A stretch of DNA of 64,000 bases from contig NZ_JAENJH010000001.1 of assembly GCF_016595675.1 (NCBI RefSeq), positions 434,001 through 498,000 on the forward strand, written 5' to 3'. Source of the DNA: Prauserella cavernicola (lineage in GTDB: Bacteria > Actinomycetota > Actinomycetes > Mycobacteriales > Pseudonocardiaceae). The notes under the pieces were generated by a model. It saw only the letters and a list, made by a program, of their open reading frames with translations. It ran no database searches and was not told the origin of the DNA. Positions 1-64,000 of the stretch are shown one piece after another. Position numbers and translations under genes: made by a program. Within the stretch, counting starts at the first letter, position 1. Each line of letters begins with the position of its first letter.

Positions 1-2
1 AC

Positions 3-1205
3 AACAACCTCCAGAACTGCGACATCTCGCTGTTCGGGCTCGTGTTCCCCGCCGGCTCGCTGTGGGGCTACCTGCTGTCGGTGGCCACGATCATCCAGGT
101 GCTGGTGCTGCCCATCACCGGGGCGATCGCCGACCGCAGCCAGTACAAGAAGCGCATCCTCGGCGGCTTCGCGTTCCTCGGCTCCGCGGCGTCGGCCCTG
201 CTGTTCTTCGTGTCGGGCGACCGCTGGGAGCTCGGCGTCGTCCTCTACATCATCGGCAGCATCGGCTACGGCGCCTCGATCGTCACCTACTACTCGTTCC
301 TGCCCGACATCGCGACGCCCGACGAACGCGACGCGGTGTCGGCGCGCGGCTGGGCGTTCGGCTACCTCGGTGGCGGGCTCGCGCTCGCGATCCAGCTGGC
401 GTTCTACCTGAGCCACGAGTCGTTCGGGATCGACCAGTCGATGGCCGTGCGGATCTGCTTCCTGAGCTCGGGCCTGTGGTGGGCGCTGTTCACGATCATC
501 CCGCTGCGCAGGCTGAAGGAGCGCCAGCCGCCCCACGGTGCCGAGCACGGCGTCGGCGTGGTCCGGGCCGGGTTCACCGAGCTGCGCACCACGGTCCGGG
601 CGGCGAGGGCCTTCCCGCTCACGCTGGCGTTCCTCGGTGCGTACCTGATTTACACCGACGGCATCTCCACGGTCGTCGCGGTCTCGGCGCAGTACGGCAC
701 GGAGGAGCTGCGGTTCAGCGACGAGGTCCTCATCGCCACGATCCTGGTGATTCAGTTCGTCGCCTACTTCGGGGGCATCGCGCACGGGCTCGTCGCCCGC
801 AGGATCGGGGCGAAGAAGACGATCCTCGGCAGCCTCGTCGTGTGGATCGTGGTGATCACGGGGGCCTACTTCGTCGAGGCCGGTCAGGAGATGCAGTTCT
901 ACGCCGTGGCCGTGGGCATCGGGCTCGTGCTCGGTGGCACCAACGCGCTGTCGCGCTCGCTGTACAGCCAGATGATCCCCGCCGGCAAGGAAGCCCAGTA
1001 CTACTCGCTCTACGAGATCGGCGAACGCGGCACCTCGTGGCTCGGCCCGCTGCTGTTCGCCGGTGTCGGGCAGGCCACCGGCTCGTTCCGGTACGCGATC
1101 ATCGCGCTGGTGATCTTCTTCGTCGTCGGGTTCATCCTCGTCGCGCTGGTGCCTGTGAGAAGGGCCATCGCCGCGGCGGGAAACCGGGAGCCTGCCGTGC
1201 TGTAG
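3..1205 (+). CDS. MFS transporter, UMF1/Atg22-like family (5' truncated)
   Basis: Polytopic inner-membrane permease. The reading frame is open to the left edge, so the true start lies outside the window and about 400 residues are visible. Hydrophobic segments recur throughout, with the charged MFS loop signature ADRSQYKKRILGG between two early helices (GxxADRxxxKK). A second, weaker copy of that loop, ARRIGAKKTILG, sits in the second half, as expected for the two six-helix halves. The motif GTNALSRSLYSQMIPAGKEAQYY and the ending match UMF1 (Atg22-like) transporters, whose bacterial substrates are mostly unknown. The next gene follows after 27 bases. Family assignment is good; substrate cannot be inferred. 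Confidence 0.85.
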   Translation, partial: NNLQNCDISLFGLVFPAGSLWGYLLSVATIIQVLVLPITGAIADRSQYKKRILGGFAFLGSAASALLFFVSGDRWELGVVLYIIGSIGYGASIVTYYSFLPDIATPDERDAVSARGWAFGYLGGGLALAIQLAFYLSHESFGIDQSMAVRICFLSSGLWWALFTIIPLRRLKERQPPHGAEHGVGVVRAGFTELRTTVRAARAFPLTLAFLGAYLIYTDGISTVVAVSAQYGTEELRFSDEVLIATILVIQFVAYFGGIAHGLVARRIGAKKTILGSLVVWIVVITGAYFVEAGQEMQFYAVAVGIGLVLGGTNALSRSLYSQMIPAGKEAQYYSLYEIGERGTSWLGPLLFAGVGQATGSFRYAIIALVIFFVVGFILVALVPVRRAIAAAGNREPAVL

Positions 1206-1232
1206 GGGTGGTGGCCGCTAGGGTCGCTCGAC

Positions 1233-2003
1233 GTGACCGCCGTGGAGAACCCCGATCCCGATCCGACCGACGCGCTCTCCTCAGCTCCGGCGTGGGGCGC
1301 GCGCAGAGAGCTGCCGATCGCGGGCAAGGTGAAGTTCTGCTACGGCCCGATGGACTGTGGCAAGTCCACGCTGGCGCTGCAGATCGACCACAACCTGGCC
1401 AGGCAGGGACGGCAGGGGTTGCTGCTGGTGCGCCACGACCGTTCGGGCACGCCGCAGATCACCAGCCGCATCGGGATCACACGCACGGCCGTCGAACTGG
1501 ACCCCGGCACCGACGTCCGCGTCCTCGTGCGGGACTCGTGGGCGGCAGGGCGGCACGTGGACTACCTGATCGTCGACGAGGCGCAGTTCCTCTCCCCCAC
1601 CCAGGTCGAACAGCTGGGTGAGCTGGCCGACGACGCACACGTCGACGTGTACTGCTTCGGCATCGCGACCGACTTCCGCAGCGAGCTCTTCCCCGGTGCG
1701 CGCAGGCTGTTCGAGCTGGCGGACGAGCTCCAGCCGGTGCAGGTCGAGGTGCTGTGCTGGTGCGGGCTGCCCGGCCGGTTCAACGCGCGCGTGCGGGACG
1801 GACGGGTGCTGCGCGAGGGTGACACGGTCTTCGTCGCCGACACCGAGGAGGTGTCGGAGTCAGCCGCAGAGGTGAATTCGGCACCGACACGCGCGCAGCC
1901 CGAAACAACTACAGTCCGTTACCAGGTACTTTGTCGTCGCCACTATCGCCGCGGCGACTTGGGGCCAACCGTGTCTCATCAGGGACAACTACGGTTGACC
2001 TGA
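1233..2003 (+). CDS. tdk: Thymidine kinase (type II, TK1-like)
   Basis: Cytosolic salvage enzyme that phosphorylates thymidine to dTMP with ATP. The P-loop GPMDCGKST is near residue 38 and the Walker B/lasso segment DEAQF near residue 113. A TK1-type zinc site is formed by a CxC pair (CWCG) and a C-terminal CRRH. At 256 residues it is longer than typical TK1 proteins: about 28 extra residues precede the fold, and an extended segment lies between the two zinc half-sites. The start is GTG. Base composition becomes noticeably less GC-rich over the last ~80 bases, running into the rbpA promoter region. Function is secure from motifs; the length of the N-terminal extension is not. Confidence 0.9.
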   Translation: MTAVENPDPDPTDALSSAPAWGARRELPIAGKVKFCYGPMDCGKSTLALQIDHNLARQGRQGLLLVRHDRSGTPQITSRIGITRTAVELDPGTDVRVLVRDSWAAGRHVDYLIVDEAQFLSPTQVEQLGELADDAHVDVYCFGIATDFRSELFPGARRLFELADELQPVQVEVLCWCGLPGRFNARVRDGRVLREGDTVFVADTEEVSESAAEVNSAPTRAQPETTTVRYQVLCRRHYRRGDLGPTVSHQGQLRLT

Positions 2004-2027
2004 GTGGTTGGACACCTAGCCCAAGTG

Positions 2028-2039
2028 GGGGATATCCCC
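2028..2039. promoter_or_regulatory. 12-bp perfect palindrome downstream of tdk
   Basis: GGGGATATCCCC reads identically on both strands, 24 bases after the tdk stop and about 110 bases upstream of the rbpA promoter. No T-run follows, so a classical terminator is unlikely. It could be an operator, or chance in GC-rich DNA. The rest of the 2004-2233 gap holds only the sigma-R promoter and rbpA leader. Confidence 0.3.
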
Positions 2040-2147
2040 AAGAAGAGAGGCATTTGCGCGTCATGCGGAGACGGTAGGCGTCTCCCACTAGAGAAAGCTG
2101 TTCCCGAGGGTGACACAGCTCATCGTGAGTAACGACATGGTCGGTTG

Positions 2148-2173
2148 GGAATTCAACCAACCTGTGCTTCGTT
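2148..2173 (+). promoter_or_regulatory. Sigma-R (SigR/SigH-type) promoter of rbpA
   Basis: GGAAT (2148-2152), exactly 18 bases, then GTT (2171-2173). This is the actinobacterial thiol-oxidative-stress sigma-factor consensus GGAAT-N18-GTT with no mismatch. Transcription would begin near 2180, giving a leader of about 50 bases before the rbpA ribosome site AAAGGA at 2221-2226. In Streptomyces coelicolor rbpA is a known SigR target, so sequence and precedent agree. Confidence 0.85.
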
Positions 2174-2233
2174 GCAGTCTGTGAGCACCACCCTGGCTCC
2201 CCGGGCTGGGGAGCCGACTGAAAGGACCCACTC

Positions 2234-2578
2234 ATGGCCGACCGTGTTCTCCGTGGAAGCCGGTTGGGAGCGGTCAGTTACGAAACCGACCGCAATCACG
2301 ACCTCGCCCCCCGGCGCACCGTGCGTTACTCGTGCCCGAAGAACCACGAGTTCGAAGTGCCGTTCTCGGACGACGCCGAGATCCCTTCCGTGTGGGAATG
2401 CCGCTTGCACGGCAGTGAGTCGGAGATCGTGGATGGTGGGCAGCCCGAGCCCAAGGAGACCAAGCCTCCGCGCACCCACTGGGACATGCTGCTCGAACGC
2501 CGCTCCATCCCCGAGCTCGAAGAGCTGCTCAACGAGCGCCTCGCCGAGCTGAAGGGTCGACGGGGCACCCGGGCGTAG
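2234..2578 (+). CDS. rbpA: RNA polymerase-binding protein RbpA
   Basis: Small actinobacteria-specific transcription factor that binds RNA polymerase and the principal sigma factor, stabilises open complexes, and affects basal rifampicin tolerance. The 114 residues show the family layout: an N-terminal MADRVLRGSRLGAVSYE tail, a central core with RYSCPKNHEFEVPF and VWECRLHG (degenerate zinc-ribbon-like), a linker with KPPRTHWDMLLERRS, and the sigma-interacting C-terminal helices IPELEELLNERL. A clear ribosome site (AAAGGA) lies 7 bases before the ATG. It is transcribed alone from the sigma-R promoter just upstream and ends at a strong hairpin shared with the convergent ppm gene. Confidence 0.97.
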   Translation: MADRVLRGSRLGAVSYETDRNHDLAPRRTVRYSCPKNHEFEVPFSDDAEIPSVWECRLHGSESEIVDGGQPEPKETKPPRTHWDMLLERRSIPELEELLNERLAELKGRRGTRA

Positions 2579-2607
2579 CCACCGGCCACGCACCGCTCCC
2601 ACCCAGC

Positions 2608-2644
2608 ACAGAGCCCCCGCGACCTCCCGCCGCGGGGGCTCTGT
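2608..2644. terminator. Bidirectional hairpin terminator between rbpA and ppm
   Basis: A 14-bp perfect stem, ACAGAGCCCCCGCG (2608-2621) pairing with CGCGGGGGCTCTGT (2631-2644), with a 9-base loop. It lies between two convergent genes, 29 bases past the rbpA stop and 21 bases past the ppm stop. No U-tract follows, as is common for actinobacterial terminators. Confidence 0.85.
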
Positions 2645-2665
2645 CGTGTCCGGGTTCGCCCGGCG

Positions 2666-3430
2666 TCAGCGGCCGAGCAGGCGGCGCAGCTGGCCCAGCC
2701 GCCGCTGCAGGCCCCACTGGGCGACCTTGAGCGCGGCCTCCCCCATGATCGCGCCGCTCATCTTCGACTCGCCCACCTCGCGGTCGGTGAAGGTGATGGG
2801 GACCTCGACCACCTCGAAGCCCTGCTGCACGGTGCGCCACGTGAGGTCGATCTGGAAGCAGTAGCCCGTGGAGGCGACGTCGTCGAGTGCGAGCTTTTCG
2901 AGCACCTCCCGGCGGTAGGCCCGGAATCCGGCGGTGTTGTCGTTGACGCCCATGCCGATCGCGAACCGCGAGTAGAGGTTGGCGCCGCGGGAGATGAACT
3001 GCCTGGACAGCGGCCAGTTGACCACCGCACCGCCCGCCACGTAGCGCGAGCCGATCACCAGGTCGGCGCCTTCGAGCGCATCGAGGATGCGGGGCAGGTC
3101 CTCGGGCGCGTGAGAACCGTCGGCGTCCATCTCGACGAGCGTGCGGTAGTCGCGGCCGAGGCCCCAGCGGAACCCGGCGATGTAGGCGGCGCCGAGGCCG
3201 GCCTTCTCGGTGCGGTGCAGGACGTGGATGCGCTCGTCGGCGGTGGCCAGCTTGTCGGCGATCTCGCCGGTGCCGTCGGGGCTACCGTCGTCCACCACCA
3301 GCACGTGTACCTGGGGCAGCGTGGCGTGCAGCCGCTCCAGGAGGGGCGTGAGGTTCTCCCGCTCGTTGTAGGTCGGGATGATCACCAGCACGGGGTCGAT
3401 CTCCTCCCTGTGCTGTGTGCCCTCCGCCAT
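2666..3430 (-). CDS. ppm: Polyprenol monophosphomannose synthase (GT2, DPM1-like)
   Basis: Transfers mannose from GDP-mannose to polyprenyl phosphate on the inner face of the membrane, supplying the donor for lipoglycan and glycoprotein mannosylation. GT2 features: VIIPTYNE near the N-terminus, [10 protein letters not shown], the catalytic/metal segment [12 protein letters not shown], and IGSRYVAGG, then [15 protein letters not shown] and the C-terminal GESKMSG typical of dolichol-phosphate mannose synthases. No C-terminal membrane anchor is visible. The ATG at 3430 was chosen because it gives the family's usual N-terminus; an upstream in-frame extension overlaps lnt and looks unreal. It lies 14 bases downstream of lnt. 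In mycobacteria these two activities are fused as Ppm1; here they are separate. Confidence 0.93.
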
Positions 3431-3444
3431 GCTTCTCCCCTTAT

Positions 3445-5040
3445 CTAGTGCCTGTGGTCCGCGTTCGCGCGGCGCGTGCGCAACCGGAGCACGAACCCGG
3501 TGCCCACCGCGACGAGTGCGGCCCCGACCAGCACGTACTCGGTCCACGCACCGAGTCGATCCGACAGCGTAGTCTGCGTCCGCAGCGGCACGTCGGCCAC
3601 CAGTGACCCCGCGGTGAACAGACCGGTCTGCTGCGTCACGCTACCGTCCGGCATCACGATGGCACTGACCCCACTGGTGGCCGCCACGACCACGGCCCTG
3701 CCGTGCTCGACGGCGCGCAGCCGCGACATCGCGAGCTGCTGATAGCTCATCTCCCCCGGCCCGTACCAGGCGTTGTTGGTGGGCACGACGAGCAACTGCG
3801 CGCCCGCGCTGGTCGCGTCGCGGGAGACGTAGTCGTAGGCGACCTCGTAGCAGATGACCGGCCCGACCCGGGTGCCCGCGACGTCGAGCGAGCCCGCGTC
3901 GGTGCCCCAGCGCATGTCCTCGGTGTCGTCCAGGAACGGGGTGAACCAGGCCGCGATGGGGCGGAACGGGATGTACTCGGCGAAGGGCACGAGCTCCCGT
4001 TTGACATAGCGCGTGCCCTGGCCCTCGCCGGGACGCCAGGTGACGACGGCGTTCTCGGTCTTGCCGTCGGGTGCGCGGTAGGCGGCGCCGACGAGCGTGG
4101 GGACGCCGAACTGGTCGACCGTCGCGTCGATCGCCGGGTCGGGGCCGCCGACCTCGGTGGCCGTCTCGGGCCACACGACGAGGTCGGGCTGCGGCACGGC
4201 GCCGGAGCGGATGCTCGCGACGAGGTCGGCGCTTTCGTCGAGGTGGTTCGCGCGGATGAGGTCGCGCCTGCCGAGCAGGCCGAGGCCGATGTCGGGCGCG
4301 TTGCCCTGCACGACGGCGACGGTCCGGGTTCCGGCCTCTGCACCGGTTCCGATGCTCGGCCACACGGCCAGCCCGGCGGTGACCGGCAGCAGTGCGGCGA
4401 GGGCGGGTACGAGCCAGCCGCGGCGGGGCCGCGGTCCCTGGGCGCGCACTCGCATGATGAGCCACGTGAGGCCGAAGCCGGTGACGACGACAGCGAAGCC
4501 GACCAAGGGTGCGCCGCCGACCGAGGCGAGCGCGAGGTACGGCCCCTCGGGCTGGCTGAATGCCGCGCGGCCCCACGGGAATCCGTTGGCGGGCCACCGG
4601 GCACGGAGGAACTCCTGCAGCAGGAACACGAGCGCCAGCCACACCGGCGCGCCGGGCAGCCGCGCCGCGAACGGCATCAGCGCGCAGACCGCTCCGATGC
4701 ACACGGCCAGGAACGCCGACAGCGCGAGCCACGGGGCGGAGCCGAAGTCGGCGCCGAGGAAGTTCTCGATCCACACCAGGTGCGGGAGGTAGAACGCGAG
4801 CCCGAACGCCGTGCCGTAGCCCGCGCTGGCCCACACGCGCCGCCCGTAGAGGACGAGTCCGAGGCCGGTGAAGGCGAACGGCGCCAGCCACCACAGTGGG
4901 CGCGGCGCGAAGCTCGCGAAGAACACGAGACCGGAGGCGCTGGCGAGCGCGAGCCGGGCGAACATGGGTAGGAGGCGGCGGGTCCTCGATGCGGGCTCGC
5001 GCCGCTCGGTGGAGAGGGGCGCTTCGGCCGCGGCGGTCAC
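3445..5040 (-). CDS. lnt: Apolipoprotein N-acyltransferase
   Basis: Integral membrane enzyme that N-acylates the cysteine of mature lipoproteins. About six N-terminal transmembrane helices (residues ~25-240) precede a carbon-nitrogen hydrolase domain. The likely catalytic Glu is in VVWPETATE, the Lys in [16 protein letters not shown], and the nucleophilic Cys in [12 protein letters not shown] final membrane helix ([15 protein letters not shown]) closes the protein. Length (531) is normal. The start is GTG. It follows the amidohydrolase gene by 9 bases and precedes ppm by 14, so the three are probably one transcript. Lipoproteins in this window, such as the sugar-binding proteins, are plausible substrates. 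Confidence 0.93.
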
Positions 5041-5049
5041 GGCACCAGC

Positions 5050-6669
5050 TTATGGGGTGGATGTGAAGCGGTCGTAGATCACCTCACCGGCGCGAACGGT
5101 GCGCAGGCAGCGCGGCAGCGGCGCGCCCGGGTCCAGTGGCGGCAGTCCGGGGACTCCGGCGCGGGGGTCGGTGGACCAGCGCTGGACGCGCGAGTCCGAG
5201 GCGGCGACCACGAGGTCGTCGGACTCCCACACCGCGTAGTGGGCGGGCGCGCCCGGTACGAGGCTGCCGCTGACGCCGTCGTTGACGCCTGCGGCGCGGT
5301 GGCCGCCCCGGGTGTGCGCGTTGAACGCGGCGCGGGCGGAGATGCCCGAGCCCGGCGTGTGGTGGTGGACGGCGGCGCGCACGGACGCCCACGGCTCGAG
5401 CGGGGTGACGGGCGCGTCGGAGCCGAACGCGAGCAGTACGCCCTCGCTCGCGAGCATCGCGAACGGGTTGAGCGTGGCGGCGCGCTCGGTGCCGAGCCGG
5501 GTGGCGTACATGTTGTCCGGCCCGCCCCACGCGGCGTCGAACAGGGGCTGGACCGACGCGGTGACGCCCCAGGCCGCGAGCGCGCGGGCCTGGTCGGTGT
5601 CGATCATCTCGGCGTGTTCGAGCCGGTGCCTGCCGCCGGCGAGCGCGCGCTGGCCGAGGGTCTTCTCGGCGAGGCGGAAGCCCTCGACGATCTCGGCCAT
5701 GGCGGCGTCGCCGATGACGTGGAACCCGGCCTGCAGCCCGGCCTCGGTGCAGACGGCGAGGTGTCCGGCGATGGTGTCGGCGTCGAGGTAGCGGGCTCCC
5801 CTGGCCTCCGGCAGGTCGGCGTAGGGCTCGTGGAGCGCTGCGGTGTGCGAGCCGAGCGCGCCGTCGGCGAAGAGGTCGCCCGCGAGGCCGTTGGCGCCGA
5901 GCCGGGTCGCGGTGTCGGCGCCGCCGAGCTCGCCCCAGTAGGCGACGACCTGGGGCATGCCCGGTTCTGCGGCCACGCCCAGCAGGGCGAGCAGGTCGGC
6001 TTCTCCCGAGATGTCGGGGCCCGCGCATTCGTGGACGCTCGCGATGCCGGCGGCCGCGGCGGCGTGGAGGAACGTCCGCTGGGCGCGGTCGCGCTGTTCG
6101 ACGGTGACGGCGGCGCGCATGGCCGCGCGGACGACGTGGTGGGCGTCGAGGGTCAGGGGCCCGTCGGGCGACCAGCCGAGTGCGTGGCGGGCGGAGGGTT
6201 CCAGTTCGACCAGTGCGGTGGAGACCAGTGCGGAGTGCACGTCGACGCGGCTGAGGTACACGGGCGCACCGTCGGCGGCCTCGTCGAGTTCGGCGCGGCT
6301 CGGCAGCCGGGGGCTGCTCCACGTGGACTCGTCCCAGCCGTGGGCGTAGAGCACGGAGCCGGTGTCGTCGGCGGCCGTGGCCTCGCGCACGGCCGCGAGC
6401 AGCTCGCCCGCGTCGCGGACGCCGGTGAGGTCGAGGCCCGTGAGGTGCAGGCCGGTGGCGGTGGCGTGGACGTGGGCGTCGACGAAGGCGGGGGCGACGA
6501 ACGCCCCGTCGAGTTCCACCACCTCGGCGTCGGGGTGCAGGGCGCGGCCGGGGCCGTCCTGGCCGGTCCAGACGACCGTGCCGTCGGTGATGGCCATGGC
6601 GGTGGCGTCGGTCGAGCCGGGCGTGTGCACGCGGCCGCCGAGCAGGAGCGTGGTGTTGCTGGTACTCAC
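5050..6669 (-). CDS. Amidohydrolase family protein (YtcJ-like)
   Basis: Metal-dependent hydrolase of the urease/amidohydrolase superfamily, YtcJ/exoenzyme-regulatory-protein group. A short beta-sandwich start (LLLGGRVHTP) leads to the metal-binding AFVDAHVHATATG. Later come SVHECAG, the ADGALGSHTAAL segment, GFHVIGDAAMAE, RLEHAEMID, SVQPLFDAAWGG and LAFGSDAPVTPLEPW, all characteristic of this group. About 539 residues. The GTG at 6669 is preferred over the GTG at 6690 because only the former has a purine-rich stretch upstream. First gene of the amidohydrolase-lnt-ppm unit; no functional link to lipoprotein acylation is evident. The substrate (an amide or cyclic amide) is unknown. Confidence 0.8.
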   Translation of the reverse strand: MSTSNTTLLLGGRVHTPGSTDATAMAITDGTVVWTGQDGPGRALHPDAEVVELDGAFVAPAFVDAHVHATATGLHLTGLDLTGVRDAGELLAAVREATAADDTGSVLYAHGWDESTWSSPRLPSRAELDEAADGAPVYLSRVDVHSALVSTALVELEPSARHALGWSPDGPLTLDAHHVVRAAMRAAVTVEQRDRAQRTFLHAAAAAGIASVHECAGPDISGEADLLALLGVAAEPGMPQVVAYWGELGGADTATRLGANGLAGDLFADGALGSHTAALHEPYADLPEARGARYLDADTIAGHLAVCTEAGLQAGFHVIGDAAMAEIVEGFRLAEKTLGQRALAGGRHRLEHAEMIDTDQARALAAWGVTASVQPLFDAAWGGPDNMYATRLGTERAATLNPFAMLASEGVLLAFGSDAPVTPLEPWASVRAAVHHHTPGSGISARAAFNAHTRGGHRAAGVNDGVSGSLVPGAPAHYAVWESDDLVVAASDSRVQRWSTDPRAGVPGLPPLDPGAPLPRCLRTVRAGEVIYDRFTSTP

Positions 6670-6716
6670 GCCCTGGAGTCTGCCAGGCACGCGCCGACGA
6701 GAAGATTTGCATCATT

Positions 6717-6745
6717 CTGACGTTGTGGCAGGATATTTTTACGAT
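6717..6745 (+). promoter_or_regulatory. Candidate promoter of the KamA-family gene
   Basis: CTGACG (6717-6722), 17 bases, then TACGAT (6740-6745) resembles a housekeeping -35/-10 pair. It lies in a locally AT-rich stretch 22 bases before the GTG start, with the ribosome site GAGGAG at 6757-6762. No alternative promoter is obvious in this 98-base divergent gap. Confidence 0.45.
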
Positions 6746-6767
6746 CTCCCCGACATGAGGAGCAGAA

Positions 6768-8153
6768 GTGACTGCGATCCAGGAACCTGCTGTCGATGCC
6801 GGCGACCAGCCCTACGTCTACCGCAGAGCCGAGCTGACAGAGCCGGACTGGCGGAGGTTTCCCGGCTGGCGCGACGTGACCGAGGCCCAGTGGCGCGACG
6901 CCCAGTGGCAGCGAGTCCACTGCGTCCGCAACCTCAAGCAGCTGCGGACGGTGCTCGGCGACCTGGTGGCCGACCGGTTCTACGACGACCTCGCCGCCGA
7001 CCAGCGCGAGATGGCGACGATGTCGATGCTGCTGCCGCCCCAGATGCTCAACACGATGGCGCCGCACGCTGGCGATGATCAGCGGGAGGTCACCGAGGCG
7101 TTCTACGCCGACCCGATCCGCCGCTACATGCTCCCGGTGCGCAGTGACCGCGACACGGCCTGGCCGAGCCACCCGCACTCCGAGCGTGACTCGCTGCACG
7201 AGGCCGAGATGTGGGTCGTCGAGGGCCTCACCCACCGCTACCCCACCAAGGTCCTCGCCGAGCTGCTCTCCACGTGCCCCCAGTACTGCGGTCACTGCAC
7301 GCGGATGGACCTGGTCGGCAACTCCACCGAGCAGATCGACAAGCACAAGCTCGCGCTCAAGCCCGTGGACCGTCAGGACGCGATGATCGACTACCTCAAG
7401 CGGACGCCGGGCGTGCGCGACGTCGTGGTGTCGGGCGGTGACGTGGCCAACGTGCCGTGGCACCAGCTCGAGGCGTTCCTCATGCGGGTGCTCGACATCG
7501 ACAGCGTGCGCGACGTCCGCCTGGCCACCAAGGCGCTCGCCGGGTTGCCGCAGCACTGGCTGCAGCCCAAGGTGGTCGAGGGACTCGAGCGCGTCGCGGG
7601 CACGGCGCGCAGGCGTGGGGTGAACCTGGCGATCCACACGCACGTGAACCACGCGCAGTCGGTGACGCCGCTGGTGGCCGAGGCGGCGCGCACGGCGCTG
7701 GAGGTCGGGGTGCGCGACGTCCGCAACCAGGGCGTGCTCATGCGCGGCGTCAACGACAGCCCGGAACGCCTGCTGGACCTGTGTTTCGCGCTGCAGGGCG
7801 AGGCGAACATCCTGCCCTACTACTTCTACCTCTGCGACATGATCCCGAACGCCGAGCACTGGCGGCTCGCCGTGTGGGAGGCGCAGGAGCTGCAGCACGC
7901 GATCATGGGCTACCTGCCGGGCTACGCGACGCCGCGCATCGTGTGCGACGTGCCCTACGTCGGTAAGCGCTGGGTGCACCAGCTGGCCGAGTACGACCGC
8001 GAGCTCGGCATCTCCTATTGGACGAAGAACTACCGCACCGGCATCGAACTGCACGACCCGGACGCGCTGGCCCGTCGTTATCCGTTCTACGACCCGATCC
8101 CCACGCTGCCGGAGGCAGGCCGGCGGTGGTGGGAGGACAACCGCGACCGCTGA
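6768..8153 (+). CDS. KamA-family radical SAM aminomutase (lysine 2,3-aminomutase-like)
   Basis: Radical SAM/PLP enzyme that moves an alpha-amino group to the beta carbon, with lysine the classical substrate. The [4Fe-4S]/SAM cluster motif CPQYCGHC (CxxxCxxC) is near residue 182. VVVSGGDVAN is the SAM-binding GGD-type segment, and NQGVLMRGVND and YYFYLCDMIP are family blocks. The PLP lysine is probably in PYVGKRW near residue 400, within the C-terminal PGYATPRIVCDVPYVGK region. Length 461, with an N-terminal helical extension (VTEAQWRDAQWQ...LKQL) seen in lysine and glutamate aminomutases. Substrate specificity is not settled by the sequence. It is transcribed alone, away from the amidohydrolase. 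Beta-lysine can serve in catabolism, osmolytes or peptide antibiotics; nothing nearby selects among these. Confidence 0.87.
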   Translation: MTAIQEPAVDAGDQPYVYRRAELTEPDWRRFPGWRDVTEAQWRDAQWQRVHCVRNLKQLRTVLGDLVADRFYDDLAADQREMATMSMLLPPQMLNTMAPHAGDDQREVTEAFYADPIRRYMLPVRSDRDTAWPSHPHSERDSLHEAEMWVVEGLTHRYPTKVLAELLSTCPQYCGHCTRMDLVGNSTEQIDKHKLALKPVDRQDAMIDYLKRTPGVRDVVVSGGDVANVPWHQLEAFLMRVLDIDSVRDVRLATKALAGLPQHWLQPKVVEGLERVAGTARRRGVNLAIHTHVNHAQSVTPLVAEAARTALEVGVRDVRNQGVLMRGVNDSPERLLDLCFALQGEANILPYYFYLCDMIPNAEHWRLAVWEAQELQHAIMGYLPGYATPRIVCDVPYVGKRWVHQLAEYDRELGISYWTKNYRTGIELHDPDALARRYPFYDPIPTLPEAGRRWWEDNRDR

Positions 8154-8166
8154 TCCGCGGCTCAGC

Positions 8167-8889
8167 TCAGAAGTGCCGCACCAGTCCGGGGAACGCCTCC
8201 AGGTGCAGCACTCCGCCGTCCGAGAGGTCGAGTTCGTCGTGTTCGAGCACCCACGTGTTGGCGTTCGGGATGAACACCGCGCCGAGCCCGGCCTCTCGGG
8301 CGGGCAGGATGTCGGACTTCGGTGAGTTGCCGATCATCCACGTCCGATCGAGGTCGAACGAGTACTCCCGCGCGAGGTCGTGGTAGGTCTGTGCGCTCTT
8401 CTCGGCGACGATGTGGATGCCGCCGAAGTGGCGTTCGAGTCCCGACCCGGCGATCTTGCGCGATTGCTCCTCGGTGTTTCCCTTGGTCAGCAGAAACAGC
8501 TCGTGGCGCTGCCCGAGCGTCGTGAGCGTGTCGGTGACTCCGGGGATCAGCTCGATCCTGCCCTCGACGAGAGCCACCGCGAGCTCGTCGATGCGCCGCA
8601 GCTCCTCGACGGTGGCGGGCCGCTCGCGCAGCCGGGCGACACAGTCGCCGAGACTGCGCAGGAACACCGTGCTGCCGTAGCCGTGCTCCGCGGAGTTGGC
8701 GCGTTCGATGTCGTCGAGCATCGCGCGCAGTGCGGCGCGCTCGAGGGCCGGATGCGTGAGCCAGTCGAGAAAGCCGTCGATGACGCGCTCGAAGAGGATG
8801 TTGTTCTCCCAGAGCGTGTCGTCGGCGTCGAAGATCAGGACCTGTGGCTCGCGTCGTGCCGTCACGGCGGAGAGTATCGGTGACGGCAC
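8167..8889 (-). CDS. HAD superfamily hydrolase
   Basis: Haloacid-dehalogenase-type phosphatase of 240 residues. Motif I is FDADDTLWENN with both catalytic aspartates, motif II is LFLLTKGN, the motif III lysine is probably in VAEKSAQTY, and motif IV is MIGNSPKSDILPA. An alpha-helical cap lies between motifs I and II (residues ~30-120). It is most similar in layout to the large group of uncharacterised YjjG/phosphoglycolate-phosphatase-like proteins; the substrate is unknown. GTG at 8889 is taken as start; a GTG at 8865 would give a shorter N-terminus and cannot be excluded. It converges with the aminomutase gene with a 13-base gap. Confidence 0.8.
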   Translation of the reverse strand: MPSPILSAVTARREPQVLIFDADDTLWENNILFERVIDGFLDWLTHPALERAALRAMLDDIERANSAEHGYGSTVFLRSLGDCVARLRERPATVEELRRIDELAVALVEGRIELIPGVTDTLTTLGQRHELFLLTKGNTEEQSRKIAGSGLERHFGGIHIVAEKSAQTYHDLAREYSFDLDRTWMIGNSPKSDILPAREAGLGAVFIPNANTWVLEHDELDLSDGGVLHLEAFPGLVRHF

Positions 8890-8928
8890 TCTCCGGGGGC
8901 CAACGGTTTTCTTCTAGAATCGACGGCG

Positions 8929-10011
8929 ATGGCCAGATTCCGCTGGTGGCTCGCCGCGTTCGCGCTCGTCGGGGTCGCCCTGCTCGTGGGAGTGTTCGTC
9001 CTCATCGGCAAGGACAACCAGCAACCGGATGATCGGCCGGGGCCGCCTGGGCGGGGTCCGCTGACCGTCGTGGGGCTCGGCGACAGCACGATGTCGGGCG
9101 AGGGCGCGGGTGACTACACCAGCGACACCGATGGTGCGGACGGGAACTGGTGTCACCGCTCCCCCAACGCGTCGGTCCATCACGTCGAGGTGCGCGGCAT
9201 CGTCGAGTCGGTGAACCTGGCCTGCTCGGGCTCGCCCGCGGGCCACGTCGGTCTGGGCGATGTCAAGCAGTGGACGGAACCATCGCAGGCGCAGCAGCTG
9301 GCCGAGCTGGTGAAGGACCACCGGGTGTCCGCGGTCGTCGTGGCGGTGGGTGCCAACGACGATCCGCGCTTCTCGCGGCTGATCTCGGAGTGCTTCACGT
9401 CGTGGTTCATCGACAACGGTGACCCGTGCAGCGAGCGGATCAAGGACGACTGGCAGTCACGGATCGACAAGATGGTGCCGAAGGTCGCCGACGCGCTGCA
9501 GGACGTGCGCCAGGTGCTGCGCACCGCGGGCTACGACCGCGACGACTACGACCTGGTGCTGCAGTCGTACGCGGCGCCGATCGGCCCCGACATCCCCGAG
9601 AACCTGCGCAACCTCAACGGATGCCCGTTTCGCACCGAGGACCTTCGCTGGGTGAAGGAGGTCGGTGCGGCGTCGCTGACGACGGGCCTGCGCCAGGCCG
9701 CGAGCGAGACCGGCGCGCGGTTCCTCGACCTCTCGCGCGCCGGTGACGGGCACGAGGCGTGCGCGGGCGGAGGCGACGCGAGCAGCGAATGGTTCACACG
9801 TTTCACGGTGCAGTGGGACGACCTCACCGACGTCGATCGCGCGACGCATGCGATCCAGGAGTCGTTCCACCCCAACGCCGCCGGGCACGCGCAGTTCGGG
9901 CGCTGCCTCAGCGAGTTCCTGGCCACCAGCGACGAGTCGGCGGCGTGTCTCGAGGGCGAGGACGGCAACCTGCACGCCGCGCCGTCGGTGGTGGCGCAGG
10001 AGCGCGGCTGA
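8929..10011 (+). CDS. Exported SGNH/GDSL hydrolase
   Basis: Serine esterase/lipase-like protein, probably outside the membrane. Residues 6-27 form a hydrophobic signal anchor (WWLAAFALVGVALLVGVFVLIG) followed by a proline-rich spacer. Block I is GLGDSTMSGEG with the nucleophile Ser in GDS. The block II Gly may be in LACSGSPAGH, block III is AVGANDDPRF, and block V is SFHPNAAGHAQFG with the catalytic Asp/His-type pair. Six or more cysteines in the mature part suggest disulfide bonds, consistent with export. Length 360. It stands alone, diverging from the HAD gene. Substrate unknown; Streptomyces-type SGNH lipases are the nearest structural model. Confidence 0.85.
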   Translation: MARFRWWLAAFALVGVALLVGVFVLIGKDNQQPDDRPGPPGRGPLTVVGLGDSTMSGEGAGDYTSDTDGADGNWCHRSPNASVHHVEVRGIVESVNLACSGSPAGHVGLGDVKQWTEPSQAQQLAELVKDHRVSAVVVAVGANDDPRFSRLISECFTSWFIDNGDPCSERIKDDWQSRIDKMVPKVADALQDVRQVLRTAGYDRDDYDLVLQSYAAPIGPDIPENLRNLNGCPFRTEDLRWVKEVGAASLTTGLRQAASETGARFLDLSRAGDGHEACAGGGDASSEWFTRFTVQWDDLTDVDRATHAIQESFHPNAAGHAQFGRCLSEFLATSDESAACLEGEDGNLHAAPSVVAQERG

Positions 10012-10023
10012 GCCCTCCGCCCG

Positions 10024-10314
10024 TTACGCGGACTCCGCTGACTCCGCCGACTTCGCGGCGATCCTGGCGCGCACCTCGGGCCTGCGCAGCGGCGGTACCG
10101 TGGGCGGAGGATTGCGGCGCGCCGGCAGCTCGCGCAGCAGTCGCTCGGTGATCTCCGTGATCTCGGCGACGGCCTGTTCGAACGGTTCGCGGGTCGCGTC
10201 GGACACCGACTGCACCCCGCTGACCTTGCGCACGTACTGCCGTGCGGCGGCTTCGATCTCCTCCGACGTCGCCTGCGGTTCCAGACCCCGGAGCACGGTG
10301 ATGTTGCGGCACAT
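10024..10314 (-). CDS. DUF2277 family protein
   Basis: Small cytosolic protein of 96 residues beginning MCRNITVLRGLEPQATSEE, the characteristic N-terminus of the DUF2277 family. The central part EIEAAARQYVRKVSGV...FEQAVAEITEITERLLREL is helical and typical. The last ~25 residues are basic and low-complexity. No biochemical function is established for the family, and no catalytic motif is visible. It converges with the SGNH gene (12-base gap) and diverges from the GAF-ANTAR gene. Confidence 0.85.
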   Translation of the reverse strand: MCRNITVLRGLEPQATSEEIEAAARQYVRKVSGVQSVSDATREPFEQAVAEITEITERLLRELPARRNPPPTVPPLRRPEVRARIAAKSAESAESA

Positions 10315-10390
10315 GTGACTCAGCCTACGCTCGGGCGCGGCACGGCCGCCGGTACTGGACGGCCACCGATTGTGGCGGTAGACCTAGCCG

Positions 10391-11131
10391 GTGGACACCA
10401 CGACACCGGGACCGGAGCAGCTGACGCAGCTCGACGAGGTCGCGGCAACGCTACGGTCGCTGCGCGACGAAATGGCTCCCGCCGACCCGCTCGAACTCTC
10501 GCTCGAGCGCGTCACCGCGGGAGCGGTGTCCGCCGTTCCCGGTGCCGAGTTCGCCAGCATCACACTCCTCGACGACACGGGCCCCCAGACCGTCGCCGCG
10601 ACCTCCGAGGAGATCAAGGTCGTCGACTTCGCGCAGTACGCCGCGCATCGCGGGCCGAGCATCGAGGCCACGACCCAGCGCGCGGCGGCCCGCGTCCTGG
10701 CCGAGGCGAGCGAGGACACGTGGCCGGAGTTCGCCGGTGCCGCGAAGGCCGCGGGTGTGCGCGCCGCGCTGGCCGTGCCGCTCGTGCTCGCCGGAGGCGA
10801 GGAACCGATGCTGGGCTCGCTGAACCTCTACAGCGCCGACCCCGCTGCGTTCGACCCGTTCGACAAGGGGCTGATGCAGGTGTTCACGGTGGCCGCCTCG
10901 GCGGCGATCAGCAACGCCCACCGTTGGCAGCGCTCGCGGCTGCAGGTCGAGCAGCTGGAGTTCGCGCTCGTCTCCCGCTCGGACATCGAGCAGGCCAAGG
11001 GAGTGCTGATGGCGCTGCACGGCTGTTCGGCCGATGAGGCGTTCCTGCGGCTCGCGCAGGAGTCACAGTCCAAGAACACCAAGCTGCGTGAGGTGGCGCT
11101 GGAGCTGCTCGCCTCGCTGCGGCGGCGCTGA
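10391..11131 (+). CDS. GAF and ANTAR domain protein (putative antiterminator)
   Basis: Signal-responsive RNA-binding regulator. Residues ~25-170 form a GAF sensor domain (LSLERVTAGAVSAVPGAEFASITLLD ... LAVPLVLAGGEEPMLGSLNLYS ... VFTVAASAAISNA). Residues ~185-245 are an ANTAR domain (SDIEQAKGVLMALHGCSADEAFLRLAQESQSKNTKLREVA). ANTAR domains bind paired hexaloop hairpins in leader RNAs to prevent termination. In actinobacteria GAF-ANTAR proteins are common and mostly uncharacterised. The gene is monocistronic with a GTG start. No obvious dual-hairpin target was found next to it, so its regulon is elsewhere. Confidence 0.88.
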   Translation: MDTTTPGPEQLTQLDEVAATLRSLRDEMAPADPLELSLERVTAGAVSAVPGAEFASITLLDDTGPQTVAATSEEIKVVDFAQYAAHRGPSIEATTQRAAARVLAEASEDTWPEFAGAAKAAGVRAALAVPLVLAGGEEPMLGSLNLYSADPAAFDPFDKGLMQVFTVAASAAISNAHRWQRSRLQVEQLEFALVSRSDIEQAKGVLMALHGCSADEAFLRLAQESQSKNTKLREVALELLASLRRR

Positions 11132-11137
11132 GCGGGC

Positions 11138-11563
11138 TCAGTAGTAGCCCTCCACCGGCACGCGCGCTTCGGCGTACAACGCGGGCCCGTGCTGCGGGAC
11201 GTCGGCGAACCCGGTTCCCGATGACCGCAGGCCGTCCAGCTGCTCACTCGACAGCGCGAACACCACGCGCCCGACCCCGGATCTGGCGAGCGCGCCCGTG
11301 CACATCCCGCACGGCTGGCAGCTGGTGAACAGCGTGGTGCGAGCCGCGGTCCCGGAGTCGAGCTCGCGAGCGGCCCAGCGCGCCAGCTTCAGCTCCGGGT
11401 GGGCGGTGATGTCGTCGTCGCCGAGCACCGTGTTCCAGGACTCGGCGAGCACCTCGCCCTCGGGTCCTGCCAGCAGGGAACCGAACGGCGCCTCGCCACG
11501 AGTGCGTGCCGTCGCCGCGAGCTCGATGGCCCTGCGCAGCAGGCGATCCTCGTCGTGGGTCAC
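11138..11563 (-). CDS. Nucleoside deaminase (CMP/dCMP deaminase-like zinc enzyme)
   Basis: Cytidine-deaminase-superfamily hydrolase of 141 residues. The zinc/catalytic motif is HPE in DITAHPELKLARWAARELD, followed by the second zinc motif SCQPCGMCTGAL (PCxxC). Pro replacing Ala in the usual HAE is seen in guanine-deaminase-like and other members. GTG at 11563 is the start; it overlaps the stop of the upstream flavin oxidoreductase as GTGA, so translation is coupled. Substrate (guanine, cytosine or another base) is not determined. It converges with the GAF-ANTAR gene, 6 bases apart. Confidence 0.85.
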   Translation of the reverse strand: MTHDEDRLLRRAIELAATARTRGEAPFGSLLAGPEGEVLAESWNTVLGDDDITAHPELKLARWAARELDSGTAARTTLFTSCQPCGMCTGALARSGVGRVVFALSSEQLDGLRSSGTGFADVPQHGPALYAEARVPVEGYY

Positions 11564-12417
11564 GATGTCGACGCTCCCGGGTCGTTCCAGTGGGCGGCCA
11601 CGGCCGCGAGCGCGTGCCAGGCCCGTTCGGGGTGCAGGGTCTCGCCGGGGTCGCCGCCGAAGGGGTCGAACACCACGGTCTCGGCGCCGAGCAGCCGCAG
11701 GTCCTCCAGGTCGCCGATGATCTGTTCGATCGACCCCTCGCCGGCGAGCCGGTCCGGTGTGGTGACGGGAGCGTCGGTCAGGCGCAGCACGATGCGGGGC
11801 GCGAGCGCAGGGACCGGGAGGCCGTGCGAGTCGGCTTCGGCCTTGAGCTTCGCGACGGTGCGACGCAGCCAGCCCGGCTCGAACCGCAGCGGGTGCCACG
11901 CGTCGGCGAGCCGGATCGCGCGCCGCCGGGCGGGGGCGCTGTTGCCGCCGACCCACAGCGGAATCCGGCCCGCGCGGTAGTCCCGCTCGTCGGTCCAGGC
12001 TTCGCGCAGCGTGCGCAGGACGTCGTCGGTGAGCGCTCCGCGGCGCTCGAACTCCACTCCCAGAGCCTCGTACTCCTGGCGGGCCCAGCCCACCCCGACC
12101 CCGAGCACGAACCTGCCGTCGCTGAGGTCGTTGAGGTTGGCGGCCATGCGCGCGATCAGCAGCGGATGCCGATACGGGGCGACGAGCACGGTGGTGCCGA
12201 GCCGGATGCGGTCGGTGACGCCGGCGAGCCAGGACAGGGTGGTGAACGGCTCGTAGAACGGAGCGGGGTACTGCTCCGCGACGTCGGGAGTCACCGCGAC
12301 GTGGTCGGACACCATGAGCAGGTCGTAGCCGAGGCCTTCCACCGTGCGCGCCCACTGGCGGAGCACGCCGGGGTCGGTGCCGGGGCCGAAGTTGAGGACG
12401 TTGACGCCGAGTTTCAC
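11560..12417 (-). CDS. LLM-class (luciferase-like) flavin/F420-dependent oxidoreductase
   Basis: TIM-barrel oxidoreductase of the bacterial luciferase superfamily; many actinobacterial members use F420. Residues 1-150 show the family pattern: LGVNVLNFGPGTDPGVLRQWARTVEGLGYDLLMVSDHV, then LGTTVLVAPYRHPLLIARMAANLNDLSDGRFVLGVGVGW, then PLWVGGNSAPARRRAIRLADAWHP. Length 285. GTG at 12417 begins the usual KLGVNV start, and the longer upstream frame overlaps the divergent Lrp gene. It forms a two-gene coupled operon with the deaminase. Substrate unknown. Confidence 0.85.
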   Translation of the reverse strand: MKLGVNVLNFGPGTDPGVLRQWARTVEGLGYDLLMVSDHVAVTPDVAEQYPAPFYEPFTTLSWLAGVTDRIRLGTTVLVAPYRHPLLIARMAANLNDLSDGRFVLGVGVGWARQEYEALGVEFERRGALTDDVLRTLREAWTDERDYRAGRIPLWVGGNSAPARRRAIRLADAWHPLRFEPGWLRRTVAKLKAEADSHGLPVPALAPRIVLRLTDAPVTTPDRLAGEGSIEQIIGDLEDLRLLGAETVVFDPFGGDPGETLHPERAWHALAAVAAHWNDPGASTS

Positions 12418-12510
12418 GCGTTCCAGGCTAGGCACGGACCCGCGAACCGGAAAGGACGTCTTCCCGGTGTTCGCGCGCCCGCGCCGTGGATCTGCCGGTA
12501 CTTTGGCCTG

Positions 12511-12966
12511 GTGACCGAGAACCTCGACGCGACCGACTGGGCCATCCTGGTCGAGCTGCAACAGGACGGGCGACTGCCGCTCACCGAGCTGGGGCGCCGG
12601 GTGAGCCTGAGCGCCTCCGCGGCGACGGAACGGGTCAAACGGCTGGAGTCCGCGGGAGTGATCGCCGGCTATCGCGCGCAGGTCGATCTCGGCCGCGTCG
12701 GCTACGCCGTGCTCGCGGTGATCCGCCTGAAGTACCCGGGCAGCAAGCACGAGCCGCTGCACCGGTTACTGGAGCGGCGCACGGAGATCCTGGAATGCCT
12801 GCGCACCACCGGCGACGACTGCTACACGCTCAAGGTCGCCGCCTCGTCGATGAGCCATCTCGAGCAGATCGCCGACGAGCTCTCCGCGTTCGGCAGCACC
12901 AACACCAACCTGGTCTACAGCGAGCCGCTGCCCTACCGAGGCCCCCAGACCCCGCCCCGGAGCTAG
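12511..12966 (+). CDS. Lrp/AsnC family transcriptional regulator
   Basis: DNA-binding regulator of 151 residues. N-terminal winged helix-turn-helix: LDATDWAILVELQQDGRLPLTELGRRVSLSASAATERVKRLESAGVI (residues 4-50). C-terminal RAM/AsnC effector domain with GYRAQVDLGRVGYAVLAVIRLKY and CLRTTGDDCYTLKVAASSMSHLEQIADELSAFG, the segment that usually binds an amino acid. GTG start at 12511. It is divergent from the flavin-oxidoreductase/deaminase pair across a 93-base gap, so that pair is a natural candidate target. Confidence 0.9.
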   Translation: MTENLDATDWAILVELQQDGRLPLTELGRRVSLSASAATERVKRLESAGVIAGYRAQVDLGRVGYAVLAVIRLKYPGSKHEPLHRLLERRTEILECLRTTGDDCYTLKVAASSMSHLEQIADELSAFGSTNTNLVYSEPLPYRGPQTPPRS

Positions 12967-13122
12967 CCTTTCTGGTCGATGAACGGGCCCTCATACCGGT
13001 TTCATCTTCCCCACCAGGCCCGTGACGAGACTTCCCCTCGACCGGCGACCCGGTCCGCGGGACCATCCCGGCCCCGCGACTCCCGCGGCCCCTCGGCCGC
13101 GCTCCGGAAAGGGCTTTTCGAG

Positions 13123-13617
13123 ATGACCACCAGTGTTCGCACGCTCCTGCTCGCCGCCGTCCTCGGTGGCGGGGTCGCGCTCGGTGTCGCCGCTCCGGCG
13201 ATGGCCGTCCCGGCATCCGCCGATGTCGCGCCCGCCGCGTTCCAGGACGACGACGGTCCCGGTGGCGACGACGCCGATGACCGTGGTGACGACGACGGCA
13301 GACCCGACGACGGCGGTGCCGACGACAACGCCGACGACCGTGGCCCCGGCGGCACCGCTCCCCGCGACGATCACGGGGACGACCGTGGCGACGACAACGC
13401 CGATGACGGCGCAGATGACCACGCTGATGACGGCGGCGTGCGGGGCGCGGCCGGGGACGACGATGACGACGTGGCTCCCAGCGGTGGCGTCGAGACCGGT
13501 GCGGGTGGCACCGCGGGCGGCGACGCGCTGCTGCCGGTGGGACTGCTCGCCGGTACCGGCCTCGCCGTCGCGGGCGGGGTCGCCCTGGCTCGCAGGCGCG
13601 CGGGCGAGCACGGCTGA
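13123..13617 (+). CDS. Secreted Asp/Gly-rich protein with C-terminal wall-sorting-like tail
   Basis: Exported low-complexity protein of 164 residues. Residues 1-28 are a Sec signal peptide with a likely cut after APAMA. Residues ~40-115 are strongly acidic, built from DD, GDD and ADD units with scattered Arg and His. The C-terminus has the order expected for a sortase substrate: GGVETGAGGTAGG, a hydrophobic stretch DALLPVGLLAGTGLAVAGGVALA, then a positive tail RRRAGEHG. No LPXTG is present; VETGAGG, or LAGTG within the helix, would have to serve. The class F sortase gene begins 3 bases downstream. The ATG at 13123 has GGAAAGGG upstream and gives a clean signal peptide; an earlier in-frame ATG at 12979 does not. 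Function unknown. Confidence 0.82.
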   Translation: MTTSVRTLLLAAVLGGGVALGVAAPAMAVPASADVAPAAFQDDDGPGGDDADDRGDDDGRPDDGGADDNADDRGPGGTAPRDDHGDDRGDDNADDGADDHADDGGVRGAAGDDDDDVAPSGGVETGAGGTAGGDALLPVGLLAGTGLAVAGGVALARRRAGEHG

Positions 13618-13620
13618 TCC

Positions 13621-14250
13621 GTGCCCGCCGACGTCACGTCGAGAGACGGTGGCCGCGGACCCGTGCGGTTCGCGGCCACCGCCGCGGCGGTGCTCGCGGT
13701 CACCGCGGCCTGCGGTCCCGGTCTGCCGCCGCGCGGTGTGGTGACCAGCGAGGGCGTCACACCGCCGTCGTTGCCGCCGTCGGTCAGCGCCGAGGCGGAC
13801 GCGCAGGTCGCCGACCCGGTGCGGTTGCGCATCCCCGCCATCGGGGTGGACGCGCCGGTCGGGCCGCTCGAAGTCGACGCGCACAATGTCCTGCCCCCAC
13901 CGGAGACCAACGAGGGCACCGGGTGGTGGCGGGGCGGGCCGGAGCCGGGTGAGCGGGGGCCCGCCGTCATCGTCGGCCACGTCGACTCCTACCAGGGGCC
14001 CGCGGTGTTCTTCCGGCTCTCCGAACTGGAACCGGGCCAGGAGATCCTGGTGGAGCGGGCCGACGGGAGCACGGCCGGGTTCGTCGTCGCACGGCTGGAA
14101 CGCCACGCCAAGGACGCCTTTCCCACCGAGACCGTCTACGGCGACACGGCGGGCGCCGAGCTGCGCCTGGTCACCTGCGGCGGCGAGTTCGCCGAACAGG
14201 ACCGTCGCTACCTCGACAACGTGATCGTCTACGCTCACCGCTCCCGGTGA
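13621..14250 (+). CDS. Class F sortase
   Basis: Extracytoplasmic cysteine transpeptidase of 209 residues. The N-terminus has a hydrophobic segment (FAATAAAVLAVTAACGPG), an uncleaved anchor or possibly a lipoprotein signal since AAC resembles a weak lipobox. The catalytic domain begins with VRLRIPAIGVDAPVGPL. The likely catalytic His is in AVIVGHVDSY, the Cys in LRLVTCGGEF, and the Arg in QDRRYLDNVIVYA. A WWRGGPEPGERGPAVIVGH block is typical of actinobacterial class F enzymes. It starts with GTG 3 bases after the Asp-rich protein's stop, so that protein is the obvious partner. Confidence 0.9.
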   Translation: MPADVTSRDGGRGPVRFAATAAAVLAVTAACGPGLPPRGVVTSEGVTPPSLPPSVSAEADAQVADPVRLRIPAIGVDAPVGPLEVDAHNVLPPPETNEGTGWWRGGPEPGERGPAVIVGHVDSYQGPAVFFRLSELEPGQEILVERADGSTAGFVVARLERHAKDAFPTETVYGDTAGAELRLVTCGGEFAEQDRRYLDNVIVYAHRSR

Positions 14251-14253
14251 ATT

Positions 14254-14266
14254 CAATCAGTGATTG
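14254..14266. promoter_or_regulatory. Palindromic operator candidate for the TetR operon
   Basis: CAATCA-G-TGATTG is a perfect 13-bp inverted repeat 46 bases before the TetR ATG, within a short AT-rich patch between the sortase stop and the TetR gene. Position and symmetry suit autoregulation of the tetR-oxidoreductase-ligase operon. Inference only. Confidence 0.5.
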
Positions 14267-14312
14267 GATTACTGCTTGAGTCTCGCCGGCCCCGTGCGTT
14301 TCACTGGAGCGC

Positions 14313-14888
14313 ATGCCCGCCACTCGTGAGCGCCTGCTCGACGTCGCCGAGGAACTCTTCGCCGAGCATGACTACGACGCCGTCTCCGTACGGTCCGTGA
14401 ACACGGCGGCCGGGATGAACCCGGCCGCCGTGCACTACCACTTCGGTTCCAAGGAGGCGCTCGTCGCCGCCCTGCTGGAACACCGGCTCGCGCCGCTGTG
14501 GCAGGACGGTCTGGCCGAGCTCTCGCAACGCGGTCGCGACGGCAGCCCGCCGGCAGTCGCGGAGCTGGTGGACGTGGTCCTCGCGCCGCTGGCGGAGCTG
14601 GCCCGCGATCCGCTGGGCCGCCTTCGGCTGCGACTGCTGGCGCGGGTCGTACTCGGCCGCTGGGACGTCGGCTGGACGTCGCGCTGGTTCGGGCTGAACC
14701 CGTGGGTGAGCCTGCTGCGCGCGGTCCGCCCCGACCTCTCGGCCTCGGTCGCGGGCCGGCGCTGGCTACTGGCGTTCGACCTGGTGCTGCACACGTTCGC
14801 CGATCCGGCGGCCGCCCCACCCAGGCAGGGCCGTGCCGCGTACCGGGCGCTGCGCTCGTTCGTGATCGCCGGACTGGACGCGCCATGA
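14313..14888 (+). CDS. TetR/AcrR family transcriptional regulator
   Basis: Regulator of 191 residues. Helix-turn-helix at residues ~5-50: RERLLDVAEELFAEHDYDAVSVRSVNTAAGMNPAAVHYHFGSKEALVAALL, with the signature VHYHFGSKEAL. The remaining helices form the ligand pocket and carry no recognisable subfamily signature. It is the first gene of a three-gene operon; its stop overlaps the next start (ATGA). The operon encodes an old-yellow-enzyme-like reductase and an acyl-CoA ligase, so an acyl-CoA or unsaturated carboxylic acid is a reasonable guess for the inducer. Confidence 0.9.
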   Translation: MPATRERLLDVAEELFAEHDYDAVSVRSVNTAAGMNPAAVHYHFGSKEALVAALLEHRLAPLWQDGLAELSQRGRDGSPPAVAELVDVVLAPLAELARDPLGRLRLRLLARVVLGRWDVGWTSRWFGLNPWVSLLRAVRPDLSASVAGRRWLLAFDLVLHTFADPAAAPPRQGRAAYRALRSFVIAGLDAP

Positions 14889-16084
14889 GCACGCCCGACG
14901 TCTTCTCCCCCACCACACTGGGGCCGCTGTCGCTGCGCAACCGCATCATCAAGGCGGCCACCTTCGAGGGCGCCACTCCCCGCGGCGAGGTCACCGACCG
15001 GCTCGTCGACTTCCACGTCCGCGTCGCCCGCGGCGGGGCCGCGCTCACGACGCTCGCCTACTGCGCCGTCACCCCGGAGGGCGGCACCGACCGGCACCAG
15101 ATCCGGATGCGCGCCGACGCCGTACCCGGTCTGCGCGCGCTCACCGAGGCCGTGCACCGCGAGGGTGCGGCGATCAGCGCGCAGCTCGGGCACGCCGGCC
15201 CGGTGGCCAACGCCGCGTCCAACCGGGTGCGCTCGCTCGCGCCGAGCGGCCTGCCCAGCCCGTTCGGTCTGCGCCCGATCCGCGCGGCGACCGCCGAGGA
15301 TCTCGACCGCATCGTCGCCGCCCACGCCGACGCCGCGCGAGTGGCGATCGAGGCCGGGTTCGACGCGGTGGAGCTCCACTTCGGACACAACTATCTCGCG
15401 AGCGCGTTCCTCAGTCCCCTACTGAACCGGCGCACCGACCGCTACGGCGGCTCCCTGCGCAACCGAGCACGGCTGACGCTGGACATCGCGCGCGCCGTGC
15501 GCGACGCGGTCGGCGACCGCATCACCATCACGGCCAAGCTCAACATGGACGACGGCGTGCCCGGCGGGTTCTGGATCGACGAGAGCGTGCGGGTCGCCGA
15601 GTGGCTGCAGGCAGAGGGCACCGTCGACGCGCTGGAGCTCACGGCGGGCAGCTCGCTGCTCAACCCGATGTATCTGTTCACCGGTGACGTGCCGCTGCGG
15701 GAGTTCGCCGCCCGCTTCCCCGCACCGCTGCGTTGGGGAATCCGCCTGTCCGGCACCAGGTTCCTGCGGTCCTACCCATACCGGGAGGCGTATCTGCTGG
15801 ACCGGGCACTGCAGTTCCGGGACGCAGTGGACCTGCCGCTGATCCTGCTCGGCGGCATCACGCGGCTCGAGACGATGCGGCTGGCGATGCGGCACGGCTT
15901 CGAGTTCGTCGCGCTGGCCAGGGCACTGCTGCGCGAGCCGGACCTGCCCGCGCGGTTGCGTTCGGACCCCGCGGCCCGGTCGTTGTGCATACACTGCAAC
16001 CGGTGCATGCCGACGATCTACGGCGGGACGCACTGTGTGCTCACCATCGACGCGAGCCGAGCCGGAATCGAGGTCAGGCCATGA
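14885..16084 (+). CDS. NADH:flavin oxidoreductase (old yellow enzyme family)
   Basis: FMN-dependent TIM-barrel ene-reductase of 399 residues. The N-terminus LGPLSLRNRIIKAATFEG is the usual OYE beta-strand. Substrate/FMN positions include LHFGHNYLASAFLSP followed by NRRTDRYGGSLRNRARL, and LLGGITRLETM with FVALARALLREPDL for phosphate binding. The C-terminus has a Cys cluster CIHCNRCM ... HC, resembling the iron-sulfur region of 2,4-dienoyl-CoA reductases, but the FAD/NADH domains of those enzymes are absent. It overlaps both neighbours by ATGA, indicating tight coupling with the TetR gene and the ligase. Likely reduces an activated C=C bond, perhaps of a CoA thioester. Confidence 0.87.
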   Translation: MSTPDVFSPTTLGPLSLRNRIIKAATFEGATPRGEVTDRLVDFHVRVARGGAALTTLAYCAVTPEGGTDRHQIRMRADAVPGLRALTEAVHREGAAISAQLGHAGPVANAASNRVRSLAPSGLPSPFGLRPIRAATAEDLDRIVAAHADAARVAIEAGFDAVELHFGHNYLASAFLSPLLNRRTDRYGGSLRNRARLTLDIARAVRDAVGDRITITAKLNMDDGVPGGFWIDESVRVAEWLQAEGTVDALELTAGSSLLNPMYLFTGDVPLREFAARFPAPLRWGIRLSGTRFLRSYPYREAYLLDRALQFRDAVDLPLILLGGITRLETMRLAMRHGFEFVALARALLREPDLPARLRSDPAARSLCIHCNRCMPTIYGGTHCVLTIDASRAGIEVRP

Positions 16085-17637
16085 CCGCCACGACCAGCGG
16101 GCACATCTTCGACCCGGTGCGCCACTGGGAGCGCAGCGATCCCGGCCGGATCGCCGTGCGTTTCGGCGAACGCGACCGCAGCTGGGCCGAACTGGCCTCC
16201 CGGGTCCGCCGCAACGCCACCGCGCAGGTGGCCGCCGGACTGGAGCCGGGCGACCGGGTGGCGTTCGTGGACAAGAACCACCCGGCGTGCCTGGAGACCA
16301 CGCTGGCGTGCGCGCTCACCGGCACCGTCAACGCCGTGGTGAACTTCCGCCTCGCGCCCGCGGAGCTGGCCTACGTGCTCAACGACTCTGGCGCGCGGGT
16401 CGTGTTCGCGGGCGCCGAACTGCTGCCCGCGATCGAGCAGGTCCGCGACGAACTGGACACCGTCGAGCGGGTGATCGTCGTCGGCGGCGAGCACGACGCC
16501 TACGAGGAGTTCCTGGCCTCGGGCACCGACACCGAACCCGGCCACACCGCCGATCCCGGCGACTGCTTCCTGCAGCTCTACACCTCGGGGACCACGGGAC
16601 ATCCCAAGGGCGCGATGCTCACCCACCGCTGCCTGGCCGCCCATTCCGCCGCCGCGGCCGAGGCGTTCGAGTTCACGCGCGACGCGGTGAACCTGGTGGC
16701 GATGCCGCTGTTCCACGTCGGCGGCACCAGCTGGGCGCTGGCCGGGATGTCGCGCGGGTGCGAGACGATCGTGGTGCGCGAGGTGATTCCCGAGGAGATC
16801 CTGGCCCAGTTCGGCAGGGACCGGGTGACGCACGCGTTCTTCGTGCCCGCCGTGTTCGGGTTCCTGCTGCGCGTCCCCGGCGTCGGCGACCACGACTACT
16901 CCTCACTGCGTTGCCTCGGCTACGGCGGCTCGCCGATGCCGACGCCGTTGCTGCGCCAGGCGCTCGACACCTTCCCGGTCGGCTTCTACCAGGTCTACGG
17001 GATGACCGAGGCCTCGGGCGTGTTCGCGGTGCTCGGCCCCGGCGACCACCGCGCCACCGGCCATCCCGAGCGGCTGACCTCGGCCGGGCTGCCCGTGCCC
17101 GGGGTGGAGGTGCGTGTGACCGACCCGGCCACCGGTGCGCCCGTGGCCGACGGCGAGCCGGGCGAGTTCCAGCTGCGCGGCGAGTTGGTGATGGCGGGGT
17201 ACTGGAAGCGGCCACGGGAGACCGCGGAGACGATCGTCGACGGCTGGCTGCGCACCGGCGACGCGGGGCGCCGCGACGAGCACGGCTACCTCTACATCGA
17301 GGACCGCGTCAAGGACATGATCATCTCGGGTGGCGAGAACATCTACCCCGCCGAGGTCGAACGGGTGCTCGTCGAGTTCCCCGGCGTGGCCGAGGCGGCC
17401 GTCATCGGTGTGCCGGACGAACGCTGGGGCGAGACCGTGAAGGCCGTGCTGGTGCTCGCCGACGGCGCCACGCTCACCGAGCACGACGTGGTCGAGTTCT
17501 GCCGAGCACGGCTCGCGCGCTACAAGTGCCCCTCCACTGTGGACGTCGTGGAGTCGTTGCCGCGCAACGCCACCGGCAAGATCCTCAAGCGCACGCTGCG
17601 CGCCCCCTACTGGGAGGGCAGGCAGCGCGCGCTCTGA
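16081..17637 (+). CDS. AMP-binding acyl-CoA synthetase / ligase
   Basis: ANL-superfamily enzyme that adenylates a carboxylic acid and transfers it to CoA. The phosphate loop is LYTSGTTGHPKGAML, motif A5 is YGMTEASGVF, motif A7 is GWLRTGDAGRRDEHGYLYIEDRVKDMIISGGENIYPAEVE, and the C-terminal catalytic lysine is in PRNATGKILKRTLR. Length 518, normal for medium/long-chain or aryl-CoA ligases. It is last in the TetR-OYE-ligase operon, with its start overlapping the OYE stop. Together the operon would activate an unsaturated acid and reduce it. The exact acid is unknown. Confidence 0.92.
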   Translation: MTATTSGHIFDPVRHWERSDPGRIAVRFGERDRSWAELASRVRRNATAQVAAGLEPGDRVAFVDKNHPACLETTLACALTGTVNAVVNFRLAPAELAYVLNDSGARVVFAGAELLPAIEQVRDELDTVERVIVVGGEHDAYEEFLASGTDTEPGHTADPGDCFLQLYTSGTTGHPKGAMLTHRCLAAHSAAAAEAFEFTRDAVNLVAMPLFHVGGTSWALAGMSRGCETIVVREVIPEEILAQFGRDRVTHAFFVPAVFGFLLRVPGVGDHDYSSLRCLGYGGSPMPTPLLRQALDTFPVGFYQVYGMTEASGVFAVLGPGDHRATGHPERLTSAGLPVPGVEVRVTDPATGAPVADGEPGEFQLRGELVMAGYWKRPRETAETIVDGWLRTGDAGRRDEHGYLYIEDRVKDMIISGGENIYPAEVERVLVEFPGVAEAAVIGVPDERWGETVKAVLVLADGATLTEHDVVEFCRARLARYKCPSTVDVVESLPRNATGKILKRTLRAPYWEGRQRAL

Positions 17638-17641
17638 GTGC

Positions 17642-18262
17642 TCAGCTGAAACGCGCGGGGTCGCCCGCCCCGGCACGCACGATCTCGGGCTCGTCGGTGG
17701 AGAAGTCCACGACCGTGGTGGGCTCGGTGCCGCACTCGCCGGAGTCGATCACGGCGTCCAGCGAGTGGTCGAGCCGCTCCTTGATCTCCCAGCCCTGCGT
17801 CAGCGGCTCCTCCTCGCCGGGCAGCAGCAGCGTGCTCGACAGCATCGGCTCGCCCAGGTCGGCGAGCAATGCCTGCACCACGGTGTGTTCGGGGATGCGC
17901 ACGCCGACGGTCTTCTTCTTGGGGTGCAGCAGCCTGCGCGGCACCTCCTTGGTGGCCGGGAGGATGAACGTGTAGCTGCCCGGTGTCGCGGCCTTGATCG
18001 CGCGGAACACGGCGTTGCTGATGTGGACGAACTGGCCCAGCTGCGCGAAGTCCTGGCACACGAGCGTGAAGTGGTGCCGGTCGTCGAGGTGGCGGATCGT
18101 CTTGATCCGGTCGATGCCGTCGCGATTGCCGAGCTGGCTGCCGAGCGCGAAGCACGAGTCGGTCGGGTAGGCGATCAGTCCGCCTTCGCGAACGATGTCC
18201 ACCACCTTCCCGATCGAACGCGGTTGCGGATTGTCGGGATGGACGTCGAAGTACCTCGCCAT
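17642..18262 (-). CDS. YciO/Sua5/YrdC-like L-threonylcarbamoyladenylate synthase family protein
   Basis: Member of the YrdC fold family, 206 residues. The N-terminal SIGKVVDIVREGGLIAYPTDSCFALGSQLGNRDGIDRIKTIRHLDDRHHFTLVC and the SYTFILPATKEVPRRLLHPKKKTVGVRIPEH block match the YciO branch rather than canonical TsaC. YciO proteins bind ATP/double-stranded RNA in this fold, but their part in t6A synthesis is not established. It converges with the ligase, 4 bases apart. Taken as paralogue, not proven as the essential t6A enzyme. Confidence 0.85.
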   Translation of the reverse strand: MARYFDVHPDNPQPRSIGKVVDIVREGGLIAYPTDSCFALGSQLGNRDGIDRIKTIRHLDDRHHFTLVCQDFAQLGQFVHISNAVFRAIKAATPGSYTFILPATKEVPRRLLHPKKKTVGVRIPEHTVVQALLADLGEPMLSSTLLLPGEEEPLTQGWEIKERLDHSLDAVIDSGECGTEPTTVVDFSTDEPEIVRAGAGDPARFS

Positions 18263-18388
18263 GCGCAGAGCCTAGGGGTTGACGGGGGCCACCCGCGCCC
18301 CGGCGCGCCGGGGCCTTGCCAGTCCTCGGTGCCGAGGGAAGGCTTGGGCGCAGGAGATCCGGCACACCCGGCACACCCGGAGGACACC

Positions 18389-19168
18389 ATGACGACTCCG
18401 CATGACCCGGCCGCCCCCACCTCGACCGTCCGCCCGCCCGTGGTGGACCTGGACACGTGGCAGGCCGCGCGCGACGAACTCCTGGTTCGCGAGAAGGCCC
18501 ACACCCGTCAGGGTGATGCCCTCGCCGCGGCCCGTCGCAGGCTGCCGATGGTGGAGCTCGACGGGACGGTCGAGGTCGTCGGACCCGACGGGCCGGTGCC
18601 GTTCCTCGAGCTCTTCCAGGGCCGCGACGAGCTCGTCGTCTACCAGCACATGTGGCATGACGGCGCGCCGCACCAGGGGCAGTGCGAGGGCTGCACCACC
18701 ACGGCGTGGCACCTCAGGGATGCGGTCTACCTCAACGCCCGCGGGGTCTCGTTCGCGATCCTGACCACGGGCCGCTGGGACGAGGTGGCCGCGTTCGTCG
18801 AGTTCATGGGCTACACCCAGCCCTGGTACTCGGTGCGCGACGTGGCCGCACCGATCGGCGGCGAGATGGGGTACCTCGCGTGCTTCCTGCGCGACGGCGA
18901 CCGCGTGTTCCTCACCTACTCCACGACGGGGCGGGGCACCGAGCGCGTCAACGGGTCGATGGGGCTGCTGGACCTGACGCCCTACGGCCGGGGTGAGGCG
19001 TGGGAGGACAAGCCAGAAGGCTGGCCCGAGGGCGACGCCCCGTGCTGGTCGTGGCGTTCGGACGCCGACGGCATCGCCACGTGGGGTCCGACCAGTCGTC
19101 CGGTGCCGCAATGGACCCGTCCCGGCGCGACGCCGGTGGGCACGCTCGGACGGCACGACCACCACTGA
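18389..19168 (+). CDS. DUF899 family protein (thioredoxin-like fold)
   Basis: A 259-residue protein of the DUF899 group, predicted thioredoxin-like. Family landmarks: ELLVREKAHTRQGDALAAARRRLPMVELD near the N-terminus, then ELVVYQHMWHDGAPHQGQCEGCTTTAWHL with a CxxC pair where thioredoxins have theirs, then VFLTYSTTGRGTERVNGSMGLLDLTPYGRGEAWEDKPEG and a Trp-rich end. Function is unknown, though the preserved CxxC suggests redox chemistry. GGAGGA lies just before the ATG. A short tandem GGCACACCC repeat sits directly upstream at 18360-18378. Confidence 0.85.
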   Translation: MTTPHDPAAPTSTVRPPVVDLDTWQAARDELLVREKAHTRQGDALAAARRRLPMVELDGTVEVVGPDGPVPFLELFQGRDELVVYQHMWHDGAPHQGQCEGCTTTAWHLRDAVYLNARGVSFAILTTGRWDEVAAFVEFMGYTQPWYSVRDVAAPIGGEMGYLACFLRDGDRVFLTYSTTGRGTERVNGSMGLLDLTPYGRGEAWEDKPEGWPEGDAPCWSWRSDADGIATWGPTSRPVPQWTRPGATPVGTLGRHDHH

Positions 19169-19183
19169 CCGCGTGGCCGCGGA

Positions 19184-19891
19184 TCAGGTCTGCGGCTCGC
19201 CGAGCCTGCTGTCGACGTGGCGGCTCAACAGCTCACCCGCGTGACCGACGTGGGCCATCATCGCCGCGCGCGCGGCCTCGGCGTCGCCGGCGTGCAGTGC
19301 CTCGAGGATCGGGTAGTGGTCGTGCACCGAGGCCTGTACCCAGCCGCCGATGGTCTCGTAGAAGCGCGAGGGCATGTGCTTGACCGACTGGGCGAGGAAC
19401 CACGTGAGCTTCGGCGACCGCCCGGCGCGCGCCAGCAGGTTGTGGAACTCGTGGTTGAGGCTCTCGATCTCCTCCACCCGGTTCTCGGCGAGCGCGGCGG
19501 CGAGGCTGGCCTGGATCTCGTCGAGGGTGGCCAGGTCCTGTTCGGTCAGCCGCGGCGTGGCGCGCGCGGTGAGCTCGCCCTCCAACTGCGCCTGGACCCA
19601 GAACAGGTCGCGGATGTCGTCGCCGGACAGCGGCGCGACCATGAAGCCCCGCCGTGGTTCGAGCTGCACGAGGCCCTCGGCGCGCAGCGTGAGCAGGCCC
19701 TCTCGGACGGGCGTGACGCTGACGCCCAGGTCGTCGGCGATGCGTTCGAGCCGGACGAACTCCGGGAAGCGCAGCTGCCCGGACATGATCAGCTCGCGCA
19801 CGTAGGCGGCGACCTCGTCGGGCAGCCCCCGCTTCGGCTCGCGGACGGCGCGCGAGCGAGTGCGCCGGGGCGCGCTGGACGCCTGACTCAT
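19184..19891 (-). CDS. GntR family regulator, FadR/FCD subfamily
   Basis: Repressor-type regulator of 235 residues. N-terminal winged helix: LPDEVAAYVRELIMSGQLRFPEFVRLERIADDLGVSVTPVREGLLTLRAEGLVQLEPRRGFMVAPL. C-terminal all-helical FCD domain with metal/effector ligands expected in the LNHEFHNLLARAG and AGDAEAARAAMMAHVGHAGELL segments. ATG at 19891 was preferred over an upstream ATG at 19948 because it gives a standard-length N-terminus. It diverges from the CoA-ester catabolic operon across an AT-rich gap, so it very probably controls that operon and itself. The ligand is likely an acid or acyl-CoA of the pathway. Confidence 0.9.
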   Translation of the reverse strand: MSQASSAPRRTRSRAVREPKRGLPDEVAAYVRELIMSGQLRFPEFVRLERIADDLGVSVTPVREGLLTLRAEGLVQLEPRRGFMVAPLSGDDIRDLFWVQAQLEGELTARATPRLTEQDLATLDEIQASLAAALAENRVEEIESLNHEFHNLLARAGRSPKLTWFLAQSVKHMPSRFYETIGGWVQASVHDHYPILEALHAGDAEAARAAMMAHVGHAGELLSRHVDSRLGEPQT

Positions 19892-19975
19892 GTCGTGGAA
19901 CCTCGCTGGTGCCGGGGAGCGCTCGACGCTCCAGAACCGTTCGGACAACTGTAACGGGTGTCTCCGACCAGGGGC

Positions 19976-20014
19976 TATGCAGGATCATATATTTCGGTTA
20001 TAAAACATATGCAG
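19976..20014. promoter_or_regulatory. AT-rich divergent promoter/operator region of the catabolic operon
   Basis: Between the GntR gene and the isomerase gene is an AT-rich island. CATAT (19986-19990) and ATATG (20007-20011) form inverted arms around a core containing TATAAA (19999-20004), a good -10 for the rightward operon with TATGCA at 19976-19981 as a weak -35. TATGCAG occurs twice as a direct repeat (19976 and 20008). On the other strand TATGAT (19984-19989) could be the -10 for the regulator. Overlapping divergent promoters with symmetry fit GntR repression. Confidence 0.5.
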
Positions 20015-20044
20015 CAGCGTCGCACCACGACCGGGAGGTCCTCG

Positions 20045-20824
20045 ATGACCGAGGAACACGCAGTGCACTGGTCCGTCCAGGACGGCATCGCCACCGTGAC
20101 ACTGCATCGGCCACAGGTCCGCAACGCTCTCGACGACGCTTCCTGGGCCGCGCTGCGCACCGCGCTCACCGAGTTCGGAGAGCAGCGCATCCGCGCGCTG
20201 GTGCTCACCGGTGGCGACCGGTTCTTCTCCGCGGGCGGCGACGTCTCCAGCATGGCTGATCCCGGTGACCGGCTCACCGGCGCCGCCGAGCGGCTGCAGC
20301 GCGCGCACGGCGTCTTCTCCCTGCTCAGCACCGCGGAGTTCCCGGTCATCGCCGCGGTCGAGCGGTACGCGATCGGCGTGGCGTGGGGACTCGTACTGGC
20401 CTGCGACCTCGTGGTGGCCGCCGAGGACGCGTTCTTCCAGGCACCGTTCGCGCTACGGGGACTGGTGGCCGACGGCGCCACGGCGTGGGCGCTGCCCCGC
20501 GCGGCGGGCAGGCACCGCGCGATGCGGTACCTGCTGCTCGGTGAGCGCATGCCTGCCCGCGAGGCCTTCGAGTTCGGCCTCGTCACCGAACTCGCCGAGC
20601 CGGGCACCGCCACCACGGTCGCGAACGGCTTCGCCACCCGTCTCGCCGAGGGGCCTCGCGAGAGCAACGCACTGACGAAATCACTGGTCCGGCAGGGCGG
20701 AAGCGTCCCTCCCGAGGCGTTCCTGGAAGCGGAACGGCTCGCGGTCGCGCTCGCCGGGCACGGCAGGGACTCCGCGGAAGGACGCGCGGCGTTTCTCGAC
20801 AAGAGGGAGCCTGACTTCACGTGA
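20045..20824 (+). CDS. Enoyl-CoA hydratase/isomerase family protein, PaaG-like
   Basis: Crotonase-fold CoA-ester enzyme of 259 residues, first gene of a six-gene operon. The oxyanion-hole segments are FSAGGDVSSM and YAIGVAWGL. Both glutamates used by true enoyl-CoA hydratases appear replaced (Phe in QAPFALRG, Arg in RAMRYLL). The Asp at the position used by PaaG-type isomerases is present in GLVADGATAWALPRAAG. An isomerase role (double-bond shift) is therefore likelier than hydration, which MaoC could supply. GGGAGG lies before the ATG at 20045. The stop overlaps the next start (GTGA). Confidence 0.85.
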   Translation: MTEEHAVHWSVQDGIATVTLHRPQVRNALDDASWAALRTALTEFGEQRIRALVLTGGDRFFSAGGDVSSMADPGDRLTGAAERLQRAHGVFSLLSTAEFPVIAAVERYAIGVAWGLVLACDLVVAAEDAFFQAPFALRGLVADGATAWALPRAAGRHRAMRYLLLGERMPAREAFEFGLVTELAEPGTATTVANGFATRLAEGPRESNALTKSLVRQGGSVPPEAFLEAERLAVALAGHGRDSAEGRAAFLDKREPDFT

Positions 20825-22050
20825 GTACCCCCGACACCCCGCTGGCAGGCCTGCGCATCGTGGAGTGCGCGACCTTCGTGGCAGGGCCCTCCGGCGGGAT
20901 GGCGCTGGCCCAGCTCGGCGCCGAGGTCGTCCGGGTCGACCTGCCCCAGGGCGGCGGCGACCACCAGCGCTGGCCCGTCGCGCCCAACGGCACGAGCCTC
21001 TACTGGCACAACCTGAACAAGGGCAAGCGCTCGGTCACCATCGACTACCGGACGCCGCAGGGCCGCGAGCTGCTCGTCGCCCTCGCCACGGCGCCCGGAC
21101 CGAACGCGGGCATCTACCTCGACAACGTCGCGGGCAGGTCCGGGCTGCGCTACGAGGAGCTGGCCGCCCGGCGTCCCGACCCGATCCACGTCCACGTGCA
21201 GGGCCACCCCAGCGGCAAGCCGGCCGTCGACTACACCGTCAACGCCGAGGTCGGCGTGCCCGACATGACGGGACCCCGCGACCACTCCGCGCCCGTCAAC
21301 CACGTGCTGCCCGCGTGGGACTTCCTCACCGGCATGACCGCCGCCACCGGGGTGCTCGCCGCTCTGCACCGCAGGGCGAGCACCGGAGAGGGCTCCGCCA
21401 TCTCGCTGGCGCTCTCCGACGTCGCGCTGGCCTCGGTGGGCAACCTCGGGTGGCTGGCCGAGGCGCGCCTCGCGGGCGAGGGCAGGGCCCGGCTCGGCAA
21501 CCACACCTTCGGCAGCTTCGGCGTGGACTTCCCCACCGCCGACGGCCGCAGGGTGATGGTGCTGGCGCTGACTCCCGGCCAGTGGAACGCGCTGTGCACC
21601 GCCACCGGCACCACCGAGGTGTTCGCGGCGCTGGAACCGGTCTTCGACGCCGACCTCAGCACCGAGTCCGACCGGTACCGGCTGCGCGACACGATCGAGG
21701 CGATCCTGCGACCGTGGTTCGAGCGCAGGAACCTCACCGAGGTCGGCGAGCGGCTCGACCAGGCCAGGGTGCTCTGGGGGCCCTACCGCGACACCCACGA
21801 GGCCGCAACGCGCGCACTCGCCGATCCCAGCTCGATCGTCACCGAGATCGACCAGCCGGGTATCGGCCCGATGGCCACCTCGGCGGGACCGCTGCGCTGG
21901 TCGGGCGACACCCAGGCTCCGGTGCCCGCTCCCCTGCTCGGCGCCGACACCGACGCCGTGCTCAGCCGCGACCTGGGCCTGTCGCCGGCGGAGCTGGGCA
22001 AGATGCACGACGCCGGACTGGTGTCCGGCCCGCCCGCACCCCAACACTGA
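20821..22050 (+). CDS. CaiB/BaiF CoA-transferase, mesaconyl-CoA C1-C4 transferase-like
   Basis: Family III CoA-transferase of 409 residues. Beyond the general family pattern, it resembles from memory the mesaconyl-CoA C1-C4 CoA-transferase/2-methylfumaryl-CoA isomerase branch: FVAGPSGGMALAQLGAEVVR, GGGDHQRWP, NLNKGKRSVTIDYRTPQGREL, VDYTVNAEVGVPDMTGP, VNHVLPAWDFLTGM and the C-terminal PGIGPMATSAGPLRW. Enzymes of that branch move CoA within one dicarboxylate molecule. The catalytic aspartate is probably in VGVPDMTGP or its neighbourhood, which I could not fix without alignment. Coupled to the upstream isomerase by a GTGA overlap. It may activate the operon's substrate or shift CoA between two carboxyls. 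Confidence 0.82.
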   Translation: MSTPDTPLAGLRIVECATFVAGPSGGMALAQLGAEVVRVDLPQGGGDHQRWPVAPNGTSLYWHNLNKGKRSVTIDYRTPQGRELLVALATAPGPNAGIYLDNVAGRSGLRYEELAARRPDPIHVHVQGHPSGKPAVDYTVNAEVGVPDMTGPRDHSAPVNHVLPAWDFLTGMTAATGVLAALHRRASTGEGSAISLALSDVALASVGNLGWLAEARLAGEGRARLGNHTFGSFGVDFPTADGRRVMVLALTPGQWNALCTATGTTEVFAALEPVFDADLSTESDRYRLRDTIEAILRPWFERRNLTEVGERLDQARVLWGPYRDTHEAATRALADPSSIVTEIDQPGIGPMATSAGPLRWSGDTQAPVPAPLLGADTDAVLSRDLGLSPAELGKMHDAGLVSGPPAPQH

Positions 22051-22077
22051 GACACGACCGAAGGGAACACGACGACC

Positions 22078-22818
22078 ATGGCGCTACTGGACGGCAAGAC
22101 CGCGGTGATCACCGGCGCGGCACAGGGCATCGGCTTCGCGATCGCGGAGATGTTCGCCCACGAGGGCGCCCGGCTCGTGCTCGGCGACCTCGACCTCGGC
22201 GCCGCACAGGCCGCGGCCGACAAGCTCGGGGGCGCGAACACCGCCGTCGCCGTGCGCTGCGACGTCACGAACTCCTCCGAAGTGGACACTCTGCTGGCCA
22301 CCGCGGTGGAGACCTTCGGTTCGCTCGACATCCTGGTGAACAACGCGGGCATCACCCGCGACGCCACCATGCGCACCATGACCGAGGAGGAGTTCGACCA
22401 GGTCATCGACGTGCACCTCAAGGGGACGTGGAACGGCACCCGCAAGGCCTCCGCGATCATGCGGGAGCACAAGCGCGGCGCGATCGTCAACATCTCGTCG
22501 CTGTCCGGCAAGGTCGGCATGGTGGGCCAGACCAACTACTCGGCGGCCAAGGCGGGCATCGTCGGTCTGAGCAAGGCCGCGGCCAAGGAGATGGCCCACC
22601 ACGGTGTGCGCGTCAACGCGATCCAGCCGGGACTGATCCGCTCGGCGATGACCGAGGCCATGCCGCAGAAGGCGTGGGACCAGAAGATGAACGAGATCCC
22701 CATGCAGCGTGCCGGGGAGGTCGCCGAGGTCGCGAGCGTGGCGCTGTTCCTGGCCAGCGACCTGTCCTCCTACATGACCGGCACCGTTCTGGAGGTCACC
22801 GGTGGCAGGTTCATGTGA
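22078..22818 (+). CDS. SDR family oxidoreductase (FabG-like 3-hydroxyacyl-CoA dehydrogenase)
   Basis: Classical short-chain dehydrogenase of 246 residues. Cofactor motif [16 protein letters not shown] in [11 protein letters not shown], catalytic Ser in NISSLSGK, and YxxxK in YSAAKAG. The acidic residue in LGDLDLGAA after the second strand suggests NAD rather than NADP. FabG-like proteins embedded in CoA-ester degradation operons typically oxidise the 3-hydroxyacyl-CoA, which fits the flanking MaoC and thiolase genes. It lies 27 bases after the CaiB gene with an AAGGGAA ribosome site. Confidence 0.9.
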
Positions 22819-22850
22819 GCCCGTCCCCGACGACAGCGAAAGGTACGACC

Positions 22851-24065
22851 ATGCGTGACGCGGTGATCTGCGAGCCGGTGCGGACCCCGATCGGCCGGTT
22901 CGGCGGTTCCCTCAAGACCCTGACGGCGGCCGAGCTCGGCGAGATCGCCCTGCGCGGGCTGCTGGAGCGGAGCGGGCTCGACCCGGCCGCCATCGACGAG
23001 GTGGTCCTCGGCCACTGCTATCCGAGCAGCGAGGCTCCCGCCATCGGCAGGGTGGTCGCGCTCAACGCGGGACTGCCGATCACGGTGTCCGGCCTGCAGG
23101 TGGACCGCCGGTGCGGCTCCGGCCTGCAGTCGGTGGTGCAGGCCGCCATGCAGGTGCAGACCGGCGCGAGCGACGTGGTCGTCGCCGGTGGCGCGGAGAG
23201 CATGAGCAACGTCGCCTTCTACGCCACCGACATGCGCTGGGGCGTCAAGGGCGCGGGCGTGACACTGCACGACGGGCTCGCCAGGGGCCGCATCACGGCG
23301 GGAGGGCGGAACCACCCGGTGCCCGGCGGGATGCTCGAGACGGCGGAGAACCTGCGGCGGGAGTACGGCATCGGGCGCGACGAGCAGGACCGGCTCGCGC
23401 TCACCTCGCACGAGCGGGCCGTGGCCGCGCAGCGTTCCGGCGTGTTCGCGGAAGAGATCGTGCCGGTGACGGTGAGCTCCCGCAAGGGCGATGTCGTGGT
23501 CGACACCGACGAGCACCCGCGCGCCGACGCGTCGCTGGAGACGCTGGGCGGGCTGCGCCCGGTGCTCGGCAAGCAGGACCCGGAGGCGACGGTGACCGCG
23601 GGCAACGCGAGCGGGCAGAACGACGCCGCGGCCATGTGCGTCGTGACCCACCCCGACAAGGCGGCGGAGCTCGGTCTGCGCCCGCTGGCGCGGCTGGTGT
23701 CGTGGGGCGTGGCGGGCGTCGGCCCTGAGGTCATGGGCATCGGTCCCGTGCCTGCCACAGAGGCCGCGCTCGGCAGGGCCGGACTCGCACTGTCCGATAT
23801 GGACCTCATCGAACTGAACGAGGCGTTCGCCGCGCAGGTGCTCGCGTGCACGCGGGAGTGGAAGTTCGGCGAGAGCGACTTCGAGCGGCTCAACGTCCAC
23901 GGCTCCGGCATCTCGCTGGGCCACCCCGTCGGCGCGACCGGCACCCGCATCCTCGGCACGCTCACCAGGGAGCTGCAGCGGCGCGAGGCCCGCTACGGGC
24001 TCGAGACGATGTGCATCGGTGGCGGACAGGGGCTGGCCGCGGTGTTCGAGCGGGTGAGCGCATGA
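22851..24065 (+). CDS. Acetyl-CoA C-acyltransferase (thiolase)
   Basis: Thiolytic enzyme of 404 residues that cleaves a 3-ketoacyl-CoA with CoA. The nucleophilic Cys is in VDRRCGSGLQ, the second-domain NEAF motif in LIELNEAFAAQV, the His in SLGHPVGATGTR, and the C-terminal Cys in MCIGGGQG. The ATG at 22851 gives the standard MRDAVICEPVRTPIGRF start; the much longer open frame upstream is a shadow of the two preceding genes. The stop overlaps the MaoC start (ATGA). It completes the oxidation spiral of this operon. Confidence 0.93.
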   Translation: MRDAVICEPVRTPIGRFGGSLKTLTAAELGEIALRGLLERSGLDPAAIDEVVLGHCYPSSEAPAIGRVVALNAGLPITVSGLQVDRRCGSGLQSVVQAAMQVQTGASDVVVAGGAESMSNVAFYATDMRWGVKGAGVTLHDGLARGRITAGGRNHPVPGGMLETAENLRREYGIGRDEQDRLALTSHERAVAAQRSGVFAEEIVPVTVSSRKGDVVVDTDEHPRADASLETLGGLRPVLGKQDPEATVTAGNASGQNDAAAMCVVTHPDKAAELGLRPLARLVSWGVAGVGPEVMGIGPVPATEAALGRAGLALSDMDLIELNEAFAAQVLACTREWKFGESDFERLNVHGSGISLGHPVGATGTRILGTLTRELQRREARYGLETMCIGGGQGLAAVFERVSA

Positions 24066-24520
24066 CGGTCACCGTGCTGCCCTCGCTCGACGACGTCCGC
24101 GCGCAGCTGGGCACCGAACTCGGCCCCACGCCGTGGGAGACCGTGACCCAGGAACGCATCGACGCCTTCGCCGAGGCGACCGGCGACCACCAGTGGATCC
24201 ACGTCGACGCCGAGCGGGCCGCCACCGGCCCGTTCGGCGGCACCATCGCCCACGGCTACCTCACGCTGTCGCTGCTGCCGCTGTTCGGCAGGCAGCTCTT
24301 CCGACTCGACGCGGGCACCGCGCGCGTGAACTACGGCGTCAACAAGGTCCGCTTCCCCTCCCCCGTGCCCTCCGGGGCGCGGGTGCGCGCCACGGCCACC
24401 TTCGCCGACCTCCGCGACGCCACCGGGGGCGCCCAGCTGACCACCCGCTACGTCGTGGAACTCGAGGGCGCGGACAAACCCGCCTGCGTCGCCGAGTCCA
24501 TCACCCTCGTCCTACTCTGA
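24062..24520 (+). CDS. MaoC-like hot-dog dehydratase (enoyl-CoA hydratase 2 type)
   Basis: Single hot-dog-domain protein of 152 residues. The hydratase signature FAEATGDHQWIHVDAERA contains the catalytic Asp and His, and GTIAHGYLTLSLLP is the second conserved block. Such proteins hydrate trans-2-enoyl-CoA to (R)-3-hydroxyacyl-CoA. In this operon it is the likeliest hydratase, since the crotonase-like protein seems to lack the hydratase glutamates. Coupled to the thiolase by an ATGA overlap. Confidence 0.9.
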   Translation: MTVTVLPSLDDVRAQLGTELGPTPWETVTQERIDAFAEATGDHQWIHVDAERAATGPFGGTIAHGYLTLSLLPLFGRQLFRLDAGTARVNYGVNKVRFPSPVPSGARVRATATFADLRDATGGAQLTTRYVVELEGADKPACVAESITLVLL

Positions 24521-24546
24521 CCCGTCCCTGCGAAGGAGCACTTCCC

Positions 24547-25743
24547 ATGGCCCGCCTGGCGCAGACCGCTGGTTTGTCCGATGTGCAGTCCGAGATCCTG
24601 TCCACGGTGCGGGCGTTCGTGGACAAGGAGGTGATCCCGCGGGCGCAGGAACTGGAGCACGCGGACGCCTATCCCAGCGAGATCGTCGAGGGCATGAAGG
24701 AGATGGGCCTGTTCGGGCTCACCATCCCGGAGGCCTACGGCGGCCTGGGCGAGTCGCTGCTGACCTACGCCCTGGTGGTGGAGGAGATCGCCCGAGGCTG
24801 GATGAGCGTGTCCGGGGTGATCAACACGCACTTCATCGTGGCGCACATGATCGCCAGGCACGGCACGGAGGAACAGAAACAGAAGTTCCTGCCGCGGATG
24901 GCCACCGGCGAGGTGCGTGGCTCGTTCTCCATGTCGGAGCCGGACCTGGGTTCCGACGTGGCCGCGATCAAGACCCGCGCCCGCCGCGACGGCGACGACT
25001 ACGTGGTCGACGGCGCCAAGATGTGGCTCACCAACGGCGGCACGTCGAACCTGATCGCGCTGCTCGTCAAAACCGACGAGGGCGCCGAGAAGCCGCACCA
25101 GAACCTGACGGCCTTGCTGGTGGAGAAGCCCGAGGGCTACGGCGAGGTGGCGCCGGGACTGACGATCCCCGGCAAGATCGAGAAGATGGGCTACAAGGGC
25201 GTCGACACCACCGAGGCCGTGTTCGACGGCTTCCGTGTCAGCGCCGACGCCGTACTCGGTGAGGCTCCGGGGCGGGGATTCTCGTTCATGATGGACGGGA
25301 TCGAGGTCGGGCGGGTCAACGTCGCCGCCCGCGCCTGCGGGATCGCGATCCGCGCGTTCGAGCTGGCCGTGGACTACGCCCAGCAGCGCCGCACGTTCGG
25401 CAAGCCCATCGCCGAGCACCAGGCCATTGCGTTCTCGCTCGCCGAGATGGCCACCAAGGTCGAGGCCGCGCACCTGATGATGGTCAACGCCGCCCGGCTC
25501 AAGGACTCCGGCGCCCGCAACGACGTCGAGGCCGGGATGGCCAAGCTGCTGGCCTCGGAGTACTGCGCGGAGGTCACCCAGGCGGCCTTCCGCATCCACG
25601 GCGGCTACGGCTACTCCAAGGAGTACGAGATCGAACGTCTCATGCGCGAGGCGCCGTTCCTGCTCATCGGCGAAGGCACCAGCGAGATCCAGAAGACCAT
25701 CATCAGCCGCGGCCTGCTGCGCGAGTACAAGAACCGCGAGTGA
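24547..25743 (+). CDS. Acyl-CoA dehydrogenase
   Basis: FAD-dependent alpha,beta-dehydrogenase of 398 residues that would start each oxidation cycle. N-terminal helical domain, then the flavin/substrate signature GSFSMSEPDLGSDVAAIKTRA, then WLTNGGTSNLIALLVKT, RVNVAARACGIAIRAFELAVDYAQQRRTFGKPI, and the C-terminal GGYGYSKEYEIERLMREA. The catalytic base is the Glu in IGEGTSEIQK, at the position used by short/medium-chain enzymes. AAGGAG lies before the ATG. Last gene of the operon; it ends just before the convergent STAS gene. Chain specificity is not clear. Confidence 0.93.
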   Translation: MARLAQTAGLSDVQSEILSTVRAFVDKEVIPRAQELEHADAYPSEIVEGMKEMGLFGLTIPEAYGGLGESLLTYALVVEEIARGWMSVSGVINTHFIVAHMIARHGTEEQKQKFLPRMATGEVRGSFSMSEPDLGSDVAAIKTRARRDGDDYVVDGAKMWLTNGGTSNLIALLVKTDEGAEKPHQNLTALLVEKPEGYGEVAPGLTIPGKIEKMGYKGVDTTEAVFDGFRVSADAVLGEAPGRGFSFMMDGIEVGRVNVAARACGIAIRAFELAVDYAQQRRTFGKPIAEHQAIAFSLAEMATKVEAAHLMMVNAARLKDSGARNDVEAGMAKLLASEYCAEVTQAAFRIHGGYGYSKEYEIERLMREAPFLLIGEGTSEIQKTIISRGLLREYKNRE

Positions 25744-25788
25744 TGCGCGGTCGCGTCGGGGTGGTGACTCCGCCCTGGCGCGGCTCGG

Positions 25789-26121
25789 TCAGTTCTCCTC
25801 GCCGGGCGCGCGCACGTCGAGCACCTGGTCCAGACCGGTGACCTGGAGGCCGCGCCGCACCCCGGCGTTGCCGACGACGACGCGCAGTGGTGTGCCCTGC
25901 TGCTGGCAGCGCTGGTGTGTCCGCACGAGCACGCTCAGCCCCGACGAGGCCATGAACGTGACCTTCTCCAGGTCGGCGACCACCACCATCGGCGGGCGGG
26001 CCTCGGAGCACGCGGCCGCGAGCGCCGAGTCGAGGTCGTCGACCGTGTTCAGGTCCACCTCTCCGCTCGTGCGCACCGCCAGGGCGTCGTCGGCCCGCTC
26101 GGTGGTGATCAACAGCTGCAT
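25789..26121 (-). CDS. STAS domain protein (anti-sigma factor antagonist-like)
   Basis: Small cytosolic protein of 110 residues in the SpoIIAA/RsbV group. LAVRTSGEVDLNTVDDLDSAL is the N-terminal strand-helix, and the phosphorylation site lies in VTFMASSGLSVLVRTHQRC. The usual Asp before the Ser-Ser pair is Ala here. GLQVTGLDQVLDV closes the fold. Partner-switching would have it bind an anti-sigma kinase when unphosphorylated. The SpoIIE-type phosphatase gene upstream on the same strand (61-base gap) is the obvious candidate to dephosphorylate it; no RsbW-type kinase is in the window. Confidence 0.87.
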   Translation of the reverse strand: MQLLITTERADDALAVRTSGEVDLNTVDDLDSALAAACSEARPPMVVVADLEKVTFMASSGLSVLVRTHQRCQQQGTPLRVVVGNAGVRRGLQVTGLDQVLDVRAPGEEN

Positions 26122-26182
26122 GTGCTCCCCGTCATCGCGTGAAGTCGATGCCCCTGCCGCACGACTTCCCGAGCCTGTTCTA

Positions 26183-28501
26183 TCACGGAGTGGATTCGCG
26201 TTCCTGGTGGCGCGGCCCGCCGGGAACCCGCATCACGATCAGGCACGTGTCGTCGTCGGTGTCGGTGGTGGTGTGGGTGAGCAGGCGGTCGCTGAGCTGC
26301 TCGACGTCACCGCCGTCGGCCGCGGCGCGGGCGAGCTCCTCGACGCTCTCGTCGAGGAGCACGCCTCGTCGTTCGATGAGCCCGTCGGTGTAGAGCACGA
26401 GTGTGTCGCCGGGACGCAGCGCGGTGGTGGTCTCGTCGAACACCGCGGAGAAGTCGGCGCCGAGCAGGATCCCGCGCGGCAGCGGCAGCGCCTGCCCGCG
26501 GCCGTCGCGAACGAGCACCGGCGGCAGGTGCCCCGCGCGAGCCCAGCGAAACTCCGCCGAGCGCGGGTCGTAGAGCCCGCACAGCACGGTGGCGTTGACG
26601 CAACCGGACCCGCGCAACGTCGTGCCGTTGAGCCACGACAGCAGCTGCCCGGGACCCGCGCCGGTGCTCGCCAGACCACGCAGCGCGTTGCGTAGTGCCA
26701 CCATGCCCTCCGCCGCGCCGACGCCGTGTCCGGCGACGTCACCGATCACCAGCAGTGCCCGCTCCCGGGGCAACGGCACGACGTCGTACCAGTCGCCGCC
26801 CACCGCGTGCTCGGACTCGGCGGGCCGGTATCGCACGGCGATGTCGAGCCCGGCGACCTGCACCGGCTCGGCGACCGCTGGCATGATCGCGTGCTGCAGC
26901 GCCCGGACGACGCGGTACTGCTGCCTCGACCGTTGCTCACTGTCGGCGAGCTGGTCCCGCGTCACCTCCAGCGCGATCTCGCTGCGGTACTGCGCGGAGA
27001 GGTCCTGGTAGATCCCCCGCACGGACACGAGTGCGCCCGTGTCGGCGACGACCGGCTCGCCGTGCGCCCTGATCCGGCGGATCGTCCCGTCGCCCCTGAG
27101 CAACCGGAACATCACCGTCGCGGCGTGCCGCTCGAGCAGCATGGCCTGGAAGTTCCGCAGCGCCGCCGCGTCGTCGGGATGGACCCACGTCGCGAGCTGG
27201 GACCAGTGCGGCGCGCCCGCCGACCTCGGACGGCCGAACAACGCGAAGGTCTCGTCCGTCCACGTCGTCTCGCCGGTGACGACGCTGTGCTCCCAGCCGC
27301 CGAGCCTGCCGATGCGCTGGATGTCGCCCAGCAGTGCGGAGATCCGGCCGGAGTCGTGGTCGGCACGCCAGTCGATGAGCACACCGTCGAGGAACGGCAC
27401 CAGGCGCACCGTCACCTCACCGGGGCCGGCGGCCTCACCCGTGGCGCTGGACGGGATGCGGCCGAGCCTGCTCGGCACCCCGGTGCGCAGCACCTCGGCC
27501 ACCCGCTCGACGATCCCGTGCACGGCGAGCAGCGGGTAGCTGCGCACCAGACCGCGCCCGACGAGCTGTGCACTCGTGCGTCCGGACGGGTCGGTGAAAC
27601 CGGCGGCGACGTGGGTGATCTCGAAGTCCTCGACCTCGCCGGTCTCGTCACGCAGCGGCTGCACGAGCAGCCCGCTGTCGAGTACGGCGCCGAGCCAGCG
27701 GTTCTCCGGGCGTTCCGACGGTACGGGACCGCCGTCTCTGCCCCTGCCGGGGCACGACACGAGCACGTGCGCGGTGACGTCGGCCAGTGTCGTGAGCGTG
27801 CGCCGCACGTTCGGCGGCACCACGTGGTCCTCGGCGGACCAGACGACCTCGAGCACCCCGAGCAGCGCGGCGGACCCCCGCACGGGCAGCACGGCGCGGG
27901 CACCGCCGGGCCAGGGGCTCAGCGGGTGCTCGGTCGGGTCGGGCGCTCCAGAGCGCCACACCGGTTCGCCCTGACGCGCGACCCGCTGGGTGAAGGAGTC
28001 CAGCTGCGGCGGGATGCGGCGCCAGCGGCTCGTCTCGAGTGCGCTGAGCCCCGACCCGGCGACGAACTCCAGGGCACCGTCGGGCTGGAGCTCCCACAGT
28101 GCGGCCGCGGCCGCCCCGGCGAGGTGCAGCACCTGCGCCACCAGCGCGTCACCGAGCTCGCGGCGCTCGCCCGCGAGCTCGGTGATGGTACTCACGACGC
28201 CGGGCGCGACCGAACTCGTCCCGGGCAGCGAGGACTCTCGCTGCCCGATGAGATCGGCCGCCAGCTCCACGGTGCCGACGCCGGTGCGCTGCGCGAGCTC
28301 GTCGAGGTGTTCGGCGGCCTCGGCAGGTGTGCAGTGCAACTGTTCGATCAGGACTCCCTCGGCCAGGCACCGGATCTCGCGGGCGGCCCGGTGGTCGCGC
28401 AGCCGCTCGAGCTCACGTTGCTGCCGGGCGACGACCTCCGCCAGCGTCAGCAGCCCGCGATGGTGCGCCTCCCCGGTCACCCCTCGCCGCTGGACCGACA
28501 C
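26183..28501 (-). CDS. ANTAR-GAF-PAS-SpoIIE multidomain PP2C phosphatase
   Basis: Signalling phosphatase of 772 residues. Residues ~35-90 look like an ANTAR RNA-binding domain (LRDHRAAREIRCLAEGVLIEQLHCTPAEAAEHLDELAQRTGVGTVELAADLIG). Residues ~105-255 are GAF-like (FTQRVARQGEPVWRS ... ARAVLPVRGSAALLGVLEVVWS). Two PAS-like regions follow (~270-400, including THVAAGFTDPSGR, and ~400-515, with GGWEHSVVTGETTWTDETFALFG and VRGIYQDLSAQYRSEIALEV). Residues ~545-765 are the SpoIIE/PP2C domain with metal-binding VGGDWYDVV, LVIGDVAGHGVGAAEGMVAL, ARAGHLPPVL and DTLVLYTDGLIERRG. It precedes the STAS gene. No membrane segment is seen, so it is a cytosolic sensor. Inputs are unknown. Confidence 0.85.
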   Translation of the reverse strand: MSVQRRGVTGEAHHRGLLTLAEVVARQQRELERLRDHRAAREIRCLAEGVLIEQLHCTPAEAAEHLDELAQRTGVGTVELAADLIGQRESSLPGTSSVAPGVVSTITELAGERRELGDALVAQVLHLAGAAAAALWELQPDGALEFVAGSGLSALETSRWRRIPPQLDSFTQRVARQGEPVWRSGAPDPTEHPLSPWPGGARAVLPVRGSAALLGVLEVVWSAEDHVVPPNVRRTLTTLADVTAHVLVSCPGRGRDGGPVPSERPENRWLGAVLDSGLLVQPLRDETGEVEDFEITHVAAGFTDPSGRTSAQLVGRGLVRSYPLLAVHGIVERVAEVLRTGVPSRLGRIPSSATGEAAGPGEVTVRLVPFLDGVLIDWRADHDSGRISALLGDIQRIGRLGGWEHSVVTGETTWTDETFALFGRPRSAGAPHWSQLATWVHPDDAAALRNFQAMLLERHAATVMFRLLRGDGTIRRIRAHGEPVVADTGALVSVRGIYQDLSAQYRSEIALEVTRDQLADSEQRSRQQYRVVRALQHAIMPAVAEPVQVAGLDIAVRYRPAESEHAVGGDWYDVVPLPRERALLVIGDVAGHGVGAAEGMVALRNALRGLASTGAGPGQLLSWLNGTTLRGSGCVNATVLCGLYDPRSAEFRWARAGHLPPVLVRDGRGQALPLPRGILLGADFSAVFDETTTALRPGDTLVLYTDGLIERRGVLLDESVEELARAAADGGDVEQLSDRLLTHTTTDTDDDTCLIVMRVPGGPRHQERESTP

Positions 28502-28659
28502 GTGGGTCCCCGTTCTGCCGCGCGCGTTCGTCGCTGTGGCCCGCCGCGGGCGTCGCGGCTGCCGACAGGTGCCCCGGCCCGGAATTCTACGCCCACATCG
28601 GGCCTGTTCTCGGCGCTCTGACCACGGTTTCGTCCGCGCCGGCCTGCCAGACTGGGCCC

Positions 28660-29394
28660 ATGGCCGACCTCGCGTTCACCGACGGTGAGCTCGCCGCGTA
28701 CTACGACGCCCTCAACCCGTGGGGACCCGCCGACGACTTCTACCTCCCGCTGGTGCTCGCCGCCCCGACGGTGCTCGACATCGGGTGCGGGACTGGCAGG
28801 CTGCTTCGCCGCGCCAGGACCCGGGGCCACGATGGAACGCTGTGCGGGCTCGACCCCGCGCCGGGCATGCTCGCCGTGGCGCGCCGGGATCCCGGGGTGC
28901 GCTGGGTCCTGGGCGAGCTCGCGTCGGTGTCGTGGCACGCGGAGTTCGAACTCGCCGTCATGACCGGACACGCGTTCCAGGTACTGCTGACCGACGCGGA
29001 GATCCTCGCCTCACTGCGGGCGGTGCACCGCGCGCTCGTGCCCGGAGGCGTGTTCGCGTTCGAGACCCGCAACCCGCTCGCCAGGCCCTGGTTGCGCTGG
29101 AACCCGGACGCCGCCGTCGAGGTCCGCGGCCCGGACGGCACCCTCGTTCGCGTGGAGCACCGGGTCGAGACCCCGGTGCGGGGCGAGCTCGTCCACTTCA
29201 CGGAGACGTTCACGAGCGCGGAGTGGGACCGGCCGAGGGTGAGCCGGAGCAGCCTCCGGTTCGTCTCCGCCCCGGCGCTGTCGGATCTGCTCGCCGAGGC
29301 CGGGTTCGCTGTCGAGCGGCGGTTCGGCGACTGGTCCCGGAACCCGCTCACCGTGGCGAGCCCCGAGATCGTCACGGTCGCGCGGCGGAGCTGA
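28660..29394 (+). CDS. Class I SAM-dependent methyltransferase
   Basis: Rossmann-fold methyltransferase of 244 residues. Motif I is VLDIGCGTGRLLRRARTRG, the SAM-ribose acidic residue is in CGLDPAPGMLAVARR, and motif post-II is FELAVMTGHAFQVLL. The C-terminal strands are GVFAFETRNP and AGFAVERRFGDW. ATG at 28660 was chosen; the longer upstream frame runs through the divergent phosphatase promoter. Substrate unknown. It is divergent from the SpoIIE phosphatase with a 158-base gap and overlaps the convergent DUF4260 gene by 23 bases. Confidence 0.87.
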   Translation: MADLAFTDGELAAYYDALNPWGPADDFYLPLVLAAPTVLDIGCGTGRLLRRARTRGHDGTLCGLDPAPGMLAVARRDPGVRWVLGELASVSWHAEFELAVMTGHAFQVLLTDAEILASLRAVHRALVPGGVFAFETRNPLARPWLRWNPDAAVEVRGPDGTLVRVEHRVETPVRGELVHFTETFTSAEWDRPRVSRSSLRFVSAPALSDLLAEAGFAVERRFGDWSRNPLTVASPEIVTVARRS

Positions 29395-29773
29395 CCGGCC
29401 GGGCCGCGCACTGCCACCCGTCGCGGGTGCGCAGGCCGTAGCCGAGCGCGCGGTCGAGGGCGAGGTGCGCCAGCCAGGCGAGCGCGGGCGTGAACATCAG
29501 CACCAGCGTCGCGTGACTGACCGGCGCGACGAGGGAGAACACCAGCAGCACCACGGGAGGCAGCCAGTGGTGCAGCGCGTTGTAGACGGGTACCGCACGG
29601 GGCGCGAGCTGCCCCGGTTCGGTCCGCTGCCCGATGCCCAGCAGCAGTGCCGAGTCGGGGCCGATAAGCCCGGCCAGTCCGAGCGGAACGGCCCAGCCGC
29701 CGTACTTGATCGCCTCGAACGCGGCGAAGGCGAGCAGGAACAGACCGAGCACGGTCCAGCCGGCGCGGGTCAT
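29372..29773 (-). CDS. DUF4260-like small membrane protein
   Basis: Membrane protein of 133 residues with about four hydrophobic helices (residues 6-27, 28-48, 66-85, 88-105). The motif PVYNALHHWLPPVVLL and the end AWLAHLALDRALGYGLRTRDGW match the DUF4260 pattern of YN-H and HxxxDRxxGYGL. Function is unknown for the family. The start overlaps the upstream TetR gene's stop (ATGA), making it the third gene of a hydrolase-TetR-DUF4260 operon. Its 3' end overlaps the methyltransferase gene on the other strand. Confidence 0.8.
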   Translation of the reverse strand: MTRAGWTVLGLFLLAFAAFEAIKYGGWAVPLGLAGLIGPDSALLLGIGQRTEPGQLAPRAVPVYNALHHWLPPVVLLVFSLVAPVSHATLVLMFTPALAWLAHLALDRALGYGLRTRDGWQCAARPVSSAARP

Positions 29774-30357
29774 GGCGTGTCCTTTCCGCGCGGGGCGTGA
29801 AGTCCGGCGTCGATGGTGTCGACGGCGCGGTCGAAGCTGGTCTCCAGATCGGCGGGCAGTCCGAAGCCGCCGAGTTGCTCGAGCGCGACGAAGCCGTGCA
29901 GGGTGCTGCGCAGGACGCGCGCGGCGTGGACCGCGTCGTCGCCGTCCAGGTCGTAGCCGCGCAGCACGGTGAGCACGAGCGCGAGCAGCGCGTCGGTGTG
30001 CTCGCGGTATTCCTGGTCGGCGGGCGAGTGCGGATCGGGCGGCCGTTGGATGGCGGCGTAGCGGCCGGGGTGCCGGTGGGCGTAGTCGCGGTAGGCCCGG
30101 CAGCAGGCCAGCAGCGCGTCCCTGCCGGCGCGTCCGACGGTCGCGGCCGCCACCGCCTCGGTGAGGCCGCGCACTCCGGTGACGGCCAGCCGCGTGCGCA
30201 GGTCCGCCAGTCCGTCGATGTGCTTGTAGAGCGAGGGCACCCGCACCCCGAGCTGACCGGCGAGCCGGGCCAGTGACACCGCCTCGATGCCGTCGGTGTC
30301 GGCGATCCCGGCCGCCTCGGTGACGATGTGCGTCGCCGACAGTCCCGCGCGCGGCAT
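29770..30357 (-). CDS. TetR family regulator (WHG-type C-terminal domain)
   Basis: Regulator of 195 residues. The HTH is AAGIADTDGIEAVSLARLAGQLGVRVPSLYKHIDGLADLRTRLA, with Leu-Tyr-Lys-His replacing the usual YYHF. The later segment AYRDYAHRHPGRYAAIQRPP and the RVLRSTLHGFVALEQLGGFGLPADLETSFDRAVDTI block are the TetR_C_33/WHG domain. ATG at 30357 shares a base with the stop of the upstream alpha/beta hydrolase (TGATG). It probably regulates its own operon through the nested palindrome upstream of the hydrolase. Confidence 0.88.
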   Translation of the reverse strand: MPRAGLSATHIVTEAAGIADTDGIEAVSLARLAGQLGVRVPSLYKHIDGLADLRTRLAVTGVRGLTEAVAAATVGRAGRDALLACCRAYRDYAHRHPGRYAAIQRPPDPHSPADQEYREHTDALLALVLTVLRGYDLDGDDAVHAARVLRSTLHGFVALEQLGGFGLPADLETSFDRAVDTIDAGLHAPRGKDTP

Positions 30358-31169
30358 CAGGCGAACACCCGCTCGAGCACCGGCGTCACTGCCGCGGCCG
30401 TGGCCTCGGGGAACTCGGCGGCCGGATAGTGCCCACAGCCCTCGATGAGCACCACGTCGCCGTCGGCGACCAGTCCGGCGACGGCGGACGCCTCCGCCGC
30501 GGGATCGGAGAAGTCCGGGTCGGCCGTGCCCATCACCACCCGAACCGGGCAGCGAACCCGCGGCGCGGCGGCCTCGCCGGGGGCGTGGTCGGCGGCGAGC
30601 ATCGCGCGCAGCGCGGCCAGGTGTCCCGGCCTGCGCAGGCTGGCGCCGAGCGCGCGCTTCGCCTCGGTGAAATCGGCGGGCTTGTGGGTGGGGAACAGCC
30701 TCGACCAGTAGGCGAGCCAGGCCCACGTGGCCCGGCCGATGGCGAACATGGCGAGTCTGACCGTCGCCGACGGCGGGGGTTGCCGCCGCGCGAACGGCGC
30801 CGTGAGCACGAGTCCGGCGATCAGCTCCGGCGCTCGTGCGGCGGCGACGAACGACGCGCCCGCGCTGTAGGAGTTGGCGACCAGGAGGACGGGACCGGCG
30901 TCGAGTTCCGCGGCCAGCGCCGCGAGGTCGTCGGCGACGGCCGGGGTCGTGTAGTCGCTGAACGTGGCAGCGGACTCGCCACCACCACGCAGGTCGGTGG
31001 TAACGACGCGGTATCCCCTGGCCGTCAGCAACGGCCGCAGGTGCCGGTAGGCGGAGCGGGTGTCGCCGAGTCCCGGCGCACACAGCACCACCGGACCGTC
31101 TCCCTCGGTGTCGTCGTAGGCGATACGCCCGCCCTCCCGGTCGAGGTACCGGGTGCCGGTTGTGGTCAT
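30357..31169 (-). CDS. Alpha/beta hydrolase
   Basis: Serine hydrolase of 270 residues. The oxyanion region is VVLCAPGLGDTRSAYRHL, followed by TTDLRGGGES. The nucleophile elbow is ANSYSAGASFV (S in SYSAG), the acid is probably in MGTADPDFSDP, and the His in EGCGHYPAAEFPE. Esterase, epoxide hydrolase or dehalogenase activities cannot be separated by sequence. It is first in a three-gene operon with a TetR regulator and a DUF4260 membrane protein, and has a strong operator-like palindrome just upstream. Confidence 0.88.
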   Translation of the reverse strand: MTTTGTRYLDREGGRIAYDDTEGDGPVVLCAPGLGDTRSAYRHLRPLLTARGYRVVTTDLRGGGESAATFSDYTTPAVADDLAALAAELDAGPVLLVANSYSAGASFVAAARAPELIAGLVLTAPFARRQPPPSATVRLAMFAIGRATWAWLAYWSRLFPTHKPADFTEAKRALGASLRRPGHLAALRAMLAADHAPGEAAAPRVRCPVRVVMGTADPDFSDPAAEASAVAGLVADGDVVLIEGCGHYPAAEFPEATAAAVTPVLERVFA

Positions 31170-31177
31170 GACACTCC

Positions 31178-31219
31178 TTGGCTAGTGCTTCTAGCTTTCA
31201 AGCTAATACACTTAGCCAA
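31178..31219. promoter_or_regulatory. Nested palindromic operator upstream of the hydrolase-TetR operon
   Basis: Inner palindrome TAGCTT-TC-AAGCTA (31192-31205) is flanked by outer arms TTGGCTAGTG (31178-31187) and CACTTAGCCAA (31209-31219), which pair with one bulged base. The block lies 9 to 50 bases before the hydrolase start codon and is AT-rich relative to its surroundings. Two concentric symmetries of this size are typical of TetR-family operators, and a TetR gene is in the operon. A second TetR gene begins on the far side but reads toward it. Confidence 0.7.
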
Positions 31220-31238
31220 CGAGCGGCAAGGAGCGGGC

Positions 31239-31841
31239 TCAGGCTTGAGCGAGTGCCCGGTCGATCGCACGGCGAGCCCGACGGGCGGCCGTCCGGTCGT
31301 GCTCGAGCTGCATGGCCGCGTTCAGCGCCAGCCCGGCGGCGACGATCTCGAACAGCGCCTGGTCGACGTCGAACCCGGCGGGCAGTTCACCGTTCTGAAC
31401 CGCTACGACCAGATCCGCCCGCAGCCGCTCCCGCCAGCGCGACCACACCTCGGCCACCACGTCGCGAACCCGGCCGGGACGGCCGTCGTATTCGGACAGC
31501 GCCGCGGTCATCAGGCAGCCACCGGGCAGCAGCGGCGCCTCCAGGTAGCCCACGGAGTTGTCGCACACCGCGCGCAGCCGCCGCAGGCCCGGCGGGTCTG
31601 CCAGCGCGGGCTCGACCACCCGGTGCCAGAAGTCCACGAACGCCTTGTCCAGCGTGGAGATCTGCAGGGCCTCCTTGGTGCCGAAGTGCTTGTGCACCCC
31701 GGACTTGCTCATCTCCAGCTCCTCGGCGAGCCGGCCGATGGTGATGCCCTCCAGGCCTTCCTCGGAGGCGATCTCGGCGGCCCGGCCGAGAATGCGGCCC
31801 CGGGTGAGCTGCGCGTCGGCCGCGGAGCGTCGTGGTGACAT
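31239..31841 (-). CDS. TetR/AcrR family transcriptional regulator
   Basis: Regulator of 200 residues. HTH at residues ~13-60: TRGRILGRAAEIASEEGLEGITIGRLAEELEMSKSGVHKHFGTKEALQISTL, close to the consensus with SGVHKHFGTKEAL. The C-terminal part (FVDFWHRVVEPAL ... LLPGGCLMTAALSEYDGRPGRV) resembles the YxaF/LmrA-like TetR_C group. It diverges from a metallo-beta-lactamase-fold gene across a 91-base gap containing a 20-bp perfect inverted repeat, its presumed binding site. Confidence 0.92.
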   Translation of the reverse strand: MSPRRSAADAQLTRGRILGRAAEIASEEGLEGITIGRLAEELEMSKSGVHKHFGTKEALQISTLDKAFVDFWHRVVEPALADPPGLRRLRAVCDNSVGYLEAPLLPGGCLMTAALSEYDGRPGRVRDVVAEVWSRWRERLRADLVVAVQNGELPAGFDVDQALFEIVAAGLALNAAMQLEHDRTAARRARRAIDRALAQA

Positions 31842-31851
31842 GTGACGAGAA

Positions 31852-31897
31852 TAGCGTACGTGCGTTCGCTATTGATTTAGCGAACGCACGTACGCTA
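31852..31897. promoter_or_regulatory. Double TetR operator: 20-bp perfect inverted repeat
   Basis: TAGCGTACGTGCGTTCGCTA (31852-31871) is repeated perfectly inverted at 31878-31897 with a six-base TTGATT spacer. Each arm is itself nearly symmetric (TAGCG ... CGCTA), so the block reads as two TetR-type operator copies facing each other. It begins 10 bases before the TetR start codon and ends 35 bases before the divergent hydrolase start, placing it across both promoters. Confidence 0.85.
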
Positions 31898-31932
31898 ACT
31901 TCGCCACGACCACCGAGGCGAAGGAGTGCGAG

Positions 31933-32715
31933 ATGCGGGTGCGACGGCTGGGCTGGGCCGGACTGGAGCTCGAAGCAGGTGGCGAGCGACTGGTGATCGA
32001 CTTTGTACGGGACCTCTCACCACTGTTCCCGGGATGGAAGCCCGGCGAGGGGCTGGTGGCACCGAGCGGGAAGGCCACCGCCGCGCTGCTCACCCACCTG
32101 CACCGGGACCACACCGACGCGTCCGCGCTCGCGGACGTGCTGGCACCGGGGGCGCCGGTGCTGCGGCCCGCGCCCGGCCACGGCGACGAAGTGGACAACG
32201 TGACGACGCTGCCCGCCGAGCGCGAGCTGGCCGTGCACGGACTGGCCGCCGACGTCGTGGCCGACTGGGCGACCCGCGATGTCGGGCCGTTCCGCGTCAC
32301 CGCGATTCCCGCCGTGGACGGGCTGGGCGACCCGCAGCTGAACTGGGTGGTGCAGGCCGACGGGCAGCGGGTCTTCCACGGCGGCGACACGATGTTCCAC
32401 GGCTACTGGTGGCTGATCGCGCGCCGGTTCGGCCCCCTCGACGCGGCGTTGCTGCCCGCCAACGGCGCGGTGGTCGACGCGCCGCACCTGCAGCCGCCGA
32501 GCCCGCTGCCCGCCGCGATGGACCCGGGGCAGGCCGCCGCGGCCGCGGAGATCCTCGACGCCCGCTACGCGGTGCCCATGCACTATGAGGCCGAGCAGCC
32601 GGACAAGGTCGCGGGCTACGTCGAGGTGTCCGCCCCGGAGAAGGAGTTCCGTGCTGTCGCCGGACGGCGCGCACACGTGCTTGCTGTCGGGGACTGGCTG
32701 GATCTGGCCACCTGA
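31933..32715 (+). CDS. Metallo-beta-lactamase-fold hydrolase (UlaG-like)
   Basis: Cytosolic MBL-fold metal hydrolase of 260 residues. MRVRRLGWAGLELEAGGERLVIDF is the typical start of the lactonase/UlaG-like group. The metal motif is THLHRDHTD (HxHxDH), a further Asp ligand is in FHGGDTMFHGYWW, and the C-terminal His in AVPMHYEAEQ. The third metal-ligand His is not obvious and may differ. GGCGAAGGAG precedes the ATG. It is divergent from a TetR gene and shares its operator, so an inducible detoxification or lactone-hydrolysis role is plausible. Confidence 0.88.
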   Translation: MRVRRLGWAGLELEAGGERLVIDFVRDLSPLFPGWKPGEGLVAPSGKATAALLTHLHRDHTDASALADVLAPGAPVLRPAPGHGDEVDNVTTLPAERELAVHGLAADVVADWATRDVGPFRVTAIPAVDGLGDPQLNWVVQADGQRVFHGGDTMFHGYWWLIARRFGPLDAALLPANGAVVDAPHLQPPSPLPAAMDPGQAAAAAEILDARYAVPMHYEAEQPDKVAGYVEVSAPEKEFRAVAGRRAHVLAVGDWLDLAT

Positions 32716-32728
32716 GCGGGAGGCGGAT

Positions 32729-33805
32729 TCAGATCTCGCGCAGCCTGCGGGCGATGTCCTCGGGCAGCGCGTCGGTGATGAAGGCGTCCATCCCGGACTC
32801 CGAGCCGGCGAGGTACTTGAGCTTGTCCGCCGTGCGCCGCACGGAGAACAGCTGCAGGTGCAGGTAGCCCAGCTCCTGCTCGTCGGCGACCGGGCCCTGG
32901 TGCCACGCCGCGATGTAGGGCAGCGGCGCGTCGTAGAGCCGGTCGAAGCGCCGCAGCACATCCAGGTACAGAGCCGCGAAGTCGGACCGCTCGGCCGCGG
33001 TCAGCTCCGGAATGGACCGGACACGGCGTAGCGGGTAGAGATGAACTTCGACCGGCCACCGGGCCGCGGCCGGGACGAACGCGACCCAGTGCTCGGTCTC
33101 GGCGAGCATCCGCACGCCCGCCGCGCGCTCGGCGGCGAGGATGTCGGCGTGCAGGTCGCGTCCCGTGCGCTCACGGTGTGCGCGGGCGACCTCGAACATC
33201 CGGCGCGTCCTCGGGGTGACGAACGGGTAGGCGTAGATCTGGCCGTGCGGGTGCCCCAGCGTCACGCCGATCTCGGCTCCCCTGCTCTCGAAGCAGAACA
33301 CCTGCTCGACACCGTCCAGGGTGGACAGTTCGGCGGTGCGGTCGGCCCACGCGTCCACGACGAGCGTGGCCTGCTCCGTGCTCAGGTCGGCGAAGCGCGC
33401 GTGGTGGTCGCTGGTGAAGCAGACGACCTCGCAGCGGCCGAAGCCCGGCCGTACGGGTACCAGCGGGTGGTCGACGTCTGCCTCGGGCGGGACGGCCGCG
33501 GTGGACAGGCTCGGGAACCGGTTCTCGAAGATCGCCACCGTGTAGCCGGGAGACGGGATCTCGGTCTGGTTGCCCGCGCTGGACGGGCACAGCGGGCAGC
33601 TCTCCACGGGTGGCTGGAACGTGCGGTTCTGCCGATGGGCGGCCATCATCACCCACTCGTCGAGCAGCGGGTCGAGCCGCAGCTGCGAGGTGGTGCTCAC
33701 CGCGGGCAGCGTCCGGGGGTCGCGCTGCGGGTGCACGGCCGCGTCGTCGGTGTCGAAGTACAGCAGCTCGCGGCCGTCGGCCAGCGTGGTGATCGTCCTC
33801 TTCAC
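32729..33805 (-). CDS. galT: Galactose-1-phosphate uridylyltransferase
   Basis: Leloir-pathway enzyme exchanging UMP between UDP-glucose and galactose-1-phosphate. N-terminal RLDPLLDEWVMMAAHRQNRTFQPP and the Cys pair CPLCP (zinc) are present, as are FENRFPSLS, GRCEVVCFTSDHHARFADL, and the active-site HPHGQ in LGHPHGQIYAYPF with the nucleophile His. The C-terminal half carries VEVHLYPLRRV and YIAAWHQGPV. Length 358 is normal. No galK or galE is adjacent, which is unusual; the neighbours are a secreted family-2 glycosidase and a sugar transporter. It is transcribed leftward from a 360-base divergent control region. Confidence 0.95.
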   Translation of the reverse strand: MKRTITTLADGRELLYFDTDDAAVHPQRDPRTLPAVSTTSQLRLDPLLDEWVMMAAHRQNRTFQPPVESCPLCPSSAGNQTEIPSPGYTVAIFENRFPSLSTAAVPPEADVDHPLVPVRPGFGRCEVVCFTSDHHARFADLSTEQATLVVDAWADRTAELSTLDGVEQVFCFESRGAEIGVTLGHPHGQIYAYPFVTPRTRRMFEVARAHRERTGRDLHADILAAERAAGVRMLAETEHWVAFVPAAARWPVEVHLYPLRRVRSIPELTAAERSDFAALYLDVLRRFDRLYDAPLPYIAAWHQGPVADEQELGYLHLQLFSVRRTADKLKYLAGSESGMDAFITDALPEDIARRLREI

Positions 33806-33929
33806 GGGTCACTGCTCCTCGGGCCTGCGGCGCATGAGACGAGCGAACGTGCGGCGCATTCAATCACGAAGCAACAAAAACGAACAGTCAGCATGCCAGA
33901 GCGTTACGCGTCGCGGCGACGAGCAAACG

Positions 33930-33947
33930 AGCGCATGATCATGCGCT
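33930..33947. promoter_or_regulatory. 18-bp perfect palindrome in the galT/GH2 divergent region
   Basis: AGCGCATGATCATGCGCT is fully symmetric and lies about 125 bases upstream of galT and 220 upstream of the glycosidase. It resembles a LacI- or TetR-type operator in size, but no matching regulator gene is adjacent. Confidence 0.55.
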
Positions 33948-34013
33948 GAATGTCCGATAACCGACACGCAGAGTGCGCCTGGTTCCGACCGGATTGGGCG
34001 GTTGGTGTTGAAC

Positions 34014-34043
34014 CTTGCGCGAGTCTGGTTGCAACTGTTGACA
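34014..34043 (+). promoter_or_regulatory. Operator-like block overlapping the GH2 promoter
   Basis: CTTGCGCGA, two bases, CTGGTTG, three bases, CTGTTGACA. The two CTG units are 10 bases apart, one helical turn. The same nine-base lead and spacing recur at 37255-37282 before the sugar transporter. The -35-like TTGACA (34038-34043) is inside the block, so a bound protein would affect transcription. Confidence 0.6.
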
Positions 34044-34165
34044 CCACTCCACAAACTGTGTGAACTGCTTCACACCGGGGTGTGATCCGCGTGAACCACG
34101 GTGCCCCGGACGTTGTGTCGTCGGCGACGACGCCGGCGAGTCCCCCCGAGAAAGGGTGTTCGACT

Positions 34166-36697
34166 GTGCTCCCACTCGCACCACTGACTCGAAGACGCGG
34201 AAGCGGTGCCCCGAAATCGCTGCTCACCGCAGCACTCTCGGCGCTGCTGCTGGCGGCGGTCGCGTCCCCGCCCGCACAGGCCCAGACGTCGACGGACTGG
34301 CAGCCCGGCGAACCGAGGCTCGTCACTCCCTGGACCGAGGACGTCTCGCCGGACAACGCCCTGCCCGAATACCCACGACCGCAGCTGACCCGCAAGGACT
34401 GGCAGAACCTCAACGGAGTCTGGGAGTTCGCGGGCGCCAGCGAGGGCGAGCAACCACCGTTCGGTGAGCAGCTCGACGAACGGATCCTCGTCCCCTACCC
34501 CACCGAGTCCGCACTGTCCGGCATCCAGCGGCACGAGGACTACATGTGGTACCGCCGCACGTTCGAGGTGCCGCGCAACTGGCAGGTGGGCAAGCACAAG
34601 GATCTGCGGATCAACTTCGGCGCCATCGACTACAAGGCCACGGTCTGGGTCAACGGCCAGGAGGTCGCCAACCATCAAGGCGGCTTCGGGGCCTTCAGCG
34701 CCGACGTCACCGACGCGCTGGACGGAAAGGGCGAGCAGGAGATCGTGGTCGGTGTCGAGGACCGCACCGACGCGACGTGGCAACCGGTCGGCAAGCAGCG
34801 CAACGTCCCGGACCGCGGCATCTTCTACGAGGGCGCCTCGGGCATCTGGCAGACGGTGTGGATGGAGCCGGTCGCGCGCTCGCACGTCGAGACGCTGGGC
34901 ATGGAACCCGACATCGACTCCGGCACGCTCGGGCTCACCGTCCACTCGGGCGGCGAGGACGGCAGGCTCACCGTCGAGGCCACGGTCAAGGACGGCAAGC
35001 GCCGGGTCAGCCGCACCAGCGGCGACGCCGACGCGCCGCTGGAGGTCCCGGTACCCGACGCCAAGCTGTGGTCGCCGGACTCACCGTTCCTCTACGACCT
35101 CGACGTCGTGCTCAAGGACCGGGGCCGCGTGGTGGACCGGGTGTCGTCGTACTTCGGCATGCGCGAGATCGGCATGGTCGAGGGCGAGGACGGCAGGCAG
35201 CGGATCACGCTCAACGGCGAGATCACGTTCCTGATGTCCACTCTGGACCAGGGCTACTGGCCGGACGGCATCTTCACGGCGCCGACCGACGAGGCGTTGC
35301 GGTTCGATCTCGAGCAGCACAAGGTGCTCGGGTTCAACACGGTGCGCAAGCACATCAAGACCGAACCGGACCGGTGGTACTACCACGCCGACAAGCTCGG
35401 GTTGCTCGTGTGGCAGGACATGCCCTCGATGAAGACCGGAGGGCGTCCGCCCGCCGACGCGCAGGACCAGTTCGAGAGCGAGCTGCAGGAGCTCGTGGAG
35501 CAGAAGAAGAACTGGACCTCGATCATCGGCTGGGTGCCCTTCAACGAGGGCTGGGGCGAGTGGTCGCAGGAGGCCACCGGCCGCATCGCCGACGAGGTCA
35601 AGGAACAGGACCCGACCCGGTTGGTCAACGCGCACAGCGGGGTCAATTGCTGTGACTCGCTGGGCGACTCGGGCAAGGGCGACGTGATCGACTGGCACGC
35701 CTATCCCGGGCCGGCCACGCCGGTGCCGGACGACACGCGGGTCTCGATCGACGGCGAGCACGGCGGGTACGGGCTCGAGGTCGAGGACCACATGTGGTTC
35801 GGAGAGGGCCATGCCTACGAGATGCGGCCCGACTCGGAGAGCCTGACCGAGGCCTACGTCGAGAACCAGCGGGAGGTGCTCGCGGCGGCCCGCAACTGTG
35901 CGGTCAGCGGCGCGATCTACACGCAGATCACCGACGTCGAGCACGAGGTCAACGGCTTCTTCACCTACGACCGGCAGGTGGAGAAGATGGACTTCGAGCA
36001 GGTCAGGAAGATCAACGAGCAGATCATCCGTGAGGCCGACGGCACCGGTGGAGGCGGAACCGATCCCGGTCCCGGCACACCCGGGCTGGCGGGGGTCAAC
36101 GCCTACAAGTTCAACGAGGGCGAGGGCACCACGGCGGCGGACTCGGTCGGAGGCGCCGATGCCGAGCTCACCGGTGCCGAGTGGACCACCGGTGTGCACG
36201 AGGGTGGACTGTCGTTCGCGGGTGACGGCGAGGCCGACTCCGGTGCCCCGCTGGTCGACACGGCGGGCAGCTACTCGGTGTCGGCGTGGGCGAAGCTCGA
36301 CGAGGCGGGCGACGGGTTCCAGACCGTCGTCAGCCAGGACACCGGCGCCAACAGCGCGTTCTTCCTGCAGTACTCCGGGCAGGACGAGCGCTGGGCGATG
36401 AGCTTCGTGGGTCTGCGGACCCTCTCGCCCGAGAAGCCGGAACCGGGCCGCTGGTACCACCTCACCGGCGTGCGCGACGCGCAGGCAGGCACGGTGGAGC
36501 TGTTCGTCGACGGCGAGAAGGTCGACGAGCAGGGCGCCTGCGGCGCGGCGGAGTCCACGGGCAACACCGTGATCGGCCGTGCCCAGTACGGCGGTAACGA
36601 GGTCGACCACCTGCGCGGCGACGTCGACGACGTGCGCGTGTTCGACAGGGCGCTCTCCGAGGACGAGATCGCCGAACTCGCCACCGCAGGCGAGTGA
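34166..36697 (+). CDS. Secreted glycoside hydrolase family 2 with C-terminal LamG-like domain
   Basis: Extracellular beta-glycosidase of 843 residues. A signal peptide with a basic start (PLTRRRGSGAPKSLL) and hydrophobic core ends near PAQAQ. GH2 sugar-binding domain with YPTESALSGI and EDYMWYRRTFEVP, an Ig-like domain, then the TIM barrel with RKHIKTEPDRWYYHADKLGLLVWQDMPS. The acid/base Glu is in WVPFNEGWGEWS and the likely nucleophile Glu in SIDGEHGGYG. A Gly/Pro linker (GGGGTDPGPGTPG) joins a LamG/concanavalin-like domain of ~190 residues. GTG at 34166 has GAGAAAGGG upstream. Beta-galactosidase fits the neighbours, but beta-mannosidase or glucuronidase are possible. It probably releases sugar for the transporter downstream. 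Confidence 0.9.
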   Translation: MLPLAPLTRRRGSGAPKSLLTAALSALLLAAVASPPAQAQTSTDWQPGEPRLVTPWTEDVSPDNALPEYPRPQLTRKDWQNLNGVWEFAGASEGEQPPFGEQLDERILVPYPTESALSGIQRHEDYMWYRRTFEVPRNWQVGKHKDLRINFGAIDYKATVWVNGQEVANHQGGFGAFSADVTDALDGKGEQEIVVGVEDRTDATWQPVGKQRNVPDRGIFYEGASGIWQTVWMEPVARSHVETLGMEPDIDSGTLGLTVHSGGEDGRLTVEATVKDGKRRVSRTSGDADAPLEVPVPDAKLWSPDSPFLYDLDVVLKDRGRVVDRVSSYFGMREIGMVEGEDGRQRITLNGEITFLMSTLDQGYWPDGIFTAPTDEALRFDLEQHKVLGFNTVRKHIKTEPDRWYYHADKLGLLVWQDMPSMKTGGRPPADAQDQFESELQELVEQKKNWTSIIGWVPFNEGWGEWSQEATGRIADEVKEQDPTRLVNAHSGVNCCDSLGDSGKGDVIDWHAYPGPATPVPDDTRVSIDGEHGGYGLEVEDHMWFGEGHAYEMRPDSESLTEAYVENQREVLAAARNCAVSGAIYTQITDVEHEVNGFFTYDRQVEKMDFEQVRKINEQIIREADGTGGGGTDPGPGTPGLAGVNAYKFNEGEGTTAADSVGGADAELTGAEWTTGVHEGGLSFAGDGEADSGAPLVDTAGSYSVSAWAKLDEAGDGFQTVVSQDTGANSAFFLQYSGQDERWAMSFVGLRTLSPEKPEPGRWYHLTGVRDAQAGTVELFVDGEKVDEQGACGAAESTGNTVIGRAQYGGNEVDHLRGDVDDVRVFDRALSEDEIAELATAGE

Positions 36698-36702
36698 TCG
36701 AC

Positions 36703-36738
36703 TCCCTGGGCGGGGCCGCACGCGGGCCCGCCCAGGGA
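36703..36738 (+). terminator. Hairpin terminator after the GH2 gene
   Basis: A 17-bp stem with one mismatch: TCCCTGGGCGGGGCCGC (36703-36719) against GCGGGCCCGCCCAGGGA (36722-36738), immediately after the stop codon. The nominal two-base loop would open to four or more. It is followed by a pyrimidine-rich run rather than a clean U-tract. Confidence 0.75.
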
Positions 36739-36770
36739 TCTCCCTCCCCCACCCCACCCGGAGTGCCAGG

Positions 36771-37220
36771 ATGCGTTCTCCGCCGCGTCGCCTGTTCACC
36801 GTCGGCGTGCCGCTGACCCTGCCGGCCACCCGGCGACGGGTAGCGGGTGCGGACCCGTCGTCCGCGGCGGTGCTCGCCGCTCCGGTCGCGGGGACGTCCG
36901 ACGACGTGGCCGTGGCGGTGGAGCCGCGCTCGTTCTCGGGTGGCGCTCGCGGGGACGGCGTGTTCTTCGGTCTCGCCCGAGGCCCCCGGGACCTCGCGCC
37001 GAGCCGGTACGACCACCGCCACGCGGCCCCCGGCGTGGACGTGCGTGTTGACGGGCAGGGCCAGTGCGACGACGGGACGGGCGGTGGCCGCGCCTCCACC
37101 GGGTGGGCCGAACGGGATGGGCGGTGGCACCGGTTGCGCGCGCCCACGCCTCGTGAGGTCTCAGGGGCCGGGAGTCCCGCCGTCGGCGTTCGGCTGACCG
37201 TGCTGGGAGGCGCCGATTGA
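36771..37220 (+). CDS. Hypothetical protein
   Basis: A 149-residue frame with strong third-position GC and a possible ribosome site (GGAG) before its ATG. The sequence starts with a basic, mildly hydrophobic segment (RSPPRRLFTVGVPLTL) that is too weak to call a signal peptide. The middle part VAVAVEPRSFSGGARGDGVFFGLARG ... YDHRHAAPGVDVRVDGQ ... GWAERDGRWHRL has a beta-rich character. I do not recognise the family. It sits alone between the GH2 terminator and the transporter promoter, and could be a decayed carbohydrate-active domain or a real small protein. Confidence 0.45.
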   Translation: MRSPPRRLFTVGVPLTLPATRRRVAGADPSSAAVLAAPVAGTSDDVAVAVEPRSFSGGARGDGVFFGLARGPRDLAPSRYDHRHAAPGVDVRVDGQGQCDDGTGGGRASTGWAERDGRWHRLRAPTPREVSGAGSPAVGVRLTVLGGAD

Positions 37221-37245
37221 CATCCGGTTGTTGCTGTTCCTTGAT

Positions 37246-37282
37246 GATTCGAATCTTGCGCGAAACTGTTTGATCCTGGTTG
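37246..37282 (+). promoter_or_regulatory. Operator-like block before the sugar ABC transporter
   Basis: A GATTCGAATC palindrome (37246-37255) runs into CTTGCGCGA (37255-37263), two bases, CTGTTTG (37266-37272), three bases, CTGGTTG (37276-37282). The lead, spacing and 10-base period match 34014-34041 before the glycosidase. The stretch CTGTTTGATCCTG (37266-37278) matches 11 of 13 bases of the repeat upstream of the deoR gene. It lies 40 bases before the start codon. Confidence 0.65.
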
Positions 37283-37321
37283 ATTGTTCCGGTTGGGGCC
37301 TGGGTGAACAAAGGAGTTCTC

Positions 37322-38404
37322 ATGACACGCTCGTCTTTCCCGCGCTCGTGGCGCGTGCTCGCCTCCGCCGCCGTGCTCGGCGCGGCACTCGCCGGGTGCA
37401 CCAACCCCGGCGACGATCAGTCGGGGTCCAGTCCCTCCGCGCAGGGCGGCGGTGACGACCAGGTCGTGAAGGAGAGCTCCGGCGAGGGCTGCACGCTCGA
37501 GGCCTACGGCGCCGAGAAGCTGGACCTGACCGACGCCGTGGTCGGCTTCTCGCAGTCGGAACCCGACACCGCGGCGTTCCGTGCCGCCGAGACCAAGTCG
37601 ATCCGCGACGCCGCCACCGAGGCCGGGGTCAAGGACCTGCTCGTCACCAACGCCAACAACGAGCTGCCCAAGCAGATCGCCGACATCCAGAACATGCTCA
37701 GCCAGGGCGCCGACTTCCTGATCGTGGCTCCGGTGAACTCCGACGGGCTCGACCCGGCACTCACCGCGGCCAAGAACGCCGGTGTGCCGGTGCTGACCGT
37801 CGACCGCAAGGTCACCAACACGCACTGCGAGGACTACGTCGCCTTCCTCGGCTCCGACTTCCGCGACCAGGGCAAGCGGGCGGCCGACGCGCTGAACACC
37901 GTCACCGAGGGCGAGGCGAAGGTCGCGGTGCTGCTCGGGGCGTCGGGCAACAACGTCACCGACGACCGCAACGCCGGCTTCAAGGAGCAGGTGCAGGCGG
38001 AGTACCCGGGCCTGGAGATCGTGGCCGAGCAGACCGCCAACTTCGCCCGCGACGAGGGCCAGGCCGTGGCCGAGCAGCTGCTGCAGTCCAACCCGGACAT
38101 CTCCGCGATCTACGCGCACAACGACGAGATGGCGCTCGGCGCGGTCACCGCGGTACAGGCGGCGGGTCTGCAGCCGGGTGAGGACGTCAAGATCGTCTCG
38201 ATCGACGGCACCCGCAACGCCGTGCAGGCGATCGTCGACGGCCAGATCAACGCCGTGATCGAGTCCAATCCCCGCTTCGGTCCGCTCGCGTTCGACACGG
38301 CGCAGAAGTTCTACGCGGGTGAGGAGATCGCGGAGGACGTGATCATCTCGGACGACGAGTACAACCGGGACAACGCCGAGGCCAACCTCGGCAAGGCCTT
38401 CTAG
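37322..38404 (+). CDS. Sugar ABC transporter substrate-binding lipoprotein (YtfQ/RbsB-like)
   Basis: Membrane-anchored sugar-binding protein of 360 residues. The lipoprotein signal ends at AALAGC (lipobox LAGC). A Ser/Gly/Asp spacer leads to a Peripla_BP_4 fold: VVGFSQSEPDTAAFRAAETKSIRDAA, NELPKQIADIQNMLSQGADFLIVAPVNSDGLDPAL, VPVLTVDRKVTN, then YAHNDEMALGAVTAVQAAG and IVSIDGTRNAVQAIVDGQINAVIESNPRFGPLAFDTAQKF. The opening GFSQSE and the NNELPKQI segment are like E. coli YtfQ, a galactofuranose-binding protein. AAAGGAG precedes the ATG at 37322. First of four transporter genes. Confidence 0.92.
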   Translation: MTRSSFPRSWRVLASAAVLGAALAGCTNPGDDQSGSSPSAQGGGDDQVVKESSGEGCTLEAYGAEKLDLTDAVVGFSQSEPDTAAFRAAETKSIRDAATEAGVKDLLVTNANNELPKQIADIQNMLSQGADFLIVAPVNSDGLDPALTAAKNAGVPVLTVDRKVTNTHCEDYVAFLGSDFRDQGKRAADALNTVTEGEAKVAVLLGASGNNVTDDRNAGFKEQVQAEYPGLEIVAEQTANFARDEGQAVAEQLLQSNPDISAIYAHNDEMALGAVTAVQAAGLQPGEDVKIVSIDGTRNAVQAIVDGQINAVIESNPRFGPLAFDTAQKFYAGEEIAEDVIISDDEYNRDNAEANLGKAF

Positions 38405-38413
38405 GAGACGGAC

Positions 38414-39991
38414 GTGACGGCGACCCCTGCCGGCACGGCGCGACCGTCGCCCGCCGGTACCGCGCCCGTGCTCGAGACCGAGGGGCTGAGCAAGTCCTTC
38501 GGTCCCGTGCGCGCGCTGCGGGCGGTGGACTTCGCGCTGCGCCCCGGCGAGATCCACGCGCTGGTCGGCGAGAACGGTGCCGGCAAGTCCACGCTCATCA
38601 AGCTGCTGACCGGTGTGCACCGGCCCGACGCGGGCACGATCCGCTTCGCCGGGGACGAGGTGGCCTTCTACCGGCCCGCCGACGCCCAGCGGGCCGGGAT
38701 CTCCACGGTGTACCAGGAGATCAACCTGGTGCCGCTGCTGTCGGTGGCGCGCAACGTGTTCCTCGGCCGCGAACCCCGCACCCGGCTCGGGCTGATCGAC
38801 ACCGCGGCGATGAACCGGGCGGCCGCGGAGCTGGTCGGCTCGCTCGGCGTCGACGTGGACGTGACGGCCGATCTGGGCAGGCTCGGTCTCGGTGTGCAGC
38901 AGATGGTGGCGCTGGCCAGGGCGATGTCGGTGGAGTCCCGGGTGGTGATCATGGACGAGCCGACGTCGTCGCTGGAGTCGCGCGAGGTGACCACGTTGTT
39001 CGGCGTGGCCCGCACCCTGCGCGAGCGCGGGGTCGGGCTGGTGTTCGTGTCACACCGGCTCGACGAGCTGTGGGAGCTGTGCGACCGGGTCACGGTGCTG
39101 CGCGACGGCAGCCACGTCCACACGGGACCGATGGCCGGACTCGACCGGGTGAGCCTGGTGGCCACGATGCTGGGCCGCGAGGTCACCGAGGTGGTCCGCG
39201 AGGGCGCGACCGGGTTCGGTGACACGCACCGCCAGTCCGGTGAGCCGGTGCTCGCGGTCAGCGGCGTAGACGTGCGGCACCGGCTGCGGGACGTGGGCCT
39301 GAGTGTGCGGCCGGGCGAGGTCGTCGGGCTCGGGGGCCTGCTCGGTTCCGGTCGCAGCGAGACCGTCAAGGCCGTGTACGGCGCCCTGCCGGTGCGTGCT
39401 GGTTCGGTGCGGGTCGGCGGCCGGGTGGTGCGGGCCAACTCGGTGCGCCACGCCCTGCGCGCGGGGATCGCGTTGCTGTCGGAGGACCGCAAGGCGGAGG
39501 GCATCGTGCCGGACCTGTCGGTGCGCGACAACATCGCGCTGGCGGTGCTGCCGAAGTTCTCGCGCGGCGGGCTGGTGTCGGAACGGCGCATCGACGCGCT
39601 GGTGGACACGTTCATCGACCGGCTGCGGATCAAGGCCGCGAGCCCGGCGCAGAAGGTGCGGGAGCTCTCGGGCGGCAACCAGCAGAAGGTGCTCATGGCG
39701 CGCTGGTTGTGCACCGAGCCCAAGGTGTTCCTGCTCGACGAGCCGACGCGCGGCATCGACGTGGGCGCCAAGGCCGAGGTGCAGGCGCTGATCGACGACC
39801 TGGCCGGGCACGGGCTCGCCGTGGTGCTGATCTCGAGCGAGCTGGACGAGCTGGTGGAGGGCGCAGACCGGATCCTGGTGCTGCACGACGGCTCCGTCGC
39901 GCGCGAGCTCACCGGGGAGCACAAGACCACGCGGGAGCTGCTCGCCGCGCTCGCGGGTGGCGCGGAGCGGACGGAGCAGGTCGATGAGTGA
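38414..39991 (+). CDS. Sugar ABC transporter ATP-binding protein (duplicated, YtfR/RbsA-like)
   Basis: Cytosolic tandem ATPase of 525 residues. First half: Walker A GENGAGKSTLIK, Q-loop YQEINLVPLLSV, degenerate signature LGVQQMVALARAM, Walker B VVIMDEPTSSL. Second half: non-canonical Walker A GLLGSGRSET, signature LSGGNQQKVLMARWL, Walker B VFLLDEPTRGID. This asymmetry, with a defective P-loop in the second half, is normal for the ribose/galactose class. The start is GTG, 9 bases after the binding-protein gene. The 3' end overlaps the first permease by 8 bases. Confidence 0.94.
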   Translation: MTATPAGTARPSPAGTAPVLETEGLSKSFGPVRALRAVDFALRPGEIHALVGENGAGKSTLIKLLTGVHRPDAGTIRFAGDEVAFYRPADAQRAGISTVYQEINLVPLLSVARNVFLGREPRTRLGLIDTAAMNRAAAELVGSLGVDVDVTADLGRLGLGVQQMVALARAMSVESRVVIMDEPTSSLESREVTTLFGVARTLRERGVGLVFVSHRLDELWELCDRVTVLRDGSHVHTGPMAGLDRVSLVATMLGREVTEVVREGATGFGDTHRQSGEPVLAVSGVDVRHRLRDVGLSVRPGEVVGLGGLLGSGRSETVKAVYGALPVRAGSVRVGGRVVRANSVRHALRAGIALLSEDRKAEGIVPDLSVRDNIALAVLPKFSRGGLVSERRIDALVDTFIDRLRIKAASPAQKVRELSGGNQQKVLMARWLCTEPKVFLLDEPTRGIDVGAKAEVQALIDDLAGHGLAVVLISSELDELVEGADRILVLHDGSVARELTGEHKTTRELLAALAGGAERTEQVDE

Positions 39992-40967
39992 GGGCACGCG
40001 GGACACCGCCGCGCCGCCGGAGCCGCGCGCGGGCAGGCGCCCCGACGCCGACTGGATCCGCCGCAACGGCGTCTATGTGGCGCTGGCCCTGCTGGTGCTG
40101 ATCAACGTGGTGGCCACGGACAACTTCGTCAGCGAGAACACACTGCGACTGCAGTTGATCCAGGTGACGCCGGTGCTCATCGTCGCGCTCGGGATGGCGC
40201 TGGTGATCGGCACCGAGGGCATCGACCTCTCCGTGGGCGCGGTGATGGCGATCGCGGCGGCGCTGGTCCCGCTCTACATCGGCTACGGAACCGGGTTCGC
40301 GCTCGGGATCTCGGTGCTCGCGGGCGCGCTGTGCGGACTGCTGGCCGGGGTGCTGGTCGGCAAGGTCGGGGTGCAACCGATCATCGCGACGCTGGGCATC
40401 ATGGTGGCGGGCCGCGGGCTCGCGAACCTCTTCGGCGGCGAGATCAAGAGCATCCGCGATCCCGGATTCGTCGAGCTCGGCTCCGGCACCGTGTTCGGCA
40501 TTCCCTACGTGGTGCTGATCGCGGCGGCCGTGGCGGCGCTGGTGTGGTTCCTGGTGCGGCGTTCGACCTACGGGCGTCAGCTGGTGGCCATCGGCGGCAA
40601 CAAGCGCGCCGCCGAACTCGCGGGCCTGCCGGTGCGGCGCGTTCTCATCACCACCTACGTCGTGTGCGGGCTGCTGGCGGCGCTCGCGGGGGTGCTGCTC
40701 GCCGCACGTTCACAGGCCAGCGATCCCACCAAGATCGGCCTGCTCGTGGAGCTTTCGGCGATCACCGCGGTGGTGATCGGCGGGACCCCGCTGTCGGGCG
40801 GGCAGGTGCGCATCATGGGCACGATCGCGGGCGCGCTGTTGATGCAGCTGATCACCGCGACGCTGATCTTCCACGACATCCCCGACTCGACGGCGCAGAT
40901 CGCGCAGGCGGTGATCGTCGTCGCGGCGGTGTACGTGCAGCTGGGACGCAGGAGGGCACGACGATGA
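39984..40967 (+). CDS. Sugar ABC transporter permease 1 (YtfT/RbsC-like)
   Basis: Inner-membrane permease of 327 residues with 8-10 hydrophobic helices. Family hallmarks are ALGMALVIGTEGIDLSVGAVMAIAAA and VVIGGTPLSGGQVRIMGTIAGAL, plus GGNKRAAELAGLPVRRVLITTYVVCGLLAALAGVLLAARSQ. It overlaps the ATPase gene and the second permease gene (ATGA). Two distinct permeases with one duplicated ATPase is the YtfQRT-YjfF arrangement. Most ribose-type systems have a single permease. Confidence 0.93.
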   Translation: MSEGTRDTAAPPEPRAGRRPDADWIRRNGVYVALALLVLINVVATDNFVSENTLRLQLIQVTPVLIVALGMALVIGTEGIDLSVGAVMAIAAALVPLYIGYGTGFALGISVLAGALCGLLAGVLVGKVGVQPIIATLGIMVAGRGLANLFGGEIKSIRDPGFVELGSGTVFGIPYVVLIAAAVAALVWFLVRRSTYGRQLVAIGGNKRAAELAGLPVRRVLITTYVVCGLLAALAGVLLAARSQASDPTKIGLLVELSAITAVVIGGTPLSGGQVRIMGTIAGALLMQLITATLIFHDIPDSTAQIAQAVIVVAAVYVQLGRRRARR

Positions 40968-41956
40968 CGACCACCGTGCGGCGGGAGGAGTCGGCCCCGG
41001 CGAGCCCGAAGGCCCGGCTGGCCGGGCTCGCGCAACGCCAGGGCGCCCTGGTGATCCTCGTGGTCGCGGTCGTGGCCGCGACGTTCTCGTTCGACACGTT
41101 CGGCACGGCGGGAAACCTGTCGAACATCGCGCTGCAGGCGTCGTTCCTCGCGATCGTGGCGCTGGGCATGACGTTCGTGATCATGTCCGGCGGCATCGAC
41201 CTCTCGGTGGGCTCGGTGTTCGCGCTCGGGGGCGTGCTCGCGGCGTGGGGCTCCCAGCACGGCACGTGGGCGGCGATCCTGTTGCCGCTCGGCGTGTGCG
41301 GGCTCGTCGGTCTGGTGCAGGGCCTGGTGATCGCGCGCGGCGGGTTGCCCGCCTTCATCGTGACGCTCGCGGGGCTGCTGTTCGCGCGCGGGCTGCTGCT
41401 GCTCATCAGCGACGAGGGCTCGACGACGTACAAGGTGCCACCGGACTCGGCGTTCCGTGAGCTCGCGCAGGGTGAGCTCTTCGGCATCGGCTACCCGGTG
41501 TGGCTCGTGCTGGCGGCGTTCGCGCTCGGCGGTCTGGTGCTGCACCGCACGTCCTACGGGGCCACCGTGCTCGCGGTGGGCGGGCAGGAGGACGCGGCCG
41601 ACCTGATGGGCCTGCCGGTGCTGCGGACCAAGGTGATCGCCTACACGGTGTCCGGGTTGCTGGCCGGGATGGGCGGGCTGCTGATGGCGTCGTACACGTC
41701 GTCGGGGGTGACCGTGCTCGGCGTCGGCATGGAGCTCGAGGTGATCTCGGCGGTCGTGCTCGGCGGCACGCTGCTCACCGGTGGCGCGGGCACGGTGCTC
41801 GGCACGCTGGTGGGAGTGCTGCTGTTGCAGGTGATCCGCAACGTGATCAACCAGGTCGGGTCGCTGAACTCGAACTGGCAGGCCGTGATCAGCGGGACGA
41901 TCCTGTTGCTGGTGGTGACGGTGCAACGCTGGCTGGCGACCGTGCAGCGCCGTTAG
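40964..41956 (+). CDS. Sugar ABC transporter permease 2 (YjfF-like)
   Basis: Inner-membrane permease of 330 residues, paralogous to the preceding one. FLAIVALGMTFVIMSGGIDLSVGSVFALGGVLAA is close to E. coli YjfF, as are AVGGQEDAADLMGLPVLRTKVIAYTVSGLLAGMGGLLMASYTSSG and VVLGGTLLTGGAGTVLGTLVGVLLLQVIRNVINQVGSLNSNWQAVISGTILLLVV. Presumably forms a heterodimer with permease 1. Its stop abuts, with no gap, the stop of the convergent deoR gene. Confidence 0.93.
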   Translation: MTTTVRREESAPASPKARLAGLAQRQGALVILVVAVVAATFSFDTFGTAGNLSNIALQASFLAIVALGMTFVIMSGGIDLSVGSVFALGGVLAAWGSQHGTWAAILLPLGVCGLVGLVQGLVIARGGLPAFIVTLAGLLFARGLLLLISDEGSTTYKVPPDSAFRELAQGELFGIGYPVWLVLAAFALGGLVLHRTSYGATVLAVGGQEDAADLMGLPVLRTKVIAYTVSGLLAGMGGLLMASYTSSGVTVLGVGMELEVISAVVLGGTLLTGGAGTVLGTLVGVLLLQVIRNVINQVGSLNSNWQAVISGTILLLVVTVQRWLATVQRR

Positions 41957-42763
41957 CTAGTGGTGGGCCCCCGTGCCGTTCTCGGTCACGTCGGGGTCCA
42001 CCACGATCAGCTCGCCGACGCGCTCGCGCAGGCCCGCCCGGTACTCGTCCTCGAGCCCCGAGTCGGTGATGAGCACGTCGGCGGCCTCGATGCCCGCGAT
42101 GGTGCTGATCCCGAGCACGCCGTACTTGGTGTGGTCGGCCAGGACCACGAACCGCCGCGACGCGTCGACGAACGCGCGGTCGGTCTCGGCCTCCACGAGG
42201 TTCGGGGTGGTGTAGCCGCTGCGCAGGTCCATTCCGTGCACGCCGAGAAACATCAGGTCCAGGTTGACCGAGCGGATCGCGGCGACCGCGAACGGGCCGA
42301 CGAGCGCCTCGGACGGCGTGCGGATCCCGCCGGTGAGGACCACGGTCTGGTCGGGCCGGGGATGGCCGGAGAACAGATCGGCGACCTGGACCGAGTTGGT
42401 GACCACCGTGATGTCGGCGACGTCGCGCAGCAGCCGCGCGAACGTCCACGTGGTGGTGCCGCCCGAGATCCCGAGTGCCATGCCTGGTTCGACGAGCCGC
42501 AGCGCGGCGGCGGCGATGGCCTCCTTCTCGGCGTTCTGCCGGTTGGACTTGGCGGCGAAACCAGGTTCCTCGGTGCTGCGCCCGCCGGGCAGCACGGCGC
42601 CGCCGTGCACCTTCTGCAGCTGGCCTTCCTGCGCGAGGGCCTCGAGGTCGCGGCGGATGGTCATGTCCGAGACACCGAGGTGGGCCACCAGCGCGCTCAC
42701 CCGCACGGCTCCGCTGCGCCTGACTTCCTCGAGGATCCGCGTTCGCCGTTGGCTCGCCAGCAT
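41957..42763 (-). CDS. DeoR family transcriptional regulator
   Basis: Sugar-phosphate-responsive repressor of 268 residues. N-terminal HTH: SQRRTRILEEVRRSGAVRVSALVAHLGVSDMTIRRDLEALAQEGQLQKVHGGAVLP, the classic MTIRRDL...HGGA signature. C-terminal DeoRC sensor domain with GISGGTTTWTFARLL, VVTNSVQVADLF, VVLTGGIRTPSEALVGPFAV and FLGVHGMDLRSGYTTPNLVEAETDRAFVDASRRFVVLADHTKYG. It lies between two sugar operons, on the same strand as the lactonase-containing one. Upstream 10-base direct repeats resemble those before the sugar transporter, pointing to autoregulation and control of that transporter. Confidence 0.93.
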   Translation of the reverse strand: MLASQRRTRILEEVRRSGAVRVSALVAHLGVSDMTIRRDLEALAQEGQLQKVHGGAVLPGGRSTEEPGFAAKSNRQNAEKEAIAAAALRLVEPGMALGISGGTTTWTFARLLRDVADITVVTNSVQVADLFSGHPRPDQTVVLTGGIRTPSEALVGPFAVAAIRSVNLDLMFLGVHGMDLRSGYTTPNLVEAETDRAFVDASRRFVVLADHTKYGVLGISTIAGIEAADVLITDSGLEDEYRAGLRERVGELIVVDPDVTENGTGAHH

Positions 42764-42791
42764 GGTGGTGTGTGGTCCCTCCACTCGGTTC

Positions 42792-42811
42792 ACAGCACAG
42801 GATCGCACAGG
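42792..42811 (-). promoter_or_regulatory. Direct-repeat operator upstream of deoR (proximal)
   Basis: On the minus strand CCTGTGCGAT is followed directly by CCTGTGCTGT, a 10-base tandem repeat 29 to 48 bases before the deoR start. Its CTGTGCGATCCTG (42798-42810) matches CTGTTTGATCCTG before the sugar transporter at 11 of 13 positions. A GGTGCGGTTC unit just upstream may be a third, weaker copy. Confidence 0.6.
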
Positions 42812-42889
42812 AACCGCACCACATCGAGGCTCCGAGCGGGTCTGTGTCCAGGCCGAAACCCGCTGGCGCGCACGGAATCCACCGCGATC

Positions 42890-42909
42890 CGCACACGTTC
42901 GCACACGGC
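42890..42909 (-). promoter_or_regulatory. Direct-repeat operator upstream of deoR (distal)
   Basis: CGCACACG occurs twice at 42890 and 42900; on the minus strand this reads CGTGTGCG, two bases, CGTGTGCG. It has the same 10-base period and TGTGCG core as the proximal element 95 bases away, suggesting two binding positions and possibly DNA looping. Confidence 0.45.
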
Positions 42910-42924
42910 GCGGACGCGCTGGGC

Positions 42925-43743
42925 TCAGAGCGTCGTGGTGAGCACCGCGCCGTCGAACTCGCCGGGCGAGCCGAGACCGACCGTCGCGGAGGTGAGCACG
43001 AGCCGCTCGCCCAGCACGCACACGCTCGTGGGCTGCGTGGCGGGAACCTCCACCACGCGTGCGAGCTCGCCGTCCGGCGAGTAGCGGTGGACGCGGCCCG
43101 CGCCCCAGATCGCCGACCACAGGTGACCGTCGGCGTCCACCGTCATGCCGTCCGGGCTGCCGTGCTCGACGGTCGCGAACTCGGTGCGCTCCCCCAGTTG
43201 CCCGCTCGCGGGGTCGACGGCGAACCGGTGGATCACGCCCCTGGCGCTGTCGGCGAGGTACATCGTGGTGCCCTCGGCGTCGAACGCGGGGCCGTTGGGC
43301 ACGGTGAGCCCGCCGAGGGCGCGCGTGACCGTCCCGTCCGGATCGACGCGGTAGAGCGAGCCCGCGCCCGGGGTGTTGTCGTAGGCCATCGACCCCGCCC
43401 AGAACCGGCCGTGCGGGTCGGCCACGGCGTCGTTCATGCGCATCGGGGTGGCGGCGCCGTCCTCGGGACGCGCGAGCCAGCGCTGCACGCCGGAGTCGCC
43501 GAGCACGGCGATGCCGGTGCCCGCCGCGGCGAGCCAGCCGCCACCGGGCAGCGGTGACACCGCGCCCAGCGGTTCGTCGAGCTGCAGCAGTACGCGGGGT
43601 TCGCCGTGCTCGGGCAGTTCGAGCAGCCGTCCGGTGAGGATGTCGACCATGATCAGCCGGTCGCCGATCAGGCGCAGTCCCTCGCCGAGTGCGAACCGTT
43701 CGCCGGGCCACGCCGTCCAGTCGCCGGTCGTCTCGCCGCTCAT
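42925..43743 (-). CDS. SMP-30/gluconolactonase family lactonase
   Basis: Six-bladed beta-propeller lactonase of 272 residues. Metal ligands expected: the Glu in ALGEGLRL near residue 20, the Asn in LTVPNGPAFDAEG, and the Asp in GSPDGMTVDADGHLW. The MRMNDAVADPHGRFWAGSMAYD block is characteristic of the family. It would hydrolyse a sugar lactone to the sugar acid, the second step of a De Ley-Doudoroff route, feeding DgoD encoded upstream. Last gene of the 11-gene operon; its ATG overlaps the kinase stop (ATGA). Galactonolactone is the likely substrate by context. Confidence 0.88.
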   Translation of the reverse strand: MSGETTGDWTAWPGERFALGEGLRLIGDRLIMVDILTGRLLELPEHGEPRVLLQLDEPLGAVSPLPGGGWLAAAGTGIAVLGDSGVQRWLARPEDGAATPMRMNDAVADPHGRFWAGSMAYDNTPGAGSLYRVDPDGTVTRALGGLTVPNGPAFDAEGTTMYLADSARGVIHRFAVDPASGQLGERTEFATVEHGSPDGMTVDADGHLWSAIWGAGRVHRYSPDGELARVVEVPATQPTSVCVLGERLVLTSATVGLGSPGEFDGAVLTTTL

Positions 43744-44654
43744 CGCAGTGCCGCTCCTTCGCCGAGTGCCAGCAGTTCCAGTTCGCTCCTCGTCGGCAGG
43801 CCCTCCCAGTCGCCGGAAGTGGCGACGGCGAAGGCACCGGCCCTGTTGCCGCGTTCCAGCCGTGCGGCCGGGTCGAGTCCGTCGAGCAGTGCGGAGAGGT
43901 AGCCGGCGGTGAAGGCGTCGCCCGCGCCGACCGAGTCCACGACGGGCACGCGGTGTCCGGGCGCCCGCTGCTCACCGTCGGCCGTGGTCACGGCGGCGCC
44001 GTCGGCGCCGAGCTTGGTGACCACCTCGCGCACGCCCGCGTCGAGCAGGGCGCGCGTGCCGCCGACGAGCTCGAGCTCGTCGGCGGAGCCGATCACCACG
44101 TCGGCGCCGCGGGCGATCGGCGTGAGCGCCGCCGATGCCTGCTCGGCGGGCCACAGCTTCGCGCGGTGGTTGACGTCGAGGGACACGGTGGCACCGCGTT
44201 CGCGGGCCTGCGCCAGCGCCGCCTCGACGGCCTCGCGCGGGCCGTCGCCGAGCGCCGGGGTGATGCCGGTGAGGTGCACCAGCCGCGTGTCCTCGCCCAG
44301 CGCGACGTCGGCCGCGCTCAGCCGGGACCCGGCCGAACCGGCACGGTAGTAGCGCACCCTGGTGACGTCGGGCAGCCGCTGTTCGAACAGGATCAGCCCG
44401 GTCGGCGCGGACCCGTCACGTTCCACTGTGGACACGTCGACGCCCTCGGCGCGCAGCGTGCGCACCACCAGGTCACCGGTCTCGTCGGCGCCGACCCGGC
44501 CGACCCAGCGCACGGAGTGGCCGAGCCTGCTCAGTCCGATCGCGACGGTGGACTCCGCTCCGGCGATGGACGAGTGGAACGTCGTGCCCAGCCGCACCAG
44601 TCCCGCGGCGCGCAGCGACACCATCGTCTCGCCGAGGGTCACGACCTCAGGCAC
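43740..44654 (-). CDS. PfkB-family 2-keto-3-deoxy sugar-acid kinase
   Basis: Ribokinase-fold kinase of 304 residues. GETMVSLRAAGLVRLGTTFHSSIAGAESTVAIGLSRLGHSVRWVGRVGADETGD matches KDG kinases. SLDVNHRAKLWPAEQA and the ATP/anion-hole motif VDSVGAGDAFTAGYLSALL with the catalytic Asp are present. It would phosphorylate 2-keto-3-deoxygalactonate (or -gluconate), the product of DgoD, for the adjacent aldolase. E. coli uses an unrelated DgoK for this step, so this is a non-orthologous replacement. Overlaps the aldolase gene by 8 bases. Confidence 0.88.
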   Translation of the reverse strand: MPEVVTLGETMVSLRAAGLVRLGTTFHSSIAGAESTVAIGLSRLGHSVRWVGRVGADETGDLVVRTLRAEGVDVSTVERDGSAPTGLILFEQRLPDVTRVRYYRAGSAGSRLSAADVALGEDTRLVHLTGITPALGDGPREAVEAALAQARERGATVSLDVNHRAKLWPAEQASAALTPIARGADVVIGSADELELVGGTRALLDAGVREVVTKLGADGAAVTTADGEQRAPGHRVPVVDSVGAGDAFTAGYLSALLDGLDPAARLERGNRAGAFAVATSGDWEGLPTRSELELLALGEGAALR

Positions 44655-45267
44655 GGGCGGCAGCCACGAACCGGACCGCGCGCTCGCGCAGTGCGTCGAG
44701 GTCGCCGCCGTGGGGTGCGTCGCCGCCCAGCGGGCTGCCGACGCCGACCGCGAGCGCGCCCGCCTTCAGGTACTCCGGCACGTCGGCCAGACCCACGCCG
44801 CCGACGGGCACGAGGCCCAGGCCGGGGAACGGGTCGCCGAGCGCCTTGACGTAGCCGGGTCCGAGGCTGCCGGCGGGGAACAGCTTCACCGCCGTGGCAC
44901 CGGCGCGGTGGGCGGCGAGCACCTCGGTGGGCGTCATCGCGCCCGCGAGCACGGGCAGGCCCAGTTCCAGTGCGACGTCCACGCCCTCACCGAGTGCGGG
45001 GGTGACGGCGAACGTGGCGCCCGCGTCGCGGGTGGCCTTGGCGTCGTCGGCGCTGAGCACAGTGCCCGCGCCGATGTGGGCGGCCGACCCGAGTTTCGCG
45101 CAGACGCGGGTGAGCACGCCGACGGCGTCGGCTGAGGTGAGCGAGACCTCCAGCAGTGTCACGCCCGACTCGACGAGCACCTCGGCGGTGCGCTCGCACG
45201 CCGCCGGGTCGCTGCCGCGGATGATCGCCATCAGCCGGTTCTCGGTCAGGATTTCGGTCAGGTCCAT
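44647..45267 (-). CDS. KDPG/KDPGal aldolase family protein
   Basis: Class I aldolase of 206 residues with a TIM-barrel fold. AIIRG near the N-terminus, the conserved Glu in LLEVSLTS, AHIGAGTVLSADDAKATRDAGATFAVTPAL, and the Schiff-base lysine in ATAVKLFPAG. The C-terminal LVPVGGVGLADVPEYLKAGALAVGVGSPLGG is typical. It would split the phosphorylated 2-keto-3-deoxy acid to pyruvate and glyceraldehyde 3-phosphate. ATG at 45267; a longer frame upstream overlaps dgoD and is rejected. Whether it prefers gluconate or galactonate stereochemistry cannot be read from sequence; DgoD next door favours galactonate. Confidence 0.9.
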   Translation of the reverse strand: MDLTEILTENRLMAIIRGSDPAACERTAEVLVESGVTLLEVSLTSADAVGVLTRVCAKLGSAAHIGAGTVLSADDAKATRDAGATFAVTPALGEGVDVALELGLPVLAGAMTPTEVLAAHRAGATAVKLFPAGSLGPGYVKALGDPFPGLGLVPVGGVGLADVPEYLKAGALAVGVGSPLGGDAPHGGDLDALRERAVRFVAAARA

Positions 45268-45278
45268 GGGTTCTCTCC

Positions 45279-46424
45279 TCACCACTCGGCGAACGAGCCG
45301 TCGTCGTGCCGCCACACGGGGTTGCGCCACCGGTGGCCTCGCCGGTCGGCCGCGCGCACGGCGTCCTCGTCGATGTCCACGCCGAGCCCGGGGGCGTCCC
45401 AGCGGCGGATGGCGCCGTCGGGGAAGGCGAACGGCGCGCGGTCGAGTACGTAGTCGAGCAGTTCCGCGTCGGTGTTGTAGTGGATGCCGATGCTCTGTTC
45501 CTGGATCAGGAAGTTCGGGGTCGCGAACGCCACCTGCAGGCTCGACGCGAGCGCGATCGGCCCGAGTGGACAGTGCGGGGCGAGCAGCGCGTCGAAGGTC
45601 TCGGCGAGCGAGGCGATGCGGCGGACCTCGGAGATCCCGCCCGCATGCGAAAGGTCCGGCTGCGCCACGGCGATCCCGGCCTGCAACGCGGGCAGGAACT
45701 CGGTGCGGGAGTACAGGCGCTCGCCGCACGCGATGGGCACGGCGCTGGCCTCCACCACGTCACCGAGGCGGTGCGTGTACTCGGGCAGCACCGGCTCCTC
45801 CACGAACAGCGGGTGCAGCGGGGCGAGCTCGGGGATGACGCGGCGCGCGGCGGCGACGCCGAAGCGGCCGTGGAAGTCCACGGCCACGTCCCGGGAGTCG
45901 CCGAGCACCTCGCGCACGGCGGCCAGCCGCGCGACGACACCGTCGACCTCCTGGCGGGTGGGCATGCGCCCGATGCGGCCGGAGCCGTTCATCTTCACGG
46001 CGGTGAGGCCGCTCTCCACCTGCTGGGCCGCGGCGTCGGCGACGGCCGAGGGCTCGTCGCCGCCGATCCAGCCGTAGACCCGCACCTCGTCGCGCACGGC
46101 GCCGCCGAGCAACTGGTGCACGGGCGCGCCCAGCGACTTGCCGAGGATGTCCCACAGTGCCTGGTCGAGCCCGGCCACGGCGCTGGAGAGCACCGGACCG
46201 CCGCGATAGAACGCGGCCTTGGTCATGAGCTGCCACAGGTCCTCGACCCGGCGCGGGTCCTGTCCCACGAGCAGGTCGGACAGCTCGTCCACGGCGGCGC
46301 GCACGGTCTCGGCCCTGCCCTCGACCACGGGCTCGCCCCAGCCGACGATGCCCTCGTCGGTGGCGATCCGGCAGAACAGCCACCTCGGCGGCACCAGGAA
46401 CGTCTCTACGGAGGTGATCTTCAC
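45279..46424 (-). CDS. dgoD: D-galactonate dehydratase
   Basis: Enolase-superfamily enzyme (mandelate racemase group) of 381 residues converting D-galactonate to 2-keto-3-deoxygalactonate. It resembles E. coli DgoD throughout: KITSVETFLVPPRWLF, EGIVGWGEPVVEGRAETVRAAV, AAFYRGGPVLSSAVAGLDQALWDILGK, and the C-terminal GHRWRNPVWRHDDGSFAEW. Metal ligands lie in VAVDFHGRF, FVEEPVLPE and ACGERLYSR; catalytic His are in DFHGR and APHCPLGPIA. Start is GTG, overlapping the stop of the GntR gene as GTGA. This is the anchor gene for reading the operon as a galactose/galactonate pathway. Confidence 0.93.
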   Translation of the reverse strand: MKITSVETFLVPPRWLFCRIATDEGIVGWGEPVVEGRAETVRAAVDELSDLLVGQDPRRVEDLWQLMTKAAFYRGGPVLSSAVAGLDQALWDILGKSLGAPVHQLLGGAVRDEVRVYGWIGGDEPSAVADAAAQQVESGLTAVKMNGSGRIGRMPTRQEVDGVVARLAAVREVLGDSRDVAVDFHGRFGVAAARRVIPELAPLHPLFVEEPVLPEYTHRLGDVVEASAVPIACGERLYSRTEFLPALQAGIAVAQPDLSHAGGISEVRRIASLAETFDALLAPHCPLGPIALASSLQVAFATPNFLIQEQSIGIHYNTDAELLDYVLDRAPFAFPDGAIRRWDAPGLGVDIDEDAVRAADRRGHRWRNPVWRHDDGSFAEW

Positions 46425-47146
46425 TCGGTGACTGCTTCTTTCTCTTGCGGGTGCCCAGTGCCCAGCACGCCGTCGGCGTCCTGGGTGGCCTTGTCCAGCA
46501 ACGAGGTCACCGCCGCGGCGGCGGCCTCGGGGTCACGCCTGCGCACGGCCTCGACGACCACGGCGTGGCTCGGCACGGGATCGTCGGCGGCGGCCTCGTG
46601 CACGAGCGCGTCGCGCAGGCGCAGTGCGGGCTCGATGAAGACGTCCATCCTGGCGAGCATCTCGTTGTGCGTGGCCCGCAGCATGGCGCGGTGCCAGCGC
46701 AGGTCGGCGGCGACCTCCGCGTGCGCTCCCACGGCGTCGGTCATCTCCGCGAGCGCGGCGTCCAGTTCGGCCAGGTCCTCGTCGTCGCGGCGCAGCGCCG
46801 CCATCGACGCGACGGCCGGTTCGACCACGGCACGCACCTCAGCGAGGTCGCGCAGCACCGCGGCGGTGTCTCCGGCCTGGGAACGCCAGTGGATCACGTC
46901 GCTGTCGAGCAGGTTCCAGTGCTCGCGGTCGCGCACGTAGGTGCCGCGCTTCTGCCGCGCCTCGACCAGCCCCTTCGCGGCGAGCACCTTCATCGCCTCG
47001 CGCAGGGCCGTCATGCTGACGTCCAGGTCGCGGCCGAGGGCGCTCAGGTCGATCACGTCTCCCCTGCCGAGCTCGCCCGACACGATGCGCGCACCGAGCG
47101 TGGCCACCACCTGCCCGTGCACACCACGGCCGCTGTAGCCGCTCAT
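46421..47146 (-). CDS. GntR family regulator, FadR/FCD subfamily (DgoR-like)
   Basis: Regulator of 241 residues. Winged helix: VHGQVVATLGARIVSGELGRGDVIDLSALGRDLDVSMTALREAMKVLAAKGLVEARQKRGTYVRDREHWNLLDSDVIHW, the last part being typical of DgoR/UxuR-type proteins. C-terminal FCD helices include LRWHRAMLRATHNEMLARM and RRRDPEAAAAAVTSLLD. ATG at 47146 with GGAGGA upstream. Coupled to dgoD by GTGA and placed inside the operon, 32 bases after the SDR gene. E. coli DgoR responds to galactonate, so the same ligand is likely here. Confidence 0.9.
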   Translation of the reverse strand: MSGYSGRGVHGQVVATLGARIVSGELGRGDVIDLSALGRDLDVSMTALREAMKVLAAKGLVEARQKRGTYVRDREHWNLLDSDVIHWRSQAGDTAAVLRDLAEVRAVVEPAVASMAALRRDDEDLAELDAALAEMTDAVGAHAEVAADLRWHRAMLRATHNEMLARMDVFIEPALRLRDALVHEAAADDPVPSHAVVVEAVRRRDPEAAAAAVTSLLDKATQDADGVLGTGHPQEKEAVTE

Positions 47147-47178
47147 CACCGCGCTCCTCCCCATTGGTCCGGTCCCCG

Positions 47179-47928
47179 TCACGACGAGGACTTGTACACG
47201 CTCCAGCCACCGTCCACGGTCAGCGTGGCGCCGGTGATGAACGAGGCGTCGGCGCTGGCGAGAAAGGCGATGGCCGCGGCGACCTCGGCCGGTTCTCCCA
47301 ACCTTTTCACGGCGGTCTGCTCGGCGGACAGCCGCCGGTCGGCCTCGTCGATGCCGTCCCACGCCGCCGTGAGCACGGGCCCGGGCAGCACGGAGTTGAC
47401 GCGCAGCACCGTTCCGTACTCCACGGCGAGCTGGCGGGCGAGCCCGGTGAGCCCGGCCTTGCTCGCCGCGTAGGCGGGCCGTCCCGGCAGTCCGACGAGG
47501 GCGTGCACCGACGAGGTCAGCACCACCGATCCCGTGCCGTCGCGGGAGAGGTCCGCCAGGCACGCGGTGACGCCGAGGAACGTGCCGGTGAGGTTCACCG
47601 AGAGCTGCCGTTCCCACGACGCCACACTCGTGTCGTGGGCCGGGCGCACGTCGACGGTGTAGGCGTTGCTGACGAGCACGTCGACGCGGCCCAGCTCGGA
47701 GCGGCAGTGTCCCACCGCGCGCGCCCAGTCGGCCTCGGAGCTGACGTCGCAGCGCACGCCGGTGGCGCGCCCGCCAGCCTCGGTGATCCGCTCGACGGTC
47801 TCGCCGGGTTCGTCGATGTCGAGCACCGCCACCGCCGCCCCCTCGGCGGCGAGGCGCTGCGCGGTCGCGGCGCCGATGCCCTGCGCGCCACCGGTGACGA
47901 TGGCGACCTTGCCGTTCAGTCCGCGCAT
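47179..47928 (-). CDS. SDR family oxidoreductase (candidate galactose/sugar dehydrogenase)
   Basis: Short-chain dehydrogenase of 249 residues. Cofactor motif TGGAQGIGAATA, acidic LDIDEPG after the second strand (NAD preference), VLTSSVHALVG, and YAASKAG (YxxxK). The usual NNAG is SNAY here, in VLVSNAYTVDV, an atypical variant. In this operon a dehydrogenase is needed to make the lactone, and SDRs are known galactose 1-dehydrogenases in other bacteria. The zinc ADH could alternatively do that step. Overlaps the DUF4380 gene by 13 bases. Confidence 0.87.
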   Translation of the reverse strand: MRGLNGKVAIVTGGAQGIGAATAQRLAAEGAAVAVLDIDEPGETVERITEAGGRATGVRCDVSSEADWARAVGHCRSELGRVDVLVSNAYTVDVRPAHDTSVASWERQLSVNLTGTFLGVTACLADLSRDGTGSVVLTSSVHALVGLPGRPAYAASKAGLTGLARQLAVEYGTVLRVNSVLPGPVLTAAWDGIDEADRRLSAEQTAVKRLGEPAEVAAAIAFLASADASFITGATLTVDGGWSVYKSSS

Positions 47929-48842
47929 GGGCGCACCTCCACGTCGATCGTCAGCGTGGTCTGCTCCCCCGGTCGCAGGGTGGTGAGCGGGCCGAGGACC
48001 TCGCACTCCACGATGCGGGCGGGTGGGTCCAGGTCGCCCAGTTCGGCGAGCGGTTCGGGCAGCGGGTACTCGAGCCACACTTCGACGCGCGAGCCCTGGT
48101 CGGGGTACTCGGAGTTCTCGTCGACGGTGAAGCGTTGCGTCAGCGTGGTGCCCTCACCGGTGTGCGACAGCCAGCCCGTGGCCGCGGGGAAGCCGAGCTT
48201 GCCCACCACGTCCTGGTGCGGGATGTAGGTGGCATCGCCGCGCTGTTCCCACCGGGGGAAGCCGGTTCCGGCGAGCAGCGGGGTCACGCGCTCGGGACCA
48301 CCGACCAGGGTGCCGCCGTCGCCGTCGGCGGCGAGCTGCGTGACGTTCCACAGCGCCCAGCGCACGTCGCGCGCAGAGGTGTTGAGCGCCGTGAGTGTCA
48401 GCCGGTAGCCGTCCTCGCCGTCGCGCAGTTCGAACCGGCGCTGCAGCCGCAGCCCGGTGCGAGGGTCGTCGCCACTGGTCAGCGTCACGGTCGCGACGCC
48501 GTCGCGCTCGTCGGTGGTGACGGCGTAGGCGCCCGAGTCGAGCACCGGGTCCGGCGGACCCGCCCACTGGCCGTCGCCGTCCCAGCCCTGCGGGGCGGGC
48601 CAGGTCTTGTCGCCGCCGTAGTTCATCCAGTCGCCCAGGCTGCCCGCGACGGGCCGGTGCACGTGACCGGCGTGCAAGCGCAGCTCGTCGGTGAGCAGGT
48701 CGGCGTTGCGCCACAACAGTTCCCTGCCGTCGGCACCGGACAGCGACAACAGCCTGCCGCCGAGCTCGGGCACGATCCCGAGGCGCAGCCGGTCGTTGGC
48801 CAGCCACACGACGCCGGGAGTACCGTCCTGCCGTTCGATCAC
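47916..48842 (-). CDS. DUF4380 / galactose mutarotase-like protein
   Basis: Beta-sandwich protein of 308 residues. NDRLRLGIVPELGGRLLSLSGADGRELLWRN is the typical aldose-1-epimerase-like start, GDWMNYGGDKTWPAPQGW is the DUF4380 signature, and VRWALWNVTQLAADGD, GFPRWEQRGDATYIPHQDVVGKLGF and YPDQGSRVEVWLEYPLPEP follow. Family function is not established. By fold and context it may supply the right anomer of the imported sugar, or bind it. Start GTG overlaps the ADH stop (GTGA). Confidence 0.82.
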   Translation of the reverse strand: MIERQDGTPGVVWLANDRLRLGIVPELGGRLLSLSGADGRELLWRNADLLTDELRLHAGHVHRPVAGSLGDWMNYGGDKTWPAPQGWDGDGQWAGPPDPVLDSGAYAVTTDERDGVATVTLTSGDDPRTGLRLQRRFELRDGEDGYRLTLTALNTSARDVRWALWNVTQLAADGDGGTLVGGPERVTPLLAGTGFPRWEQRGDATYIPHQDVVGKLGFPAATGWLSHTGEGTTLTQRFTVDENSEYPDQGSRVEVWLEYPLPEPLAELGDLDPPARIVECEVLGPLTTLRPGEQTTLTIDVEVRPCAD

Positions 48843-49939
48843 GAGGCGGGCACCTCCGAGGGCAGCAGCACGACTTTGCCCTGGCTGGCTCCGGCGGCGA
48901 GCCGGTAGGCCTCGTCGGCCTGTGCGAGCAGGAACCGGTCGCTGACGACCTGCTCGGGGCGCAGGCCCCAGCGGGCGAGGTTCACGGCGAGCTCGGCCAT
49001 GGCGGGCAGCGACGTGACCCACGAGGCGTAGAGCGTCAACTGCTTGTGCAGCAACGCGTCCGACACCTCGGTCTCGAGCGTGCCACCCTCGCCGACCAGC
49101 GACACCCGGCCCCATTCGGCGGCACCGGCGATGGCCGTGGACCGGCCGGCACGGGAGCCGGAGCAGTCGATGGTGGTGATCGCGCCGGGTGCGCCGAGCG
49201 CGTCGGCGACGAGTGCCGCGGTGGCCTCGGCGTCGGACTCGGGGGCCAGGGTCGCGTCGAACACGCCGAGCCCGTCGGCCCAGGCCCGCCGCTGCGGCGA
49301 CACCTCGACCCCCACCACGCGGCGCGCGCCCATGCCCTTGCCGATCATGCCCGCGGCCAGCCCCACCGGGCCCAGCCCGACGACGAGCAGGTCGCCGTCG
49401 CCGTTCACCCGGATGCGGCGCAGGCCCTCGTAGGCGGTGCCGAAGCCGCACGCGATCAACGCGCCATCCACATAGGACAGCTCGTCGGGCAGCGGCACGC
49501 ACGTCGACTCCTCGGCCAGCACGTAATGGGCGTGCCCACCGTCGCGCTGCCAGCCGTAGGACTCGCGCTCGGGTGAGGTACAGCTGATGAAGTAGCCGCG
49601 CCGGCAGTTGTCGCACAGCCCGCAGCCCGCGATGTGGTAGACGATCACGCGGTCGCCGGTGCCGAAACGGCGGCAACCGGGCCCGGTGGCGACGATCCGG
49701 CCGGAGGGCTCGTGGCCCGCGACCACCCCGCGGTAGGCGGGTCCGTCGACCCCGCGATGCCCCTTGTGCTCGTGGTAGATGTAGCCGATGTCGGAGCCGC
49801 AGATGCCCGAGGCTCCCACCTCGATCAGCACCTGCCCCGGCCCCGGCTCGGGCACGGCCAGCTCGCGCAGCACCGCGGTCGAGTCACCGGGCAGGTACGC
49901 CCCGGTCATCCTTTGGGTCGAGGTCGTCTTCGAGCTCAT
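48839..49939 (-). CDS. Zinc-dependent medium-chain alcohol/polyol dehydrogenase
   Basis: MDR-family dehydrogenase of 366 residues. Catalytic zinc ligands are in GICGSD and AGHEPSG. The structural zinc uses the four Cys of CGLCDNCRRGYFISC. The NAD-binding motif is VVGLGPVGLAAG, with acidic VVGVEVSPQRR at the ribose position. A segment IYHEHKGHRGVDGPAYRGVV replaces the usual short loop before the catalytic His. Candidate sugar or polyol dehydrogenase starting the oxidative pathway. Its start shares one base with the permease stop (TGATG), so it is coupled to the transporter genes. Confidence 0.88.
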   Translation of the reverse strand: MSSKTTSTQRMTGAYLPGDSTAVLRELAVPEPGPGQVLIEVGASGICGSDIGYIYHEHKGHRGVDGPAYRGVVAGHEPSGRIVATGPGCRRFGTGDRVIVYHIAGCGLCDNCRRGYFISCTSPERESYGWQRDGGHAHYVLAEESTCVPLPDELSYVDGALIACGFGTAYEGLRRIRVNGDGDLLVVGLGPVGLAAGMIGKGMGARRVVGVEVSPQRRAWADGLGVFDATLAPESDAEATAALVADALGAPGAITTIDCSGSRAGRSTAIAGAAEWGRVSLVGEGGTLETEVSDALLHKQLTLYASWVTSLPAMAELAVNLARWGLRPEQVVSDRFLLAQADEAYRLAAGASQGKVVLLPSEVPAS

Positions 49940-50943
49940 CAGGTCTCCCTCGTCGCACGCGCCCGCTTGGTGATCACGACGTTCACCAGCACGGCGGCCA
50001 CGATGATCACACCGCGCACCACGTTCTGCAGGAACGAGTTGACCCCGAGCAGCACCAGCCCGTTGCTGATCACGGTGATGAAGCCGACGCCGAGCAGCGT
50101 GCCCAGCATCGTGCCCCGTCCGCCCGCCAGCGCCGTGCCACCGATGACGACCGCGGCGATCACGTCGAACTCGAGCCCGGACGCGGCGCCACCGTTGCCG
50201 GAGCCGAGTCGCGCGGCCAGCAGCACGCCGGTGATCGCCGAGAGCAGGCCGGTGGTGGCGAAGAGCAGCACCCGCACCCTGGCGAGGTTGATGCCCGCCA
50301 TGCGCGCGGCGGGCGCGTTGCCGCCGACCGCGTAGACGGAGCGGCCGTAGCCGGTGTAGCGGGCGACGTAGGCGAAGACGAAGAACAGCACCACCATGAT
50401 GATCGCGGGCGTCGGGATGCCGAGGATCGAGCCGCCGAGGGTGTTCATCAGGCCGCTCTCGGGCAGCACCACGGGCAGCGCGTCGGTCAGGTAGAGACCG
50501 AGGCCGCCGAGCGCGCTCCAGATACCGAGCGTGGCGATGAACGAGGGCACGTCGAACCGCGCGCGCAGCCAGCCGGCGAGCGCGCCCCACGCCGCACCCG
50601 CGGCGAGTGTCAGCAGGATCGCCGGGCCGATCCCGAGTCCCCATTCGGCGGCGCCCTTGGCGACGAGCACCGAGGAGAACGCGACGGCGGGGCCGATGCT
50701 GATGTCGATCTCGCCGGCGATGATCACCAGCGTCACACCCCACGCGGCGATACCGACGGTCGCGGCGTCGCGCAGCATGCCGAGCTGGTTGTCCAGGCTC
50801 AGGAACCCGGCCGCCGTGCTGCCGAGGACGACATAGAGCACGACGATCGCGGCGATCAGGCCGATCTCGTTGAGCGAACGGCCCGCGAAGGGCCTGCCCA
50901 CGCGGCCGCGACGCTGCTGCGGCGTGGTCTGGGTAGCTGTCAT
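49939..50943 (-). CDS. Ribose-type sugar ABC transporter permease
   Basis: Inner-membrane permease of 334 residues with 8-10 helices. WGVTLVIIAGEIDISIGPAVAFSSV corresponds to the GIDLSVG motif with variation. GGNAPAARMAGINLARVRVLLFATTGLLSAITGVLLAARLGSGNGG and AAVVIGGTALAGGRGTMLGTLLGVGFITVISNGLVLLGVNSFLQNVVRGVIIVAAVLVNVV complete the family pattern. Only one permease gene is present, so it probably acts as a homodimer, unlike the two-permease system to the left. Confidence 0.92.
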   Translation of the reverse strand: MTATQTTPQQRRGRVGRPFAGRSLNEIGLIAAIVVLYVVLGSTAAGFLSLDNQLGMLRDAATVGIAAWGVTLVIIAGEIDISIGPAVAFSSVLVAKGAAEWGLGIGPAILLTLAAGAAWGALAGWLRARFDVPSFIATLGIWSALGGLGLYLTDALPVVLPESGLMNTLGGSILGIPTPAIIMVVLFFVFAYVARYTGYGRSVYAVGGNAPAARMAGINLARVRVLLFATTGLLSAITGVLLAARLGSGNGGAASGLEFDVIAAVVIGGTALAGGRGTMLGTLLGVGFITVISNGLVLLGVNSFLQNVVRGVIIVAAVLVNVVITKRARATRET

Positions 50944-50964
50944 GTCTCGTTCCTTGTCGAGGTC

Positions 50965-52530
50965 TCAGGCCGCCATCGCGGCGGAGAGCACGGAATCGGT
51001 GGTGAGGTCAGCTCCGGTGAGCTCCGCGGCGACGCGGCCCTCCCGCAGGGTCAGGACGCGGTCGCACACCAGGGGCAGCTCCTCGAGCTCGCCCGAGACG
51101 AACACGATCGCGGCGCCCCCGTCGGCGAGTTCGCGCACGAGGCGGTAGATCTCGGCCTTGGCCTGCACGTCGACGCCCCGGGTGGGTTCGTCGAGCAGCA
51201 GGATGCGGCTGCCCGCGTGCAGCCAGCGGCCGATCACGGCCTTCTGCTGGTTGCCGCCGCTGAGGTTCACGATCGGGGTGCGGGCCGAGGCCGTGGCGAT
51301 GGAGAGCCGCTCGATGAGCCGCTCGGCGGCTTTGCGCACCCGGCCGGGGCGCACGGTGGGGCCCGAGCTGACGGTGGAGAACTTGGACAGCACCAGGTTC
51401 TCGTCGACGCCGAGCAGCGGCACCACGCCCTCGTCCTTGCGGTCCTCCGGGGTCATGCCGATGCCGAGCCGCTTCATCACGGCCGCGCTCGGGTGGGCGA
51501 TCTCGCGGCCCTCGACGCTGATCGTGCCGTGGGCGGCCGGGTCGAACCCCGCGAGCGCGCGCAGCACCTCGGTGCGCCCGGATCCCATGAGCCCGCCGAT
51601 GCCGAGCACTTCGCCCGCGTGCAGATCGAACGACACGTCGAGGACCTTCGGGGGCACCGCCAGCCCGCGCACCGACAGCAACGGCGTCCCGTCGCGGTCG
51701 ACGTTGCGCTCGGGCGGGCGCTCCGCCGCTCTCGCGGTGTCGCCGAGCATGAGCGAGACGATGGTGCCCGTGTCGGCGTCGCCCACGTCGACGGTGTCGA
51801 CGATGCGGCCGTCGCGCATCACTGTGGCACTGTGGGAGATCCGGCGGATCTCCTCGAGCCGGTGGCTGACGTAGAGCACGGCCACGCCCGCCGACGCGAT
51901 GCGGGTGACGGTCTCGAGCACCACGTCCACCTCGGCGGCGGCGAGCGCGCTCGTGGGCTCGTCGAGGATCAGCAGCCGCGGCTGCTCGCGCACCGCGCGG
52001 CAGATCTCGACCAGCTGCCTGCTGGCCAGCGAGAGCGACCCGACCGGGGCGTCCGGGTCGATGTCGAGCCCGAGCCGCCCGAACACGTCGGCCGCTCCCG
52101 CCCGCATCGTCGCGTAGTCGACGGCACCGCCGCGGCGCGGCCAGCGGCCGAGGTAGAGGTTCTCGGCGACGCTGAGCTCGGCGACCAGGCTCAGCTCCTG
52201 GTGCACGGTGTTGATGCCGAGCTCGGCGGCCCTGCGCACGCCGCCGTCGCCGAAGGCCTCCCCCGCCACCGTCACGGTGCCGGCGTCGGGACGCTCCACT
52301 CCGGACAGCACACGGATCAGCGTGGACTTACCGGCGCCATTGCGGCCGAGCAGCGCGCGGATCTCGCCCGCGCGGATCGACAGGTGCGCGTCGGTCAGCG
52401 CACGCACGCCCGGATAGTGCTTGGTGACCCCGTCGACCACGATGACGGTCGAGCCGCTGGCGACGTCGGCAGCCACTGCTTCTCCTTCGCTGGTTCGGTT
52501 GCTCTCCCGCTGGTTCGCGCCCGCCGTCAC
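50965..52530 (-). CDS. Ribose-type sugar ABC transporter ATP-binding protein (duplicated)
   Basis: Tandem ATPase of 521 residues. First half: Walker A GRNGAGKSTLIRVL, Q-loop HQELSLVAEL, degenerate signature LSLASRQLVEI, Walker B LLILDEPTSAL. Second half: GLMGSGRTEVL in place of a normal P-loop, signature LSGGNQQKAVIGRWL, Walker B LLLDEPTRGVDVQ. Start GTG overlaps the binding-protein stop (GTGA). Second gene of the 11-gene sugar operon. Confidence 0.93.
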   Translation of the reverse strand: MTAGANQRESNRTSEGEAVAADVASGSTVIVVDGVTKHYPGVRALTDAHLSIRAGEIRALLGRNGAGKSTLIRVLSGVERPDAGTVTVAGEAFGDGGVRRAAELGINTVHQELSLVAELSVAENLYLGRWPRRGGAVDYATMRAGAADVFGRLGLDIDPDAPVGSLSLASRQLVEICRAVREQPRLLILDEPTSALAAAEVDVVLETVTRIASAGVAVLYVSHRLEEIRRISHSATVMRDGRIVDTVDVGDADTGTIVSLMLGDTARAAERPPERNVDRDGTPLLSVRGLAVPPKVLDVSFDLHAGEVLGIGGLMGSGRTEVLRALAGFDPAAHGTISVEGREIAHPSAAVMKRLGIGMTPEDRKDEGVVPLLGVDENLVLSKFSTVSSGPTVRPGRVRKAAERLIERLSIATASARTPIVNLSGGNQQKAVIGRWLHAGSRILLLDEPTRGVDVQAKAEIYRLVRELADGGAAIVFVSGELEELPLVCDRVLTLREGRVAAELTGADLTTDSVLSAAMAA

Positions 52531-53519
52531 GGCACACCGTCCGGGTGCGTGCGCAGCCAGTCGGAACCGTCGTCGGGGGTCGCGTAGAGGTCGATCGGCG
52601 CGGGCACGACCGTGTACTCGGTGAGCTTGCCGGTGCGCACGTCGTCGGCCGCCTGTGCCGCGAGCTTGCCGACGGCGATGCCGGAGATGTCGACGACACC
52701 CTTGAGGATGTTCTCGGCGGCCAGTGCCTGCGCGGCCTCGGTGGACATGTCACTGCCGAAGACCACGGTCTGGCCGACCTTGCCGCGCGCCTGCACGGCC
52801 CGCACCGCGCCCATCGTCGCGCCACCGGCCTCGCCGTAGAACGCATCGAGGTCGGGATTGGCGGTGAGGATGCGCTCGGCGACGTCCACGGCCTCGTCGA
52901 TCGTGGCGCCCTCCTGGTTGGCCACGATCTTCGCGCCGGGCAGCTTCTCCTGCAGCGCCTGTTCGAAACCGTGCCTGCGGTCGATGCACACCTCGACGAA
53001 CTCGCAGTTGACCACCGCGATCGTCGGTTCGGTGTTGCCCTCGGCGAGGAAGTACTCCGCGGCGCGCTCCCCGAGCATGCTGCCGAAGCGCACCGGGTCG
53101 CCCAGCACGTACGCGGACACGTACTTGCGGGCGCTCTGTTCGGCGACGCAGGTGTTGTAGCAGATCACGGGGATGCCGCTCTCGTGCGCGAGTTCCAGCG
53201 CGGGCACCGACGCGGTGGCCGAGGCGGGAGAGAGGATCAGCGCGTCCACCTTCGCGGCGCTGACCTGGTCGATGAACGTGCTCTCCTTGGAGGCATCGCC
53301 CTGTGCGTTGAGCTGGAGCAGCTGCGGCGTCCTGCCGAGCGCTTCGGCCTCCTGCTGCATGCCGACCCTGACCCCGGCGTAGAAGCCCTGCGCGTCCATG
53401 TAGACGACACCGAACCGGCCGTTCTCGCCGACCTTGCCGCCGCAGGCGGCCACCATGCCGAGCAGCACGACCGCCACCAGCGCCAGGCCTGCCCGGCCAC
53501 GACGCCCCGTTGCGCCCAT
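52527..53519 (-). CDS. Sugar ABC transporter substrate-binding lipoprotein
   Basis: Lipid-anchored sugar-binding protein of 330 residues. The signal ends at GMVAACGG (lipobox VAAC). Peripla_BP_4 fold: FGVVYMDAQGFYAGVRVGMQQEAEALG, STFIDQVSAAKVDALILSPASATASVPAL, GIPVICYNTCVAEQ, IAVVNCEFVEVCIDRRHGFEQAL and FYGEAGGATMGAVRAVQARG. Three or four mature cysteines suggest disulfides, unusual for this family. It is the first gene of the 11-gene operon, about 90 bases downstream of an AT-only patch. Ligand unknown; by context a galactose-type hexose or its acid. Confidence 0.9.
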   Translation of the reverse strand: MGATGRRGRAGLALVAVVLLGMVAACGGKVGENGRFGVVYMDAQGFYAGVRVGMQQEAEALGRTPQLLQLNAQGDASKESTFIDQVSAAKVDALILSPASATASVPALELAHESGIPVICYNTCVAEQSARKYVSAYVLGDPVRFGSMLGERAAEYFLAEGNTEPTIAVVNCEFVEVCIDRRHGFEQALQEKLPGAKIVANQEGATIDEAVDVAERILTANPDLDAFYGEAGGATMGAVRAVQARGKVGQTVVFGSDMSTEAAQALAAENILKGVVDISGIAVGKLAAQAADDVRTGKLTEYTVVPAPIDLYATPDDGSDWLRTHPDGVP

Positions 53520-53608
53520 CAGGTTCTCCTCGATCCTCGCTTCGTGCCAGCCTGCCCAGAGCGGGGGCCGTGCGCACAGTCTTGCTCGCGAAGGACCTCG
53601 GCGTCAAC

Positions 53609-53625
53609 ATTAATTATTAATTAAT
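53609..53625 (-). promoter_or_regulatory. 17-base A/T-only patch upstream of the dgo-type operon
   Basis: ATTAATTATTAATTAAT contains no G or C, extreme in this 70%-GC DNA, and includes TTAATTAA plus repeated ATTAAT half-palindromes. It overlaps the stop codon of the upstream NmrA-like gene. On the minus strand TTGACG (53602-53607) follows directly and could be a -35 element. GntR/FCD operators are often AT-rich and symmetric, so this may be the DgoR-like protein's site. Confidence 0.5.
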
Positions 53626-55165
53626 CTCGAACGGGTGGCCGTGGCGCTGTGAGCCGCCGGTACGGCAGGAACCGCTGGAACCCCAGCCCCCGCAACCCGG
53701 GCGTCGCCTCGATCAGCGCGGGCACCGCGTCCTCGGCCCGGAGCCGCGACTCCACCACCGCCTGATGAGCGGCCTCGTCCCGGAACTCGGCGTAGTTGAC
53801 CACGCTCGACCCGTCCACGGCGACGTGGAAGTGGTTGCTCGCCATGCCCCCGACCGGCTCGCTGTCCGGCCGCGTCGCCGGATGATGCTCGTCGAGCAGA
53901 GTGTCCACGAAGGACCGCGCCGCCCGCTGCCCGTCGGTCTCGAACGACACCAGCACCACGACGCCGGTCCGGAGCCCGGCGTCGGGAACCACACTCCGGT
54001 AACGCGTGTAGGACCCCAGCCCGTCGCGCCGGATACCGGGCACCGCGTCGTCGATCGCCCTGATCCGCTCGGGCGGATCGGTGTCGCGGAACGCCTCGAC
54101 CGCCTCGGGTCCGGTCCACTGTGAATAGTTCAGGACGGTGCGACCATCGGTGCCGAGCAGCACGCTGTGCGAGAGCAGCCCGGCGGGCCACGGCGCGTCG
54201 CCCCACGCCGCCATCGCGGCGTCCGCCGCCGCCCGCTGCCGCCGCGACGTGTCCAGCGTCCACGTACTCACCAGCGCCAGCCCGGCATCAGGGTGCTCGA
54301 TCTCGGGCGCCGGATCGGTGAACTCCGCCGCGTGCCGCGACAGCCAGTCCCCGAACGTCCGCGGCGGCCGCCCGGTGACGAGCTCGACCGTGTCCAGCAC
54401 CGGCCCCGGCTCCGCGCGCATGTCCTCAAAGGACTCACGGAACCAGTCCGCGTCGGCCTCGGTGAACCCGCTCCCCAGCAACCCGGCGCGCCAGTCACGC
54501 TCCGGTAGCTCCTCCCAGTGCAGGGGCCGGCCGATCCGCTCGGCGATCCGCGCCACCTGCTCGACCGGGGTGAGCAGGTCGCGTCCCGTCAGTTCCAGCA
54601 CCCGGCCCGCGTAGCGCTCGTCCGTCAGCGCCTCCACGGCGACCTCGGCCAGATCCCGCTCGTCGAGCAACGTCACCGGCACGTCGCCGAACGCGCCCCG
54701 CACGACGTCGCCGCCACGCGTCTGCTCCGCCCACACCAGGAGGTTGGTCGCGAACGCCGTCGGCCGCAGGAACGTCCAGCTCAGCCCGGACTCGCGGATC
54801 GCGCGCTCGATCGCGTGGTGCGAGCGGCCGATCGTGTTGTCGTAGTGCTCGACCCCGTCGCGCACCGCGGCCGAGGAGAGGAACACGACGCGGCCGGTGT
54901 GCGCGGCGATCGTGGCGTCCGCCTCCCGCGCCGCGGCCAGGTCCCCGATTCCCGGCCACATCAGAAACACCGCGTCAACACCTTCGAGTCCACGCAGCTC
55001 CCGCTGGCTGCCCCGGACCACCTCGATCGCGGACGGTAGCCGCGCGCCCTCCGGATCACGGGTCAGCGCCCGCACCCGGACCCCGCGCCGGGCCAGGCCC
55101 AGCGCCACCTCTCGCCCGACGTTGCCCGTCGCGCCCGTCACCAACACCGTCGTCGTCTCGTCCAT
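53621..55165 (-). CDS. NmrA-like NAD(P)-binding protein fused to two ABM-like domains
   Basis: Fusion protein of 514 residues. Residues 1-~290 are an NmrA/atypical SDR domain with VLVTGATGNVGREVALGLARRG, WTFLRPTAFATNLL, LDERDLAEVAVEAL and LTPVEQVARIAERIGRP, as in quinone-reductase-like NmrA proteins. Residues ~300-400 (ALVSTWTLDTSRRQRAAADAAMAAW ... VLNYSQWTGPEAVEAF) and ~405-505 (VVLVSFETDGQRAARSFVDTLL ... VVNYAEFRDEAAHQAVVE) look like two dimeric alpha-beta-barrel (antibiotic biosynthesis monooxygenase-like) repeats. A single open frame with no break supports a true fusion. Function unknown; quinone handling is a reasonable guess. Confidence 0.83.
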   Translation of the reverse strand: MDETTTVLVTGATGNVGREVALGLARRGVRVRALTRDPEGARLPSAIEVVRGSQRELRGLEGVDAVFLMWPGIGDLAAAREADATIAAHTGRVVFLSSAAVRDGVEHYDNTIGRSHHAIERAIRESGLSWTFLRPTAFATNLLVWAEQTRGGDVVRGAFGDVPVTLLDERDLAEVAVEALTDERYAGRVLELTGRDLLTPVEQVARIAERIGRPLHWEELPERDWRAGLLGSGFTEADADWFRESFEDMRAEPGPVLDTVELVTGRPPRTFGDWLSRHAAEFTDPAPEIEHPDAGLALVSTWTLDTSRRQRAAADAAMAAWGDAPWPAGLLSHSVLLGTDGRTVLNYSQWTGPEAVEAFRDTDPPERIRAIDDAVPGIRRDGLGSYTRYRSVVPDAGLRTGVVVLVSFETDGQRAARSFVDTLLDEHHPATRPDSEPVGGMASNHFHVAVDGSSVVNYAEFRDEAAHQAVVESRLRAEDAVPALIEATPGLRGLGFQRFLPYRRLTAPRPPVRD

Positions 55166-55233
55166 GCCGGTGACGCTACGAAGACCGGCCGGACGCCGAA
55201 TCCGTCAGACGACTGGGCTCCCCTCAGTCCTGC

Positions 55234-55896
55234 TCAGCCGTTGCCGCCGCCGCTGTGCGCGGCAGCCGTGTGCTGCGCCGACACCGCCTTCCGCAGCGCC
55301 GTCACCACCGGCGCGACCGACCCGCCACCCAGCTCGCCGATCCGGCCTGTGAACCGGCGGCGTTCCCGCCCACTGAACACCGCAGCCAGCTGCGCCGCCG
55401 ACGCGAGCGCCGCCAGCGCGCCGATCTCCCGATCCACCCGCCCCACGGGCTGGCTCCCGCGAACGGCCCGGCCCACCTGCTCCCCGAGCCGACGTGCCAC
55501 GTGCGGCTGGCGCAGCGTCACCCGTGTCGCGGGGAACAACCCGAGGACCCGGTGCCGCTCGACCCTCACCACCCGCGCCGCCACCAGCTCGGCGTGCACC
55601 AGCTCCATCGTGCGCGCCCGGTCCTTCGCGACCCACCGTCGCCACGCGCGCGGCGGATCCTGCTCGATCTGGTCCCACACGTGCCGCAACACCGAGTCGG
55701 CCGGACCGGGCGGCGCGGTGACGGGATGCGCCTTGTCGCCGTCGTCGGTGAGATGGCCGTGCAGCACGAGCTCCGCCAGCGCCGCGGCACGCAGGAGATG
55801 GCCCAGCTGGCCCTTGCCGGTCAACTTCTGCTTGCGCCGGTCGAACGCGAGCAGCAACGCCCTGGCCGGCAACGTGGACGTGGTGTCAGTCATCAT
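55234..55896 (-). CDS. GOLPH3/VPS74 (GPP34) family protein
   Basis: Bacterial homologue of the Golgi phosphoprotein GOLPH3, 220 residues. ALLLAFDRRKQKLTGKGQLGHLLRAAALAELVLHGHLTDDGDKAHP is the family's N-terminal signature, then WVAKDRARTMELVHAELVAARVVRVERHRVLGLFPATRVTLR and GALAALASAAQLAAVFSGRERRRFTGRI. Eukaryotic members bind PI4P and Golgi enzymes; the actinobacterial role is undefined. The start (two adjacent ATGs, 55896/55893) overlaps the preceding ribbon-helix-helix gene by 8-11 bases. Third gene of an SPFH/RHH/GOLPH3 operon. Confidence 0.87.
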   Translation of the reverse strand: MMTDTTSTLPARALLLAFDRRKQKLTGKGQLGHLLRAAALAELVLHGHLTDDGDKAHPVTAPPGPADSVLRHVWDQIEQDPPRAWRRWVAKDRARTMELVHAELVAARVVRVERHRVLGLFPATRVTLRQPHVARRLGEQVGRAVRGSQPVGRVDREIGALAALASAAQLAAVFSGRERRRFTGRIGELGGGSVAPVVTALRKAVSAQHTAAAHSGGGNG

Positions 55897-56107
55897 CACC
55901 GTCTCCCTCCGTCGTGGATTTGCGTGGCCGCCCTGGCGACCGGATCTTGCCCACCCCGCCCGGCAGGCGGCCCGCGTCGGCGAGCGCCTTCCGCAACAGG
56001 AACTCGATCTGCGCGTTGGTGCTCCGCAGCTCGTCGCCCGCCCATCGCGCGAGCGCGTCGTGCACCACGGGATCGAGGCGCAACAGGAGTTTCTTGCGTT
56101 CGGCCAC
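55886..56107 (-). CDS. Ribbon-helix-helix (CopG/Arc-like) small protein
   Basis: A 73-residue protein: VAERKKLLLRLDPVVHDALARWAGDELRSTNAQIEFLLRKALADAG, a strand-helix-helix DNA-binding module, followed by a basic then acidic tail (GRPRKSTTEGDGDDD). Dimers of this fold bind short palindromes and often autoregulate. GTG at 56107 lies 5 bases past the SPFH stop, and its 3' end overlaps the GOLPH3 gene, so it is locked into this operon. The GTGATATCAC palindrome in the operon promoter is its likely target. Confidence 0.8.
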   Translation of the reverse strand: MAERKKLLLRLDPVVHDALARWAGDELRSTNAQIEFLLRKALADAGRLPGGVGKIRSPGRPRKSTTEGDGDDD

Positions 56108-56112
56108 GGCAA

Positions 56113-57021
56113 CTACTGGTAGAGCGTCCCGGAGTTCACGACCGGCTGGGCATCCCGGTCGCTGACCAGCACCACGAGCAGGTTGCTCACCATGGCGGCC
56201 TTGCGCTCCTCGTCGAGCTCGACGACGTCGTTCTCGGCGAGCTTGTCCAGCGCCTGCTCCACCATGCCGACGGCGCCCTCCACGATCCGCTGCCGCGCCG
56301 CGACGACGGCGCCCGCCTGCTGGCGGCGCAGCATCGCCTGCGCGATCTCCGGCGCGTAGGCCAGGTGCGTGATGCGCGACTCGATCACCTGCACGCCCGC
56401 CGACGCCACGCGCGCCCCGATCTCCTCCGAGAGCCTCTCCGTGATCTCGTCGGCGTTGTCGCGCAACGAGAGCCCGTGTCCGTCGTGGATGTCGTACGGG
56501 TAGGCGTTGGCGATGTGGCGCACGGCGGTCTCGGTCTGGATCGCGACGAACTCCACGAAGTCGTCCACTTCGAACAGTGCCTGCGCGGTGTCGCGGACCT
56601 GCCACACCACCACGGCGGCGATCTCGATCGGGTTGCCGTCGGCGTCGTTGACCTTGGCGACGTCGCTCTCGTGGTTGCGGATCCGGGTGGACACCCTGCG
56701 CCGCACGGTGAACGGGTTCACCCACTGCAGGCCGTCCCTGCGCACCGTGCCCGTGTACTTGCCGAGCAGCTGGATCACCCGCGCCTCGCCCGGTGCGACC
56801 GGCGTCAGCCCCGCGAGCAGCACGAGGCCGGCGAGAGTCGCCAGTGCGCCGAGCACGATCACCAGCGCGGTGCCGCCGATTCCGCCCACGACGACCAGCG
56901 CCGTGCCGCCGAACACCAGCACGGCACTCACGCCGAGCATCGCGAACCCGGACACCGCCCTCGCCTGCCGCTCCCCGACCTTGGGCGTCGGCATCGCCAC
57001 TGCGGTCTCGGTGATCGTCAT
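56113..57021 (-). CDS. SPFH/Band 7 domain membrane protein
   Basis: Membrane-organising protein of 302 residues. Two N-terminal hydrophobic segments (residues ~25-70, [24 protein letters not shown] and [21 protein letters not shown]) anchor it. The SPFH domain follows: [133 protein letters not shown]. This is close to stomatin/QmcA-like proteins. ATG at 57021 is preferred over upstream ATGs because they leave no room for a ribosome site. First gene of the operon, with a promoter at 57074-57102. Confidence 0.88.
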
Positions 57022-57073
57022 GGACCCCATCCCTTCCCCGTGCGGACGCGTCCCCGCGTCCCGTTCGAACGAC

Positions 57074-57089
57074 ATCATAGTGATATCAC
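57074..57089 (-). promoter_or_regulatory. Promoter with embedded palindrome before the SPFH operon
   Basis: On the minus strand TATGAT (57074-57079) is a near-consensus -10 element. Immediately upstream of it, filling the -35/-10 spacer, is the perfect 10-bp palindrome GTGATATCAC (57080-57089). A repressor bound there would block polymerase. The small ribbon-helix-helix protein of the operon is the natural candidate. The -35 region (TCATCC) is weak. Confidence 0.6.
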
Positions 57090-57138
57090 ATTTTGGGGAT
57101 GACGGGGGAGTGCCCCGAGCACGAAGCAGGAACGCGCC

Positions 57139-58068
57139 TCAGGTGAGCAGGGCGACCAGCACGAACATCACGGGCATGCTCACCAGCGTCGTCAGCAGCA
57201 CGGCGTCCCGGCTGATCGCGACACCCTGGTCGTAGCGCACCGCGTAGCCGAACACGTTCTGCGCCGTCGGCAACGCCGCGCACACGACGACCACCAGCAG
57301 CCCGTGCCCGTCGAGGCCCAGCATCAACCCCAGCAGCAGTCCCAGCAACGGGTGCACGATCGTCTTGATCAGCACCACCGACAGCAACAGCGGCATCATT
57401 TCGCCCCGCCGCAGCGGCCACGCCGCCGACCGCAACGAGATGCCGAACGCCAGCAACATCCCCGGCACGGCCAGATCGGCCAGCAACTCGATCGGCGCCA
57501 TCACCGGCTCGGGCGGCACGATCCCGGTACCCGACGCGAGCAGACCAGCCGCCGTGGCGACCGCGATCGGATTGCGCAGCGGAGCCGTCACCGCGCGCAG
57601 GATCCGCGGCCTGCCACCGTTGGCCCGCTCCGAGAGCACGTCGAGCACGGTCGTGAACACCGGTGTCAGCACCGCGAGCTGGAACAGCAGCACCGGCGCC
57701 ACCTCGGCGGCATTACCGAACACGTACGTCGCGATCGGCAAGCCCAGATTGCCCGCGTTGACGTACCCGCTCGCCATCGACGCCATCGCGGTCTCCCCCG
57801 CGGGCCTGCGCCGCAACAGTCCGATGGGGACGTACGCCGCGCACGCCAGCGTGCTCGTCACACCCGTGACGACGAGATCCTCGGAGAACACGGCCCCGAC
57901 GTCGGCGTGGGCCAGCGTGGTGAACAACAGTGCGGGACTCGCGACGAAGAACGCGGTGCGCGACAGCACCTGCGTCGCGTGCGGACCCAGCACACCGGTG
58001 CGGCCCACGACATAACCCACCAGTACGACGACCCCGATGACCAGGAAACCCTGGACGACCCCGTTCAC
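57139..58068 (-). CDS. AEC family transporter (auxin efflux carrier-like)
   Basis: Inner-membrane transporter of 309 residues with about ten helices in two five-helix halves. N-terminal VVQGFLVIGVVVLVGYVVGRTGVLGPHATQVLSRTAFFVASPALLFTTLA, central ASGYVNAGNLGLPIATYVFGNAAEVAPVLLFQLAVLTP and the ending LPTAQNVFGYAVRYDQGVAISRDAVLLTTLVSMPVMFVLVALL are standard AEC blocks. Bacterial members export or import organic acids such as malate or malonate. It lies downstream of an SDR gene with a hairpin between them. Substrate unknown. Confidence 0.9.
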   Translation of the reverse strand: MNGVVQGFLVIGVVVLVGYVVGRTGVLGPHATQVLSRTAFFVASPALLFTTLAHADVGAVFSEDLVVTGVTSTLACAAYVPIGLLRRRPAGETAMASMASGYVNAGNLGLPIATYVFGNAAEVAPVLLFQLAVLTPVFTTVLDVLSERANGGRPRILRAVTAPLRNPIAVATAAGLLASGTGIVPPEPVMAPIELLADLAVPGMLLAFGISLRSAAWPLRRGEMMPLLLSVVLIKTIVHPLLGLLLGLMLGLDGHGLLVVVVCAALPTAQNVFGYAVRYDQGVAISRDAVLLTTLVSMPVMFVLVALLT

Positions 58069-58078
58069 TGTGCAGTCA

Positions 58079-58104
58079 CGTCACAGCACCGTAGCGCTGT
58101 GACG
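58079..58104. promoter_or_regulatory. Inverted repeat between the SDR and AEC genes
   Basis: CGTCACAGC and GCTGTGACG form a perfect 9-bp inverted repeat with an 8-base spacer, 11 bases upstream of the AEC start codon and 34 bases downstream of the SDR stop (both genes on the minus strand). It could end the SDR transcript or be an operator; the near-start position favours the operator reading. Confidence 0.5.
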
Positions 58105-58137
58105 GAGATCAACCCGGGCCGGGTACCTGCCGCGCGG

Positions 58138-58932
58138 CTAGGGCACGATCGAATCGACGTACCCGCCGTCGACCCGCACGGCCGCGCCCGTCGTGGCCGA
58201 CGCCTGGTCGGACCCGAGGTACACCACCATGTTCGCGATCTCCTCAGGCTCGATCAGCCGCTGCAACAACGACTGCGGACGGTGCAACCGCATGAACTCG
58301 CGCTGCGCCCGCTCCCACGGCAGATCCCGGTCCACGAGCTGGTACACGAACTCCTCGACACCACCGGTGTGCGTGGGACCGGCGATCACCGAGTTCACCG
58401 TCACGCCCGTGCCGGCCGCTTCCTTCGCGAACCCGCGCGAGACGCCCAGCAACGCGGTCTTCGACACTCCGTAGTGGATCATCTCCGCGGGGATCACCAC
58501 GGCCGAGTCACTGGCGATGTACTGGATCCGGCCCCAGCCACGCGCCACCATCGCCGGCAGGTACTGCCTCGTCAGCCGTACCGCCGCGAGCACGTTGACC
58601 TCGAAGTAACGCCGCCACTGGTCGTCGGTGATCTCCAATGCCGGTGTGGCGCCGAAGATTCCGAGATTGTTCACCAGGATGTCCACCCGGGGCAGCGTCT
58701 CGAGCAGCTGCCGCGCGCCGTTCTCCGTCGCCACGTCGGCTGGTGCGCTCACCACGTCGGCGCCCTCGACCTCGGCACGCAGCGCCTCCACGGCACGCCC
58801 CACCGACTCCGCGCCGCGGCCGTTGACGGCCACCCGCGCGCCCGACCGCGCCAGACCTGCCGCGATCGCGGCGCCGATCCCCTGCGTCGAGCCCGTCACC
58901 AGCGCCGTCCTGCCCGTCAGATCCAGCCGCAT
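58138..58932 (-). CDS. SDR family oxidoreductase
   Basis: Short-chain dehydrogenase of 264 residues. Cofactor motif TGSTQGIGAAIA, then VAVNGRGAESV (Arg after strand 2, suggesting NADP), ILVNNLGIFG, YIASDSAVV and the catalytic Tyr/Lys in HYGVSKTALLG. The C-terminal half has an extended substrate loop (THTGGVEEFVYQLVDRDLPWERAQREFMRLHRPQSLLQRLIEPEEIANMV) seen in a common uncharacterised SDR group. ATG at 58932 with GAGGA upstream. Substrate unknown. Confidence 0.9.
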   Translation of the reverse strand: MRLDLTGRTALVTGSTQGIGAAIAAGLARSGARVAVNGRGAESVGRAVEALRAEVEGADVVSAPADVATENGARQLLETLPRVDILVNNLGIFGATPALEITDDQWRRYFEVNVLAAVRLTRQYLPAMVARGWGRIQYIASDSAVVIPAEMIHYGVSKTALLGVSRGFAKEAAGTGVTVNSVIAGPTHTGGVEEFVYQLVDRDLPWERAQREFMRLHRPQSLLQRLIEPEEIANMVVYLGSDQASATTGAAVRVDGGYVDSIVP

Positions 58933-59002
58933 GCCCCGGTCCTCTCCCGCGTGGTTGGCGTTCCCCGCGCATCGTAGGTCCGGTGTGGGTCCCTGCGACG
59001 GC

Positions 59003-60199
59003 TCACGCGTGGTCACGGGAGCCCGACACCGCGGCCCCGTACCGTGACGCCAGCGGCTGCGCGCTGAGCCCGTGGGCCACCACGCTCACCAGCACCGTGA
59101 GCGCGATCGTCCCCACCGCGGGCGCGGCGACGATGCCGAGCTCGTCGATCGCCAGCAGCGCGAAGATGATCGACGGCAGCCCGCGCGGACCGAACCAGCC
59201 GACGAACGCCACCGTGGCGATCCCGAGCCGCATCCCGAGCATCGACACCGCCACCGGAACCATCCGCAGCACCGTCAGGCTCAGCACCGTGTAGAGCGCG
59301 ATCTGCCAGCTGAACGTGTCCCCCACGATCGGGAACACCACCGCACCGAACAGCAGCCACACCAGCGCCGCGGCGAGTCCGCCCGTCTCCTCGACGAACT
59401 TCACCTGGGCGAGTTCGAACTCCCCCGCGACGTTGCCGAACGCCAGCCCGCCGACGAACGCCGCCACGAAGCCGTTGCCGCCCGTCGCGACCGCCGCGGT
59501 GAAGGCCGTTACCACCAGCGCGAGCATCGCCGGTCCCGCGAAGGAGCCGGCCAGCCAGCCCCGCCGGTGTGAGGCACTCGTGAGCACGCCACCCGCCGCA
59601 CCGACGAGCGCCCCGATGCCCGCGCCCACGGCCAGTTCCACGAGCGCGTCCGTGACGCCGCCCCGTTCGCTGCCCGCGACTCCGGCGATGGCCACGAGCA
59701 CGATCGGTGTCGCGACGCCATCGTTGAGGCCGCTCTCCACGTTGATGGCCCTGCGCACCCGCTCCGGCACGGCGGGATCGGTGAGTACCGCGGCTCCAAG
59801 CGCGGCGTCGGTCGGCGCGAGCGCGGCACCGACGAGTACGGCCAGCCACCCGCTGACACCGGGCAGCATCGAGGCGGCCAGCAACCACCCACCTGCCACG
59901 GTCAGCGGCAATCCGACCCCCAGCAATCTGCCGTACCACGCGAGATCGGCCCTCGGCTGTGGCAACCGCACACCCGAAGCGTCCGAGAACAGCACCAGCG
60001 CCAGGGTGAGCTCGATCAGAAGCTGGAAGGCGTGCAGCTCCACCTCGAAGATCCCGACGACCGGCGACAACAGCCCGCCGAGCGCGACGAACACGATCGG
60101 AGCGGTGAGCTCGGCGCGTTGCAGCCTTCCGCCCACCAATCCCCACAACAGCAAGGAACCCGCGATGACCGCGCCCGCCGTCGCGGTCTCTGCAGTCAT
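59003..60199 (-). CDS. Cation:proton antiporter (CPA1/NhaP-like)
   Basis: Inner-membrane sodium- or potassium/proton exchanger of 398 residues with 11-13 helices. Signature VGAALAPTDAALGAAVLTDPAVPERVRRAINVESGLNDGVATPIVLVAIA contains the ion-binding Asp in SGLNDG and the TDxxL motif of CPA1 exchangers. Further hallmarks are FSDASGVRLPQ and the C-terminal VGWFGPRGLPSIIFALLAI. No C-terminal regulatory domain is present. A 231-base gap upstream holds a strong hairpin 31 bases before the start, which may regulate translation. Confidence 0.93.
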   Translation of the reverse strand: MTAETATAGAVIAGSLLLWGLVGGRLQRAELTAPIVFVALGGLLSPVVGIFEVELHAFQLLIELTLALVLFSDASGVRLPQPRADLAWYGRLLGVGLPLTVAGGWLLAASMLPGVSGWLAVLVGAALAPTDAALGAAVLTDPAVPERVRRAINVESGLNDGVATPIVLVAIAGVAGSERGGVTDALVELAVGAGIGALVGAAGGVLTSASHRRGWLAGSFAGPAMLALVVTAFTAAVATGGNGFVAAFVGGLAFGNVAGEFELAQVKFVEETGGLAAALVWLLFGAVVFPIVGDTFSWQIALYTVLSLTVLRMVPVAVSMLGMRLGIATVAFVGWFGPRGLPSIIFALLAIDELGIVAAPAVGTIALTVLVSVVAHGLSAQPLASRYGAAVSGSRDHA

Positions 60200-60229
60200 C
60201 GCGGGCTCCGCGTCGCGACCGGCGGCGTG

Positions 60230-60259
60230 TTCCGGCTCCCCCCGTCTGCGGAGCCGGAA
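60230..60259 (-). promoter_or_regulatory. Leader hairpin upstream of the antiporter gene
   Basis: TTCCGGCTCC and GGAGCCGGAA form a perfect 10-bp stem with a 10-base loop, 31 bases before the antiporter start codon on the minus strand. It is either a terminator of upstream transcription (RDD gene) or a structured leader. A second small repeat CACCA-ACA-TGGTG lies at 60364-60376. Nothing else is evident in the 60200-60430 gap. Confidence 0.45.
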
Positions 60260-60430
60260 CCAGCGCCGCCTCTCCCGCGCCGCGCGCCACAGGGGATGGC
60301 TGGTACCTCGCGACTACCGCCGATCACCACCACGTCGCCTCGACTCGGTCATACCGGCCGCAACACCAACATGGTGGTGAGCCGCGGCGGGCGGGGCCTC
60401 GCATTCCGGGGGTGAGATCGCGCGTTGCGC

Positions 60431-60943
60431 TCATTCGCGGGCCATCCGCGTGTGCGTGCTCCAGTCGTAGGTGACGGTCGTGCGGAGCACGAGGTCCTGG
60501 ATCGAGTGGCGGGCCGGGCTCACCGCGACCCAGACCAGCCCCACCGGGAACAGCGTGCAGAAGGCCGCGCGCAGCAACGCCCGTGCCCACCCGAGCGACC
60601 TGCCGTCGCGACGGGTGACGCGCAGCCCCAGTACCCGGTCGCCGTAGGTGCGCCCGCTGATCCGCCAGCACACCGCGAAATAGAGGATCGCCACCCCGAT
60701 CGCCAGCCCCACCACCGCGTGTCGTGGCGCGGACGGGAAGTGGAACCGCACGGGATCGGTGACGAGCACCGCCCCGCACACGACTAGGTACCCGACACCG
60801 AGCACCGCGAGCACGAGACCGAGATCGAGCACGCTGGCGACAGTCCTGCTGACGAGCCCGGCGGACCGGCCCTGCCACGCCCTGGCCTCCTCGGGCACCG
60901 GTGTCAGCCAGACCCGTTTCGGCTCGTCGGCGGCCATCGTCAT
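60431..60943 (-). CDS. RDD family membrane protein
   Basis: Small membrane protein of 170 residues. The first helix carries the RDD-type motif (GLVSRTVASVLDLGLVLAVLGVGYLVV). A second helix pair lies around AVVGLAIGVAILYFAVCWRISGRTYGDRVLGLRV, whose GRTxGxxxLGLRV is the second family signature, and the third region is GWARALLRAAFCTLFPVGLVWVAVS. The family is linked to ion or small-solute handling without a general function. The start overlaps the stop of the upstream hypothetical gene (ATGA). Confidence 0.9.
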   Translation of the reverse strand: MTMAADEPKRVWLTPVPEEARAWQGRSAGLVSRTVASVLDLGLVLAVLGVGYLVVCGAVLVTDPVRFHFPSAPRHAVVGLAIGVAILYFAVCWRISGRTYGDRVLGLRVTRRDGRSLGWARALLRAAFCTLFPVGLVWVAVSPARHSIQDLVLRTTVTYDWSTHTRMARE

Positions 60944-61401
60944 CCTGTGCGCCAGGGGCGCAGTACCCTCCCGGTCCAGTACGCGACGGCCTCGTCGGCC
61001 CGCATCGACTGGACCCGCACGTCGCGCACCGTCTCGGCGGCGACCGAACCGGTGGACACGCGGATGATCTCCGGCAGGTCGATCTCGGCGGCGACCTCCG
61101 TGACCAGGTCTGCGAGGTCGAGCTGGCGCACCACGTCGGCCGCGACCACGGGTACGACCTTGCGATAAGCCGCCGTGAGCTCGTCCAGAGCGACCTTCCG
61201 GCCGCGTTGTCCGGTCTCGGCGAGCGCGAGCAGCCGCTGCCCGACCCGGTGGTCCGGCCTGAGGAGAAACCCGGCCACCGGCCGCGTGGCCCGGTGCAGT
61301 CTCCGGCCCGCTCGCAGCCCGGCACGCACGCTCTCGACCGCGAGGCCGAGCACGACATCCACGGCCACGGGCTCGGGTTTTTCCGCCCGCTGCTCTGACA
61401 C
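60940..61401 (-). CDS. Conserved hypothetical protein coupled to the RDD gene
   Basis: A 153-residue soluble protein: an N-terminal helix VAVDVVLGLAVESVRAGLRAGRRLHRATRPVAGFLLRP, then KVALDELTAAYRKVVPVVAADVVRQLDLADLVTEVAAEIDLPEIIRVSTGSVAAETVRDVRVQSMRADEAVAYWTGRVL. No catalytic motif is seen and I cannot name the family. The GTG at 61401 gives a compact start. Overlaps the RDD start by ATGA, so the two products probably act together. Confidence 0.75.
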   Translation of the reverse strand: MSEQRAEKPEPVAVDVVLGLAVESVRAGLRAGRRLHRATRPVAGFLLRPDHRVGQRLLALAETGQRGRKVALDELTAAYRKVVPVVAADVVRQLDLADLVTEVAAEIDLPEIIRVSTGSVAAETVRDVRVQSMRADEAVAYWTGRVLRPWRTG

Positions 61402-61539
61402 GCCACGATGCTGCGGCCGCACGCGAACCCGCGACTCACACGCCGGGGGTGAGATCGGTGGGAGCGTCCCGGTCTTCCATGCGGGTTGTTCAGATGGCGG
61501 GGATGGTGAGAGCGGTGATAGCCGCGCCCAATGCCGAGC

Positions 61540-61557
61540 TGTATAGGTCGTTATACA
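61540..61557. promoter_or_regulatory. Inverted repeat downstream of the DinB-like gene
   Basis: TGTATA-GGTCGT-TATACA is a perfect 6-bp inverted repeat in an AT-rich patch 5 bases past the stop of the minus-strand DinB-like gene and about 140 bases upstream of the hypothetical gene's start. It could be an operator for the hypothetical/RDD pair or part of a weak terminator. The rest of 61402-61561 shows nothing. Confidence 0.4.
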
Positions 61558-61561
61558 TCTT

Positions 61562-62188
61562 TTACCACCGTCGGCTGCGGCGCACGAGCGTCGCCTGGCC
61601 AGGCCCCGAGAGTTCGGGCACCACGGCCGCCCTTCCCGCGATCGCCAGCAGGAGAGCCTCGGCCTTGCCGCGCACCACCTCTCCCCTGCCCCACGTCCAG
61701 TCCAGGTCCGTGGCGACCAGCCGCAGTCCCCTCACCCGCAGCACACCTCGGATCACCGGTGCGTAGAGCGCGACCGTGAACGCGGGCCGGAGCCGCTCGG
61801 CGGGAATCTCCCTCGGCAGCCCGAGCGGCCGCCGGATGTCCTGGTGATGGATCAGCGCGTCGGTCAGACCGATGAACCCACCGCCCACCGCTGTGAGACC
61901 ACGGGGCGACGGGTTCCTCGCGAGCAACGCGAGCAGATCCGCGGGCTCGTAGGAGCCGTAGTCCTCCAGCCCGACGGCGTTGATCCGGCCTGGCGTGAAC
62001 CGGCCGCGGGCCGCCCGGCGCAGCAGCTCCCGGCCGTCCAGCTCGTCGTAGCTGAGCATGTGCGCCACGACGTCGCGCACGGTCCAGCCCTCGCACAGCG
62101 ACGGTGTGTCCCACTGCTGCGGGGTGAGCGCGGCGAGCAGGTCGGCGAGTTCGGCTCGTTCGGCTGCGGCGAGCGAGATCAGGTTCAC
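61562..62188 (-). CDS. Maleylpyruvate isomerase/DinB-like mycothiol-type protein
   Basis: Four-helix-bundle protein of 208 residues in the TIGR03083 (maleylpyruvate isomerase N-terminal/DinB-like) family. The N-terminal LAAAERAELADLLAALTPQQWDTPSLCEGWTVRDVVAHMLSYDELDG contains the signature LCEGWTVRDVVAH, and GLTDALIHHQDIRRPLG gives further metal-ligand histidines. Family members act with mycothiol and a bound metal in characterised cases. GTG at 62188. Divergent from the alpha/beta hydrolase gene with a 51-base gap. Substrate unknown. Confidence 0.87.
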   Translation of the reverse strand: MNLISLAAAERAELADLLAALTPQQWDTPSLCEGWTVRDVVAHMLSYDELDGRELLRRAARGRFTPGRINAVGLEDYGSYEPADLLALLARNPSPRGLTAVGGGFIGLTDALIHHQDIRRPLGLPREIPAERLRPAFTVALYAPVIRGVLRVRGLRLVATDLDWTWGRGEVVRGKAEALLLAIAGRAAVVPELSGPGQATLVRRSRRW

Positions 62189-62239
62189 GCGGCAAGTATG
62201 GGTGAACGGCCACGGTGGGTCACTTTGTACGATCCGCGC

Positions 62240-63028
62240 GTGCCCTATGCGCGAGCATCCGACGACACAGCCCTGTACTACGAGGTCCACGGTGACGGCG
62301 AGCAGACCCTGCTGCTATTGCCGGGGCAGTCCAACGGTCACCACTGGTGGAACAGCGCGCGACCGGATTTCGACTCCGTGTTCCGCACCGTCGTGCTCGA
62401 CTACCGCGGGATCGGCGACAGCGACAAACCGGACACGGACTCCTACAGCACCAAGGGTTTCGCGCTCGACGCACTGGCCGTGCTCGACGACGTCGGCGCC
62501 GAGCGGGTGCACGTCTACGGCACGTCGATGGGCGGGCGCGTGGCGCAGTGGCTGGCCGCGGAGCACGCCGAGCGCGTGGACCGGCTCGTGCTGGGCTGCA
62601 CCTCCCCCGGCTCGCCGCACGGCATCGAGCGCGGCGAGAACGTCCGCCGCGCACTGGGCCAGCGCGACGCCCGCGCGGCCCGCCACGCATTGCTCGAGCT
62701 CATGTACACACCGGAGTGGATGGCGGCGAATCCCGGGCCGTACAACACGATCGGCGTGCGCGGCACCCCGAGTCACGTCCTGCGCCGCCACCGCAGGGCC
62801 AGCGCCGAGCACGACAGCTGGGACGCGCTGCCCTCCATCACCGCTCCGACACTCGTGGTGCACGGCACCGACGATGTCTTCAATCCCACCGAGAACGCGC
62901 CGCTGCTCGCCAAGCGCATCCCCGGCGCCCGGATGGAGCTGATCGCGGGCGCGCGGCACGCATACTTCGAGGAGTTCCGTTCCGTGGCGAGCCCGCTGGT
63001 GCTGGACTTTCTCACCGAGGTGTCCTAA
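62240..63028 (+). CDS. Alpha/beta hydrolase
   Basis: Serine hydrolase of 262 residues. ALYYEVHGDGEQTLLLLPGQSNGHHWW leads to the oxyanion region, then LDYRGIGDSDKP. The nucleophile elbow is VYGTSMGGRVAQWLAAEH, the Asp is in VVHGTDDVFNP and the His in GARHAYFEEF. The pattern matches 3-oxoadipate enol-lactonase/haloperoxidase-like hydrolases. The start is GTG. It converges with the FecCD permease, their stop codons overlapping. Confidence 0.9.
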   Translation: MPYARASDDTALYYEVHGDGEQTLLLLPGQSNGHHWWNSARPDFDSVFRTVVLDYRGIGDSDKPDTDSYSTKGFALDALAVLDDVGAERVHVYGTSMGGRVAQWLAAEHAERVDRLVLGCTSPGSPHGIERGENVRRALGQRDARAARHALLELMYTPEWMAANPGPYNTIGVRGTPSHVLRRHRRASAEHDSWDALPSITAPTLVVHGTDDVFNPTENAPLLAKRIPGARMELIAGARHAYFEEFRSVASPLVLDFLTEVS

Positions 63029-63999
63029 CGCCGACGCGCCTCGTGCACCAGCAGCCACACGAGGTAGGCGCCGCCGATGCAGACGGTCACCACACCCACC
63101 GGCAGCTGCACCGGGTCGAACACCCACTGCGCGGCCCCGTCCGACGCGGTCAGCAACAACGCGCCGACGCAGGCCGAGGGCAGCACCGTGACCCCGGCCG
63201 CGCGGGTGAGCCTGCGGGCGATCTGTGGCGCGGCGAGGGCGATGAAGTTGATCGGCCCCGCCACCGCCGTCACCACGGCCGTGAGCGCCACCGACAGCAC
63301 CAGCAGACCCAGCCGCGCACGCTCGATGCGCACACCGGACGTGGTGGCGATCGCGTCGCCCAGCTCGAGCTGCCGCAGCGGTCGCGCCGCCACGCACGCC
63401 ACCAGGATCAGCAGCGCCGCCGTCGCGGTCGCGATCCCCGCGTCGGGCCAGCGGGCGCCGTTGAGGCTGCCCGCCGTCCACGCGCTCGCACCCAGCGCCA
63501 CCTCGACGTCGGCGGTGAGCAGCAGCCAGGTGTTCAGCGAGCCGAGCATGGCCGTGATGCCGATGCCCACGATGATCAACCGGAAGCCCTGCATGCCGCG
63601 GGACCACGCGAGCAGGTAGACCACTACCGCGGTCGCGATCCCGCCCGCGAGCGCCCCGAACGCCAGTTGCCCGTACGTGCCACCCGCCACCACGAGCACC
63701 AGCAGCGCTCCGGTGTGCGAGCCACTGGTGAAGCCGACGATGTCCGGACTGCCGAGCGGGTTGCGCGTGAGAGACTGGCAGATCGCGCCACTCACGCCGA
63801 GCGCGGCCCCGAGCACGAGCGCGGAGAGCACCCTCGGCAGCCGCCACTCCACCACCACGGTCGTCGCCGCGCGGTCCCCCTGCCCCAGCAGCGCCCCCAC
63901 GACCTCGCCCGGGGTCAGCGCGATGCTGCCCAGGCCGAGCCACACCAGCGCGAGCACCACCGCCACGGCCAGGCACACAGCCCCGGCCACCACGGCTCG
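63025..63999 (-). CDS. FecCD-type iron-siderophore ABC transporter permease (5' truncated by window edge)
   Basis: Inner-membrane permease; about 324 residues are visible and the frame stays open to the right edge, so the N-terminus lies outside. Family blocks: WRLPRVLSALVLGAALGVSGAICQSLTRNPLGSPDIVGFTSGSHTGAL, GIGITAMLGSLNTWLLLTADVEVALGASAWTAGSLNGARW, LELGDAIATTSGVRIERARLGLLVLSVALTAVVTAVAGPINFIALAAPQIARRLT, and the ending LPVGVVTVCIGGAYLVWLLVHEARRR. A partner permease, binding protein and ATPase are expected to the right of the window or elsewhere. Confidence 0.92.
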   Translation of the reverse strand, partial: RAVVAGAVCLAVAVVLALVWLGLGSIALTPGEVVGALLGQGDRAATTVVVEWRLPRVLSALVLGAALGVSGAICQSLTRNPLGSPDIVGFTSGSHTGALLVLVVAGGTYGQLAFGALAGGIATAVVVYLLAWSRGMQGFRLIIVGIGITAMLGSLNTWLLLTADVEVALGASAWTAGSLNGARWPDAGIATATAALLILVACVAARPLRQLELGDAIATTSGVRIERARLGLLVLSVALTAVVTAVAGPINFIALAAPQIARRLTRAAGVTVLPSACVGALLLTASDGAAQWVFDPVQLPVGVVTVCIGGAYLVWLLVHEARRR

Positions 64000-64000
64000 C

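What the first reader, a model, noticed from the sequence alone, without database searches (positions are those of the whole stretch)
55234..57089. SPFH / ribbon-helix-helix / GOLPH3 operon: a possible bacterial membrane-domain system
A stomatin-like membrane scaffold, a tiny DNA-binding protein and a GOLPH3 homologue are locked in one coupled operon. In eukaryotes SPFH proteins organise lipid microdomains and GOLPH3 reads a phosphoinositide to sort membrane proteins. The promoter has a palindrome in its spacer that the small protein could occupy. To my knowledge this trio has no described function, making it the best candidate for a new system here.
Basis: partly seen in the sequence, partly recalled or inferred. 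Interest (0 to 1): 0.7.

Follow-up and report, generated by a model that had tools for sequence, protein, structure and literature searches.

The report
Membrane scaffold operon with its repressor
A bacterial stomatin-like membrane protein is made together with a tiny DNA-binding protein that very probably switches their shared promoter off, a pairing conserved across distant bacterial phyla and apparently undescribed, whereas the GOLPH3-like third gene is an optional actinobacterial addition.

Summary
The trio is real: SPFH, a ribbon-helix-helix (RHH) protein and GPP34/GOLPH3 are coupled genes with GTGATATCAC at the promoter. The conserved unit is SPFH + RHH + operator. In 233 distinct SPFH loci RHH follows in 227, GPP34 in 45. 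TGATATCA-type sites precede SPFH in 192 of 207 held-out RHH-bearing loci, against 1 of 224 controls. In 21 genomes, 15 of 21 AGTGATATCAC sites lie at the SPFH promoter. In Kutzneria RHH has moved elsewhere, and both genes have operator-type sites. A tree needs five RHH changes, read as losses (at least four); in each RHH-less SPFH the C-terminal G-S/T-L-Y tail has lost its leucine end while the core stayed conserved. That tail is disordered in the model. Predicting RHH from the tail held on 13 of 13 plasmid records, seven of them blind. Best reading: RHH is a dedicated autorepressor that docks on the scaffold's tail. DNA binding is strongly inferred, docking is inferred, the signal is unknown. 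The window GPP34 lacks two of three phosphoinositide-pocket basic residues.

The parts
57080..57089 (.). Operator palindrome GTGATATCAC (box TGATATCA 57081-57088); probable RHH binding site
   Evidence: present at the SPFH promoter of relatives far above shuffles and controls; 2 copies in the whole genome
57070..57077 (-). Degenerate second half-box (TGATGTCG) 11 bp after the first; also overlaps the -10-like TATGAT
   Evidence: TG[AC]TA at +11 in 129 of 225 aligned loci, +22 in 11, 0-2 at every other offset from 8 to 30; the window copy is one base off this pattern. Full second boxes in several other phyla
56113..57021 (-). SPFH / Band_7 membrane protein gene (longer open frame starts at 57078)
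   Evidence: Band_7 E 6.5e-25; model matches human stomatin, Foldseek E 6.7e-14
56812..56949 (-). Two predicted hydrophobic helices (residues 44-68 and 71-89 of P0001), a likely membrane hairpin
   Evidence: secondary structure; hydrophobic composition
56116..56145 (-). Codons of the conserved C-terminal tail [10 protein letters not shown], proposed RHH docking peptide
   Evidence: leucine end kept with RHH, lost without it; pLDDT below 50
55886..56107 (-). Small Arc-like ribbon-helix-helix protein gene, proposed dedicated autorepressor
55234..55896 (-). GPP34 / GOLPH3-like gene, optional third gene, overlapping the RHH stop
   Evidence: (E 7.7e-36)

Best explanation
This is an autoregulated membrane-scaffold operon. 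The RHH protein binds TGATATCA boxes at the core promoter and represses the operon (strongly inferred from sequence). The SPFH protein is a stomatin-like scaffold with an N-terminal membrane hairpin; by topology inference its SPFH domain faces the cytoplasm and it assembles into a ring or cage. Its disordered C-terminal tail (V-N-x-G-S/T-L-Y) is a docking peptide for RHH (inferred from repeated joint loss). The most likely sign is that tail binding holds RHH at the membrane away from the operator, so the amount or assembly state of the scaffold tunes its own expression; co-repression, as in RelBE, is the alternative. GPP34 is a dedicated actinobacterial add-on, probably a membrane adaptor recruited to the scaffold, not part of the switch.
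For: RHH directly downstream in 227 of 233 loci. Operator in 192 of 207 held-out RHH-bearing loci, 1 of 224 control stretches, and near-unique per genome (15 of 21 sites at SPFH, merged by hand). 11-bp phasing of boxes. Kutzneria: RHH relocated, operator-type sites at both genes, tail kept. Five changes of RHH state on the tree, read as losses (least four by well supported branches), each with loss of the tail's leucine end but 73-82 of 88 conserved core columns kept. RHH predicted from the tail end held in 13 of 13 plasmid records, 7 of them blind. Tail conserved yet predicted disordered. Operon GPP34s group apart from most other paralogs.
Against: No binding, expression or localisation data. 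The docking step rests on about five loss events. Bosea (L320) has RHH but a degenerate tail GNVHG. L258 lacks RHH but keeps a site just under threshold (CTGATAGCAC). In Brevibacterium the stretch before the tail has also changed. The RHH model was a single monomer and found no significant fold match. The +11 half-box may partly reflect the -10 element.
Confidence: 0.6

Rival explanations
1. RHH is a plain autorepressor, as above, but never touches SPFH. The SPFH tail serves another partner or is a degradation signal, and it decays when the regulated system is abandoned.
For: Operator evidence does not need a tail contact. In Brevibacterium the region before the tail also changed, so relaxation may be broader. 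Tail loss events are few.
Against: The leucine end is lost in all 7 assessable RHH-less SPFHs, while 13 of the 14 RHH-bearing SPFHs with the least conserved cores keep it. Kutzneria keeps the tail with RHH encoded elsewhere, so it is not a ribosome-binding or overlap effect in cis.
Confidence: 0.27
2. One reading: a GOLPH3-centred bacterial membrane-sorting system in which all three proteins act together and GOLPH3 reads an inositol lipid.
For: The trio recurs across several actinobacterial families and its GPP34s group together. S. [quoted passage not shown]
Against: GPP34 was not detected in 188 of 233 loci. The window copy has E and H where two aligned human basic residues stand. SCO4440 is described as lying next to a carboxypeptidase gene. 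Whether StlP belongs to this SPFH family could not be checked (paper not held).
Confidence: 0.08
3. A toxin-antitoxin-like pair, with RHH as antitoxin and SPFH as its toxic partner. One relative's RHH is annotated as a HicB-family antitoxin.
For: Small RHH gene, inferred autoregulation, tight coupling, possible partner-binding by a tail peptide.
Against: Gene order is reversed relative to most such pairs (recalled). RHH was lost about five times while SPFH was kept, which a toxic SPFH would not allow unless tail loss detoxified it.
Confidence: 0.04

Closest known systems
SPFH-NfeD operons (QmcA-YbbJ, YuaG-YuaF)
   Same: SPFH protein encoded with a small conserved partner; stomatin-type fold (one search lists QmcA-YbbJ 8z5g)
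   Different: Partner is a DNA-binding RHH protein, not a membrane NfeD; DNA operator and C-terminal tail conserved. The 2009 survey of prokaryotic SPFH operons says the other subgroups' accompanying genes show no identifiable conservation with those of other SPFH operons (PMC2636767: abstract, passages and section 11 seen)
RHH autorepressors of the Arc / RelB / ParD kind
   Same: Small RHH protein, palindromic boxes 11 bp apart, inferred autoregulation; in RelBE the partner modulates repression (PMC2812701, start of abstract seen)
   Different: The partner is a membrane scaffold rather than a toxin; the docking element would be on the partner's C-terminus
Membrane sequestration of regulators (PutA, Mlc-PtsG, PspA-PspF; recalled)
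   Same: Works like: a regulator's access to DNA controlled by a membrane-bound protein
   Different: As recalled, none involves an SPFH scaffold; here only inferred
GOLPH3 / Vps74 and Streptomyces SCO4440
   Same: GPP34 domain; A3 profile hits human GOLPH3 3kn1 at E 2.9e-6
   Different: Separate clade from most sampled actinobacterial GPP34 paralogs; two of three aligned pocket basic residues absent in the window copy

Membership tests
SPFH superfamily (Band_7) | Band_7 domain and stomatin-like fold | tested here: met
   E 6.5e-25; Foldseek to human stomatin E 6.7e-14
SPFH superfamily (Band_7) | Oligomeric membrane scaffold / microdomain marker | not testable with these tools
   Only predicted hydrophobic hairpin and long helix
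SPFH-NfeD operon class | NfeD gene in the operon | tested here: not met
   Genes either side of the operon are NmrA-like and Mem_trans; partners found are RHH and GPP34. No dedicated NfeD search was run
RHH (Arc-like) DNA-binding proteins | Profile match to RHH families | tested here: met
   26 of 28 members of A2 match RHH_5 at E up to 1, best 5e-6, but the window copy is below Pfam's cut-off; top solved match pArc E 2.9e-4, Arc itself 0.081
RHH (Arc-like) DNA-binding proteins | Dimeric beta-ribbon fold | tested here: inconclusive
   Monomer model gave one long helix, no significant fold match
RHH (Arc-like) DNA-binding proteins | Palindromic operator at its own operon | tested here: met
   Sequence evidence only:
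GPP34 / GOLPH3 family | GPP34 domain | tested here: met
   E 7.7e-36
GPP34 / GOLPH3 family | PI4P-binding pocket (W81, R90, R171, R174 of human GOLPH3, recalled) | tested here: not met
   Window copy keeps the R90 equivalent only; E98 and H101 replace the pair; no Trp in the pocket region of any of 14 sequences
Toxin-antitoxin module | Partner lethal without the small protein | tested here: inconclusive
   RHH lost about five times with SPFH kept; no experiment

The most novel reading that the evidence does not exclude
A membrane-state switch found in at least six bacterial phyla: a stomatin-like scaffold displays many copies of a C-terminal peptide that captures a dedicated RHH repressor, so assembly or disruption of the membrane scaffold directly sets transcription of its own operon through an 11-bp-phased TGATATCA operator; actinobacteria later added a GOLPH3-type adaptor to it.
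Probability: 0.4. Interest if true: 0.85.

Novelty: new variant of a known kind. Interest (0 to 1): 0.7.

Why it matters
SPFH proteins are widespread, yet how cells sense the state of their SPFH scaffolds is largely open. A repressor tied to one SPFH family by gene order, by a DNA operator conserved between phyla, and by a peptide tail lost whenever the repressor is lost, gives a direct handle: the operator is a ready reporter and the tail a ready interface to test. It also gives a function hypothesis to small proteins now annotated as antitoxin-like, Arc-family or hypothetical, and puts the actinobacterial GOLPH3-like proteins into one testable context.

Tried and rejected
Rejected: the trio as the conserved unit. 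Rejected: the palindrome as chance or a global regulon site. Five of the six off-promoter sites were looked at; no shared target gene was evident. Rejected: tail conservation as a ribosome-binding effect for RHH, because Kutzneria keeps it without RHH downstream and the spacing varies widely. No support for a PADLOC-type defence system (no matches at E up to 0.1).

Led nowhere: the RHH monomer model; NCBIfam for the window proteins (only sub-threshold matches); GTGATATCAC in papers (22 papers, the 20 listed judged by title and abstract start as unrelated, none opened). An association of an AT-hook-like GRP motif in RHH with lack of a second near-perfect box is confounded by ancestry. The StlP paper is not held, so StlP could not be assigned to this SPFH family.

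Literature absence: no paper describing this pair or trio was found in the searches GPP34+SPFH (0 papers), SPFH+ribbon-helix-helix (1 paper, 12 passages read, unrelated), SPFH/osmotic/Streptomyces/stomatin (20 of 37 listed; passages of PMC2636767, PMC9040799 and PMC4852450 read), SPFH domain/Arc family/RHH/CopG/Band 7 (20 of 119 listed, none opened) and SPFH+antitoxin+operon (5 papers, one passage of one read). Most subscription papers are not held.

From the class search I fetched 75 further main-family regions and left out 13 distant-paralog rows (E about 1e-41 to 1e-48) and one contig-end copy (G840:C142). From the phylum search I fetched 5 of the 12 main-family rows that had no locus. Seven duplicates were dropped. 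The relaxed tail pattern ([GS][ST][LI], 228 of 228) was set after seeing the five exceptions to the strict pattern (223 of 228). The Fisher value ignores relatedness. L077 is counted as RHH-bearing because its RHH lies elsewhere in the genome; L032, with a broken RHH frame, is also counted as bearing. The logo uses sites picked by the matrix, so its box conservation is partly by construction. One search used 94 sequences, not all 246. L329 was left out because its SPFH frame is broken. The GPP34 tree used 26 of 45 operon copies.

Full report
WHAT IS THERE. On the minus strand the window holds SPFH (56113-57021, longer frame to 57078), RHH (55886-56107) and GPP34 (55234-55896), with a 5-nt gap and then an 8-11-nt overlap between neighbours. 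GTGATATCAC lies at 57080-57089. Pfam confirms SPFH and GPP34. RHH is assigned through relatives: 26 of 28 members of A2 match RHH_5 at E up to 1; the A2 profile's best solved match is pArc at E 2.9e-4, and Arc itself scores 0.081. The own genome has 8 GPP34 genes and 4 Band_7 genes; by their coordinates only this SPFH lies beside a GPP34.

THE CORE IS SPFH + RHH. A search of 150 genomes of the order found this SPFH in 21 at E up to 1e-30; 20 of the 21 have RHH directly downstream, one of them (L032) with a broken frame. A scan of named genomes gave 80 loci in Actinomycetota, Gammaproteobacteria, an Acidobacteriota MAG and an alphaproteobacterial MAG; RHH follows in 77 and GPP34 in 13. Together with class and phylum searches there are 233 distinct loci: RHH in 227, GPP34 in 45. 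Plasmid-collection records add Deinococcota, Bacteroidota and Bacillota. The 26 operon GPP34s put in a tree fall with 4 unlinked paralogs, apart from 14 other paralogs at 100/100 support. So GPP34 is a largely dedicated but optional actinobacterial addition.

THE OPERATOR. A box matrix trained on the order set found sites in 192 of 207 other loci with RHH, against 1 of 224 downstream control stretches, at a threshold passed by 1% of dinucleotide shuffles. In 225 aligned sites, picked by the matrix and so partly conserved by construction, six of the eight box positions are at least 98% conserved, a seventh 97% and one 86%. The flank was not selected: TG[AC]TA recurs at +11 in 129 and at +22 in 11, against 0-2 at every other offset from 8 to 30. 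Most of the Proteobacteria among the named loci and the Clostridia record carry tandem boxes at 11 bp, and the Bacteroidota records have variant tandem boxes (partly by eye). Across 21 genomes, 15 of 21 exact AGTGATATCAC sites lie at the SPFH promoter, so this looks like a dedicated local regulator rather than a regulon. Overlapping strand hits were merged by hand for that count.

NATURAL EXPERIMENTS. In Kutzneria (L077) RHH is not next to SPFH. It lies elsewhere in the genome, alone, at 74% identity, with a GTGATATC element in its own upstream DNA (by eye), while SPFH keeps its operator and tail. In Brevibacterium (L111, L113), L038, L258 and L259 no RHH is found beside SPFH, and none in the genome better than E 0.0067. 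No site passes the operator threshold; L258 keeps a sub-threshold CTGATAGCAC. The SPFH protein ends ...VVNTGTSVI...TISTTRNQQS(A/E)G...VVNVGSSD or ...VVNTGTP, where RHH-bearing ones typically end ...VVNTG(S/T)LYQ, and relatives of L258 VVNVGTL(T/A/S)R. With RHH, the strict pattern G[ST]L near the end is kept in 223 of 228; the five others are SSLY, GSIY or GTIY forms. Without RHH it is kept in 0 of 5. These five, plus two Deinococcus proteins, keep 73-82 of 88 conserved core columns; of the 14 RHH-bearing proteins with the lowest core conservation (0.57-0.85), 13 keep the leucine motif. A tree of 94 sequences built without the tail needs 5 changes of RHH state, read as losses (at least 4 by well supported branches).

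A PREDICTION. Before reading the DNA of 7 of the 13 plasmid-collection hits I noted that matches reaching the SPFH end (residue 319-321) should have RHH and those stopping at 317 should not (the other six were partly known from annotation). RHH was found in 10 of 10 and not found in 3 of 3. Read letter by letter, the tail pattern is present in 9 of 10 with RHH, the exception being Bosea L320 (GNVHG), and in 0 of 3 without, of which L329 is a broken gene; since the match end was the basis of the prediction, only the RHH result is a test. TGATATCA-type boxes, including variants, one single-box Bosea site and an irregularly spaced Rhizobium pair, were seen by eye in all 10 and in none of the 3.

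STRUCTURE. The SPFH model has two hydrophobic helices (44-68, 71-89), an SPFH domain, a long helix and a tail (308-321) with pLDDT below 50; its closest solved fold is human stomatin. A conserved but disordered C-terminus is what a docking peptide looks like (inference). A hairpin with both ends inside would put the tail in the cytoplasm with RHH (inference).

MECHANISM. Shown by sequence: co-occurrence, operator conservation, repeated joint loss. Inferred: RHH represses by covering the core promoter; RHH docks on the tail; docking at the membrane relieves repression. Unknown: the signal, the sign of the docking effect, and what GPP34 does. The phosphoinositide idea is weakened for this copy: it has E98 and H101, where 7 of 14 sequences have arginine at the first position and 12 of 14 at the second.

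LITERATURE. [quoted passage not shown] coelicolor, and StlP, a stomatin-like protein, is linked to the same phenotype under hyperosmotic stress (PMC12402492 and PMC13238533, passages seen). That is suggestive only, because StlP's family membership is unchecked. The 2009 SPFH survey describes conserved NfeD partners and says that the other subgroups' accompanying genes show no identifiable conservation with those of other SPFH operons (PMC2636767: abstract, passages and section 11 seen).

Noticed in passing
L183:1507-1760: Kutzneria carries a stand-alone RHH gene with operator-like GTGATATC upstream, split from its SPFH gene elsewhere in the genome
   Followed up: yes
window genome G000: Eight GPP34 genes in this genome, against 1-3 in seven other actinomycete genomes looked at; an expansion whose meaning was not studied
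   Followed up: partly
window:55886-56107: The RHH C-terminal tail holds an AT-hook-like GRP motif (window copy SPGRPRK); GRP is present in 182 of 227 RHH proteins, a few of the others being cut or broken; AT-hook is a recalled label
   Followed up: partly
L329 (NZ_CP151545.1): A Pseudomonas aeruginosa plasmid carries a broken relative of this SPFH gene with no RHH found in the stretch fetched; described only
   Followed up: no
L145-L147: A divergent branch has SPFH tails ending VVNVGTL(T/A/S)R and RHH proteins starting with RKQFPLRI, with boxes kept: tail and RHH may have co-diverged
   Followed up: partly
window:49939-53519: Apparent sugar-type ABC transporter genes (permease, ATPase, binding protein, by eye from the translations), unrelated to the finding
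   Followed up: no
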